The position numbers were made by a program, and so were the translations under genes. Shown here one piece after another: positions 1 to 37,747 of a stretch of DNA of 37,747 nucleotides (the first letter of the stretch is position 1; the number at the start of each line of letters is the position of its first letter). The notes under the pieces were generated by a model. The model was not told the origin of the DNA, ran no database searches, and saw nothing but the letters and a program-made list of their open reading frames with translations. Source of the DNA: Acidobacteriota bacterium (lineage in GTDB: Bacteria > Acidobacteriota > Polarisedimenticolia > Gp22-AA2); contig QHXY01000135.1 of the NCBI GenBank assembly GCA_003223145.1, positions 4,288 through 42,034 of the forward strand, in the 5' to 3' direction.

Positions 1-2421
1 TTCTTCGAGATGCTGGGGAATTTCTCCTTCGGCGATTACTTCAAGAAGGAGGCGATCGAGTACGCCTGGGACCTGATGACCCGTGCCTTCGGCCTGCCGA
101 AGGAGAAACTGTCGGTGACGATCTACCGGGACGACGAGGAGTCCTACCAGGCCTGGCGCGGGGGGATCGGCCTGGCGCCCGAGAGGATCATCCGTCTGGG
201 CGAGAAGGACAACTTCTGGTCGATGGGGGACACCGGACCCTGCGGGCCCTGCTCGGAGATTCATTACGACCGCGGGCCGCGGCTCGGATGCGGCCAGGCC
301 ACCTGCGGGCCGGGCTGCGAGAGCGAGGGGTGCGAGCGCTACATGGAGCTCTGGAACCTCGTGTTCATGCAGTTCGATCGCCAGCCCGGTGGCGAATTGA
401 AACCGCTGGCGAAGACCGGCGTTGACACCGGGATGGGTCTGGAGCGGATCGCCTCGGTCCTGCAGGGCGTCGACAGCAACTACGAGACCGACCTGTTCAG
501 GCCCATCGTGGCCGCCGCGGAGGCGCTGGCCGTCAGGGACGGGGGATGGCGGCCCCCGGGGCATGCCGAGGACCGGGTGGCCCTGCATGTCATCGCGGAT
601 CATGTCCGGGCGATGACCTTCCTGATCTCGGACGGCGCCGTGCCGAGCAACGACGGGCGCGGCTACGTGCTGCGCCGCATCATGCGCCGCGCCATCCGGT
701 TCGGGCGGACGCTCGGCCTGGAACGGCCGTTCCTGTGGGAGCTTTCCGGCACGGTCATCGAGGTCATGAAGAACCCCTACGAGGAGCTCGTGGCGCACCG
801 CGACCTGATTGCGCAGACCGCCCGCCGCGAGGAGGAGCGCTTCGCCGAAACGCTGGCGGTGGGTCTCGCCAAGGTCGAGGAACTGGCTCACGGCCTGAGC
901 GCGGACAAGCGGGCGGTCATCCCCGGCCCCGAGGCCTTCCGTCTCTACGACACCTTCGGTGTGCCGCTCGATCTGATCAAGGACGTCGCCCACGGCTGGC
1001 ACCTGACGGTCGACGAGACCGGTTTCGAGAGCGCGATGCAGGAGCAGCGCGAGCGCTCCCGCAGGGGCATGAAGCCGACCGCGTCGGCGGCGCCGGCCGT
1101 GGCGGCGCGACTGCCGGTGCGGCACATCGAATTCGGCGGCTACGAGACGACCACCATCGAGGGCGCGCGGGTCCTGGCCCTGGTGCGCGGCGACGCGCTG
1201 GTGGATGAGCTGGCGGCGGGGGAGGAAGGACAGGTCCTGCTCGATCGCACGCCGTTCTACGCGGAAGGCGGCGGGCAGGTCGGCGACACCGGCTTTCTGA
1301 CCGCCTCGACCGGCGTGGCGTTCGTGCGTGACACGCAGGCGCCGCTCCCGGGGCTCAACATGCATTCGGTCGTGGTGCGCGAGGGCCGTCTGCGGGCGGG
1401 TGATCGGGTGCGCGCGGAGGTGGACCGCGGCCGGCGCGAGGCGGTGATGCGCAGCCACGACGCCACCCACCTGCTGCACGCGGCGCTCCGGGACGTGGTG
1501 GGGCTGCACGTCAAACAGGCGGGATCGCTCGTCAATCCGGACAGGTTCCGGTTCGACTTCAGCCACTACGCCGCCCTGTCCGACGACATCCTGGCGCAGG
1601 TCGAAGACGAGGTGAACGACGTGATCCGCCGGGACCTGCCGATCAGGACCAGCGTCATGCCGTTGGACGAGGCGCTGCGCCGCGGAGCACTCGCCTTCTT
1701 CGGGGACAAGTACGGCGACCAGGTGCGTGTCGTCGAGGTGCCCGGGTTCAGCATGGAGTTGTGCGGCGGGACGCACGCGGCCAGCACCGGGTCGATCGGC
1801 GTGCTCAAGGTGACTCAGGAGCGCGGCATCGCCGCCGGCATCCGCCGCATCGAGGCGCTGGCCGGTGAGGAGGCCCTCCGCCGGGCGCGCGAGGATGGCG
1901 CCCTCGTCGAGCGCGTGCAGACGACCCTCAATGTTGACCGCCACGGCCTGCACGAGTCGCTGCAGCGGGTCCTGGAGCAGAACCGTTCCCTGCAGCGGGA
2001 AATCGACTCGCTCAAGCTTCAGATGGCCGCGGGTAGCGGCGCGGCGGACGGCGAGGACGAGATCCGGGAGGTCGCGGGAGTGAAGGTCATGGTGCGCGGG
2101 CCGCAGGAAGGGCTGGACAAGGACTCGGTGCGGGCCCTGGTGGATCACAGCCGGCGCCGGCTGCCGACGGGTGTGATCGTGCAGTGGTCGGTGCGGGAGG
2201 ACCGGGTGACCGTGACCGTGTCCGTGAGCCGGGATCTGATCCCGCCGCTGCACGCGGGAGAGATTGTCAAGGAGCTGGCCGGCCTGTTCGACGGGCGGGG
2301 CGGCGGCCGCCCCGATATGGCGGAGGCCGGCGGACGGAGGCCGGACGATCTGAAGGCGGCGCGGGGCCGAACCCTCGAGATGGTCGAGAAGATCATCCGG
2401 AAGGTGGGCGCGGCGCGATGA
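1..2421 (+). CDS. alaS: Alanine--tRNA ligase, 5'-truncated by window edge
   Basis: Charges tRNA-Ala with alanine in the cytoplasm and hydrolyses mischarged Ser/Gly-tRNA. The reading frame is open from base 1 (FFEMLGNFSFGDYFK), which lies near residue 88 of the E. coli enzyme as I recall it, so about 85-90 N-terminal residues, including the start of the class II catalytic core, lie outside the window. The ORF-track start at 10 is only the first internal ATG. Visible parts in order: aminoacylation core (NFWSMGDTGPCGPCSE, VDTGMGLERI), tRNA-recognition helical region (SNDGRGYVLRRI), editing domain with zinc-binding HDATH and CGGTH motifs, a coiled-coil stretch, and the C-terminal DHHA1 domain ending in the glycine-rich GGGRPDMAEAGG motif. 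The stop overlaps the ATG of the next gene (ATGA), so translational coupling is likely. The identification is secure. Confidence 0.98.
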   Translation, partial: FFEMLGNFSFGDYFKKEAIEYAWDLMTRAFGLPKEKLSVTIYRDDEESYQAWRGGIGLAPERIIRLGEKDNFWSMGDTGPCGPCSEIHYDRGPRLGCGQATCGPGCESEGCERYMELWNLVFMQFDRQPGGELKPLAKTGVDTGMGLERIASVLQGVDSNYETDLFRPIVAAAEALAVRDGGWRPPGHAEDRVALHVIADHVRAMTFLISDGAVPSNDGRGYVLRRIMRRAIRFGRTLGLERPFLWELSGTVIEVMKNPYEELVAHRDLIAQTARREEERFAETLAVGLAKVEELAHGLSADKRAVIPGPEAFRLYDTFGVPLDLIKDVAHGWHLTVDETGFESAMQEQRERSRRGMKPTASAAPAVAARLPVRHIEFGGYETTTIEGARVLALVRGDALVDELAAGEEGQVLLDRTPFYAEGGGQVGDTGFLTASTGVAFVRDTQAPLPGLNMHSVVVREGRLRAGDRVRAEVDRGRREAVMRSHDATHLLHAALRDVVGLHVKQAGSLVNPDRFRFDFSHYAALSDDILAQVEDEVNDVIRRDLPIRTSVMPLDEALRRGALAFFGDKYGDQVRVVEVPGFSMELCGGTHAASTGSIGVLKVTQERGIAAGIRRIEALAGEEALRRAREDGALVERVQTTLNVDRHGLHESLQRVLEQNRSLQREIDSLKLQMAAGSGAADGEDEIREVAGVKVMVRGPQEGLDKDSVRALVDHSRRRLPTGVIVQWSVREDRVTVTVSVSRDLIPPLHAGEIVKELAGLFDGRGGGRPDMAEAGGRRPDDLKAARGRTLEMVEKIIRKVGAAR

Positions 2422-3134
2422 AGCACGCCGCCTGCGTCGTCCTCGCGAGCGCCGGCCTCATGCTCCCGGCGGCCGCCGGCGAGGAGATCTACTACCGCAG
2501 GGACGCCAACGGCGCGCTGGTCCTGACCAACGTGCCCGACCGCCAGGACCTGCGCGCTTACCGCGGCCACGGCCCGCTTCCTGTGACCAGCTCCGGGAAG
2601 GAGTACCGGGAGCTGATCGAACGCACCGCGCTCCAGCACGGCATTCATCCGGACCTGGTGTTCGCCGTCGCCGCCGTCGAGTCGAACTTCAACGTGCGCG
2701 CGGTCTCCGAGAAGGGGGCGCAGGGGCTGATGCAGCTCATGCCGGAAACCGCGGCGCGCTTCGGTGTCGTCGACCCCTTCAACCCTGCCGAAAACGTCCT
2801 GGGCGGCGTGCGCTACATGCGCTACCTCCTCGATCTGTTCAAGGGAGATTCGCGCCTCGCGGTCGCCGCTTACAACGCCGGGGAGAACGTGGTGATCGCC
2901 AGCCGCGGGGTGCCGCCCTATCCGGAGACCCGCCGTTACGTCGACCGGGTCCTGAAGATGTTCGGCGGCAAGCGGCCGTTCGTCCCCGGGGCGGGCGCCC
3001 GGGCGCCGGCGGCCCGCGCCACTCCCCAGCCGATCAGCTCGTATACCGACGCCGCCGGGGTGGTGCATATCACCGACGGTGAGGCGCCGAAGCCCGGGGC
3101 TTCCCCGACGGCGCCGCCCGACCTGCCTCGTTGA
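2418..3134 (+). CDS. Lytic transglycosylase (SLT domain) with DUF4124-like N-terminus
   Basis: Predicted secreted or periplasmic lytic murein transglycosylase that cleaves MurNAc-GlcNAc bonds with formation of 1,6-anhydroMurNAc. The 238-residue product starts at the ATG overlapping the alaS stop; the longer ORF-track start at 2184 lies inside alaS and is rejected. An N-terminal signal peptide (MKHAACVVLASAGLMLPAAA) is followed by a DUF4124-like stretch (IYYRRDANGALVLTNVPD). The SLT fold follows, with catalytic Glu in AVESNFN, then GAQGLMQLMPETAARFG, the NPAENVLGGVRYM helix and AAYNAGE. A second DUF4124-like motif (YTDAAGVVHITD) sits near the C-terminus. The catalytic motifs match family 1 SLT enzymes. 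It probably acts in peptidoglycan turnover; I see no secretion-system neighbours that would make it a specialised one. Confidence 0.92.
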   Translation: MKHAACVVLASAGLMLPAAAGEEIYYRRDANGALVLTNVPDRQDLRAYRGHGPLPVTSSGKEYRELIERTALQHGIHPDLVFAVAAVESNFNVRAVSEKGAQGLMQLMPETAARFGVVDPFNPAENVLGGVRYMRYLLDLFKGDSRLAVAAYNAGENVVIASRGVPPYPETRRYVDRVLKMFGGKRPFVPGAGARAPAARATPQPISSYTDAAGVVHITDGEAPKPGASPTAPPDLPR

Positions 3135-4159
3135 GCGACCGCGCCGGTTCTCCCGGTTTCGCGCGCCGCCTCCCCAAGGCGGAGATCCACCTGCACCTCG
3201 AGGGGTCGATCGAGCTCGCGACCCTGGCGCGGATCGCGGGTGGCGAGGGCGCCGGGAGCCGTGCGCGTCTGGCGGCCCTCTACACGCATCGCGATTTTCC
3301 CGATTTCCTGCAGAATTTCCGGCGCGTGTGCGCGGAGATCCGGAGCCCCGGGGACTTCGCCTCGATCACGGAGGCGCTGTCGCGCCGCCTCGAGGAGGAG
3401 AATGTGCGCTACGCCGAGGTGTTCTGCTCGCCCACCATCTTCCGGCGCGCGCACGGGATGTCCGCCGGGGAGATCCTGGACGCCGCGTGCGGCGCGGCGC
3501 GCCGGCGGGAGAAGGCGGGCGGGCCGCGCCTGCGGTTTCTGCTCGACGGCGTCAGACAGTTCGGGATCCCGGCCATGGAGGAGATGGTGGAGACCGCGGC
3601 CGCCTGCCGGAGATACGACGTCATCGGCATCGGTATGGGTGGCGACGAGAGGTCCGCGCCGACGGCGGCGTTCGCCGGGCCGTACCGCGAGGCCCGCCGT
3701 CTCGGTCTGCACACGACCGTCCACGCCGGCGAGTTCGACGGACCGCGCTCTGTTTGGGAGGCGATCGAGATCCTCGAGGTGGAGCGCATCGGCCACGGCG
3801 TGCGCGCCGTCGAGGACTCCGAGCTCGTGCGCGTCCTCCGCCGCCTGGGCGTCGCGCTGGAATGCTGCCCGACGAGCAACGTGAAAACCGGGGTGGTCCC
3901 CGGCTGGGGGCGGCACCCCATCCCCGCGCTGCACCGCTCGGGCGTGGCCGTCACCGTGAACAGCGACGACCCGGCGATGTTCGGCACGACCCTGTCGAAC
4001 GAATGGGAGGTCCTCCTGACCCGGCTGGGCCTCGAACCCGAGGAGGTCATGGCAATCGGGCAGCGCACGGCGCGGGCCACTTTCCAGCCACGCGCCGAGC
4101 AGGAGGCGCTGGTCGACGACCTACGCCGGGCGGCCGCCCGTGAGGGAATCGTCGCGTGA
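3131..4159 (+). CDS. Adenosine deaminase family protein (adenosine/adenine/aminodeoxyfutalosine deaminase)
   Basis: A 342-residue metal-dependent amidohydrolase-fold deaminase acting on an adenine-containing substrate. It starts at a TTG that overlaps the previous stop (TTGA). Motifs in order: HLHLEGS (two zinc-binding His), GIGMGGDE, HAGE (zinc His and catalytic Glu), ERIGHG, CPTSN and NSDDPAMFGT (zinc Asp). The HLHLEGS form and the SDDPAMFGT ending are common to adenine deaminases and to aminodeoxyfutalosine deaminase (MqnX) as well as Add, so the exact substrate cannot be fixed from this sequence. No other menaquinone or purine-salvage gene lies nearby to decide. The family call is secure; the substrate is open. 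Confidence 0.9.
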   Translation: MSDRAGSPGFARRLPKAEIHLHLEGSIELATLARIAGGEGAGSRARLAALYTHRDFPDFLQNFRRVCAEIRSPGDFASITEALSRRLEEENVRYAEVFCSPTIFRRAHGMSAGEILDAACGAARRREKAGGPRLRFLLDGVRQFGIPAMEEMVETAAACRRYDVIGIGMGGDERSAPTAAFAGPYREARRLGLHTTVHAGEFDGPRSVWEAIEILEVERIGHGVRAVEDSELVRVLRRLGVALECCPTSNVKTGVVPGWGRHPIPALHRSGVAVTVNSDDPAMFGTTLSNEWEVLLTRLGLEPEEVMAIGQRTARATFQPRAEQEALVDDLRRAAAREGIVA

Positions 4160-6255
4160 CGGAGAGCGGCCAGGTCCGGGACCCGGGAGGACGGCGGGCC
4201 GCCCTCATCCTGCTCGCGGTCCTGTGCGCCTACGTAGTCCTGATGGACGCGTTGCTGCGGCCCTCCGGCGGTCTTCTGTTCCGACCCTGCAGCGGCCTGC
4301 TCGGCAGGTATCTGATCTCCGGAGAGGGCGGGCTGGAGACCCCGGTCCACGAGAGGGTCGATGCGCGCCTCGACTTTCCGGTGCCGCAGCGGCTCGACGC
4401 CGCCTACATCTTCCACTGGGACATGAAGCGGCTCGGTCTGCCGGTCTCGATGCCGCCGTACAGCATCCACTGGAGCGGTCTGCTCCATGCCCCCGAGCCG
4501 GGAGTGTACGGATTCACGCTCGACGCGCAGGGGGAGGTCCGTCTACGGATCGACGGCACGCAGCTCGAGATGCATCAGGACACGCTGACCGAGCGCCATC
4601 TTGCGGCGGGCTGGCACCCGATCGCCCTCGATTACGGGCTGGCGCAAGGGGACGCCCGGCTGGTCCTGTCCTGGAAGCCTCCGCGAGGGGCGCTCGCGCC
4701 GGTTCCCTCGCGCTGTCTGGCGCCCGACGGCGCGGCGATCGCCGCCTCGGCGACGCGGCGCGTCCTGGCGTGGGTCCTTCTCGCCGCGGGCGCCGCCACC
4801 GCCCTCGCCCTGTACGCGCTCGGGCGGAGGCAAGAGACCGCGCCGGCCCGGTATCTCCGGGCGCTGGGCACCCAGCGGGTCACCCTCGCCGTCGGCGCCA
4901 TCGTGATCCTGGCGGCGCTTCTGCGCTTTCACGATTTCGCCCTAGTGCCGTTCCACCACGAGACGGCGGACGAGTACCAGCACGCCTGGGAGGGCTGGTC
5001 CCTCCTGCACCAGGGGGTGCCGCTGGCCTGGAGCACGTTCCCCGATCGCTATCCGATCGACCAGACGCTCGATTTCCGCTGGTTCGGGGACCGGTACGTC
5101 GTGGTCCGGCCGTACTTCGATCACCCGCCGCTGTTCTCGATCCTCGTCGGACTCGTCACCTCTCTCGTGCAGGCGCTCACGCCCTCGTTCGGGTACGGAT
5201 TCGCCTCGTACCCCGCTCCCTGGGATTTCCTGTCCTGTACTCTGACGGTCATGCGTCTCGTGCCGATCGTGCTGAGCCTGATCGGCATCGTTCTTCTGTA
5301 CCGGCTGGCGCGCGCGTACGGCGCGTCCGAGCGCGCCGCCCTTCTGGGCTCCCTGGTGTACGCGACCCTGCCGGTGATCGTGCTGACGCACCGCCTGGTG
5401 AAGGCGGAGAGCCTCCTGGCGCTCCTCTTCATGGGCGCGATCCTCGCCACCCGCCGCCACGAGCTGTCGGGGAGCGCGGGAAGCGCCATCCTGGCGGGTC
5501 TTCTCTGCGGGCTGTCGATCTGGACGAAAGCCACGGGACTCGCAGTGGTGGCCGTGATCCTGGTGCTGCTTCTCGCGGCCCGGCGATACCGTGGAGCGCT
5601 CCTCGCCCTCGGCATCACGGGCGGATTCCTGCTGCTCTACCTGATCTATGCCTGGGCGCTGGATTTCGGCATCTTCCTGAAGGTGATCGAGGCGCAGTCG
5701 ACGACGAAGCTCATCGGTCTCGAGGCGCTGCAGGACCTGGTGAACGGAAAGATTGTCACAAAATACTTCGGGCGCGGCTGGTACCCCTGGCTCCTGCTGT
5801 GCGCCGCTCTCGCCGCCTTCCGTCGGGAGCGCGGCCTCCTGCTGCCGCTTGCGGTGTACGGCATGGTGATCGCCATGACCGCCGACTACCGCGTCATCTA
5901 CGGCTGGTACAGGATACCCCTCTACCCGTTCTTGTGCGTCGCGGCCGGCTGTGCCCTCGAAGAGATGATCGACGAGGCCAACCTGTTTCGCGTCGCCCCG
6001 TTCGCGGTCATGGCGGTATCGACGGGTCTTCTGTACGCCCTGCCGGCATCGCTGACCGGAACACGATGGGCTGTCTACCTGTTCGCCCTGGCGGCCCTCG
6101 TGCCGTTTCTGCCGAGGCTGATCTCCGAGCGTCCCTGGACCGTCCTGGCCGCCCGTCTGGCGACGGGTGTCCTGGTCGCGATCTTCCTGATCACCAGCCT
6201 GGTGACGATCGGCGGCCTGCTGGAGATTTACGCCGCAACGCGCGGCCTCCCGTAG
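4156..6255 (+). CDS. PA14-domain/GT39 (ArnT/PMT-like) membrane glycosyltransferase
   Basis: A 699-residue multi-pass protein starting at a GTG that overlaps the add stop (GTGA). An N-terminal transmembrane helix (about 15-35) is followed by a PA14-like beta domain (about 95-190: YSIHWSGLLHAPEPGVYGF, LRIDGTQLEM, WHPIALDYG, LVLSWKPP). A second helix (about 200-222) leads into the GT-C core, whose first extracytoplasmic loop carries an acidic pair (TADEYQHAWEGW) as in the dolichyl/undecaprenyl-phosphate sugar transferases of PF13231/ArnT type. Many further hydrophobic helices follow. By family knowledge such enzymes transfer sugar from a polyprenyl-phosphate donor to lipid or protein acceptors outside the cytoplasmic membrane; the acceptor here is unknown. 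A PA14 sugar-binding module in the same chain is unusual. Its 3' end overlaps the convergent mutase gene by 65 nt. Confidence 0.8.
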   Translation: MTESGQVRDPGGRRAALILLAVLCAYVVLMDALLRPSGGLLFRPCSGLLGRYLISGEGGLETPVHERVDARLDFPVPQRLDAAYIFHWDMKRLGLPVSMPPYSIHWSGLLHAPEPGVYGFTLDAQGEVRLRIDGTQLEMHQDTLTERHLAAGWHPIALDYGLAQGDARLVLSWKPPRGALAPVPSRCLAPDGAAIAASATRRVLAWVLLAAGAATALALYALGRRQETAPARYLRALGTQRVTLAVGAIVILAALLRFHDFALVPFHHETADEYQHAWEGWSLLHQGVPLAWSTFPDRYPIDQTLDFRWFGDRYVVVRPYFDHPPLFSILVGLVTSLVQALTPSFGYGFASYPAPWDFLSCTLTVMRLVPIVLSLIGIVLLYRLARAYGASERAALLGSLVYATLPVIVLTHRLVKAESLLALLFMGAILATRRHELSGSAGSAILAGLLCGLSIWTKATGLAVVAVILVLLLAARRYRGALLALGITGGFLLLYLIYAWALDFGIFLKVIEAQSTTKLIGLEALQDLVNGKIVTKYFGRGWYPWLLLCAALAAFRRERGLLLPLAVYGMVIAMTADYRVIYGWYRIPLYPFLCVAAGCALEEMIDEANLFRVAPFAVMAVSTGLLYALPASLTGTRWAVYLFALAALVPFLPRLISERPWTVLAARLATGVLVAIFLITSLVTIGGLLEIYAATRGLP

Positions 6256-7654
6256 CGTCCCGTTTCGGGTCCAGCCGCAGGCGCTCCAGACCGGCCCGCA
6301 CCAGACGATCGACAAGCGCCGGCGTGCGGGCCTCGCAATAGACGCGCAGAATCGGCTCGGTGCCCGAACCGCGGAACAGGATCCAGCCGTGGTCGCCGAA
6401 CAGGAGCCTCACGCCGTCGAGTGTATCGATCGCTTCGACCGCCAGTGTGTCGAGGCGTGAGGGCGGGTCCTCCTTGATCCGCGCCACCGCCACGCGGGCG
6501 CTCTCGACGGGCATCGGCAGATCGACGCGCCGGTAGGCGTATCGGCCGAATTCCTTCTCCAGACGTGCGACCCGGCGGCTCAGCTTGCGATCGCCGGTGG
6601 TGAGCATTTCCAGGAGCAGGAGCCCGATCAGGATCCCGTCGCGCTCGGGCAGATAGCGCTTCACCCCGATGCCGCCGCTCTCCTCCCCTCCGATCAGGAT
6701 GTCCTGCTCGAGCATCAGTCGGGCGATGTGCTTGAAGCCGACCGGCAGGTCGAAGAACGGCAGGCCGAACCGCCGGGCGATGCGCTCGGCGACCAGGGTG
6801 TTCGCGAAAGTGCGCGCGATCCCGCCCGTCCACTTCTTCTGCTCGATGAGATGCAGCGCGACCAGGGAGAAGATCTGGAAGGGAGAGAGGACCCGCCCGT
6901 TCTCGTCGCAGGCCCCGATCCGATCGGCGTCCCCGTCGGTGGCGATGCCGATGTGGGCGCGGCGCTGCACGACCGTGCGGCGCAGCGACGCGAGATTCTC
7001 GGGACGTGGCTCGGGCGCTTTGCCGCCGAATAGAGGGTCGGCTTCGCTGCGCAGGGTCACGACGTCCGCGCGGCGTCCGCGCACGAGGTTCTCGAGGATG
7101 CGGCCGCCGCTGCCGTGCATGCTGTCGACGATCGCTCGCAGAGGCGAGCGCCTGACGGTGTCGAGATCGGCGACGGCCTGCAGACGCGGCAGGTAGGCCG
7201 GCAGGAACGGATGGCGCCTGTCGGGAGGACGTCCGGAGCGTGGGGGTGTCCGTCCAAGCAGGGCCTCGACGCGCGTCGTCATCTCCGGGGGCGCGCTGCC
7301 TCCGAACGCCGCCTTGAGCTTGAAGCCGTTGTACTCGGGAGGGTTGTGGCTGGCCGTGATGCAGATACCGAGCGGCGCGCCGGAAGCGACCACCTGGCAG
7401 GAGACCATCGGTGTGGTCACCGGCCCGTCGGGCAGCATCGTCGGGATGCCGTTCCCCTCCAGCACCGCGGCCACCGCCTCGGCGAAGCGTCCGCTCAGGA
7501 AGCGCACGTCATAGCCGACCGGCACCGGCGCCTTCGGCGCGCTTTCGTCCCGGATCAGACCGGCGACCGCCTGCGCCACGACCCGGACGTTGTCGAAGGT
7601 GAAATCCTCGGCGATGAGGCCGCGCCAGCCGTCCGTCCCGAAGCGAATCGCCAT
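6191..7654 (-). CDS. Phosphoglucomutase/phosphomannomutase family protein
   Basis: Alpha-D-phosphohexomutase superfamily member of 487 residues, interconverting hexose 1- and 6-phosphates for sugar-nucleotide or glycogen metabolism. Four family signatures are present: FGTDGWRG at the N-terminus, the phosphoserine loop TASHNPPEYNG (Ser about 102), the metal loop DGDADR (about 240-245), sugar-binding GEESGG (about 323-328) and the phosphate-binding RGSGTEP near residue 433. A GGAGG Shine-Dalgarno sequence lies 5 nt before the ATG. The last about 24 residues (KRDATGGRALRRK...) are basic, beyond the usual end of the family, and are encoded within the overlap with the convergent glycosyltransferase gene. 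Glucose versus mannose specificity cannot be decided; phosphoglucosamine mutase is less likely. It is the only leftward gene in the first 33 kb. Confidence 0.92.
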   Translation of the reverse strand: MAIRFGTDGWRGLIAEDFTFDNVRVVAQAVAGLIRDESAPKAPVPVGYDVRFLSGRFAEAVAAVLEGNGIPTMLPDGPVTTPMVSCQVVASGAPLGICITASHNPPEYNGFKLKAAFGGSAPPEMTTRVEALLGRTPPRSGRPPDRRHPFLPAYLPRLQAVADLDTVRRSPLRAIVDSMHGSGGRILENLVRGRRADVVTLRSEADPLFGGKAPEPRPENLASLRRTVVQRRAHIGIATDGDADRIGACDENGRVLSPFQIFSLVALHLIEQKKWTGGIARTFANTLVAERIARRFGLPFFDLPVGFKHIARLMLEQDILIGGEESGGIGVKRYLPERDGILIGLLLLEMLTTGDRKLSRRVARLEKEFGRYAYRRVDLPMPVESARVAVARIKEDPPSRLDTLAVEAIDTLDGVRLLFGDHGWILFRGSGTEPILRVYCEARTPALVDRLVRAGLERLRLDPKRDATGGRALRRKSPAGRRSSPGW

Positions 7655-7664
7655 GCGCCTCCCG

Positions 7665-7694
7665 TTGACCGTCCCGCTCGCCCTGTGCTAGGTT
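7665..7694 (+). promoter_or_regulatory. Candidate promoter upstream of pgsA
   Basis: In the 136-bp divergent gap between the mutase and pgsA, TTGACC and TAGGTT are separated by 18 nt. A separate good -10-like hexamer, TACACT (7762-7767), lies 23 nt upstream of the pgsA ATG but has no recognisable -35. Either could start the lipid-gene transcript. This is sequence resemblance only. Confidence 0.3.
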
Positions 7695-7790
7695 TCTTCG
7701 GCCCGCCAGCAGCGAACGACCGCCGGCCCGGGCGCATGCGGGGCGCCGCCCCGCGGCATTCTACACTCGGACTCCCTGGCAACCGACGGG

Positions 7791-8387
7791 ATGATCAACC
7801 TTCCGACCTGGATTACGATCATCCGCATTTTCCTGACCCCGGTCATCGTTGTGGTTCTGATGTCGAAGCCGACGGCGTTCGAGCCGATCGGTCTGTCGTG
7901 GCAGATGATCGGCGTGATCGTGTTTCTGGTCGCTTCGTTCACCGACTACCTGGACGGCTGGCTGGCGCGCCGGCGCAACGAGGTGACCACGCTCGGGATC
8001 CTGCTCGACCCGATCGCCGACAAGCTCCTCACCTCCGCCGCCTTCATCTCGCTGGTGCAGATCGGCGCTGCGCCGGCCTGGATGGTGTGGGTCATCATCG
8101 GGCGCGAGTTCGCCGTGGACGGTCTGCGCATGATCGCCTCGAGTCAGGGCGTGACCATCGCGGCCAGCGTCTGGGGGAAATACAAGACCGGCTCGCAGGT
8201 CGTCGCGATCGTCCTGCTGATTTTCGGAAACAGGTATCTCGGCGCCTGGGACAGAGCGGGCGATCTTGCCATCTGGCTTGTCGTGGGGGTGGCGACGCTG
8301 TCGGCGGCGGACTACTTCGTGAAGTTCTCCCGGAAGTTAGGCGTTCTCGGCGGTGGTGTCGGGTCGGCCGGGGGTGGCCTTGGTTAG
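7791..8387 (+). CDS. pgsA: CDP-diacylglycerol--glycerol-3-phosphate 3-phosphatidyltransferase
   Basis: Integral membrane CDP-alcohol phosphotransferase of 198 residues that makes phosphatidylglycerol phosphate from CDP-diacylglycerol and glycerol 3-phosphate. The complete signature D-x2-DG-x2-AR-x8-G-x3-D-x3-D is visible as DYLDGWLARR...GILLDPIADK. The N-terminus (NLPTWITIIRIFLTP) is typical of PgsA rather than of phosphatidylserine synthase, and several hydrophobic helices follow. The first gene of a rightward run that also carries plsC-like, plsY and gpsA genes, which fits the phospholipid role. The upstream ribosome site is weak (ACGGG). The glycine-rich tail (GGGVGSAGGG) overlaps the possible start of the next gene. 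Confidence 0.93.
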   Translation: MINLPTWITIIRIFLTPVIVVVLMSKPTAFEPIGLSWQMIGVIVFLVASFTDYLDGWLARRRNEVTTLGILLDPIADKLLTSAAFISLVQIGAAPAWMVWVIIGREFAVDGLRMIASSQGVTIAASVWGKYKTGSQVVAIVLLIFGNRYLGAWDRAGDLAIWLVVGVATLSAADYFVKFSRKLGVLGGGVGSAGGGLG

Positions 8388-9057
8388 AACGGGGCGCGAC
8401 ACCCGGACGCTTCTTGGCAACCTGCGCGGGCACTTCTTGACGGGGCTGGTGATCATACTCCCCCTGGTCATAACCGTCTGGATGCTGGGTATCCTGTTCG
8501 GCATTGTGCATGGTGTGTCAACGCCGTTCATCCTGAGAATTCTGAGACTTCTGGGCCTGTCCTTGGTGGACGATGCGGGCTTCACCACCTATCTCGCGCC
8601 CCTGATCGGGGTGACGGCCACCCTGCTTTTGATCCTCCTGGTCGGTCTCCTGACGACCAACTTTCTCGGCCGCCGTATCGTCAAAGAGTTCGATCGTCTG
8701 ATGCTCCGCATACCCTTGATCAAGCCTATCTACGGCGCCGCCCGACAGCTCCTGGACGCCCTGAACCGGAAGACCGATACCTTCCAGCGGGTCGTGGCGG
8801 TGGAGTACCCGCGAGCCGGGGTTTTCACGATCGGGTTCGTGGCGCGCGATGACACGACGCTGCGGTGCTCCGACGAGCGCACGGGCATGACGGGCTACAC
8901 CCTGGTCTTTCTTCCGACGACACCGAACCCGACCTCGGGCTGGCTGGCGGCGCTTCCCGAGCGCGAAGTCGTTCCGCTGGATATGACGGTCGAAGAGGGC
9001 ATCAAGACGATTGTCAGCGGCGGTCTCGTGGTGCCGCCGCGATGGGAGCGCAAATGA
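8353..9057 (+). CDS. DUF502 family membrane protein
   Basis: A protein of up to 234 residues matching the DUF502 family, whose function is not established. Two hydrophobic segments (about 28-50, LTGLVIILPLVITVWMLGIL, and about 75-97, LAPLIGVTATLLLILLVGLL) are followed by the family-typical RIPLIKPIYGAARQLLDAL stretch and a soluble beta-rich region (VEYPRAGVFTIGFV, YTLVFLPTTPNPTSGW). The listed GTG start overlaps pgsA by 35 nt. In-frame GTG at 8374 or TTG at 8380 would give MALVRTGRDTR or MVRTGRDTR and shorten the overlap; I cannot decide between them. DUF502 genes often lie near envelope genes, and here it sits between pgsA and an acyltransferase, which makes an envelope role plausible but unproven. 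Confidence 0.85.
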   Translation: MVSGRPGVALVRTGRDTRTLLGNLRGHFLTGLVIILPLVITVWMLGILFGIVHGVSTPFILRILRLLGLSLVDDAGFTTYLAPLIGVTATLLLILLVGLLTTNFLGRRIVKEFDRLMLRIPLIKPIYGAARQLLDALNRKTDTFQRVVAVEYPRAGVFTIGFVARDDTTLRCSDERTGMTGYTLVFLPTTPNPTSGWLAALPEREVVPLDMTVEEGIKTIVSGGLVVPPRWERK

Positions 9058-9096
9058 GGGCGGGCGAAGCGCCGCAGGCGGGATGACGGGGGGCCG

Positions 9097-9702
9097 ATGT
9101 TCTACTGGTTCGTCAAGGGGATCTTTTTCCCGTTCGCCCGGCTCTATCTCGGGCTGACCCGGGACGGTCTCGAACATCTGCCACGACGCGGGCCGGCGAT
9201 CGTGGTATCGAACCACGCGTCGTATGCCGACGCCATCATTCTGGGCTCGGCCGCACCCCGTCCGATCCACTTCGTGGTCCTGCAGTCGATGTACGATCTG
9301 CTGCTGATCCGCTGGTTTTACTGGGGCATGGGGACCATTCCGGTGCGCGCCGAGGGACAGGATTCCGGCTCGATCAAGAGGGCGGTCCGCCTGCTGTCGG
9401 CGGGCGGCATCCTGGGCGTCTTTCCGGAAGGCGGCCGCAGCGCCGACGGCGCGCTGAGCCAGCCGAGACTGGGGGCGGCGATGATCGCCGCCCTCAGCGG
9501 CGCGCCGGTCGTCCCGGTCTACATCGACGGAGCGCGCGACTCGCTGCCGGTCGGCGGGGCCTTCCCCAAGCCCGCGCGGATTCACGTGCGCTTCGGCCCG
9601 CCGCTCCGGTTCGACCGGCGGCGCGGCGAGGGCCGGGAGTCGCTCGCGGCATTTGCGCGGGAGATGCTCGAAGCGATCCGCCGGCTCGGGGTTCCGGCGT
9701 GA
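9097..9702 (+). CDS. 1-acyl-sn-glycerol-3-phosphate acyltransferase (PlsC family)
   Basis: A 201-residue membrane-associated acyltransferase that would acylate lysophosphatidic acid (or a similar lysophospholipid) to phosphatidic acid. It carries the catalytic HX4D motif in SNHASYAD (about residues 44-51), a basic/aromatic block with GTIPVRAEG, and the FPEGGRS substrate-binding motif, followed by APVVPVYIDGAR. The N-terminus (FVKGIFFPFARLYLGL) is a membrane-interacting helix. Start is an ATG after the short sequence GGGGGCCG. Its neighbours pgsA, plsY and gpsA supply the preceding and following steps, supporting PlsC, but family members with other acyl acceptors exist. Stop and the next start overlap by 4 nt. 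Confidence 0.88.
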   Translation: MFYWFVKGIFFPFARLYLGLTRDGLEHLPRRGPAIVVSNHASYADAIILGSAAPRPIHFVVLQSMYDLLLIRWFYWGMGTIPVRAEGQDSGSIKRAVRLLSAGGILGVFPEGGRSADGALSQPRLGAAMIAALSGAPVVPVYIDGARDSLPVGGAFPKPARIHVRFGPPLRFDRRRGEGRESLAAFAREMLEAIRRLGVPA

Positions 9703-10943
9703 GCCTTCGGCGTGCCGAGCTGATCGCTGTCGGTTCGGAGCTTCTCGAGCCCTGGCGCACCGACACGAACGGCTCCTACCTGTCGCGGGTGCTGGGTGAG
9801 CGCGGCATCGCGGTGCGTTTCCGCACGGTCGTCGGGGACGTCATGCAGGACATCCAGACCGCCTTCCGCGTCGCGCTCGAGCGTGCCGACCTGATCGTCG
9901 CCACCGGCGGTCTCGGTCCGACGATCGACGACCTGACGCGGGAGGCCGTCGCCGGTCTTCTCGGCCTGGCTCTTCATGAGGACGCGAGCGTCCTCCGGCG
10001 TATCGAGGAGCGATTCCGCCGGCACGCCCAGCCGATGCCGCCGCAGAACCGGCGCCAGGCGATGGTGCCCCGGGGGGCGGAAGTCCTGCCGAACTGGCTG
10101 GGGACTGCCCCCGGTCTCCTGCTGACGACCGGCACGGTCACCATCGTCCTGCTGCCGGGCGTGCCGGACGAAATGCGGTCCATCACGCAGGAGTCGGTGC
10201 TGCCGCGGCTGGGTGCGGCCGCCGAGCGCTTCGCCTACCGAATCATCAAGATCGCGGGCCTCACCGAGTCGGAGGTGGACCGGCGGCTCGCCGAGGTGGC
10301 GCGCCACGCTTCTCCAACCGACTGGACGATCCTGGCCGCTCCGGGGCAGGTGGAGATCCATCTGCGCGAGCGCGTGCCCGGCGGCCGGCCGGCCGACGCC
10401 ATCGACAGGATCGACGGTGAGATCGCCCGAGAGCTAGGGCTCCATGTGTTCGCGCGCGACGAGGAGACCATGGAAGACGTCGTCGGGAGCCTGCTGGTCG
10501 TCCGGGAAGAGAGTCTGGCCTGTGCCGAGTCGCTCACCGGAGGCGAGATTGCGCAGCGAGTCACCCGCGTGCCCGGCGCGTCGCGCTACTTCCGTGGCGG
10601 GGTCGTGGCCTACACGGAGGAAGCCAAGAGAGCGATCCTGGGCGTGCCAGCGGCCACCCTGGACGCCGAGGGGTCGGTCGGCCCGGAGACCGCGGGTGAG
10701 ATGGCGCGGGGCGCACGTCGCCTGTTCGGGTCGACCTGGGCCCTGTCGGCCACCGGGTACGCGGGACCGGAGGGAGGCGGCCCGGGCCAGCCGCCCGGGA
10801 CCGTCTTTGTCGGTCTCTCCGGTCCACGCGGGGAGGAGACCCGCGAGCTGAAGATCCCGGGAACCCGGGAGACGGTGCGCTCGCGGGCCGCCCGCACGGC
10901 GCTCGACCTTCTCCGGCGCGCGATGTCGGAAACGGCGGCATGA
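9699..10943 (+). CDS. cinA: CinA family protein (competence/damage-inducible; NMN amidase-type)
   Basis: A two-domain protein of 414 residues. The N-terminal MoaB/MogA-like COG1058 domain has VGSELL, TGGLGPTIDDLTREA and LPGVPDEM. The C-terminal PncC-like nicotinamide-nucleotide amidase domain has AESLTGGEIAQ (the usual form is AESxTGG), YFRGGVVAYTEEAKR and ATGYAGPEGG. CinA proteins hydrolyse NMN and/or ADP-ribose in NAD recycling in characterised cases; the name reflects competence-linked genes in some Gram-positives. No recA or competence gene is next to it here. It starts at a GTG overlapping the previous stop. The length is normal for the full-length family. Confidence 0.93.
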   Translation: MSLRRAELIAVGSELLEPWRTDTNGSYLSRVLGERGIAVRFRTVVGDVMQDIQTAFRVALERADLIVATGGLGPTIDDLTREAVAGLLGLALHEDASVLRRIEERFRRHAQPMPPQNRRQAMVPRGAEVLPNWLGTAPGLLLTTGTVTIVLLPGVPDEMRSITQESVLPRLGAAAERFAYRIIKIAGLTESEVDRRLAEVARHASPTDWTILAAPGQVEIHLRERVPGGRPADAIDRIDGEIARELGLHVFARDEETMEDVVGSLLVVREESLACAESLTGGEIAQRVTRVPGASRYFRGGVVAYTEEAKRAILGVPAATLDAEGSVGPETAGEMARGARRLFGSTWALSATGYAGPEGGGPGQPPGTVFVGLSGPRGEETRELKIPGTRETVRSRAARTALDLLRRAMSETAA

Positions 10944-10959
10944 TATCCGGGCGAGCGGC

Positions 10960-11553
10960 GTGAGGCTGTTCGTCGCCGCCGAGCTTCCGGCAGGGCTGCG
11001 CGACAAGCTCAGTTCGATCCAGGAGTCGCTCAGACAGGCGCCCCTGCCGGTGCGGTGGGCGCGCCCGGAGGGTATCCATCTGACGTTCAAGTTCCTCGGG
11101 GAGACGCCCGACAGCCGTCTGGGCGAGATCACGGAGGTGTTGCGGCCAGCGGGGGAGGGTATCGCGCCGTTCCGACTGGAGGCGTGCGGCGCGGCCCCCT
11201 TTCCCGACCGCGGAGCTCCGCGTCTCCTCTGGGTCGAGACGCGCGGCGATCTGGAGACCACGCGACGGCTGGCCGCGTCGATCGACGCCGCAACCGCCCG
11301 CATCGGTTTCCCGGCGGAAGCCCGCGAGTTCCGACCCCATCTCACGCTCGGACGTGTCAAGGGCCCGGCCCGTGGGGAGTGGAGGGGGATGCTGGAGCGT
11401 GTGGCGGGACAGGCGGCCGGACCGTTGGAGGTGCGGGAATATGTGCTGTTCCAGAGCCGGCTTGGCCCCGCGGGCGCGCTCTATACGCCGCTCCAGCGGT
11501 TCCCGCTGGGGCGGGAGGCGGGCGCGGGGCAGCGGCCGGAGATCGAGCGGTGA
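10960..11553 (+). CDS. thpR: RNA 2',3'-cyclic phosphodiesterase (2H family)
   Basis: A 197-residue member of the 2H phosphoesterase superfamily (ThpR/LigT), which opens 2',3'-cyclic phosphates on RNA and can join tRNA half-molecules in vitro. Both catalytic HxTx motifs are intact: HLTFKFLGE near residue 41 and HLTLGRVK near residue 127. The N-terminus MRLFVAAELP is the family hallmark (RxFxAxxLP). GTG start 16 nt after cinA, and the stop overlaps the plsY start. The tail (GREAGAGQRPEIER) lies outside the conserved fold. The physiological substrate in bacteria is not settled. Confidence 0.93.
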   Translation: MRLFVAAELPAGLRDKLSSIQESLRQAPLPVRWARPEGIHLTFKFLGETPDSRLGEITEVLRPAGEGIAPFRLEACGAAPFPDRGAPRLLWVETRGDLETTRRLAASIDAATARIGFPAEAREFRPHLTLGRVKGPARGEWRGMLERVAGQAAGPLEVREYVLFQSRLGPAGALYTPLQRFPLGREAGAGQRPEIER

Positions 11554-12158
11554 CCGTCATGGAGGTGCTCTGTCTGAGCCTGGCGTTCATTCTCGGCAGC
11601 CTGCCGTTTTCCCAGCTGATCGCGAAACGGCGTGGCGTCGATCTCCGATCGGTCGGGAGCGGCAACGCGGGGGCGACCAATCTGGCGCGCGTCCTGGGCT
11701 ACGGGGCGGGTGCCACCGGCCTGCTGCTCGACGCCGCCAAGGGGGCCGCCGCGGTCGGGCTGGCGCGCGTGATTCTCGGAGCGGCGGTGACTCCCGCGGT
11801 CACGGCGGGCACGGCAGTTCTGGCGGTCGCCGGTCATGCCTTCTCGCCGTTGCTGCATTTCAGAGGCGGCAAAGGGGTGGCGACGGGCGCGGGCGCCTTC
11901 GCCGTCCTGGCGCCGCGGGCCACGCTCGCGGCGCTCGGCGTGTTCGCGGTCGTGCTGGCCCTCGGTCGCGTGGTGGGACTCGCCTCCGTCCTGGCCGCCC
12001 TCACGCTGCCGGTGGCCGCCCACGTTCTCGGAGCACAGCGCGCGGTGACCGCCGCGGCCGCGCTGGTCGCCGCGCTGGTCATCCTCAGACACCGCGACAA
12101 TCTCCTCCGGCTGGTGCGCGGCACGGAGCACAGGCTGGGCGCGGGGGGCGACCGGTGA
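11550..12158 (+). CDS. plsY: Glycerol-3-phosphate acyltransferase PlsY
   Basis: Polytopic membrane enzyme, 202 residues, using acyl-phosphate to acylate position 1 of glycerol 3-phosphate. All three PlsY motifs can be read: GSGNAGATNLARVLG, GHAFSPLLHFRGGKGVATG and ILRHRDNLLRLVRGTEHRLG, separated by hydrophobic helices. I chose the GTG that overlaps the thpR stop (GTGA); an ATG 9 nt later (11559) is an equally good alternative. The ORF-track start at 11055 is inside thpR and is rejected. gpsA follows with a 4-nt overlap, so the enzyme making the substrate and the enzyme using it are co-translated. Confidence 0.95.
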   Translation: MTVMEVLCLSLAFILGSLPFSQLIAKRRGVDLRSVGSGNAGATNLARVLGYGAGATGLLLDAAKGAAAVGLARVILGAAVTPAVTAGTAVLAVAGHAFSPLLHFRGGKGVATGAGAFAVLAPRATLAALGVFAVVLALGRVVGLASVLAALTLPVAAHVLGAQRAVTAAAALVAALVILRHRDNLLRLVRGTEHRLGAGGDR

Positions 12159-13201
12159 CGAGGGTCCGCCAGGAGGGGGGGAGGCACCCCGGATCGGACC
12201 CCGGGCACGCCGCGGTGCTCGGAGCGGGGTCGTGGGGGACGGCGCTGGCGGTGCACCTGGCGCGCTCCGGCAGGCGCGCGGTCCTGTGGTCCCGGAGCGC
12301 GCGCGGCGCCGAGGCTCTCGGCGCTGCCCGCGAGAACGCCGTTTACCTTCCTGGCCATCACTTCCCGGAGACGCTGCAAGTGACCGGCGATCTCCACGAG
12401 GCGTTGCGCGGGGCCGGCATCGTGTTGTTTGTCGTGCCGGCGCAGTGGAGCCGTCCGATCTACCGCGCCGCGTCGGAGCATCTGGAAGCTGCCGTCGATC
12501 TGGTCATCGCCTCGAAGGGGATCGAGCAGGACAGCCTGCTGCGGCTCTCGGAGGTCATGGCGCAGGAGGCGGGGGACGAGGCGGGGGAGCGGGTCGCCGT
12601 CCTGTCGGGGCCCAGCTTCGCGGCCGAGGTGGCGCGTGGCGATCCGACGGCGGTCGTGATCGCATCGGAGGACGCCGGAGTGTCCGCCCGCGTGCAGACG
12701 AGCTTGTCGCACGGTAATCTGCGTGTCTACCGCAATGCCGATCGGGTCGGCGTGGAGATCGCGGGCTCGCTCAAGAACGTCGTCGCCCTGGCCACCGGGA
12801 TTGCCGAGGGTCTGGGGTTCGGTTCGAACACGCGCGCCGCCCTGATCACGCGCGGCATGGCCGAGATCGCCCGCCTCGGCACCTGCCTCGGCGGCCGGGC
12901 CGGGACGTTCGCCGGTCTGGCAGGCGCGGGTGACCTGATTCTCACCTGCACCGGGGAGCTGAGCCGCAACCGTTCCGTCGGGATCGAGATCGGTCGCGGC
13001 CGCCGCCTGGACGAGGTGCTGCAGGGCATGCGGATGGTCGCCGAAGGGGTCGCGACCACGCGCGCGGCGGTGGCGCTGGCGCGCCGTCGGAGCGTCGAGC
13101 TGCCGATCGCGCAGAAAGTGCATCAGGTCCTGTTCGAGGCGGTGCCGGCGCGCGAGGCCGTGGCCGACCTGCTGGCGCGGCCGCTCAGGGAGGAGACGTG
13201 A
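12155..13201 (+). CDS. gpsA: NAD(P)-dependent glycerol-3-phosphate dehydrogenase
   Basis: Reduces dihydroxyacetone phosphate to sn-glycerol 3-phosphate, the backbone for phospholipids; cytoplasmic. From the GTG overlapping the plsY stop it is 348 residues. Motifs: Rossmann loop AVLGAGSWGTALA, LSGPSFAAEVARGDPTA, catalytic Lys in AGSLKNVVALATG, NTRAALITRGMAEIARLG, and GAGDLILTCTGELSRNRSVG. The first about 20 residues before the Rossmann fold (MTRVRQEGGRHPGSDPGH) are extra and may mean that translation starts slightly later. The ORF-track 615-aa version reads through plsY in another frame and is not real upstream of 12155. Confidence 0.96.
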   Translation: MTRVRQEGGRHPGSDPGHAAVLGAGSWGTALAVHLARSGRRAVLWSRSARGAEALGAARENAVYLPGHHFPETLQVTGDLHEALRGAGIVLFVVPAQWSRPIYRAASEHLEAAVDLVIASKGIEQDSLLRLSEVMAQEAGDEAGERVAVLSGPSFAAEVARGDPTAVVIASEDAGVSARVQTSLSHGNLRVYRNADRVGVEIAGSLKNVVALATGIAEGLGFGSNTRAALITRGMAEIARLGTCLGGRAGTFAGLAGAGDLILTCTGELSRNRSVGIEIGRGRRLDEVLQGMRMVAEGVATTRAAVALARRRSVELPIAQKVHQVLFEAVPAREAVADLLARPLREET

Positions 13202-13992
13202 TCGATCTGCACAATCATCTCCTCCCCGGCATCGACGACGGGGCCAAGAAACTCGAGGAAACGCTGGAATTCCTGCGCATCGCGAGCCGGGACGGCGTGA
13301 AGGTGGTGGTCGCCACACCGCACATGAAACCCGGTGTGTACGACAACCGGCGCGAGACCATCCTCCAGCGGGTCGCTCTGGTGCGCGAGGCGCAAAGAGG
13401 CGACGAGTCCGAAGGCGTGACGCTCCTTCCCGGCGCCGAGGTCTACTACACCGCCGACCTCGCGGCGCGGGCGCGGGCGAATGAGCTGATGACCGTCGGT
13501 GATGGCGGTCGTTATCTGCTCCTCGAGCTGCCGTACCAGCAGGCCCCGCTGCGCGTGGACGACACGATCTTTCAGTTGAGGCTCCTCGGGATCACACCCC
13601 TCATGGCGCATCCCGAGCGGGTGGCTTACTACCTCGAGGACATCGAGCGGGTGGCCGCTTCCGTCCGGCTCGGGGCGCTGACGCAGGTGACCGGGTCCTC
13701 GCTCACCGGCAGGTTCGGAGACAAGGCGCGCGATTTTGCGCGCGCCATGCTGGAGCGCAATCTGATTCACGTTCTCGCCTCCGACGGCCACGACGTGCGC
13801 TACCGGCCGCCGGTCCTGTCGGATGCGGTGCGAGCGGTGGACTCTCTGATCGGGGAGACTGCGGCACGCCGTCTCGTGGAAGACACGCCGCAGGCGATCC
13901 TGGACGGCCGGGAGGTCGAGATCGAAGAGGCCCTCCCGCCCTTTCGCCGGCGCGGGCTGTTCTCACGAGTTCGATCTTTCTTCCATCGCTAA
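13198..13992 (+). CDS. PHP-family protein-tyrosine phosphatase (CpsB/CapC/YwqE type)
   Basis: A 264-residue PHP-domain phosphatase of the type that dephosphorylates bacterial tyrosine kinases controlling exopolysaccharide export. Metal-binding motifs are in order: DLHNHLLPGIDDGAKKLEE at the N-terminus, VVATPHMKPGVY, LLPGAEVYY, MAHPER and ASDGHDVRY. The C-terminus ends with a basic aromatic stretch (RRRGLFSRVRSFFHR). GTG start overlapping the gpsA stop. No Wzz/BY-kinase or polysaccharide export gene is present in the window, so the partner is unknown. It ends the second rightward run: a promoter-containing AT-rich gap follows. Confidence 0.9.
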   Translation: MIDLHNHLLPGIDDGAKKLEETLEFLRIASRDGVKVVVATPHMKPGVYDNRRETILQRVALVREAQRGDESEGVTLLPGAEVYYTADLAARARANELMTVGDGGRYLLLELPYQQAPLRVDDTIFQLRLLGITPLMAHPERVAYYLEDIERVAASVRLGALTQVTGSSLTGRFGDKARDFARAMLERNLIHVLASDGHDVRYRPPVLSDAVRAVDSLIGETAARRLVEDTPQAILDGREVEIEEALPPFRRRGLFSRVRSFFHR

Positions 13993-14021
13993 TTTACAAA
14001 AGTCGTTACGTTTGATAGGAT
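13993..14021 (+). promoter_or_regulatory. Sigma70-type promoter for the TPR-ftsY-rib-ffh run
   Basis: TTTACA (13993-13998) and TAGGAT (14016-14021) are separated by exactly 17 nt inside a short AT-rich gap. Transcription would start near 14028, downstream of the ORF-track start (14012), so that start cannot be used from this promoter. This supports the start at 14081. Confidence 0.7.
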
Positions 14022-14080
14022 TACACCTCCGCGGAGCGGCGGAAATCCGCGCCCGCCAGTGCGTCAAGACGAGGAGAGCA

Positions 14081-14773
14081 TTGAAGGCTGTGCGCGTTCT
14101 GTCCGCCCCGGCGGCCGCTGTCGTCTTCACCCTGGTCCTCCTGGGGCTGGGTCTCGTCCTGCCGGCCATGGCGTCGCGATCGGAAAAGCGGGACGATGCG
14201 CAGCGCTATTTCCGCCTGGCCCAGGTGCAGTACGAGCAGGGAAGCACCCGGAACGCCATCGAATCGGTGCAGAAGGCCCTCAAGCTCGATCCCGACTACG
14301 CCGAGGCCCACTATTATCTCGGGTTCATTCACTACCAGCAGAGCGAGTACAAGCCGGCCGAGAAGGAATTCCGCAGGGCGATTCACCTGAATTCGTATTA
14401 CACGGACGCTCACAACCATCTCGGACTGGTCTACAGGGAGATGAAAGAGTACGACAAGGCGCTGAGCGAATTTCAGACGGCGCTCAACGACAAGTCGTAC
14501 AAGTCCCCGGAGAAGATCTACCTCAACATCGGCCACCTCTATCTGGTCCGCAGCATGTTCCCCGAGGCGATCACGAGTTTCCAGAAATCGGTGGCGCTCA
14601 ACCCATCTTACCTGCGCGGCATGCTCGGGCTCGGAACGGCTTATTTCCGGGCCGGCCAAAAGGATCTGGCCGACAAGGAGCTGCGCAAGGTGGTCGCCCT
14701 CGGACCCGACTCCCCGGAAGCCGCGCAGGCGCGGCTGCTGCTCGACCCGAAGGCCAAGCCGGCGGGATCATGA
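14081..14773 (+). CDS. Secreted/membrane-anchored TPR protein (PilF-like repeats)
   Basis: A 230-residue protein with an N-terminal hydrophobic signal or anchor (about residues 8-30, APAAAVVFTLVLLGLGLVLPAMA) followed by four to five TPR units (for example AQRYFRLAQVQYEQGSTRNAIESV, AEAHYYLGFIHYQQSEYKPAEKEF, TDAHNHLGLVYREMKEYDKALSEF). I start it at TTG 14081 because GAGGAG lies just upstream and a promoter covers the earlier ORF-track start. The repeat layout resembles the type IV pilus pilotin PilF/PilW, but no lipobox cysteine and no pilus gene is seen, so the name is not transferred. It is translationally coupled to ftsY (ATGA overlap). Likely a scaffold in the periplasm; partner unknown. 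Confidence 0.85.
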   Translation: MKAVRVLSAPAAAVVFTLVLLGLGLVLPAMASRSEKRDDAQRYFRLAQVQYEQGSTRNAIESVQKALKLDPDYAEAHYYLGFIHYQQSEYKPAEKEFRRAIHLNSYYTDAHNHLGLVYREMKEYDKALSEFQTALNDKSYKSPEKIYLNIGHLYLVRSMFPEAITSFQKSVALNPSYLRGMLGLGTAYFRAGQKDLADKELRKVVALGPDSPEAAQARLLLDPKAKPAGS

Positions 14774-15714
14774 CCGCGCCGGAGCCGCCGAAGGGCGCCG
14801 GGCGCATTGAACGGCTGCGCCAGGGATTGCGCCGCACCCGGGAAGGCATCCTGGGTCGTCTCGGTTCCCTGTTCCGCTCCGGGGCGATTGTCGGGGACTG
14901 GCGCGGCGATCTCGAAAGCGCGCTTCTGCAGGCGGACCTGGGGCCCAAGACGACCGATCGGATCGTGGAGGCGGTTGCGGCCGGGGCGAAGGGTGCCGCG
15001 CCCCCGTCGTGGGACGGAGTGAGAGACACGGCGCGCAGCGTGCTGCGTGACATCCTCTCCGCCAGACCGCAGGCTCCGGCGGCGTCGTGGCAGCCTCCGC
15101 GGGTCATCCTCGTGGTGGGTGTGAACGGCGGGGGCAAGACGACGACCGCCGGCAAGCTGGCGCGGCGGATCCGGGGCGAGGGGAAGAGGGTCGTCCTGTG
15201 CGCCGCCGACACATTCCGCGCCGGCGCCGGTGAGCAGTTGCGCCAGTGGGCCGAGCGTGCCGGGGCCGAATTTGTCGGCCACCGGCCGGGAGCGGACCCG
15301 TCGGCGGTGGTCTACGACGCGGCCGCCGCGGCGCTGGCGCGCGGCGCCGATGCGCTGGTGGTTGACACGGCCGGGCGGCTGCACACTCAGGACCCTTTGA
15401 TGCGGGAGCTGGAGAAGATCGTGCGTGTCGTCGGGCGGCGCATCGCAGGAGCGCCTCACGACGTGCTCCTGGTGCTGGACGCCACCACCGGACAGAACGG
15501 CGTCAGCCAGGCGCGGCAGTTCCTCGACGCGGCGCACGTCAACGGGCTGGTGGTGACCAAGCTGGACGGCACGGCCAAGGGGGGCGTGGCCGTGCGGATC
15601 GTCCAGGAGCTCGGCATTCCGCTGCGCTACATCGGCGTCGGCGAGGGGCCGGACGACCTCCTGGATTTCGATCCGGACGAGTTCCTGGAAGGGCTGCTGC
15701 CCTCGGCCGCGTGA
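14770..15714 (+). CDS. ftsY: Signal recognition particle receptor FtsY
   Basis: SRP-receptor GTPase, 314 residues, that docks ribosome-SRP complexes at the membrane. It contains an N-domain four-helix bundle (about 1-90) and a G-domain: P-loop GVNGGGKTTTAGKLA, the insertion-box motif DTFRAGAGEQL, DTAGRLHTQ, TKLDGTAKGG and the closing GVGEGPDDLLDFDPDEF. There is no acidic A-domain in front of the N-domain, as in many short bacterial FtsY proteins. ATG overlapping the TPR-gene stop. The ORF-track start at 14059 lies within the TPR gene and is rejected. Its partner ffh is 3 kb downstream beyond the riboflavin genes. Confidence 0.97.
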   Translation: MTAPEPPKGAGRIERLRQGLRRTREGILGRLGSLFRSGAIVGDWRGDLESALLQADLGPKTTDRIVEAVAAGAKGAAPPSWDGVRDTARSVLRDILSARPQAPAASWQPPRVILVVGVNGGGKTTTAGKLARRIRGEGKRVVLCAADTFRAGAGEQLRQWAERAGAEFVGHRPGADPSAVVYDAAAAALARGADALVVDTAGRLHTQDPLMRELEKIVRVVGRRIAGAPHDVLLVLDATTGQNGVSQARQFLDAAHVNGLVVTKLDGTAKGGVAVRIVQELGIPLRYIGVGEGPDDLLDFDPDEFLEGLLPSAA

Positions 15715-16904
15715 GCGCTGGGACGGTCGGGACGGGGCGCCGGCGGGGCGCGGCGCGGCGACGGGGATTGAGTCGGGACGGGGAGCGATTTCTTCGCCTG
15801 GCATTGAAGCTGGCCGCCCGGGGGGAAGGCGAAACTTCACCGAACCCCATGGTCGGGGCCGTGCTGGTGCGGGACGGGCGTGTGGTGGGCAGCGGATACC
15901 ACACGCGCGCCGGCGCCCCGCATGCCGAGGCGGTGGCGCTCGAGCAGGCGGGCAGCCGCGCGCATGGCGCGGTGCTGTACGTGAACCTTGAGCCGTGCTG
16001 CCACTTCGGGCGCACTCCTCCGTGCGTCGACGCGATCGTGGCCGCGAGGGTGCGCGAGGTGGTGGCCTGCATGCGCGACCCGGACCGGCGCGTCCGGGGC
16101 AAGGGGTTCCGCGCCCTGGGGGCGGCCGGGGTGCGGGTGCGTGTGGGATTGCTGGAGCGCGATGCGCGACGGCTGAACGAGCGTTTCCTGCGGCGGGTCG
16201 CCGCCGGCCGGCCGTTCGTGACGCTGAAGGCGGGCATGAGCCTCGACGGACGGATCGCCACGCGATCCGGCGAGTCGAAGTGGATCACTTCGCAGCACGC
16301 GCGGGCGGCGGGGCGCGAGCTGCGGTGTGCGCATGACGCGGTGATGGTCGGCGTGAACACGGTGCTGCGCGACGATCCCCGGCTGACGGCGGGACCGGCG
16401 CCACGCGAGGGGGCAGTGGCGATGTTGCGGCCGCTTCCCGCGCGGGTGGTGCTCGACGGACGTCTGAGGACGCCGCCGGGCGCGCGGCTCCTGCGTGCCG
16501 CCGGCGGACAGCCGATCATCGTGACGCTGCCGGGGGCGCCGGTGCAACGTCGCCGCCGGCTCGAAAAGGCCGGCGCCCTGGTGCTCGAGGTGGCCGGGCG
16601 CAACGGGCGGATCAGCGTCGGGGCGGCGCTCCGGGAGCTCGGCCGACGCGGTCTCAGCAGCGTGCTGATCGAAGGGGGTTCGGAGCTCCTGGGTTCGGCC
16701 CTGGACGAGCGTCTCGGTGATCGTCTCGTGGTGTTCGTGGCGGCCCGCCTGATCGGAGGGCGCCGGTTGCTACCGGTCTTCGGAGGCCGGGGCGCGGCGG
16801 AGCTGCGCCAGGCACCGAGGCTGCGGGAGGTCACGGTGCGGACGGTCGGACCGGACCTGAGGGTCGAGGGCCGGCTGGAGTTCCCACGCCGGGGAGGCGG
16901 TTGA
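15711..16904 (+). CDS. ribD: Bifunctional riboflavin biosynthesis deaminase/reductase RibD
   Basis: Catalyses the second and third steps of riboflavin synthesis: deamination of the pyrimidine intermediate and NADPH-dependent reduction of its ribosyl side chain. 397 residues. The N-terminal cytidine-deaminase-like domain has SPNPMVGAVLV, the zinc motif HAEAVAL and PCCHFGRTPPC. The C-terminal reductase domain starts at PFVTLKAGMSLDGRIAT, with WITS, VGVNTVLRDDPRLT and the IEGGSELLGS loop. The first about 20 residues are Arg/Gly-rich (GRRRGAARRRG) and outside the conserved domain. GTG start overlapping the ftsY stop, leaving no space for a leader or FMN riboswitch directly in front. Confidence 0.95.
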   Translation: MSAGTVGTGRRRGAARRRGLSRDGERFLRLALKLAARGEGETSPNPMVGAVLVRDGRVVGSGYHTRAGAPHAEAVALEQAGSRAHGAVLYVNLEPCCHFGRTPPCVDAIVAARVREVVACMRDPDRRVRGKGFRALGAAGVRVRVGLLERDARRLNERFLRRVAAGRPFVTLKAGMSLDGRIATRSGESKWITSQHARAAGRELRCAHDAVMVGVNTVLRDDPRLTAGPAPREGAVAMLRPLPARVVLDGRLRTPPGARLLRAAGGQPIIVTLPGAPVQRRRRLEKAGALVLEVAGRNGRISVGAALRELGRRGLSSVLIEGGSELLGSALDERLGDRLVVFVAARLIGGRRLLPVFGGRGAAELRQAPRLREVTVRTVGPDLRVEGRLEFPRRGGG

Positions 16905-16910
16905 TAGGCG

Positions 16911-17579
16911 ATGTTCACGGGCCTGGTGCAGACGACCGGACGGATCGTCCACCTGGAGCGCCTCGGAGGAGAGCGCCGGGTGCGGGTCGAGGCCCCGTTC
17001 GCCGCCGATCTGCGGCGGGGGGAGAGCGTTGCCGTCGACGGTGTCTGCCTGACGGTGACACGATGCGCCGACGCGTGGTTCGAGGCGGTGGTCTCCCCGG
17101 AGACCCTGTCGCGCACCACCCTCGTCTTGCGCGCGCCGCGCGACCGGGTGAACCTGGAGCGGGCGCTGCGGGCGGGTGATCGTCTTGGAGGCCATATCGT
17201 GCAGGGTCACGTGGACGGCGTCGGCGTGGTCGAGGCGATGCGGCCCGAGGGAACCGGCGCCCGGACGCGCGTCCGCTTTCCGGCGGGGCTGTCGGACTGC
17301 ATCGTCACGAAAGGATCGATCGCCGTGGACGGGGTCAGCCTGACGGTGGCGGACGTGCGGGGCCGGTGTTTCGAGGTGGCGCTCATCCCGGAGACCCTGG
17401 CGAGCACCCGGCTGCGGGAGTACGCCCCCGGCACGGCGGTCAATCTCGAGGTGGACATCATGGGACGTTATGTGGTCGAGTATCTGAGGGGGCGGGCGGC
17501 GGGAAGCCGGTCGGGCCCCGCGGTCACCCGGGATGATCTCGCCCGGCACGGGTTCGCAGGGAAGGAAGGATCGCGATGA
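16911..17579 (+). CDS. ribE: Riboflavin synthase, alpha subunit
   Basis: Dismutates two molecules of 6,7-dimethyl-8-ribityllumazine into riboflavin and the pyrimidinedione. 222 residues in two lumazine-binding half-domains, each visible: [12 protein letters not shown] with [10 protein letters not shown] and [11 protein letters not shown], then [10 protein letters not shown]. The N-terminal MFTG is the catalytic N-terminus of the family. The second half carries an extra C-terminal tail (about 20 residues after YVVEYLRG). Six nt after ribD, and the stop overlaps the ribBA start by 4 nt. The lumazine substrate requires RibH, which is not encoded in the window. Confidence 0.95.
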
Positions 17580-18808
17580 GCAGGAGCGGGAACGGCCGGG
17601 ACGGATCGGGCTTCGCCCCCATCGAGGACGCCATCCTCGATGTGGCCCGCGGGCGCTTCGTCATCGTGGTGGACGACGAGGACCGCGAGAACGAGGGAGA
17701 CCTGACCATCGCCGCGGAGAAGGTGAACCCCGAAGCGATCAACTTCATGGCGCGCTACGGGCGCGGCCTCATCTGCATGCCGATGACCGAGGAGCGGCTG
17801 GAGGAGCTGGAAGTCCCGCTGATGGTGAAGGACAACACCTCCCCCTACAACACGGCCTTCTGCGTGTCGATCGAGGCCCGGCGCAACGTCTCCACCGGAA
17901 TCTCGGCGGCCGATCGCGCCCATACCGTGAAAGTCGCCATCGATCCGCGCACGCGCCCGCGCGACCTGACGCGCCCGGGCCACATGTTCCCGTTGCGGGC
18001 GCACAAGGGGGGGGTGCTGAAGCGCGCCGGGCAGACCGAGGCAGCGGTCGACCTGGCCCGGATGGCGGGCCTGTATCCCGCCGGGGTCATCTGCGAGATC
18101 ATGAACGACGACGGCACGATGGCGCGCCTGCCCGACCTGATGCAGTTCTCCCGGCGTCACGGCGTCAGGATGATCACAGTCGCCGATCTCATCGCCTACC
18201 GCATGCGCAACGAGCGTCTGGTGCACCGCGTGGCGCAGCCGTCCCTGCCGACGATCTACGGTGACTTCCGGCTGGTCGCCTACCGCAGCGGCATCGAGCG
18301 CAAGACCCATCTGGCCCTCGTTCTGGGCGAGGTCAAGACGGAAGACAAGGTCTTGGTGCGCGTGCACTCGGAGTGCATCACCGGTGATGTGTTCGGATCG
18401 CTGCGCTGCGACTGCGGCACGCAGCTCCGCAGCGCCATGGAGATCGTGTCGCGGGCCGGCCAGGGCGTGATCGTCTATCTGCGGCAGGAGGGCCGTGGGA
18501 TCGGGCTCATCAACAAGCTGCGCGCCTACGAGCTCCAGGACCAGGGCAAGGACACGGTGGAGGCGAATCACAAGCTCGGCTTCAAGGCCGATCACAGGGA
18601 CTACGGCATCGGGGCGCAGATTCTGCGCGATCTCGGGTGCCAAAAGATCCGCGTCCTGACCAACAACCCGGGCAAGTTCTCGGCCCTGAGGGGCTACGGG
18701 CTGGAGATCGTCGAGCGGGTGCCCCTCGAGGTGGCCCCCAACGACAACTCCCGCAGGTATCTCAAGACGAAGAAGGAGAAGATGGGGCACCTGTTGTCGC
18801 TCGTTTGA
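17576..18808 (+). CDS. ribBA: Bifunctional DHBP synthase / GTP cyclohydrolase II
   Basis: Supplies both branches of the riboflavin pathway: 3,4-dihydroxy-2-butanone 4-phosphate from ribulose 5-phosphate (RibB) and the pyrimidine from GTP (RibA). 410 residues. RibB half, about 15-215: [12 protein letters not shown], the [11 protein letters not shown] stretch and [18 protein letters not shown]. RibA half, about 220-410: zinc site [21 protein letters not shown], catalytic [10 protein letters not shown] and NNPGKFSAL. Both active sites look intact. The ATG overlaps the ribE stop. The next gene is ffh rather than ribH/nusB, the order seen in many other bacteria. Confidence 0.97.
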
Positions 18809-18832
18809 GCGGCCGGGCTCCGCAGAGGACGC

Positions 18833-20173
18833 ATGTTCGAAGCGCTGGGCGAACGACTGCAGACGATCTTCAGGACGCTGCGCGGCCACGGTCACTTGAC
18901 CGAGAGCGAGATCCGCGAGGGCGTGCGCGAGATCCGCACCGCGCTCCTCGAAGCCGACGTCGATCTCTCGGTCGTCAAGGAGTTCACGGAGGTGGTCCGG
19001 CAGAAGGCGATGAGCGAGGAGATCCTGAAGAGTCTCACGCCGGGTCATCAGGTCGTCAAAGTCGTGCGCGACGAGATGATCGCCATCCTCGGGCAAGGGG
19101 ACGAGGCATCGCTCAAGAGGGCGTCCCAGACGCCGTCGGTGTACCTGATGGTCGGCCTGCAGGGCTCCGGAAAGACCACCACCAGCGCCAAGCTGGCCCG
19201 GCTGCTCAAAGGGCTGGGGCGATCGCCCCTCCTGGTCCCGGCCGACGTGCGCCGTCCCGCGGCGGTCGAACAGCTGGGCGTCCTGGGGGGGGAGATCGGC
19301 GTGCCGGTCGCGCCGGCCCGGCCCGGTGAGGACGCCGGCGCGGTTTGCCGCGCGGCGCTCAAGGAGGCCCGGCAGGTGGGGCGCGACCCCCTGGTCGTGG
19401 ACACGGCCGGTCGGCTGCACATCGACGAGGACTTGATGTCCGAACTCGCGGAATTGAAGACGGCGCTCGAGCCCGTGGAGATCCTCTATGTCGCCGACGC
19501 AATGACCGGGCAGGACACGGTGCGCGCGGCCAGCGCGTTTCACGCGCGCCTGACGCTGACCGGCGTCATTCTGTCGAAGACGGACGGTGACGCCCGCGGC
19601 GGCGCGGCCCTGTCGATCCGCAAGGTCCTGGGCGTCCCGATCAAATTCATCGGGGTCGGGGAGCACACGGAGAACCTCGAGGCATTCCACCCTGACCGGA
19701 TGGCCTCGCGTATCCTCGGCATGGGTGACGTCCTGACGCTCATCGAGAAGGCCGAGGCGGCCGCTTCGGTGGAGGAGTCGGAAGCCCTGGCGCGGCGGCT
19801 GAAGAAGAGCGAGCTCACGCTGGAGGATCTGGCGGACCAGCTCGATACGATGAAGCGTCTCGGCTCGCTGCGGCAGATCCTGGATATGCTCCCCGGTGCG
19901 GCGTCGCTCAAGGACATGCCGCTCGACGAGAAGGGTATCGGCCGCACGCGCGCCATCATCTCGTCGATGACGCGGGAAGAGCGCCTTCGACCCGAGATCA
20001 TCGACGGCAGCAGGCGAGCGCGCATCGCCCGCGGCTCGGGGACCGCGGTCTCCGATGTGAACGTGCTGCTGAAGCAGTTCAAACAGATGCGCAAGATGAT
20101 GAAGAGCATGACGCGCGGCGGTCCGGGAATGCGCTCCGGGCTGTTCGGGGCCGCGCGATCGTTCAGACGCTAA
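18833..20173 (+). CDS. ffh: Signal recognition particle protein Ffh
   Basis: SRP54-type GTPase, 446 residues, that binds signal sequences and 4.5S RNA. N-domain about 1-95, G-domain with GLQGSGKTTTSAKLA, DVRRPAAVEQL, DTAGRLHIDED, SKTDGDARGGAALS and FIGVGEHTENLEAFHP. The methionine-rich M-domain runs from about 300 and contains the RNA-binding helix-turn-helix (RIARGSGTAVSDVNVLLKQF) and a basic Met-rich tail (MRKMMKSMTRGG). AGAGGA lies upstream of the ATG. A 932-aa minus-strand ORF across this gene and ribBA is a GC-driven shadow. I did not find an SRP RNA gene in the window. Confidence 0.98.
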   Translation: MFEALGERLQTIFRTLRGHGHLTESEIREGVREIRTALLEADVDLSVVKEFTEVVRQKAMSEEILKSLTPGHQVVKVVRDEMIAILGQGDEASLKRASQTPSVYLMVGLQGSGKTTTSAKLARLLKGLGRSPLLVPADVRRPAAVEQLGVLGGEIGVPVAPARPGEDAGAVCRAALKEARQVGRDPLVVDTAGRLHIDEDLMSELAELKTALEPVEILYVADAMTGQDTVRAASAFHARLTLTGVILSKTDGDARGGAALSIRKVLGVPIKFIGVGEHTENLEAFHPDRMASRILGMGDVLTLIEKAEAAASVEESEALARRLKKSELTLEDLADQLDTMKRLGSLRQILDMLPGAASLKDMPLDEKGIGRTRAIISSMTREERLRPEIIDGSRRARIARGSGTAVSDVNVLLKQFKQMRKMMKSMTRGGPGMRSGLFGAARSFRR

Positions 20174-20186
20174 CCGAAAAGTCAGA

Positions 20187-20210
20187 CACGGGACCCGAGC
20201 GGTGCCCGTG
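20187..20210 (+). promoter_or_regulatory. Hairpin in the rpsP leader
   Basis: CACGGG-ACC-cgagc-GGT-g-CCCGTG can fold into a nine-pair stem with one bulged G and a 5-nt loop. It ends 2 nt before the AGGAGG ribosome site of rpsP. No T-run follows, so it is not a standard intrinsic terminator. It may affect rpsP translation or stabilise a processed mRNA end; that is inference. Confidence 0.4.
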
Positions 20211-20225
20211 CGAGGAGGCAGACGA

Positions 20226-20474
20226 GTGTTGGTCATTCGCTTGAGCAGAGCGGGTACGAAGAACAAGCCGTTCTACCGGGTGGTGGTCTCCGAGTCGGCG
20301 CGCACGCCGCGATCGAAGATCACCGATCAGGTCGGCTACTACGATCCCAAGCGCAAACCGGAGGTCATCGCCATCGACGTCACCAAGGCCGAGAGCTGGA
20401 TCAAGAAGGGGGCGCACGCCTCCGACACGGTCCGCAGGCTTCTCGAGAGGGCGCGGGAAGCGCGGCCGGTCTAG
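20226..20474 (+). CDS. rpsP: 30S ribosomal protein S16
   Basis: Small-subunit assembly protein binding 16S rRNA, 82 residues from the chosen start. Family features: VIRLSRAGTKNKPFYRVVVSESARTPRS, GYYDPKRKP and a C-terminal WIKKGAHASDTVRRLLERA. I use GTG 20226 because a perfect AGGAGG (20213-20218) stands 7 nt upstream and S16 proteins normally begin within a few residues of the VIRL strand. The track start at 20202 would place extra residues (MPVRGGRR) and the ribosome site inside the gene. First gene of the conserved rpsP-khpA-rimM-trmD-rplS block. Confidence 0.96.
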   Translation: MLVIRLSRAGTKNKPFYRVVVSESARTPRSKITDQVGYYDPKRKPEVIAIDVTKAESWIKKGAHASDTVRRLLERAREARPV

Positions 20475-20499
20475 GAGCCTCAGCGGGGAGGGACACGCG

Positions 20500-20745
20500 T
20501 TGGCGACACCGGATATCGGGGCCTGGGTGGCGGCCATGGCGCGCGACCTCGTGGACCATCCCGAGGCGGTCAGCGTCGCCTCGTTCGAGGAAGATGGGAT
20601 CATGGTCTTCGAGCTGTCGGTCGACCCTCCGGAGCTCGGTCGCGTCATCGGGCGGCAGGGCCGCACGGTCCAGGCCCTGCGCACGCTGCTCGAGGCCGCA
20701 GGGGCCCGGCAGGGCGCCTATTACGAACTTGAAATCGTGGAGTGA
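20500..20745 (+). CDS. khpA: KH-domain RNA-binding protein KhpA
   Basis: Small (81-residue) KH-domain protein encoded between rpsP and rimM in many bacteria. The GxxG loop is in GRVIGRQGRTVQALRTLLEA, and the N-terminal MARDLVDHPEAV and VSVDPPELG-like strands match the family (LSVDPPELGRVIG). In characterised bacteria it pairs with KhpB/Jag as an RNA chaperone; no khpB is present here. TTG start with GGAGGG 6 nt upstream. 25 nt after rpsP. Confidence 0.93.
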   Translation: MATPDIGAWVAAMARDLVDHPEAVSVASFEEDGIMVFELSVDPPELGRVIGRQGRTVQALRTLLEAAGARQGAYYELEIVE

Positions 20746-20779
20746 CGACGGGTGCGGGCGCTCCGGCGGCAACGTCGAG

Positions 20780-21310
20780 GTGCCGGTCGCGACCGGTCTC
20801 AAGCTGCGGGGGGCGGGAGGTCGTCTGACAGCCCGGCTGGTGCCGGGCGGCATCGACCAGCTGGAGGGTCGCGACTGGGTGCTCGTCGGGCGGCTGGGAG
20901 GGATCCTGAGGCGTGTTGCGATCGAGGAGTACTCGATCTACAGGGATAAGGTCGTCCTGAAATTCCGGGGAATCGATGCGGCGCCCGCAGCCGCCGAGAT
21001 CGTCGGTCAGGATATCTTGATACCCTGCAACGGGTTGGTTGATCTCCCGGAGGGCAGCTACTATATTTTTGAGCTGATCGGCCTGACCGTCCGGACGCGC
21101 GGGGGCCGCGAGATCGGCACAGTGCGCGGCGTCGTGCAGACGGGCGGCACACCCCTGCTCGCGATCGAGCCGGGGGCTGACCTCGGGCCGTCCGTGCAGG
21201 ACGAGATCCTGCTGCCGGCCGCGCGATCCATCTGCACGGCCATTGACCTGGCCGCCGGCTGCATCACGATCGAGCCGCCGGACGGCCTTCTGGAACTTTA
21301 TGGACTTTGA
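20780..21310 (+). CDS. rimM: Ribosome maturation factor RimM
   Basis: 16S rRNA processing factor that assists 30S head assembly and binds S19. The N-terminal RimM barrel is divergent but recognisable ([24 protein letters not shown]), followed by the PRC-barrel ([30 protein letters not shown], then [33 protein letters not shown]). The start is uncertain: GTG 20780 gives 176 residues ([11 protein letters not shown]) but no clear ribosome site; TTG 20729 would overlap khpA and add 17 residues. The track start 20594 lies inside khpA and is rejected. The 3' end overlaps trmD by 11 nt. The call rests on position in the conserved block as much as on motifs. Confidence 0.85.
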
Positions 21311-22019
21311 CATCATCACCGCCTTCCCGGGCATGTTCGAGGGTCCGCTGTCGCACAGCATCGTCAGGAGGGCGCGCGACAAGGGGCTGGTCGAGATCCG
21401 CGTCCACGACCTGCGTGCTGACGCAACGGGAAGGCACCGCAAGATCGTCGACATCCCCTACGGGGGCGGCGGCGGCATGATCCTGATGCCGGGTCCCCTG
21501 TTTGCGGCGGTGGAGGCGATCCAGGAGCGCCACCCGGCGACGTCGTCGCGAACTGTCCTTCTGTGTCCTCAGGGAGCGAGGTTCGACCAGGAGCGCGCCA
21601 AGCGGCTGGCCGTCTGCGGCCGGCTGATCCTCATCTGCGGCCACTACGAGGGCGTGGACGAGAGGGTGCGTGAGCATCTCGCCGACGAGGAGATCTCGAT
21701 CGGCGACTACGTCCTGACGGGAGGCGAGATCCCCGCGATGGTGATGGTCGACAGCCTGACGCGACTGCTGCCGGGGGCCCTGGGCGACGAGGATGGCGCG
21801 CGGCACGACTCGTTCTTCGAGGAGGGATTCGATCACCCCCACTACACGCGACCCGCGAGCTTTCGCGGCTTGAAGGTGCCCGACATCCTGCTCTCCGGAC
21901 ACCACGGACGCATCGCCGCCTGGCGGCGGGCCCGGGCGCAGGAGGCCACGGCACGCAAACGACCCGATCTCTTGAAGCCCCGCGCTCGCGGCAGGGCTGA
22001 AGCGATCCAGGAACACTGA
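21300..22019 (+). CDS. trmD: tRNA (guanine37-N1)-methyltransferase
   Basis: SPOUT-fold methyltransferase, 239 residues, that makes m1G37 next to the anticodon using S-adenosylmethionine. Signatures: [13 protein letters not shown], the GMILMP region after [18 protein letters not shown], and the trefoil-knot loop [16 protein letters not shown], then the C-terminal [26 protein letters not shown]. Starts at ATG inside the 3' end of rimM (11-nt overlap); the track start at 21243 is inside rimM. Length is typical. Translational coupling to rimM is likely. Confidence 0.97.
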
Positions 22020-22048
22020 ACAGGAGAGGAGCGCGGAGGCAGAACACC

Positions 22049-22396
22049 ATGGATTTCGTGAAGCTGATCGAACAGAGAGAGATCAAGGGCAACCCGCCCT
22101 CCTTCCGGGTAGGCGACACCGTCAAGGTGCACGTGAAGGTCAAAGAAGGGGAGAAGGATCGCATCCAGGTCTTCGGCGGCATGGTGATCGCCATGAAGGG
22201 GGGCGGCACCGGCAGCACCTTCACCGTCCGGAAAATCTCCGACGGCATCGGCGTCGAGAGGATCTTTCCGATGCACTCGCCGATCATCGGCAAGATCGAG
22301 GTCGTGCGTCGGGGCAAGGTGCGAAGGGCGAAGCTCTACTATTTGAGGGATCGCAAGGGAAAGGCAGCGCGCGTCGAAGAAGAAACCCAGGGGTAG
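22049..22396 (+). CDS. rplS: 50S ribosomal protein L19
   Basis: Ribosomal protein at the subunit interface, 115 residues. Family signatures: [45 protein letters not shown] and the basic C-terminal [27 protein letters not shown] start with GGAGG 9 nt upstream in a 29-nt gap after trmD. Completes the conserved rpsP-khpA-rimM-trmD-rplS order; rnhB follows 4 nt later. Confidence 0.97.
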
Positions 22397-22400
22397 ACGG

Positions 22401-23005
22401 GTGGCCTGCCGCGGCACCGCCGGCTGGACACACGAGCGGCGACTGTCCGTCGAAGGATACCGGGTCGTGGCGGGCGTGGACGAAGTGGGTCGGGGCTGCC
22501 TGGCGGGCCCGGTGGTGGCGGGAGCGGTCGTTCTCGACCGGGACCTTCCGGTCCAGGGCGTCCGCGACTCGAAGCTGCTGGCCCCGCCCGACCGCGAGCG
22601 CCTGGCGCGGGAGATCGCGGCGCGGGCGCTGGCATTCGCGCTGGGGGTGGTCGATCCGGACGAGATTGATCGGACCGACATCCTGCGGGCGACGCTTGTG
22701 GCGATGAGGCGCGCCGTGGAGGCGCTCAGGGTGCGGCCCGATTTCGTGCTCGTGGATGCTCTGACCATCCCGGGGATCGCAACCCCGCAGAGGGGCATCG
22801 TGCACGGGGACCGGCTCTCGGCCAGTATCGCGGCGGCTTCGATCGTCGCGAAGTTCTACGGCACAAGGGCTACGGCACCCGCGACCATTTCGACGCGCTG
22901 GCCCGCTATGGCCCCACTCCGCTGCACCGCTCCACTTTCCGCGGCGTGCGGCCCGAGGTCGCTCCCGTGGCGCCGCTCTTCTCGACGCCCGGGCGGGTGC
23001 CTTGA
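22401..23005 (+). pseudogene. rnhB: Ribonuclease HII with internal frame-shifting deletion
   Basis: RNase HII removes ribonucleotides from RNA-DNA hybrids. From GTG 22401 the product is normal ([49 protein letters not shown]), so all four acidic active-site residues are present. Directly after SIVAK (about 22853) the frame moves: the expected C-terminus is read in frame 2 from 22862 ([34 protein letters not shown] at 23003-23005). Compared with E. coli RnhB as I recall it, about 21 residues between AK and HKGY are replaced by 8 nt, so about 55 nt are missing. The displaced frame ends in TGATG with the next gene's ATG, so the ancestral coupling survives. Either a real inactivating deletion or an assembly or sequencing error. 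The ORF-track reading on to 23735 is the out-of-frame continuation. Confidence 0.85.
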
Positions 23006-26000
23006 TGCCCTTCGACCGCGCCAAGACGCTCGCCAGCGCCGAGAAATTCGTCAGGGCCGGCAAGATCCCCGAGGCCATCGGCGAGTACAAGAAACTCTTC
23101 GAAGACAACAGTCGCGACATGGGCGTGCTCAACAAGCTGGGCGACCTCTGCGTCCGGGTCGGGAAGAACCAGGACGCCATCCGGTTCTTCCTGCGCATCG
23201 CCGAGTTCTACTCCGCGGACGGCTTCTTCCTCAAGGCGATCGCCATGTACAAGAAGGTGAGCAAGCTCGATCCGGCGAACGCCGACTGTCTGCAGAAGCT
23301 GGCCGGTCTCTACCAGCAGCAGGGGCTGACGATCGAGGCCAAGGCCCAGTATCTCGCGGTGGCGGACCGTCACATCAAGGGGGGTCACTTCAAGAAGGCC
23401 ATCGAGGTGTTCGCCAGCATCCTCGAGATCGAGCCGGACAACATGAAGATCCGGCTGACGTACGCGGACATGCTGGTTCGGGCGGGCAGCACGCCGGACG
23501 CCGGCGCGCAGTTCCGCGTGGTCGCCCAGGACCTGGCGAGGAAGGGAATGTTCGACGAGGCGCTCAAGGTCGCGCAGAAAGGGTCGAAGATCGTCCCCGG
23601 CGATCCCGACATGATGAGCCTCGTGCTGGCGCTGACGAAAGAGGCCGAGAAGAGTCCGGGGGAGCTTCTGTCCACGGTCGTCGCCATGGCGAAGGCGAAC
23701 GGCGACAATCCGCGCTCGCTGGCCCTTCTGGGTGAAGCCTACCTCGCTGCCGGCAAGACCTCGGAGGCCGAAAAGGTCTTTCAGAGACTGCGGGGGATCG
23801 AGGACGCGCCACCCGAGGTCGCCTGCGCCCTGGCGCGCTTCTACATCTCGAAGGACGAGGCGGACCCCGCTCTCGAGTGGGTGTCGCGCGCGGCGGAGGG
23901 CTACCTGGGTGCGTCCCGGCCGACGGACGCGGCCGGGATGATGGACGAGTTCCTGCGCGCCTTCCCCAATCATCGCGGCGGCCTGATGAAGCGCGCGGCG
24001 GTCGCCGAGCAGGCGGGTGACAAGAAGGCGCAGTTCGAGGCCTTGCAGGGGCTCGCCGAGACGCTCCTGCACTCCGGCGAGCGCCAGGAGGCAGCCGGTA
24101 TCGTCAAGACGATGCAGGGGCTGGATCCGCAGAACCCGAAGTGTGCCGAGATGCTCGATCGACTCAGTGAGCGCGCGGGTGGCGGCGCGCCCAAGGCGGC
24201 GCCTGCAGCGGCTCCCGGAGCGGGCGGCGGCCCCCGGGCCCAGGCGGCGGCAGCGCGCGTTCCCGACATCCAGGAAGGGGCGCTCGACCTCGAGGAAGAG
24301 CCGGCCGCTGCGGTTCCGATCGATGAGACGGAAGTGGCTTCCGGGGCCGACGCTCTGGGGGACGTCGAGGAAGAGCCGTACGGACCGCAGAGCAAGATCC
24401 AGGACATGCAGGCGGAGCCCGACGAGGAGGGCGACGAGCCCGAAGACGACGACTTCATCACCGAGCACTTCACGGAGGCCGAGGTCTTCGTCAAGTACGG
24501 GCTCCTCGATAAGGCGAAGGAACAGCTCCTGAAGGTCCTCGCCAAGTACCCCAAGCACGTCCCGTCGCACTCCAAGCTGAAGGAGATTTATTACGAGGAA
24601 GGGGACAAGGAGAAGGCGGTCGCCGAGTGCCTGTCCCTGGCGTCGATCATGAAATCGCGCAACCGCGCGGAGGAGGCGCAGGACCTCGTCAACGAGGCGA
24701 TCCGGATCGACCCGAACAATCCGCGCCTGCGGGAGTTCACCGCCGCGCCTGCCGCCCCCGAGCCGGCGAAGGCCGCACCGGTTGCGGCCCCGCCAAAGCC
24801 GGCGGCTCCGGTGAAGCCCCCGAAAGTACCGGCCGCCGCAAAGCCGGCGCCACCGGCGGCAGCACCTCCCCCGGAGCTGGAGATCGAGGAGATCGGCGGC
24901 GGGACCGAGCTGGAGATCGAGCCGACAAGCCAGATCGGCGCTCCCGTCAGGGATGACGCGGTAGAAGTCCCGGGCTCGGACATGGAGCTCGAGCTCGAGA
25001 TGCCCGAAGAACCTGAAGGAAAGAAGCCGGCCGCGCCTCCGCGCGCCGCCACGCCGGCCTCGGCGCGCCCCCAGGCGGCGGTCCGTCCGGCGCCCGAGAA
25101 GATCGAGGAGGAGACCCCGGACGACCTGGCGGGCGGTCTGTCTCTCGACCTGAGCGACGATGAGATCACCATCGAGGTGGAAGACGACGGAGGCGCGACG
25201 CCTCCCGCATCAGCGGGCGCGGACCGCTCCCCGGCGTACGCCGCGGCGGGGGGCGGCGATCCCGATGCCGAGAAGCTGGGAGAGGTCGATTTCTACATCG
25301 ATCAGGGGCTTCTGGAAGAGGCGCGCGCCGTGCTGTTCCAGCTCCAGAAGCAGTATCCGGGAAGCCAGGAAGTGGCCAACCGTTTCGAGCGGGCCAACCG
25401 TCCGGCGGCGGAGATGCCCGCGGCGCGCGCCGCGCCGCCATCCCAGCCGGGCGAGCTCGACCTGGACGTCGAGCGCGCCTTCGGAGCGCAGACGATGGTC
25501 CTCCCGGCGCCCCGTCCCGTGCCCGCGGACATGCCGCGCGCGACCAAGGCGACGCCCGTATTCCGCGTCGAGAAAGCCGAGCCCGCTGCCGAGGGCGACT
25601 TCTTCGACCTGGCGGGCGAACTGGACCGCAGCCTGGCGGAGGCGCACGTGGCGGTCGACACACAGGAGCAGGAAGCGCTCGAGGGACCGGGGCACAGCCT
25701 GGACGAGATATTTCGTGCCTTCAAGAGGGGGGTCGAGCAGCAGGTCGACTCGCAGGACTACGAGACGCACTACAACCTCGGGATCGCTTACAAGGAGATG
25801 GGCCTCGTGGACGAGGCGATCGGGGAATTCCAGTACGCCGCGCGCGACCCGGCCAAGACCGTCGAATGCTGCGGCATCCTGGGACTGTGCTTTCGCGAGA
25901 AAGGCATGCCACAGCTGGCGCTGAAGTGGTACCAGAAGGGTCTGGATATGCCGGCGCTGGGGGAGCACGAGGCGATCGGCCTGCGCTACGACATCGCGGA

Positions 26001-26124
26001 GGTGTTCCGCGAGCAGGGGGATTACAAGAAGGCCATGCAGGTCTACACCGAGGTGTACGGACTGGACTCGACCTACCGCGACGTCACCGCCAAGATCAAG
26101 GAGTTGAAGAAGCTCCTTGGCTGA
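23005..26124 (+). CDS. Large TPR protein with acidic and Ala/Pro-rich linkers
   Basis: A 1039-residue, apparently cytoplasmic protein (no signal peptide or membrane helix seen). Residues 1 to about 390 are TPR units (for example AEKFVRAGKIPEAIGEYKKLFEDN, FYSADGFFLKAIAMYKKVSKLDP). A Pro/Ala then Glu-rich linker follows, then a second TPR-like block (TEAEVFVKYGLLDKAKEQLLKVL, about 490-580). A long Ala/Pro-rich linker with ELEIE-type acidic repeats (about 590-750), a short helical repeat (VDFYIDQGLLEEARAVLFQLQ) and a C-terminal TPR block (THYNLGIAYKEMGLVDEAIGEF to KIKELKKLLG) complete it. I start at ATG 23005, overlapping the rnhB stop; the TTG one codon earlier is less likely. Similar multi-block TPR proteins occur in Acidobacteriota and Myxococcota, generally without assigned function. 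Probably a scaffold; partner unknown. Confidence 0.88.
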   Translation: MPFDRAKTLASAEKFVRAGKIPEAIGEYKKLFEDNSRDMGVLNKLGDLCVRVGKNQDAIRFFLRIAEFYSADGFFLKAIAMYKKVSKLDPANADCLQKLAGLYQQQGLTIEAKAQYLAVADRHIKGGHFKKAIEVFASILEIEPDNMKIRLTYADMLVRAGSTPDAGAQFRVVAQDLARKGMFDEALKVAQKGSKIVPGDPDMMSLVLALTKEAEKSPGELLSTVVAMAKANGDNPRSLALLGEAYLAAGKTSEAEKVFQRLRGIEDAPPEVACALARFYISKDEADPALEWVSRAAEGYLGASRPTDAAGMMDEFLRAFPNHRGGLMKRAAVAEQAGDKKAQFEALQGLAETLLHSGERQEAAGIVKTMQGLDPQNPKCAEMLDRLSERAGGGAPKAAPAAAPGAGGGPRAQAAAARVPDIQEGALDLEEEPAAAVPIDETEVASGADALGDVEEEPYGPQSKIQDMQAEPDEEGDEPEDDDFITEHFTEAEVFVKYGLLDKAKEQLLKVLAKYPKHVPSHSKLKEIYYEEGDKEKAVAECLSLASIMKSRNRAEEAQDLVNEAIRIDPNNPRLREFTAAPAAPEPAKAAPVAAPPKPAAPVKPPKVPAAAKPAPPAAAPPPELEIEEIGGGTELEIEPTSQIGAPVRDDAVEVPGSDMELELEMPEEPEGKKPAAPPRAATPASARPQAAVRPAPEKIEEETPDDLAGGLSLDLSDDEITIEVEDDGGATPPASAGADRSPAYAAAGGGDPDAEKLGEVDFYIDQGLLEEARAVLFQLQKQYPGSQEVANRFERANRPAAEMPAARAAPPSQPGELDLDVERAFGAQTMVLPAPRPVPADMPRATKATPVFRVEKAEPAAEGDFFDLAGELDRSLAEAHVAVDTQEQEALEGPGHSLDEIFRAFKRGVEQQVDSQDYETHYNLGIAYKEMGLVDEAIGEFQYAARDPAKTVECCGILGLCFREKGMPQLALKWYQKGLDMPALGEHEAIGLRYDIAEVFREQGDYKKAMQVYTEVYGLDSTYRDVTAKIKELKKLLG

Positions 26125-27508
26125 GGGCGCACATCCTGCCGGGGGAGGGCGGGCGCGACGCGCCCCTCCCCGGACCACAGTCTCCGAGGACGGATTGAAT
26201 CGCAGCGCAGGACGCGCGGCCCGTCCGATCAGTGTGCCGGGGATCGCCACGCGAGCCCTGCGCTCCGGATATTACAGCGACGCGTACTTTCTCAACGCCT
26301 CGCGCATTCTCGCGGCCGCGGCGCGTACCGGAGAACGATTCGTCGGCCGGCCCCCGGCGGCCCATGCGGGCATCCGGCCTGTCGAGTCGTTCGTGCCCGG
26401 CGACGCCGAGGTCGAGATGCAGTTCTTCGCCCGGCGCGCGCCGCGTTTTGTCGCGGCGGGCATCGGACCGGCCCTCGGCATCCTCAGGGATGGCATTCGG
26501 GGAGGGCGGCGCGGCGCAGCACGCCTCCGGGTTCGTGCAGTCACGGAAGGGAGCCTTGCACGCCCGCTGGATCCGGTGCTGGTGGTGCGCGGCAGGTATC
26601 GCGATTTCGCGCACCTCGAAACCCCGGTTCTTGGCGTCCTGACGCGTTGCAGCCGGGTGGCCACGAACGTCTACGAGTCTCTCCTGGCCTCGCGCGGCAA
26701 GCCGATCCTGTTCTTCCCCGCCCGCTTCGATCTGCCGCACTGCCAGCCTCTGGACGGCTATGCGTACCGCGTGGCGCTGGCGACCTACGCGGCCGTCACG
26801 GGGATCCGCGTGCCGGCGCACGTCTCGACGGACGCGCAGGGCGCGCTCTGGGCGGAACGCGGCAGTGGGACCATGCCGCACGCCTTCATCCTGTGCTTCC
26901 TGGGGGATACGGCGGAGGCCGTGCTGGCCTTCTGCCGGCACGCGCCCCCCTCGGTGATGCGTGTCGCCCTCGTCGACACGACCAACGACTGCGTGGGGGA
27001 ATCGGTGCGCACGGCCCGCCGGCTGCTCGAAGAGCATCTCCGCCTGTTGCGCGCCGGTCGGTCCGCGGAGGCGGCGCGCTACGTCCTGCACGCTGTGCGG
27101 GTTGATACCGCGCAGGATCTGCGGGACAAGAGCGTTCCGGCGTCGCCCGACCCGCGTCTGGAGCGTGGCGTCACGCCGGTCCTGGCGAAGCTGGTGCGCG
27201 GCGCGCTGGACCAGGCGTCCCAGGGTATGGGTCTTTCAGGTCGCTGGCGGACGGCCGCCGATCGCTACGTTCGCGGCGTCCGGATCGTGGCGACCGGGGG
27301 TTTCGACCCCGGCAAGATCCGCTTGTTCGAAAAACGGCGGGCCCCGGTGGACGTCTACGGCGTCGGGTCGTTCTTGCTGCGCGGTGCGGCCAACGATTAC
27401 ACCGCGGACGTGGTGCGGGTTCGTGTCGGGGGTCGCTTTGTCACCATGGCGAAGACGGGCCGCCGCCCGCGTCGCAGCCACGAGCTGAGACCGGTACGGC
27501 TTTGCTGA
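26117..27508 (+). CDS. Nicotinate phosphoribosyltransferase, archaeal-type
   Basis: Forms nicotinate mononucleotide from nicotinate and PRPP for NAD salvage. Features shared with the archaeal-type enzymes (Thermoplasma type) are SGYYSDAYFLNASRIL near the N-terminus, VRGRYRDFAHLETPVLGVLTR, the GTMPHAFI loop, VDTTND, VRVDTAQDLRDKS, IVATGGFDPGKI and DVYGVGSFLL, ending in a short basic region with a terminal Cys (RPVRLC), as in that group. At up to 463 residues it is longer than the about 390 usual; the first about 40 residues are Arg/Pro-rich and may be untranslated, since an in-frame TTG at 26195 preceded by GAGGA gives a more typical N-terminus. The listed TTG overlaps the TPR gene by 8 nt. 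The adjacent Nudix gene fits an NAD-related pair. Confidence 0.85.
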   Translation: MAEGAHPAGGGRARRAPPRTTVSEDGLNRSAGRAARPISVPGIATRALRSGYYSDAYFLNASRILAAAARTGERFVGRPPAAHAGIRPVESFVPGDAEVEMQFFARRAPRFVAAGIGPALGILRDGIRGGRRGAARLRVRAVTEGSLARPLDPVLVVRGRYRDFAHLETPVLGVLTRCSRVATNVYESLLASRGKPILFFPARFDLPHCQPLDGYAYRVALATYAAVTGIRVPAHVSTDAQGALWAERGSGTMPHAFILCFLGDTAEAVLAFCRHAPPSVMRVALVDTTNDCVGESVRTARRLLEEHLRLLRAGRSAEAARYVLHAVRVDTAQDLRDKSVPASPDPRLERGVTPVLAKLVRGALDQASQGMGLSGRWRTAADRYVRGVRIVATGGFDPGKIRLFEKRRAPVDVYGVGSFLLRGAANDYTADVVRVRVGGRFVTMAKTGRRPRRSHELRPVRLC

Positions 27509-27531
27509 AGACGCTGAGAAAGGGACGCGGC

Positions 27532-28210
27532 ATGCAGCGAAGGTCGGGACGATCCCGTGCCACCGGGCGGCTCCTGAACGGCCCGGGCGGAGCGGCCGTC
27601 GTCCTCCGTCCCGCTCGCCCGGTCAGGGGGCTCCGCATCCTCCGCAAGCTGCCGTCTGGCGGGACGGGGTTCCTGACACTGGAACGGTTGCTTGCGAGGA
27701 ATCTGTATCATGACGGCAGGCGGTCACCGATCTACCGGTTCGAGGTTGTTCATCGTCGTGGGGTCGACGCGGTCGCAATCCTGCCTTTCTATTTCGATCC
27801 GCCGAGACGTCTGATGATCATCTGCAAGATCGGGTTCAGGCCCGGACTGTACACCCGCTCAAGACTGCACCCGCCCGTCCGGGATCGGCGCGTCTACAGG
27901 TCGGTGATCGAAGCGGTGGCGGGCAGTCTCGAGCCGGGCGACCGGGGTGAGGCCGGGATCAGCGCGCGGGCTCGGGCGGAGCTTCTCGAGGAAACCGGAT
28001 TGAGGCCTCTGGCCGCCGGAACGCTGCGCCTGGGAAGCGGCTTTTTTCCGTCGCACGGTCAGTCCACCGAAAAGGTCCACTTGCGCGCCTTCAGGGTCGA
28101 CCCTCCTCCTCATGTGTCGCCGTGGTCTCATCGAGGACCCGAAGGTCGAGATCGGTGTGACCCGATTGATGCGGGCCATCGGCCGCCGGCCTCGAATCGG
28201 CAGAACCTGA
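27532..28210 (+). pseudogene. Nudix hydrolase (ADP-ribose pyrophosphatase-like), frameshifted
   Basis: ATG 27532 has AAGGGA upstream and is preferred over the TTG at 27502. The N-terminal part (YRFEVVHRRGVDAVAILPF, then CKIGFRPGLYTRS) and the Nudix box region (EAVAGSLEPGD...ARAELLEETGL) resemble ADP-ribose/NDP-sugar pyrophosphatases, although the box has Ala where the first conserved Arg is expected and a few extra residues. After RAFRVDPP (about 28100) the first frame runs into low-quality sequence to 28239, whereas another frame gives a typical family C-terminus, CRRGLIEDPKVEIGVTRLM and AIGRRPRIGRT, ending at TGA 28208-28210. About 20 residues that should join the halves are missing. The gene is therefore interrupted by a deletion or by a sequence error. 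It follows the nicotinate phosphoribosyltransferase, consistent with NAD metabolism. Confidence 0.7.
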
Positions 28211-28749
28211 AATTGTGGCCGCCAGCGGACACGAAGTGACCACTTTTGACGCATGCGGCGTCAGGCCACTGCCGTTGCGTCATCATCTTTGACGCACGGT
28301 AAACTTCTGAAAACAAAAGACAACATTCATCCTGCGTCGGGCTGCGTCAAAATGCCCTAAGAAAACTGCCGAACAGCCCGCAGAATCTGCTGTTGAGCGC
28401 TGCATCGAAACTCTTTTAACTCGTTTCCTTAAAGCAATTTGGGTACGGAGATACGGTCGCGCGAGTAGTTCGTCAGGATAAAGGCACGATGTTTGCAAGA
28501 TACCTCAAATCGTTCATCGTCATAAACGGACTCCATGATAGGAAGCGAGATGCTGAAATCCGCAAGTCTCTCCGGCAGCCGGTGTCCCAATCCTGACTTT
28601 CCCTCCATCCCATTTTCCTTCCCCCCCTCGTTCGCAGATGGCAGAGAGATCGGCGACGCCGGCTGTCGGGGACTGGATTTGATCGGAGGGCACATCCTTG
28701 ATTTCGTGACGGAGCCGTTGGACCCTCGGGGTCTAGAGAGGAGCTTTCG
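28211..28749. other. Gene-free, lower-GC intergenic stretch
   Basis: About 540 bp without a convincing gene. Its G+C content is visibly lower (roughly half, by eye) than the flanking genes from about 28240 to 28560. It contains the TGACGCA heptamer cluster described separately, a small AAGTG-AC-CACTT palindrome (28234-28245) and the AGGAG ribosome site of the next gene at its right end. Two minus-strand ORFs across it (28429-29040 and 28473-28775) overlap the TPR gene or lack recognisable domains. I saw no tRNA or clear terminator. Confidence 0.6.
28244..28352. repeat. Cluster of TGACGCA/TGCGTCA heptamers (inverted repeats)
   Basis: Four complete heptamers lie within about 110 bp: TGACGCA at 28247-28253 and 28290-28296, TGCGTCA at 28276-28282 and 28343-28349. 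Hexamer versions are at 28258-28263 (GCGTCA) and 28333-28338 (TGCGTC). They form nested inverted repeats: TGACGC-5 nt-GCGTCA, TGCGTCA-7 nt-TGACGCA, and an outer 10-bp pair TTTTGACGCA (28244) / TGCGTCAAAA (28343). The function is unknown; operator-like sites or a decayed element are possible. Confidence 0.6.
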
Positions 28750-29052
28750 ATGCTGAAGGGCATGGGGACAACCAAGACCGTTTTCGACTTCGACCCATTG
28801 GGTGCGCTCGCCGGTGGTGCAGGCGGGGCGATCCTGTGGGCTCGTCAGGGAAGGATTTACGTCGATCGGGGTGACCTGGTCGGCGCCCTGCAGTCCTACC
28901 AGCGCTCTCTCGAAGCCGACATGGATTGCGTGGAGGCCTGGATCGGTCTTTCGGAGGTGTTCACGAAGATGCAGGACCGCCGGCGCGCGGAGAACTGTCT
29001 GGACGTGGCGCGCCGCATCCGCAGCATTTCCGCCCGCCACGCCACCGCCTGA
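28750..29052 (+). CDS. Small TPR protein
   Basis: A 100-residue protein with one clear TPR pair: GRIYVDRGDLVGALQSYQRSLEADMDCVEAWIGLSEVFTKMQDRRRAENCLDVARRI. The N-terminal part (TTKTVFDFDPLGALAGGAGGAILWA) has a Gly/Ala-rich, mildly hydrophobic stretch that is not a clear signal peptide. ATG with AGGAG 6 nt upstream. It stands alone between the lower-GC intergenic stretch and the promoter of the aldehyde dehydrogenase. I do not recognise a specific family or function. Confidence 0.7.
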   Translation: MLKGMGTTKTVFDFDPLGALAGGAGGAILWARQGRIYVDRGDLVGALQSYQRSLEADMDCVEAWIGLSEVFTKMQDRRRAENCLDVARRIRSISARHATA

Positions 29053-29072
29053 AGTTCAGACCCCCGCAGTCC

Positions 29073-29101
29073 TTGACACCGTTTTAGGCGTCTGCTAGCA
29101 T
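29073..29101 (+). promoter_or_regulatory. Sigma70-type promoter of the aldehyde dehydrogenase gene
   Basis: A consensus TTGACA (29073-29078), a 17-nt spacer and TAGCAT (29096-29101) make the best-formed promoter in the window. Transcription would begin near 29108, leaving a leader of about 74 nt before the ATG at 29182. Confidence 0.75.
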
Positions 29102-29160
29102 CCCCTTCCCGTCGCGCCCCATCAGATAGGAAGCAAACGACTTTTTCCGCGTCGACCGAT

Positions 29161-29177
29161 CTCCCAGAAACAGGGAG
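29161..29177 (+). promoter_or_regulatory. Hairpin covering the aldehyde dehydrogenase ribosome site
   Basis: CTCCC-agaaaca-GGGAG can form a five-pair GC-rich stem whose right arm is the GGGAG Shine-Dalgarno sequence 4 nt before the ATG. It may lower translation unless opened. The stem is short, so chance is a real alternative. Confidence 0.35.
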
Positions 29178-29181
29178 CAGC

Positions 29182-30678
29182 ATGGCCGAGCCGAAAACCT
29201 ACCGGAATTTTATCGATGGCGAATGGATCGAAGCGAGCGCCCGGCAGACGCGCGAGAATCGCAATCCCGCCGACAAGAGCGAGGTCATCGGCACTTTTCA
29301 AAGCTCTGGACAGGCCGACATCGATGCGGCCGTCGAGGCCGCGCGCAAGGCCTGGAGGAGATGGCGCCAGGTTCCGGCTCCCAAGCGGGCCGAGCACCTG
29401 TTCCGCATGGGAGAGATCCTGGTGCGGCGCAAGGAGGAGTACGCCCGGGAGATGACGCGCGAGATGGGAAAGCCGCTGCGCGAGGCGCGCGGCGACGTGC
29501 AGGAGGCGATTGACGTCTGCTATCACATCGCCGGAGAGGGGAGGCGGCTGCATGGCCACACCACCCCTTCGGAGCTGCCGAACAAGTCCTGCTTGTCGAT
29601 GCGCGTGCCGCTGGGCGTCTGCGGCCTGATCACGCCCTGGAATTTTCCGATGGCGATTCCATCCTGGAAGCTGATCCCGGCGCTGGTGTGCGGGAACAGC
29701 GTGATCATCAAGCCGTCGAGCGACGCGCCGCTCTCGGCGTACCATCTCGTCAAGGTCTGCCAGGAAGTGGGCATCCCGCGGGGAGTGGTCAACTACGTGA
29801 CCGGGGACGGGGAGTCGGCCGGGACACCGCTGACACGTCATGCGGGTGTGGCGCTGATCTCCTTCACCGGCTCCTCCGAGACCGGCCGACAGGTCAACCT
29901 CGCCTGCGCCGACACCTACAAGCGCGCCGCGCTCGAAATGGGCGGCAAGAACGCCATGATCGTCATGGACGACGCGCGTCTCGATCTCGCGGTGGAAGGG
30001 GCCCTCTGGGGCGCCTTCGCGACCACGGGCCAGCGCTGTACCGCCACCAGCCGGATCATCGTCCACAAGAAGATTCTCAAGGAGTTCGTGGATCGTTTCG
30101 TCGAGCGGGCCGGCAGCCTGAAGGTGGGCGACGGCCTGGACGAGTCGGTGGACGTCGGCCCCCTGATCAACGAGGCGCAGCTCAAGAAGGTCATGGACTA
30201 CATCCAGATCGGGCGCGACGAGGGTGCCGACCCAGTCCTCGGCGGCGTGCGGCTGACCAAGAATGAGTACGGTCGCGGATTCTTCTTCCCCCCGACCGTC
30301 TTCACGGGCGTCACCCGCGGGATGCGCATCGCCCGCGAGGAGATCTTCGGTCCGGTGGTGTGCGTGCTGGCTGCGGACAGCCTGGAGGATGCGCTGGAGA
30401 TCGCCAATGATTCGCCGTATGGCCTGTCTTCGTCGATCTACACTCAGGACGTGAACAAGGCGTTCGCGGCGATGCGCGACCTCGAGACCGGGATCACCTA
30501 CGTGAACTCATCCACGATCGGCGCCGAGACCCACCTGCCGTTCGGAGGCCTGAAGAAGAGCGGCAATGGCCACCGCGAGGGGGCGGCGCACACCGCGATC
30601 GATATCTTTTCCGAATGGAAGACGGTCTACGTAGATTACTCCGGCAAGCTTCAGAAGGCCCAGATGGACAACAACTGA
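29182..30678 (+). CDS. NAD(P)-dependent aldehyde dehydrogenase
   Basis: Oxidises an aldehyde to the carboxylate via a thiohemiacetal; soluble. 498 residues with an intact active site: Asn154 in TPWNFP, Lys177 in IIKPSS, Glu252 in LEMGGKN and nucleophile Cys286 in GQRCTATS, plus EEIFGPVV and [13 protein letters not shown] near the C-terminus. The overall pattern resembles the semialdehyde-type dehydrogenases (ketoglutaric/aminoadipic semialdehyde groups), but substrate cannot be read from sequence. Own promoter at 29073. The alanine dehydrogenase gene follows 41 nt downstream, hinting at amino-acid or amine catabolism; that link is inference. Confidence 0.93.
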
Positions 30679-30719
30679 GCAGGGGCGGCCGGTCCAGCGG
30701 GGCCGGTCGAGGCTTCAGG

Positions 30720-31832
30720 ATGCAGGTCGGGGTACCGAAGGAAATCAAGGACCACGAGTACCGCGTCAGCATGGTGCCCGCCGGGGTGCACGCGCTCGTG
30801 CAGGCCGGGCACACGGTGCTGGTGCAGGACGGCGCCGGTCTCGGAAGCGGCATCGAGAACGCCGCCTACGAGGCGGCCGGGGCGGTGATCGTGACGGACG
30901 CCGCCGCGGTCTTCCGGCGCGCCGATCTGATCCTCAAGGTGAAGGAGCCGCAGGAGCAGGAAATGCCGATGCTCCGGCGCGGGCAGATCCTGTTCACCTT
31001 CCTGCACCTCGCTCCCCAGCCCCGGCTGACCCGCGCCCTGCTCGACTCCGGCATCACCGCCATTGCCTACGAGACGATCACCGACGACGGCGGCGGTCTG
31101 CCCCTCCTGACGCCGATGAGCGAGGTCGCCGGCCGGATGTCGATCCAGGTCGGTGCCTTCTATCTCCAGAAGACGCTCGGTGGCCGCGGCATCCTGCCGG
31201 GCGGCGTGCCCGGCGTCCCGCCCGGCGACGTGGTCATCCTGGGTGGCGGGACGGTCGGCATCAACGCGGCGATGATGGCGATCGGTCTCGGGGCGCGAGT
31301 GACCATCATCGACCGGTCGTTGCCGCGGCTGCGCTACCTGGACGAGATCTTCCACAGTCAGGTCGTGACCATCTACTCGACCGGCGCGTATGTCGCCGAG
31401 TCGGCGCGCCGCGCCGATCTCCTGATCGGGGCCGTCCTGATTCCCGGCGCCTCGGCACCGCGATTGGTGAGCCGGGAGATGGTCGGCACCATGAAGAAGG
31501 GGGCCGTGATCGTGGACGTGGCGGTCGACCAGGGGGGCTGCATCGAGACGACCCGGCCGACGACCCACTCTGCGCCGACGTATGAAGTGGATGGGGTCAT
31601 CCACTACTGCGTGGCGAACATGCCGGGGGCGGTGCCGCGCACCTCCACCTTCGCGCTCACCAACGCCACGCTGACCTACGTGCTCAAGATCGCCGAGCGG
31701 GGCTTCCGGGACGCCGCCCGCGAGGACCCGAGCCTGCGCGCCGGCGTGAACACGCACGCCGGCAAGGTCACGCACGAGGCGGTGGCGCGCTCGCAGGACT
31801 TGCCTTACGTGGCGCTCGACAGCCTGCTGTAA
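30720..31832 (+). CDS. ald: Alanine dehydrogenase
   Basis: NAD-dependent interconversion of L-alanine with pyruvate and ammonium. 370 residues from ATG 30720, close to the usual length; the ORF-track start at 30615 lies inside the previous gene. Features: [18 protein letters not shown], catalytic Lys75 in LKVKEP and His96 in LHLAP, the Rossmann loop [17 protein letters not shown], and the active-site [19 protein letters not shown] segment. A GAGG ribosome site lies 7 nt upstream. Likely co-transcribed with the aldehyde dehydrogenase. Confidence 0.95.
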
Positions 31833-31876
31833 GCCGACCGGGACGAAGGCGCGACCACGACCTGCGGGAGGCTCCC

Positions 31877-33403
31877 CTGGGTCTGATTTTCGATCGAGCC
31901 GTCCGTTATGCCCGGAGCCATCTCTGGACCCTGGCCCTCGGAGCGGCGATCGTGCTGGCGACAGGGCTCCGTCTGCATGGCCTGACACGGCATCCCTTCT
32001 GGCTGGACGAGGCCTACTCCGTCACCGTCGCCCGCCAGCCCCTGTGGGCCATCGCACCCTCCCTGGCCGACGAGTCGGGGCCGCCCCTGTACTACCTGCT
32101 CCTGCATGGATGGATCAAGCTGCTCGGCGAGGGCCAGGCCGCAGGCCGCCTGCTGTCTGTGCTGTGCGGTGTCCTGCTGGTTCCGGCAACGGCCCGATTG
32201 GCGCGACGGGTCGCGGGGGAGAGGGGCGGTCTTGCCGCCGCCTTCCTGATGGCGGCCACACCGATGGCGGTGCAGTTCTCCCAGGAAGCGCGTATGTACA
32301 CGCTGCTGCCGCTTCTCACGGTCCTGGCAGGCGAGCGGCTGCTGGTCTGGCTCCAGGACGGGATGCGCGGTGCGCTGCTGGCGCACGCCCTGCTTCTGGC
32401 GGCGATCTTCTACACGCACAACTGGGGGCTGCTGGTCCTGCCGGCGGCGGGGGCCGTCGCCCTGCTCTACCCGGGCGAGCGGATCCGGGGCTGGCTCATC
32501 GCGGCGTCGCTGGCCCTGCTGCTGTACGCTCCGTGGGTGCCGGTTCTGGTGACGCAGGTCCGCGATCCGTCCTATCAGTTCATCCGGATGATCCAGACGA
32601 TTCCCTGGTGGCAGCTGCCGCTTCGATCGCTCTTGATCTTCGCCGTCGGCGTCGGCGATATCGGAGGACAAGCCACCACACTCGTGCCGGCCCCGGCGAG
32701 CTACCTGTTCGCCGGCTGGTTCCTGTGGCTGCTGGTCGCGCCGATCCTGTCGGGCGTAGGCCGCCGCGAATCCCTGGCGCTGCTGCTGTACACAGCCGTG
32801 CCTCCGGTGGGCGCGGCGCTGTTCACCGCGCTGGCGCGGCCGATCTATCTCCTGGGACGCTACGAGATCCTGATCCTCCCCGTGGCCATCGCCGCAGCCG
32901 GCGTGGCAGTCGCGAAGATGTTCCGCGGAAGGCGTCTTTCCCTCCTGGTGGCGATCTGGGTGCTGGCCCTCGCCGGGCTGTCGGTGCGCTACACGGCAGG
33001 TGTGCACAGGCGGTTTCCCGAGCCGATCATGACCGGTGTCCTGGCCCCCAACCTGCGGCCCGGCGATCACATCGTGTTCTGTGGTCTGTACCGGGCCGCC
33101 ATGGAGTACCACCTGCGCCAGAGGGGTGCGACTTTCGAGCCGGCCTCGTTCCCGGCCGAGGCGGCAAACCACCTGGGGTGGTACTACGAGAGCCTCTACC
33201 GTCCGGACGCACCGGCCCTGATGACCGAGGCCAGCGCGCAGTGCCCGCAGCCCGGCAGCCGCACCTGGGTGGTGGCCACCAGCGGGGCGACCTGCGGTGT
33301 CCTCATCGACACGCTCAGGACCTGCTCCAGCCTCTCCAGTCCCTTCTTGAACCTTGGGGTGCCGGCGAATCAGGTCCTGCTGGCGGAACCGCGGGTTAAC
33401 TAG
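31877..33403 (+). CDS. GT39-type membrane glycosyltransferase (possible CTG start)
   Basis: A polytopic GT-C glycosyltransferase of about 508 residues. The first extracytoplasmic loop has the acidic catalytic motif FWLDEAYSV, followed by the GPPLYYLLLHGW and QFSQEARMYTLLPLL stretches typical of the PMT_2 (PF13231) family, eight or more hydrophobic helices and a soluble C-terminal region. The ORF-track start (GTG 31952) would cut off the first membrane helix (LWTLALGAAIVLATGL). The frame is open upstream, and a GGGAGG ribosome site (31866-31871) stands 5 nt before a CTG at 31877, giving GLIFDRAVRYARSH before the helix, so CTG may be the true start. Donor would be a polyprenyl-phosphate sugar; acceptor unknown. 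Converges on the PBP gene with an 11-nt gap. Confidence 0.8.
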   Translation: MGLIFDRAVRYARSHLWTLALGAAIVLATGLRLHGLTRHPFWLDEAYSVTVARQPLWAIAPSLADESGPPLYYLLLHGWIKLLGEGQAAGRLLSVLCGVLLVPATARLARRVAGERGGLAAAFLMAATPMAVQFSQEARMYTLLPLLTVLAGERLLVWLQDGMRGALLAHALLLAAIFYTHNWGLLVLPAAGAVALLYPGERIRGWLIAASLALLLYAPWVPVLVTQVRDPSYQFIRMIQTIPWWQLPLRSLLIFAVGVGDIGGQATTLVPAPASYLFAGWFLWLLVAPILSGVGRRESLALLLYTAVPPVGAALFTALARPIYLLGRYEILILPVAIAAAGVAVAKMFRGRRLSLLVAIWVLALAGLSVRYTAGVHRRFPEPIMTGVLAPNLRPGDHIVFCGLYRAAMEYHLRQRGATFEPASFPAEAANHLGWYYESLYRPDAPALMTEASAQCPQPGSRTWVVATSGATCGVLIDTLRTCSSLSSPFLNLGVPANQVLLAEPRVN

Positions 33404-33414
33404 ACACGCGCCCT

Positions 33415-36162
33415 TCAGTCGTTGTTGATGTAGATGGTTTCAGCCGGCCGGCCGTCCACGCCGAAGTGCGTCGGGGCCTCCGTTCCGGGGCCGGGAGACG
33501 GGCTCGGCCGCGGATCGACCGCCGGGCCTCCCCCGGGCGTGGCGAGAGTGTCGACAGCCCCGTGGCGCTCGCTACGGCTGATGTCCAGAGGCACCTGAAG
33601 GTCCTTCCCGTCGAAGTGCACGAGGATCTCTTTGCCACCCGACTGCATCTCGACCTCGCCCTGCCCCTCGCTCACCAGGTGGACCAGGGCGTCGCCGTCG
33701 AGGCTCAGCTCCAGGTCGTTCGTCACCTCGAAGCTCTGCAGATAGTAGGGGAGCGACTGGCGGAAATGCTCGACGGCCGAGCAGGCCTTGGCAGGCTCCG
33801 TCCCCGCCAGGAACGCCTCCAGGAAGGTCACGGGACAGTTCGACTCGACGGTCGCCCGCAGGCCCGTATTCCGGTCGATCGGCACGTAGACGATGTTGGC
33901 GGGCTTGGGGAACTCCTCCGGCGGCTTGCCTTTCAGCCCCTCCTTCATGAACTGGATCCAGATCGGCAGGGCGGCGCGCGCCCCCGTCTCCCCTTCGCCG
34001 AGCGGCTTCTTCTGGTCGAAGCCGACCCAGACGCCGGCCACCAGGGACGGGCTGAAACCGACGAACCAGGCGTCGGCGTGGCTGTCGGTCGTCCCGGTCT
34101 TGCCGGCGACCGGCCGGTTCAGCTCGCGCGCGGCGGCGGCGCCGGTGCCGCTCTCCGTGACGCCCTCCAGGAGGTAGGTCATCAGGTAGGCGATGTCGGC
34201 GCGCAGCACCTCGATCACCTGGGGCTTCGACTCCTCGCGCATCTTGCCGTCGCGGTCGGCGACGTAACGGATGAAGTGCGGCTCGACGCGCACCCCCTGG
34301 TTGGGGAAGATCGAGTAGGCCGTGGTCAGATCGATGAGCGAGACCTCCTCCGTTCCGAGCGCCATCGACGGGTACGGCTCGAGCTTGCTGCTGATCCCCA
34401 TCTTGCGCGCGGTCTCGATGGTGCGCGAGTAACCGATCTGGTTCAGCAGCTTGACCGCCACGATGTTGCGCGACTCCTCTATCGCCTCGCGCAGGGTCGT
34501 GACGCCGTAGTACTTGCGGTAGTAATTGTCGGGCTGGTACTCGTCGCCGGTCTTCCTGTCGACGAACACCGTCGGCTTGTCGAAGATCGTGTCGGCCAGA
34601 GTGTGACCGGAGTCCAGGGCCGTCGTGTAGACGAACGGCTTGAAGGCCGAGCCGGCCTGGCGGTACGACTGCATGGAGCGATCGAACTCGCTGCGGTTGA
34701 AATCGTAGCCGCCGACCAGCGCCTTGATCTCCCCGCTCGCCGGGTCGATCGCCATCAGGGCCCCCTCGACCAGCGGCTCCTGGTCGAGCTTGACCCGCAG
34801 CTCCCTCTTCCCCTCGTCGATCCCCAGGACCAGGAAGGGGGAGACATCCCCGACCTTCAGCACCTGGTTCGGGATCGTCTTGCCGGTCCAGTCGATCCCC
34901 TCGGGACCGAAGTGGGCCGTGAAATCGCCGAGCTTGACCGTGGCGGTGCGCCGGTTCACCTCGGTCACCACGCCCGTGCGCAGCTTGCCGACGGACGGCG
35001 CCTTGCTCCAGGCGGCGGAGGTGAAGGTCGCCAGATCGCCACCGTCCTTGAGGACGTTCTGCTTGATCGGCCGCAGACCCTGGCGCTTGTCCAGAACGCG
35101 CAGCCCCTCGAACACCGCCTGGTTGGCCGCCTTCTGCATCGCCGGATCGAGCGTGGTGTGGACCTCCATCCCCTCCTCGTAGAGGGCCACCTCGCCGTAC
35201 TTGGAATCGAGGTACCGCCGGACCTCCTCGACGAAGTACGGCGCGATGTTGTCCTCCTCCGGCAGCTTGGCCACCTCCACGGGTGTCGCCATCCCCTGGT
35301 CGGCGACGTCGCGGCTGATCTTGCCCTCCTCCGCCATGCGGTTCAGGACATGGTCGCGGCGCGACCGGGCCTTCTCGGGCGAACGGCACGGCGAGTAGGC
35401 CTCCGGCCGCTGCACCAGCCCGGCCAGGAGCGCCGCCTCGGGGCGCGTCATCTTGCTGGCCGTCTTGCCGAAGTAATACTCGGAGGCCGCCTCGATGCCG
35501 TAGCGGCCGTGCCCCATGTACACCTGGTTGCAGTAGAAGCCGAGGATTTCCGGCTTGGTGAACGCCTTCTCGATCTGCACCGCCAGCACCATCTCCTGCA
35601 GCTTGCGGCGCATGGTCTTCTCGGGTTTCAGGAACAGCGAGCGCGCCAGCTGCTGGGTGATGGTGCTGCCGCCCTGCGCCTTCCTGAGATGGGTGATGTC
35701 CGTTATGATGGCCCGCGCGATCCCCCAGGGGTCGATGCCGACATGCTCGTAGTAGTGCGAATCCTCGGTGGCGACCAGGGCGTCAAGGAACTCCTTCGGG
35801 ATCTGGTCGAGCCCGACCACGATCCGTTTCTCCGCACCGAACTGGTAGAGCACTTGGCCGTCGGCGCTATAGATCGTCGTGACGACCGGCGGCTTCCAGT
35901 CCTGCAGATGGGTCACTTCGGGTATGTCGAAAGTCAGGAAATACCCGAGCACCGAGCCGGAACCGCCTGCCAGGAGCAGACCCGACAGAATGATGATGAT
36001 CAGGTTCTTGGGCTTGCGCCAGAACCGGACCCGTGGGGGTGGAGCGCTCGGGGGACCCCCTGGCGGAGGGGTGCCAGACGGGGGACTCCCCGGTGGGGGA
36101 GTACCCGCTTTGCCTGGTCCGCTCAAGTGGGTGAATGAGATGGTTTTATCGTCGATTCCCAA
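33415..36162 (-). CDS. Penicillin-binding protein 1A (class A bifunctional)
   Basis: Peptidoglycan glycosyltransferase plus DD-transpeptidase anchored in the cytoplasmic membrane, 915 residues, TTG start with GAGG upstream. In order: a cytoplasmic Pro/Gly-rich repeat tail (GTPPPGSPPSG, about 20-43), one membrane helix (about 53-75), GT51 domain with catalytic Glu133 (ATEDSHYYEHVG), GGSTITQQLARSLFL and Glu198 (VQIEKAFTK), an inserted OB-like region (about 395-465), then the transpeptidase with SxxK SAFK (505-508), the SRN motif (ESRNIVA, about 565) and KTGT (PVAGKTGTTDSHADAW). After the catalytic domain an about 150-residue extension continues through an acidic and beta-rich stretch (LSLDGDALVHLVSEGQGEVEM) to a Pro-rich tail. 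Head-to-head with the GT2 gene. Confidence 0.95.
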   Translation of the reverse strand: MGIDDKTISFTHLSGPGKAGTPPPGSPPSGTPPPGGPPSAPPPRVRFWRKPKNLIIIILSGLLLAGGSGSVLGYFLTFDIPEVTHLQDWKPPVVTTIYSADGQVLYQFGAEKRIVVGLDQIPKEFLDALVATEDSHYYEHVGIDPWGIARAIITDITHLRKAQGGSTITQQLARSLFLKPEKTMRRKLQEMVLAVQIEKAFTKPEILGFYCNQVYMGHGRYGIEAASEYYFGKTASKMTRPEAALLAGLVQRPEAYSPCRSPEKARSRRDHVLNRMAEEGKISRDVADQGMATPVEVAKLPEEDNIAPYFVEEVRRYLDSKYGEVALYEEGMEVHTTLDPAMQKAANQAVFEGLRVLDKRQGLRPIKQNVLKDGGDLATFTSAAWSKAPSVGKLRTGVVTEVNRRTATVKLGDFTAHFGPEGIDWTGKTIPNQVLKVGDVSPFLVLGIDEGKRELRVKLDQEPLVEGALMAIDPASGEIKALVGGYDFNRSEFDRSMQSYRQAGSAFKPFVYTTALDSGHTLADTIFDKPTVFVDRKTGDEYQPDNYYRKYYGVTTLREAIEESRNIVAVKLLNQIGYSRTIETARKMGISSKLEPYPSMALGTEEVSLIDLTTAYSIFPNQGVRVEPHFIRYVADRDGKMREESKPQVIEVLRADIAYLMTYLLEGVTESGTGAAAARELNRPVAGKTGTTDSHADAWFVGFSPSLVAGVWVGFDQKKPLGEGETGARAALPIWIQFMKEGLKGKPPEEFPKPANIVYVPIDRNTGLRATVESNCPVTFLEAFLAGTEPAKACSAVEHFRQSLPYYLQSFEVTNDLELSLDGDALVHLVSEGQGEVEMQSGGKEILVHFDGKDLQVPLDISRSERHGAVDTLATPGGGPAVDPRPSPSPGPGTEAPTHFGVDGRPAETIYINND

Positions 36163-36193
36163 TGGACCTCGCCACGCTCGAGGAGCGGTCTAA

Positions 36194-36937
36194 GTGATTA
36201 TACACGCAAAGGTTCCGGTCTTCCCCCTGTCCATCATCATGCCCACGCTTGATGAAGAATATGTCCTTCCCGAGGCGCTTGCCAGCCTCGAGCGGCAAAA
36301 TTTCGACCTCTCCCTCGAAGTGATCCTGTCGGACGGGGGAAGCGGCGACGGGACAGTGGCGACTTTCGAGCGGTTGACCCGCTCCTGGCCGGCCCGGAGC
36401 CTGGCCGCCCGGGTCGTCGTCTGCCCGCGTCCCGGGCGGGCAGCCCAGATGAATGCGGGGGCGCGTGTGGCCCGGGGAGACATCCTTCTCTTCCTGCATG
36501 CCGACACCTCCCTGCCGCCAGATGGGGCGCACGCGGTCATGGGGGCGCTGATCGATCAGGAGGTCGTCGGGGGCGGATTCCGGCACCGGTTCAGGGAATC
36601 GGGAACCCTGCTGCGCGCCATTTCTGGATACGCAACCGCTCGATCGGTCGTGCGCCGGATCCACTACGGCGACCAGGCCATGTTCGTCCGGCGCTCGGTA
36701 TTCGACGACCTCGGCGGTTTCCCCGACATCCCGCTGTTCGAGGACCTGCGACTTTCGAGGGCCCTGCGCGCGCGTGGCAGGGTGGTGACCCTGTCGCTCC
36801 CGGCGATCACGTCCGCGCGCCGGCTGCGGCAGGGGGGTGTCGTGCGCACGGCGGGGCGCTTCGCCTGGCTCAAGCTGCGCGATGCGCTCGGAGCCGACCC
36901 GGCGAGGCTGAAGGCGGACTACCCGGATGTCAGATAA
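36194..36937 (+). CDS. TIGR04283-type family 2 glycosyltransferase
   Basis: A 247-residue GT-A fold glycosyltransferase without membrane helices. Features: SIIMPTLDEEYVLPEAL at the N-terminus, the nucleotide-binding SDGGSGDGT, GRAAQMNAGA, the HADT metal/donor motif (about 102-105), GGGFRHRF, and YGDQAMFVRR followed by FPDIPLFEDLRLSRAL. These together are the pattern of TIGR04283 (named from arsenosugar-linked examples, but broader). No arsenic gene is in the window, so I do not transfer that role. GTG start, only 31 nt from the divergent PBP1A start. Its end overlaps the next gene by 11 nt, which suggests the two act together. Confidence 0.85.
   Translation: MIIHAKVPVFPLSIIMPTLDEEYVLPEALASLERQNFDLSLEVILSDGGSGDGTVATFERLTRSWPARSLAARVVVCPRPGRAAQMNAGARVARGDILLFLHADTSLPPDGAHAVMGALIDQEVVGGGFRHRFRESGTLLRAISGYATARSVVRRIHYGDQAMFVRRSVFDDLGGFPDIPLFEDLRLSRALRARGRVVTLSLPAITSARRLRQGGVVRTAGRFAWLKLRDALGADPARLKADYPDVR
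36197..36202 (-). promoter_or_regulatory. Perfect -10 hexamer (TATAAT) for the PBP1A gene
   Basis: Reading leftward the sequence is GCGTG-TATAAT-CACTT; transcription would start near 36190, leaving a leader of about 28 nt before the TTG at 36162. No good -35 is present at 16-18 nt. The hexamer falls inside the first three codons of the divergent glycosyltransferase gene. TATAAT is rare by chance in DNA this GC-rich. Confidence 0.5.
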
Positions 36938-37747
36938 GGCGCGCCCCGGAGACGGAACGAAAAAACAGCAAGGACGGGCGCCCCGAGTCCCCTCGCCGTG
37001 GGGTCAGTCACATCCGCGCAGCATCCGTCTTGCGCCGGACTCCCAGATCGTGCCCGCCGGAACGCTACGCGTGCTCCTCAAGAAGGGCGCGCGGCTTGAA
37101 GTCGTCTACACCGGCTTCGTTCTCGAGCCGTGGATCGCCGACGGCGATCGTGTCACGCTCGATGGAAACCGCCGTCCGCGCGAAGGGGACTTGGCTCTGT
37201 GCGCTGTAGACGGCTGGGGGGAAATCCGCAGAATTCTGGGCCGTGCCGTCTCTGGCGGGTATATCACGGGTCTCGACCCCTGTCCCGGCATCCGTGAGGT
37301 GATCGCTTCGGACGGGGTTCTGGCGGTCGTCGCCGGCAGGCGGGGCGCGGGTGGGGCGCTCGGCCGGGCCGTGGCCGCGGCCTTCCCGTTCTGGTCGCGC
37401 TGGGCGGCGCTGTGCTACTGGTTTCGGAAGGTGCGCGAGGCCCCGCGGTTCGGTGGGGATGCGATGGCCTCGGTTCAGAGGAAATACAAAGGCCAAGTCG
37501 AGAGTTACACGGACATGCTGTCGTTCCCTCTGGGAGACGACGATTTATACGCGCTTCTCGTGAGCACCTTCCCGAAGGGTGGCTCGGTCCTGATCGCGGG
37601 AAGCGGGGCGGGAGGGGAGGCGATTCACCTGGCCCGGGACGGCTACCGGGTCACGGGGTTCGATTTCCTGCAGGACATGGTCCGGGCCGCAGAACGGAAC
37701 GCGCGGGCCGCGGCATGCTCGGTCGAGTTCATGGTGGCCGACATGGG
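36927..37747 (+). CDS. S24/S26-peptidase-like domain fused to SAM methyltransferase, 3'-truncated by window edge
   Basis: Open from ATG 36927 to the window end with no stop, so it is missing from the ORF track. 273 residues are visible. After a basic, disordered-looking start, residues about 45-140 match the shape of S24/S26 signal-peptidase-like domains (VLLKKGARLEVVYTGFVLEP, ADGDRVTLD, PREGDLALCAVDG, then IRRILGR), but the nucleophile position of the usual G-x-S-M-x-P motif is Val (GFVLEP) and the partner basic position is Arg, so peptidase activity is unlikely. A linker with SVQRKYKGQVESYTDMLSF leads to a class I methyltransferase: motif I VLIAGSGAGGEAIHLARDGY (221-240), GFDFLQDMV, then FMVADM. 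Overlaps the glycosyltransferase by 11 nt. The domain identities come from pattern recognition, not a search. Confidence 0.75.
   Translation, partial: MSDKARPGDGTKKQQGRAPRVPSPWGQSHPRSIRLAPDSQIVPAGTLRVLLKKGARLEVVYTGFVLEPWIADGDRVTLDGNRRPREGDLALCAVDGWGEIRRILGRAVSGGYITGLDPCPGIREVIASDGVLAVVAGRRGAGGALGRAVAAAFPFWSRWAALCYWFRKVREAPRFGGDAMASVQRKYKGQVESYTDMLSFPLGDDDLYALLVSTFPKGGSVLIAGSGAGGEAIHLARDGYRVTGFDFLQDMVRAAERNARAAACSVEFMVADM

Follow-up and report, generated by a model that had tools for sequence, protein, structure and literature searches.

A putative sigma54 enhancer upstream of a conserved structured RNA in Acidobacteriota

In a 37,747-nt stretch of the draft genome, in 474 contigs, of a soil acidobacterium (hereafter the window), a cluster of TGACGCA heptamers is probably the upstream activating sequence (UAS, or enhancer) of a sigma54-dependent unit that makes a structured RNA and, in this genus, extends over a small ORF and a TPR gene as well. 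Judged by comparison of sequences, the heptamers look like a remote activator region that has been kept across a bacterial order, at a near-fixed distance in one family. A sequence-only reading of the same DNA had taken the cluster to be a multi-site operator or else the terminus of some small element in decay.

The heptamer cluster and its counterparts in relatives

Six TGACGCA sites are present within 103 bp, as had been reported: four exact copies at 28247 (+), 28276 (-), 28290 (+) and 28343 (-), and two one-mismatch copies at 28257 (-, GGCGTCA) and 28333 (-, TGCGTCG). The outer inverted pair is exact in both arms (TTTTGACGCA at 28244-28253 and TGCGTCAAAA at 28343-28352), and the gap is indeed low in GC (50% for the cluster, 49% for 28240-28548 and 68.5% for the window). 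The proposed helical phasing did not hold up: adjacent centre distances are 10, 19, 14, 43 and 10 bp, three of the five being near whole turns (random P about 0.08; P about 0.19 when all pairs are considered).

TGACGCA is the sole 7-mer in the window to reach at least four copies within 110 bp. From its 489 copies in 3.86 Mb, a Poisson estimate for this word alone, which was picked post hoc, puts the expected number of clusters at 2e-4 per genome. Since some equally clustered 7-mer was found in 12% of 60 dinucleotide shuffles of the window, the copy number by itself is modest evidence once the choice of word is allowed for. The word count therefore lends weak support to the earlier statement that the cluster is not due to chance, whereas conservation in relatives makes the case. 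Those shuffles, together with the inverted arrangement of the outer pair, are what could be said for a cluster arisen by chance, or for a small, decayed mobile element ending here; however, the block is single-copy in the genome and is conserved in place with its neighbours across a family, and we consider this explanation extremely improbable.

The earlier reading was to be refuted by a heptamer that was common and evenly scattered in the genome. It is common, and the heptamer as such is therefore not the recognised unit, but the longer 12-mer TGCGYCAAAAYG is nearly unique to the locus. It has one copy in its own genome, and across 12 genomes of the order it occurs at this locus only, bar one copy in coding-like sequence (L119). 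Thus, the putative activator site seems to be dedicated to one promoter. L119 was considered as a second target and rejected, as it is coding-like sequence without a sigma54 site.

The sites were compared among seven genomes from four genera of one Acidobacteriota family (f1), with distances given relative to the GGCA[C/T]G-N4-TTGC element. The core upstream activating site, TGCGTCGGGC-TGCGTCAAAATGCC (28333-28356, no strand assigned), contains GCGTCAAAA, which begins at -139; all seven genomes have GCGTCARAA followed by YGCC at -138 to -141 (G002 carries the variant CCGTCAAAA), and a counterpart, TGCGCCAAAATG, stands at the same locus in four genomes of a sister family (f2). The middle site, TGCGTCATCATCTTTGACGCA (28276-28296, no strand assigned), has a TGACG half at -193 that is conserved in the seven genomes, its counterpart being CTGAC[G/A] at -193 to -198 and the window version TTTGACGCA (TTGACG). 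An AAACAA block (28311-28316, + strand) lies at -171 to -174 in five of the seven. The outer site, TTTTGACGCATGCGGCGTCA (28244-28263, no strand assigned), is a TGAC-N9-GTCA inverted repeat about 240 bp upstream of the sigma54 -24 element and is genus-specific: four genomes of the genus have (C)CACTT[T/C]TGAC[G/A]CA..GTCA at -238/-224, and their aligned gaps share (C)CACTTTTGACGCA and GTCAG. Conservation in relatives had been named as the test of the earlier reading: four of the six heptamer positions are matched in place within the genus, and the copies near 28276 and 28333 are kept only in part or in another form.

Between the core site and the promoter lies a spacer (28357-28482, + strand) that is conserved in length and unconserved in sequence. 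Its 120-odd bases vary by only about 3 bp in f1, and its pairwise identity across the seven genomes is 0.28-0.32 (a part of it reaches 0.44 inside the genus; random 0.29 +/- 0.06), compared with 0.68 for the core site and 0.76 for the promoter. Such a pattern would be consistent with a DNA loop. The conserved sites at -240, -195 and -139 all fall within the approximate range used here to recognise a UAS, 80-250 bp ahead of the -24 element. The suggested multi-site operator is close to the mark, the sites being conserved non-coding regulatory DNA, but the activating enhancer of a sigma54 promoter some 130 bp further on fits better than a repressor operator at a promoter.

Instead of DNA sites, the outer pair and the inner palindromes might be RNA structure, belonging either to a second RNA or to the 3' end of the transcript from upstream. 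Indeed, TTTTGACGCA and TGCGTCAAAA could close a stem, and a GACGCGG..CCGCGTC hairpin is found in three relatives. In the relatives, however, both arms of the outer pair retain their sequence but are no longer complementary, covariation scores unfavourably (+0.39) with a compensatory change in one pair only, and no Rfam match was obtained for the cluster, making this possibility very unlikely.

The sigma54 promoter and its candidate activators

Downstream of the spacer, a sigma54-type -24/-12 promoter, GGCACGATGTTTGC, was found at 28483-28496 (+ strand). It has the GG-N10-GC form, and GGCA[C/T]G...TTGC is conserved in the seven f1 genomes; the motif is conserved in ten genomes overall, with a weaker -24 half in f2. 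GGCAYGN4TTGC occurs 16 times in its own genome, vs 5 times for the reversed control; therefore, chance is unlikely to have placed a match in every one of these gaps. The gene for sigma54, rpoN (PF04552, sigma54 DNA-binding domain), is encoded in G000, the window's own genome, and in five of six relatives, the exception being a 63% complete genome. More than 20 AAA+ domains of sigma54 activators (EBPs; PF00158 matches) are also encoded in the own genome.

Several observations count against the enhancer reading. The putative activator sites show less symmetry than is usual for EBP sites, and the arrangement is looser in the sister family. All four f2 genomes have GGACA-N3-TGCGCCAAAATG before the same aldehyde dehydrogenase gene, and in three of them GGCA..TTGCT follows 118, 128 and 136 bp after TGCGCCAAAATG (the fourth reads N there), but their -24 elements are weaker (GGCAGC, GGCAAA and GGCAGG) and the spacing varies by 18 bp. 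The sites might be bound by an ordinary, non-EBP regulator, a repressor or an activator, acting on a promoter inside the cluster, the sigma54 motif being incidental or separate. In its favour, the sites form 17-bp inverted repeats (TGAC/GTCA), TTTGACG looks like a -35 element, and no EBP was matched to the sites. Yet no -10 element was found at a conserved spacing, and a local operator would need neither a sigma54 motif in ten genomes, nor a constrained distance, nor an unconserved spacer. We therefore regard such a regulator as unlikely, although it is the foremost of the alternatives considered here.

The preferred reading, an enhancer of a sigma54 unit, would work as follows. A dimeric or oligomeric EBP, one of the 20-odd encoded, would occupy sites of the TTTTGACGCA/TGCGTCAAAA type near -240, -195 and -139; the DNA between these sites and the promoter would loop, and ATP hydrolysis would open the complex of RpoN and RNA polymerase at GGCACG-N4-TTGC. 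With the start expected about 12 nt after the GC, as at sigma54 promoters, the transcript would begin near 28508, carry a structured RNA with a long stem and a C-rich loop and, in the genus, run on through a 68-aa ORF into the TPR gene. In f2, the RNA lacks an accompanying TPR gene, and the aldehyde dehydrogenase gene that follows it has a sigma70-like promoter of its own.

Examination of other loci in the own genome revealed no site cluster upstream of its other strict sigma54-like sites (one isolated TGCGTCA was seen) and no clear cluster upstream of the EBP gene loci that were retrieved with autoregulation in mind (two isolated one-mismatch copies). Both results count against the enhancer reading, which thus has no regulon to back it.

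The structured RNA and the small reading frame

The core of the RNA (models R1/R2) spans about 108 nt at 28567-28674 (+ strand), where arms at 28571-28585 and 28656-28670 pair. It consists of a covarying stem of 13-15 bp that closes a C-rich loop (C-rich tract at about 28613-28629), and the stem arms CCGGCAGCCGG..CCGGCTGCCGG around this loop are common to f1 and f2; in f2, too, the RNA lies downstream of the activator site and a sigma54-like promoter. In the stem, 94-97% of cells are paired, vs 18-56% when the arms are slid (94% vs 22-56% on nine sequences), and the compensatory changes include G-C to A-U and U-A to C-G. The fold has z = -4.1 for the RNA core, and single sequences fold better than their shuffles (z -2.2 to -4.5).

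Covariance models R1/R2 match the locus in nine of the 12 order genomes, with E values of 1e-11 to 1e-24. The three genomes without a match are G010, which has Ns there, G003, which is 75% complete, and G006, in which the RNA has been lost from the locus though the activator site, promoter and TPR gene are kept. Across 396 genomes of the phylum, the models found the locus copies plus a second copy and nothing elsewhere; under stricter filters, none was detected in the 384 genomes outside the order. No credible Rfam match was obtained for the window, sister or paralogue loci. In G009 (f2), the RNA is followed by CGGGCG-T9, which resembles an intrinsic terminator; none was seen in the other copies, a further point against the preferred reading. 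Most likely, the RNA is a regulatory leader or a small RNA that acts through its C-rich loop; pairing of the loop with ribosome-binding sites is speculation.

The RNA lies inside a small ORF of 68 aa (28550-28756, + strand), the stop of which overlaps the start of the TPR gene (ATGCTGA). It received no NCBIfam name. The frame is kept in five genomes (four of the genus and G007), absent in G006 and not kept in G005, and differences in the 3' part favour third codon positions (G002 and G004, for instance, differ at 5 first, 2 second and 13 third positions). Given the kept frame and this bias, the downstream block might be nothing more than a small protein gene, with the stem a by-product of coding conservation. 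We consider this unlikely, for f2 and G005 keep the stem and C-rich loop without the protein, and the compensatory changes noted above likewise argue against it. Either the RNA gained a coding role in the f1 lineage, or f2 lost it. At this locus, an RNA stem shares its sequence with a reading frame in one lineage but does without the frame in another.

The organisation can be compared with several known systems. NtrC, PspF and ZraR are EBP types that act at enhancer-dependent sigma54 promoters, and the small RNAs Qrr and CrcZ are made under sigma54 with LuxO or CbrB. Like Qrr and CrcZ, the RNA described here would be a small RNA under sigma54 and an EBP; unlike them, it has no sequence or structural relation to these RNAs that we could find (no Rfam match). 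As in the enhancer-dependent promoter class generally (reviewed in PMC3162934), the -24/-12 element has the GG-N10-GC form and is accompanied by remote upstream sites, but the site here, TTTTGRCGCA, is not known for any EBP and appears to be confined to one promoter per genome. The closest parallel in layout is glmY of Escherichia coli, a small RNA with a sigma54 promoter, three upstream QseF sites (TGTN12ACA) and IHF (PMC6075780). Both have several activator sites (putative in our case) upstream of a sigma54 promoter making a structured RNA. They differ in the RNA and in the site sequence, the conserved sites here being TGAC-N9-GTCA and TGCGYCAAAA rather than TGTN12ACA; moreover, the present locus has no demonstrated IHF site and no linked two-component genes, and in this genus its predicted transcript also spans the small ORF and the TPR gene.

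A full-text literature search found no paper dedicated to sigma54 control in Acidobacteriota, a subject that appears almost unstudied. The locus offers a concrete, phylogenetically supported unit of enhancer, promoter and RNA, in which the enhancer seems to serve a single promoter in each genome; the uncatalogued RNA can be followed in transcriptomes.

Gene neighbourhood and a second RNA copy

The neighbourhood is conserved in the relatives: a quinolinate/nicotinate phosphoribosyltransferase-like gene, an unnamed gene, the gap, the TPR gene and the aldehyde dehydrogenase gene. The TPR gene encodes a small protein of 100 aa (28750-29052, + strand; TPR_2 match) and is the downstream gene of the unit in f1; the protein is encoded at the locus in all seven f1 genomes and was found nowhere in the four genomes of f2. 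A sigma70-like promoter, TTGACA-N17-TAGCA, was read by eye at 29073-29100, immediately ahead of the aldehyde dehydrogenase gene, as was TTGACA..GATAGG at the same place in f2. With a TTGACA-type promoter of its own just upstream, this gene is therefore probably separate from the sigma54 unit, and it was rejected as a sigma54 target.

Compared with G004 and further relatives, the upstream unnamed gene (27502-28239) has lost 80 bp near 28103 and is frameshifted there. Its ORF runs in a foreign frame to 28239, whereas the ancestral frame would stop at about 28212; the change could be real or an assembly fault.

A second, related RNA (RNA-b) was detected upstream of a gene for a PDZ-domain-like protein in the own genome, at L102 1500-1600 (G000:C151:27005-27102; a weak match, E 0.0015), and in two relatives, at L100 1500-1592 (G005) and on the minus strand at L099 1500-1591 (G006). 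It has a long stem, a C-rich loop and CAGTCGGC near the 3' arm, without a sigma54 site. A wider picture, which we rate as somewhat short of probable, is that of a new RNA family confined to the order, served by a dedicated single-promoter sigma54 enhancer; in one lineage the RNA would at the same time encode a small protein whose translation is coupled to that of the TPR protein, RNA-b would stand before the PDZ gene under another promoter, and the C-rich loop would act on ribosome-binding sites.

Three f2 loci (L082 at about 1859, L083 at about 2162 and L085 at about 2248 on its minus strand) share another conserved leader, ATAAAACAAACGAGATA, a short way ahead of where the aldehyde dehydrogenase gene starts.

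Follow-up and report, generated by a model that had tools for sequence, protein, structure and literature searches.

A signal peptidase-like domain lacking its catalytic residues is fused to a methyltransferase in Acidobacteriota and may serve as a docking module in peptide modification

We have identified, at the end of a 37,747-nucleotide stretch of Acidobacteriota DNA (here called the window), a gene that joins a degenerate S26B-like domain to a class I SAM methyltransferase. Because every member of the family lacks both catalytic residues of this domain and has it joined to the methyltransferase, and because stand-alone relatives of the domain are often located in peptide-modification clusters, a non-cutting role in substrate binding or docking is the likeliest one. 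Our best explanation, which we would accept about as readily as reject, is that the fusion protein is a tailoring methyltransferase of a RiPP pathway, in which the dead LppS-like domain would dock on the PqqD-bound precursor peptide and deliver the methyltransferase to it.

RESULTS

Architecture and distribution of the fusion gene

The features at the end of the window are as follows.

33415..36162, minus strand: penicillin-binding protein 1A (PBP1A), conserved beside the locus in families f1, f6, and f11
36194..36937, plus strand: GT2 glycosyltransferase of the TIGR04283 type (NCBIfam model), paired with the fusion gene in one bacterial family only
36927..37747, plus strand: fusion gene, degenerate S26B (SEC11/SipW/LppS-like) domain plus class I SAM methyltransferase, truncated at its 3' end where the contig stops
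37044..37337, plus strand: S26B-like domain, residues about 40 to 137 (hhalign, controls, catalytic columns, model)
37356..37541, plus strand: helical linker with the signature S-V-x-x-K-Y-x-x-Q-x-x-x-Y (alignments A1 and A4, structure model)
37542..37747, plus strand: class I methyltransferase, first third only (SAM motif, Pfam, alignments)

The open frame of the fusion gene occupies positions 36927 to 37745 (273 codons) and meets no stop before the contig end; window and contig both stop inside the methyltransferase part. Full-length relatives of the protein have about 360 to 410 amino acids, compared with the 273 residues in the window, and the C-terminal part was sought elsewhere in the same assembly and not found. 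Gene calls were made with a simple codon-position script and were supported by tblastn with reference proteins.

Fourteen members of the fusion family were found among the genomes compared, which were mostly MAGs. Thirteen come from a single Acidobacteriota class, where the fusion is present in 13 of 41 genomes, the window's own (G000, an incomplete assembly at 88%) included; the last is in G132, a genome from another family than these 13. The initial annotation had described one open frame running from a peptidase-like region into a methyltransferase and had allowed that homologues might prove to be separate, adjacent genes. All 14 members are fused and no split pair was found among them, which rules out a product of frameshift, chance, or assembly. 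Public records of the fusion loci include Acidobacteria MAGs, Candidatus Polarisedimenticola svalbardensis, and Acidobacteria bacterium Mor1 (CP011806). A 51-residue open reading frame in another genome, G039 (L096:1501-1656), aligns with the family over its first 41 positions only and is probably a decayed remnant of it.

The N-terminal domain resembles S26B signal peptidases without their catalytic residues

On profile comparison, the N-terminal domain is of the SEC11/SipW type (S26B, with a Ser-His pair) and not of the S24 type. When the alignment of the fusion N termini was compared by hhalign with 20 stand-alone S26B-like proteins, all small proteins or domains from the same phylum, the match reached 98.8% (E = 1e-16), and the reversed and column-shuffled controls gave at most 1.2%. 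The stand-alone relatives in turn matched SEC11C (7p2q; E = 1e-13), and 19 of the 20 matched TIGR02228, the archaeal/SipW-type signal peptidase I model, with E values down to 4e-18. Thus, of the S24/S26-like region first proposed, the S26 part stands and the S24 part does not: LexA gave 84% (E = 7.5e-6) over part of the domain only, and the S26B assignment was preferred. The signal from single sequences is weak (best E = 0.013, with 2 of 12 members matching), and a Pfam search of the window protein gave no match in this domain.

The predicted structure of the window piece has a modest pLDDT of 65, and its S26B-like region is mostly beta strands; the AlphaFold model of a full-length relative has a fair pLDDT of 79, and its N-terminal domain region is likewise mostly beta. 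With both models, Foldseek returned only methyltransferases among the matches listed, a result that says nothing for or against a peptidase-like fold.

The replacement of the catalytic Ser by Val and the presence of Arg at the partner position, both read initially from the window sequence, were borne out as V65 (codon 37119-37121) and R101 (37227-37229), with the correction that the S26B subfamily uses His, and not Lys, as the partner residue. D117 (37275-37277) preserves the Asp that is the third residue of the active site. In the joint alignment, Ser and His are both replaced in all 14 fusions and Asp is kept in all 14, whereas Ser, His, and Asp are all present in each of the 20 stand-alone relatives. 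The Ser position is occupied by R, V, A, or C in the fusions and the His position by L, F, R, or V. Conservation across the domain is poor except for a few columns; those that are invariant are L51, G63, G87, R102, and D117, with no Ser or Cys among them. Between families, at approximately 30% identity, the fold and positions G63, P68, G73, G87, R102, and D117 are kept. Judged from the motif, LppS itself lying outside the alignment, the D117 column appears equivalent to LppS D93.

These patterns bear on the idea that the domain is still catalytic with rearranged residues, so that leader peptidase and methyltransferase would be combined in one protein. The retention of the Asp in every fusion speaks for it, as does the G132 array described below, in which no Ser/His S26 gene was seen and only the dead fusion is present; however, the variable residues at the nucleophile and base positions and the lack of an invariant Ser or Cys argue against it, and we regard it as very improbable.

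A precedent for a dead signal peptidase fold acting as a binder is SipA of Streptococcus pyogenes, which has lost both catalytic residues and is proposed to bind without cutting (PMC4049620). The fusion domain resembles SipA in having this fold without either residue and in its proposed role as a partner binder; unlike the fusion, SipA is a stand-alone surface protein of pilus assembly with Ser-Lys kin and carries no fused enzyme (PMC4049620).

The methyltransferase

The identity of the C-terminal part as a class I SAM methyltransferase, already claimed from the window sequence, is confirmed. The Methyltransf_25 model matches with an E value of 7e-8 on the partial piece in the window and up to 2e-19 in relatives; the SAM motif G225-x-G-x-G229 has G225, G227, and G229 invariant in alignment A1, together with E231 and the beta-2 acidic residue D246; and Foldseek matched the model of the full-length relative with an E value of 5e-11. 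The linker residues S182, K186, Y187, Q190, and Y194 are also invariant (alignments A1 and A4). CcbJ ranked first in Foldseek, and the peptide N-methyltransferase CypM was among the best matches; these model-based matches hint at amine methylation without identifying the substrate.

The small-molecule N-methyltransferases CcbJ and TylM1 among these neighbors, and the poor conservation of the N-terminal domain outside a few columns, would suit an alternative in which the peptidase-like domain survives as a structural relic, serving only to stabilize or dimerize the methyltransferase, with the enzyme acting on a small molecule unrelated to any peptide. The fold and positions retained between distant families are evidence against a relic, however, and the neighborhood is peptide related where it is informative; this alternative is improbable in our judgment.

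The glycosyltransferase and other neighbors in the window

The GT2 protein scores 213.2 bits against TIGR04283 (curated cut-off, 182), and its stop and the start of the fusion gene overlap by exactly 11 nt (36927-36937), as first described. The same overlap occurs in four genomes, all of one family (G000, G001, G003, and G006), and another gene sits between the two in G002. Outside family f1, no GT2 gene of this type was found near the fusion in the stretches examined. The GT2 gene of G003 (L032:3169-3504) has an in-frame loss of approximately 100 residues that includes the DxD region, which may be real decay or an assembly error; the 11-nt overlap is kept there and the fusion is intact. The suggestion that GT2 is a general partner acting on the same molecule as the methyltransferase is consequently rejected: the pairing is confined to one family, damaged in G003, and separated in G002. 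An arsenosugar pathway, considered from the name of TIGR04283, was also rejected, nothing seen nearby supporting it and the literature found dealing with food and algal chemistry.

PBP1A is probably a positional marker only. Elsewhere, the window carries a CpsB/CapC-type capsule protein (13198-13989) and, at 4156-6252, a PMT-type glycosyltransferase that includes a PA14 domain.

Kinase genes and the PqqD-radical SAM block

The neighbors kept across families are HprK-like kinases. Such a gene lies within about 2.5 kb of the fusion in 10 of the 12 assessable genomes (G001, G002, G003, G006, G021, G022, G032, G034, G036, and G132), the exceptions being G009 and G011; G000 and G026 end at contig ends and are unassessable, and G006 is counted on the presumption that two contig ends, matched by homology, join. 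The kinase sequences inspected keep the His (read by eye), the Walker A Lys, and the Asp-Asp pair. They score far below the NCBIfam cut-off and are thus termed HprK-like, not members of a named family.

Several lineages also keep PhyH, uvrB/uvrC, PBP1A, and a block of PqqD, radical SAM, precursor, and C25 genes. The order in f1, best seen in G001, is PBP1A, GT2, fusion, PhyH, HprK, uvrB, uvrC, hydrolase, HprK, PqqD, radical SAM, and C25; in Mor1, it is PBP1A, uvrB, fusion, HprK, PhyH, HprK, uvrC, hydrolase, PqqD, radical SAM, precursor, and C25. The fusion lies approximately 7 to 12 kb from the RiPP block in G001, G002, Mor1, and G034. Only in G132 does it stand directly inside the block, in an operon-like array of fusion, HprK, PqqD, radical SAM/SPASM, two precursors, and a C25 peptidase. 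In G032 and G036, kinase genes flank the fusion on both sides and the PqqD-radical SAM block is on a different contig; in the f2 genomes G009 and G011, neither kinase nor RiPP genes were found near it. A search of the window's own assembly (88%) for a precursor, a radical SAM partner, and an HprK partner found none.

This distribution bears on an alternative in which the fusion would belong to a separate pathway together with the neighboring HprK-like kinase and a PhyH-type dioxygenase, the RiPP block simply lying nearby; given GT2 and PBP1A, which adjoin the fusion in f1, the substrate could be, for example, a cell envelope glycan or lipid. HprK and PhyH are the closest neighbors of the fusion in several genomes, and no RiPP genes are near it in G032, G036, or the f2 genomes. 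Against this stand the position of the fusion in the G132 array, the fact that the closest relatives of its domain include RiPP-associated Ser/His proteins of the LppS kind (PMC13381572), and the absence of GT2 near the fusion outside f1, with damage to it in G003. We consider a separate pathway rather unlikely.

G018, a genome without the fusion, has an intact stand-alone Ser/His S26 protein just upstream of HprK-PqqD-radical SAM. It also carries (L094:283-1953, minus strand) an NTP_transf_5 nucleotidyltransferase with an intact S26B domain joined to it, adjoining a gingipain-like C25 protein; this is a second fusion of an S26B domain to a tailoring enzyme. The occupation of the slot beside HprK-PqqD-radical SAM by an intact S26 protein, and the presence of this second fusion, favor the view that the dead domain has kept binding without cutting.

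Two further arrangements were observed. A second, different cluster in G003 (L233:4220-7979) contains NTP_transf_5, an intact S26B protein, a 57-residue precursor-like open reading frame (L062:1874-2047), HprK, PqqD, and radical SAM genes. In f1 (L225:3-14356), an ECF-type sigma factor and large proteins that look secreted, one of which carries thrombospondin type 3 repeats, lie between C25 and the precursor gene downstream of it; the order in f2 is similar.

The precursor peptide family

The precursors are peptides of 37 to 39 residues with the consensus MKKxYEKPAIIHTEKxEARAVxCAKADDxxCxAGPIQS, and no NCBIfam model matches them. In many genomes the gene lies between the radical SAM and C25 genes, and in f1 and f2 it is found farther downstream; PqqD is encoded in the same block in several relatives. 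Precursors were found in 31 of the 41 genomes of the window's class (E = 0.01) and in 45 of 392 genomes sampled across the phylum (1e-5). Because many genomes that encode a precursor carry no fusion, which is present in 13 of the 41, the fusion would provide at most an accessory step.

The Y and P of the motif YxxPx[I/V] are invariant in the family alignment (A8), and every one of the 18 aligned members ends in Ser or Thr. Motifs of the YxxPx[I/V] kind in LPP and lasso leaders are bound by discrete RREs (PMC13381572), and in the paeninodin pathway, HprK-like kinases act on the C-terminal Ser (PMC9266682).

DISCUSSION

The simplest account of these data is that the domain lost its cutting activity but retained binding, and that it now positions the methyltransferase on the peptide. 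In such a pathway, PqqD, as the RRE, would bind the leader of the precursor at its YxxPxI motif. The dead LppS-like domain would recognize either the leader with the RRE bound to it or the part of the leader at which LppS would cleave, and the attached methyltransferase, thereby brought to the precursor, would methylate it. The HprK-like kinases would phosphorylate the C-terminal Ser, and the radical SAM enzyme would probably modify the core, perhaps at cysteines.

We infer this docking and methylation role from the residue loss and the gene linkage, and what stands against it is that the link to RiPP genes is one of gene neighborhood, is direct in one genome only, and is broken in the f2 genomes; the fusion may have its true partners in the kinases alone. 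The initial annotation had proposed a binding module presenting a substrate to the methyltransferase. The loss of both residues, the constant fusion, and the relatives in peptide clusters support that proposal, while its companion idea, GT2 modifying the same molecule, has fallen away; substrate binding is plausible, and the likely substrate can now be named as the precursor peptide. A wider formulation, to which we give somewhat less credence than to the tailoring role itself, is that a leader peptidase became a docking adaptor, whose dead form reads the RRE-bound leader and delivers a modification in an undescribed radical SAM/HprK RiPP family of Acidobacteriota.

RiPP pathways are known to recruit enzymes via RRE domains. 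If the docking account is true, a disarmed cutting enzyme whose new task is to carry another enzyme to the same peptide would represent a second recruiting principle, one that is directly testable since LppS, RRE, and precursor assays already exist. What is new here is the linkage to HprK-like kinases and a precursor family near the dead peptidase-methyltransferase fusion; the precursor family and its neighbors define a specific set of genes behind a peptide product in a bacterial class known mostly from metagenomes. A literature search found no peptidase-methyltransferase fusion, and the literature on PqqD with HprK, S24, C25, or Acidobacteria yielded no description of such a cluster.

Among known systems, the SynChlorMet (Scm) and GeoRSP cassettes (TIGR04248, TIGR04249, TIGR04302, and TIGR04303) are reminiscent of this block: of the NCBIfam models, ScmD and ScmC give the best scores for the PqqD and HprK-like proteins, and the radical SAM protein also matches these cassettes, but all of these scores are far below the curated cut-offs. 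We know of no methyltransferase fusion in either cassette.

Paeninodin-type lasso peptide tailoring shares with the present clusters HprK-like kinases with His-Lys-Asp-Asp residues, a motif typical of lasso-tailoring kinases, and a precursor ending in Ser or Thr; it also uses a nucleotidyltransferase (PMC9266682). The present clusters differ in having a radical SAM enzyme, and no macrolactam synthetase or B2 protease was noticed in the stretches examined.

A close parallel is with the LPP (linear polyphosphorylated peptide) clusters of Bacilli (2026), described mainly from Bacillota, whose leader peptidase LppS requires S29, H68, and D93 and depends on the RRE for cleavage of the leader (PMC13381572). 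The domain of the window protein is a member of this fold group but is unable to carry out such chemistry. The initial claim that no described system has this arrangement holds for the fusion itself within the papers searched and must be qualified for the domain, an active version of which these clusters use. Other Acidobacteriota also carry LPP-like clusters (L108:2695-2865, L110:333-503, L114:301-525, L115:352-570, L116:2839-3027, and L119:372-575), with an intact Ser/His S26B protein, mostly with an HprK-like kinase gene, and with precursors of 55 to 75 residues that have YxxP and a C-terminal Ser. The fusion loci share with LPP clusters the SipW-type Ser-His-Asp domain family, a discrete RRE, an HprK-like kinase with the His-Lys-Asp-Asp residues, an NTP transferase in the wider group, and the precursor motif YxxPx[V/I] (PMC13381572); the broader LPP-type motif [Y/W]xxPx[L/V/I] beside a discrete RRE (PqqD) was found in relatives and not in the window's assembly. 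The active SpI-like leader peptidase of LPP clusters is missing from the G132 array, and an intact one is present in G018. In contrast to the LPP clusters (PMC13381572), a methyltransferase is fused to the peptidase domain described here, which is dead and occurs in the phylum Acidobacteriota, in the company of a C25 peptidase and a radical SAM/SPASM enzyme.
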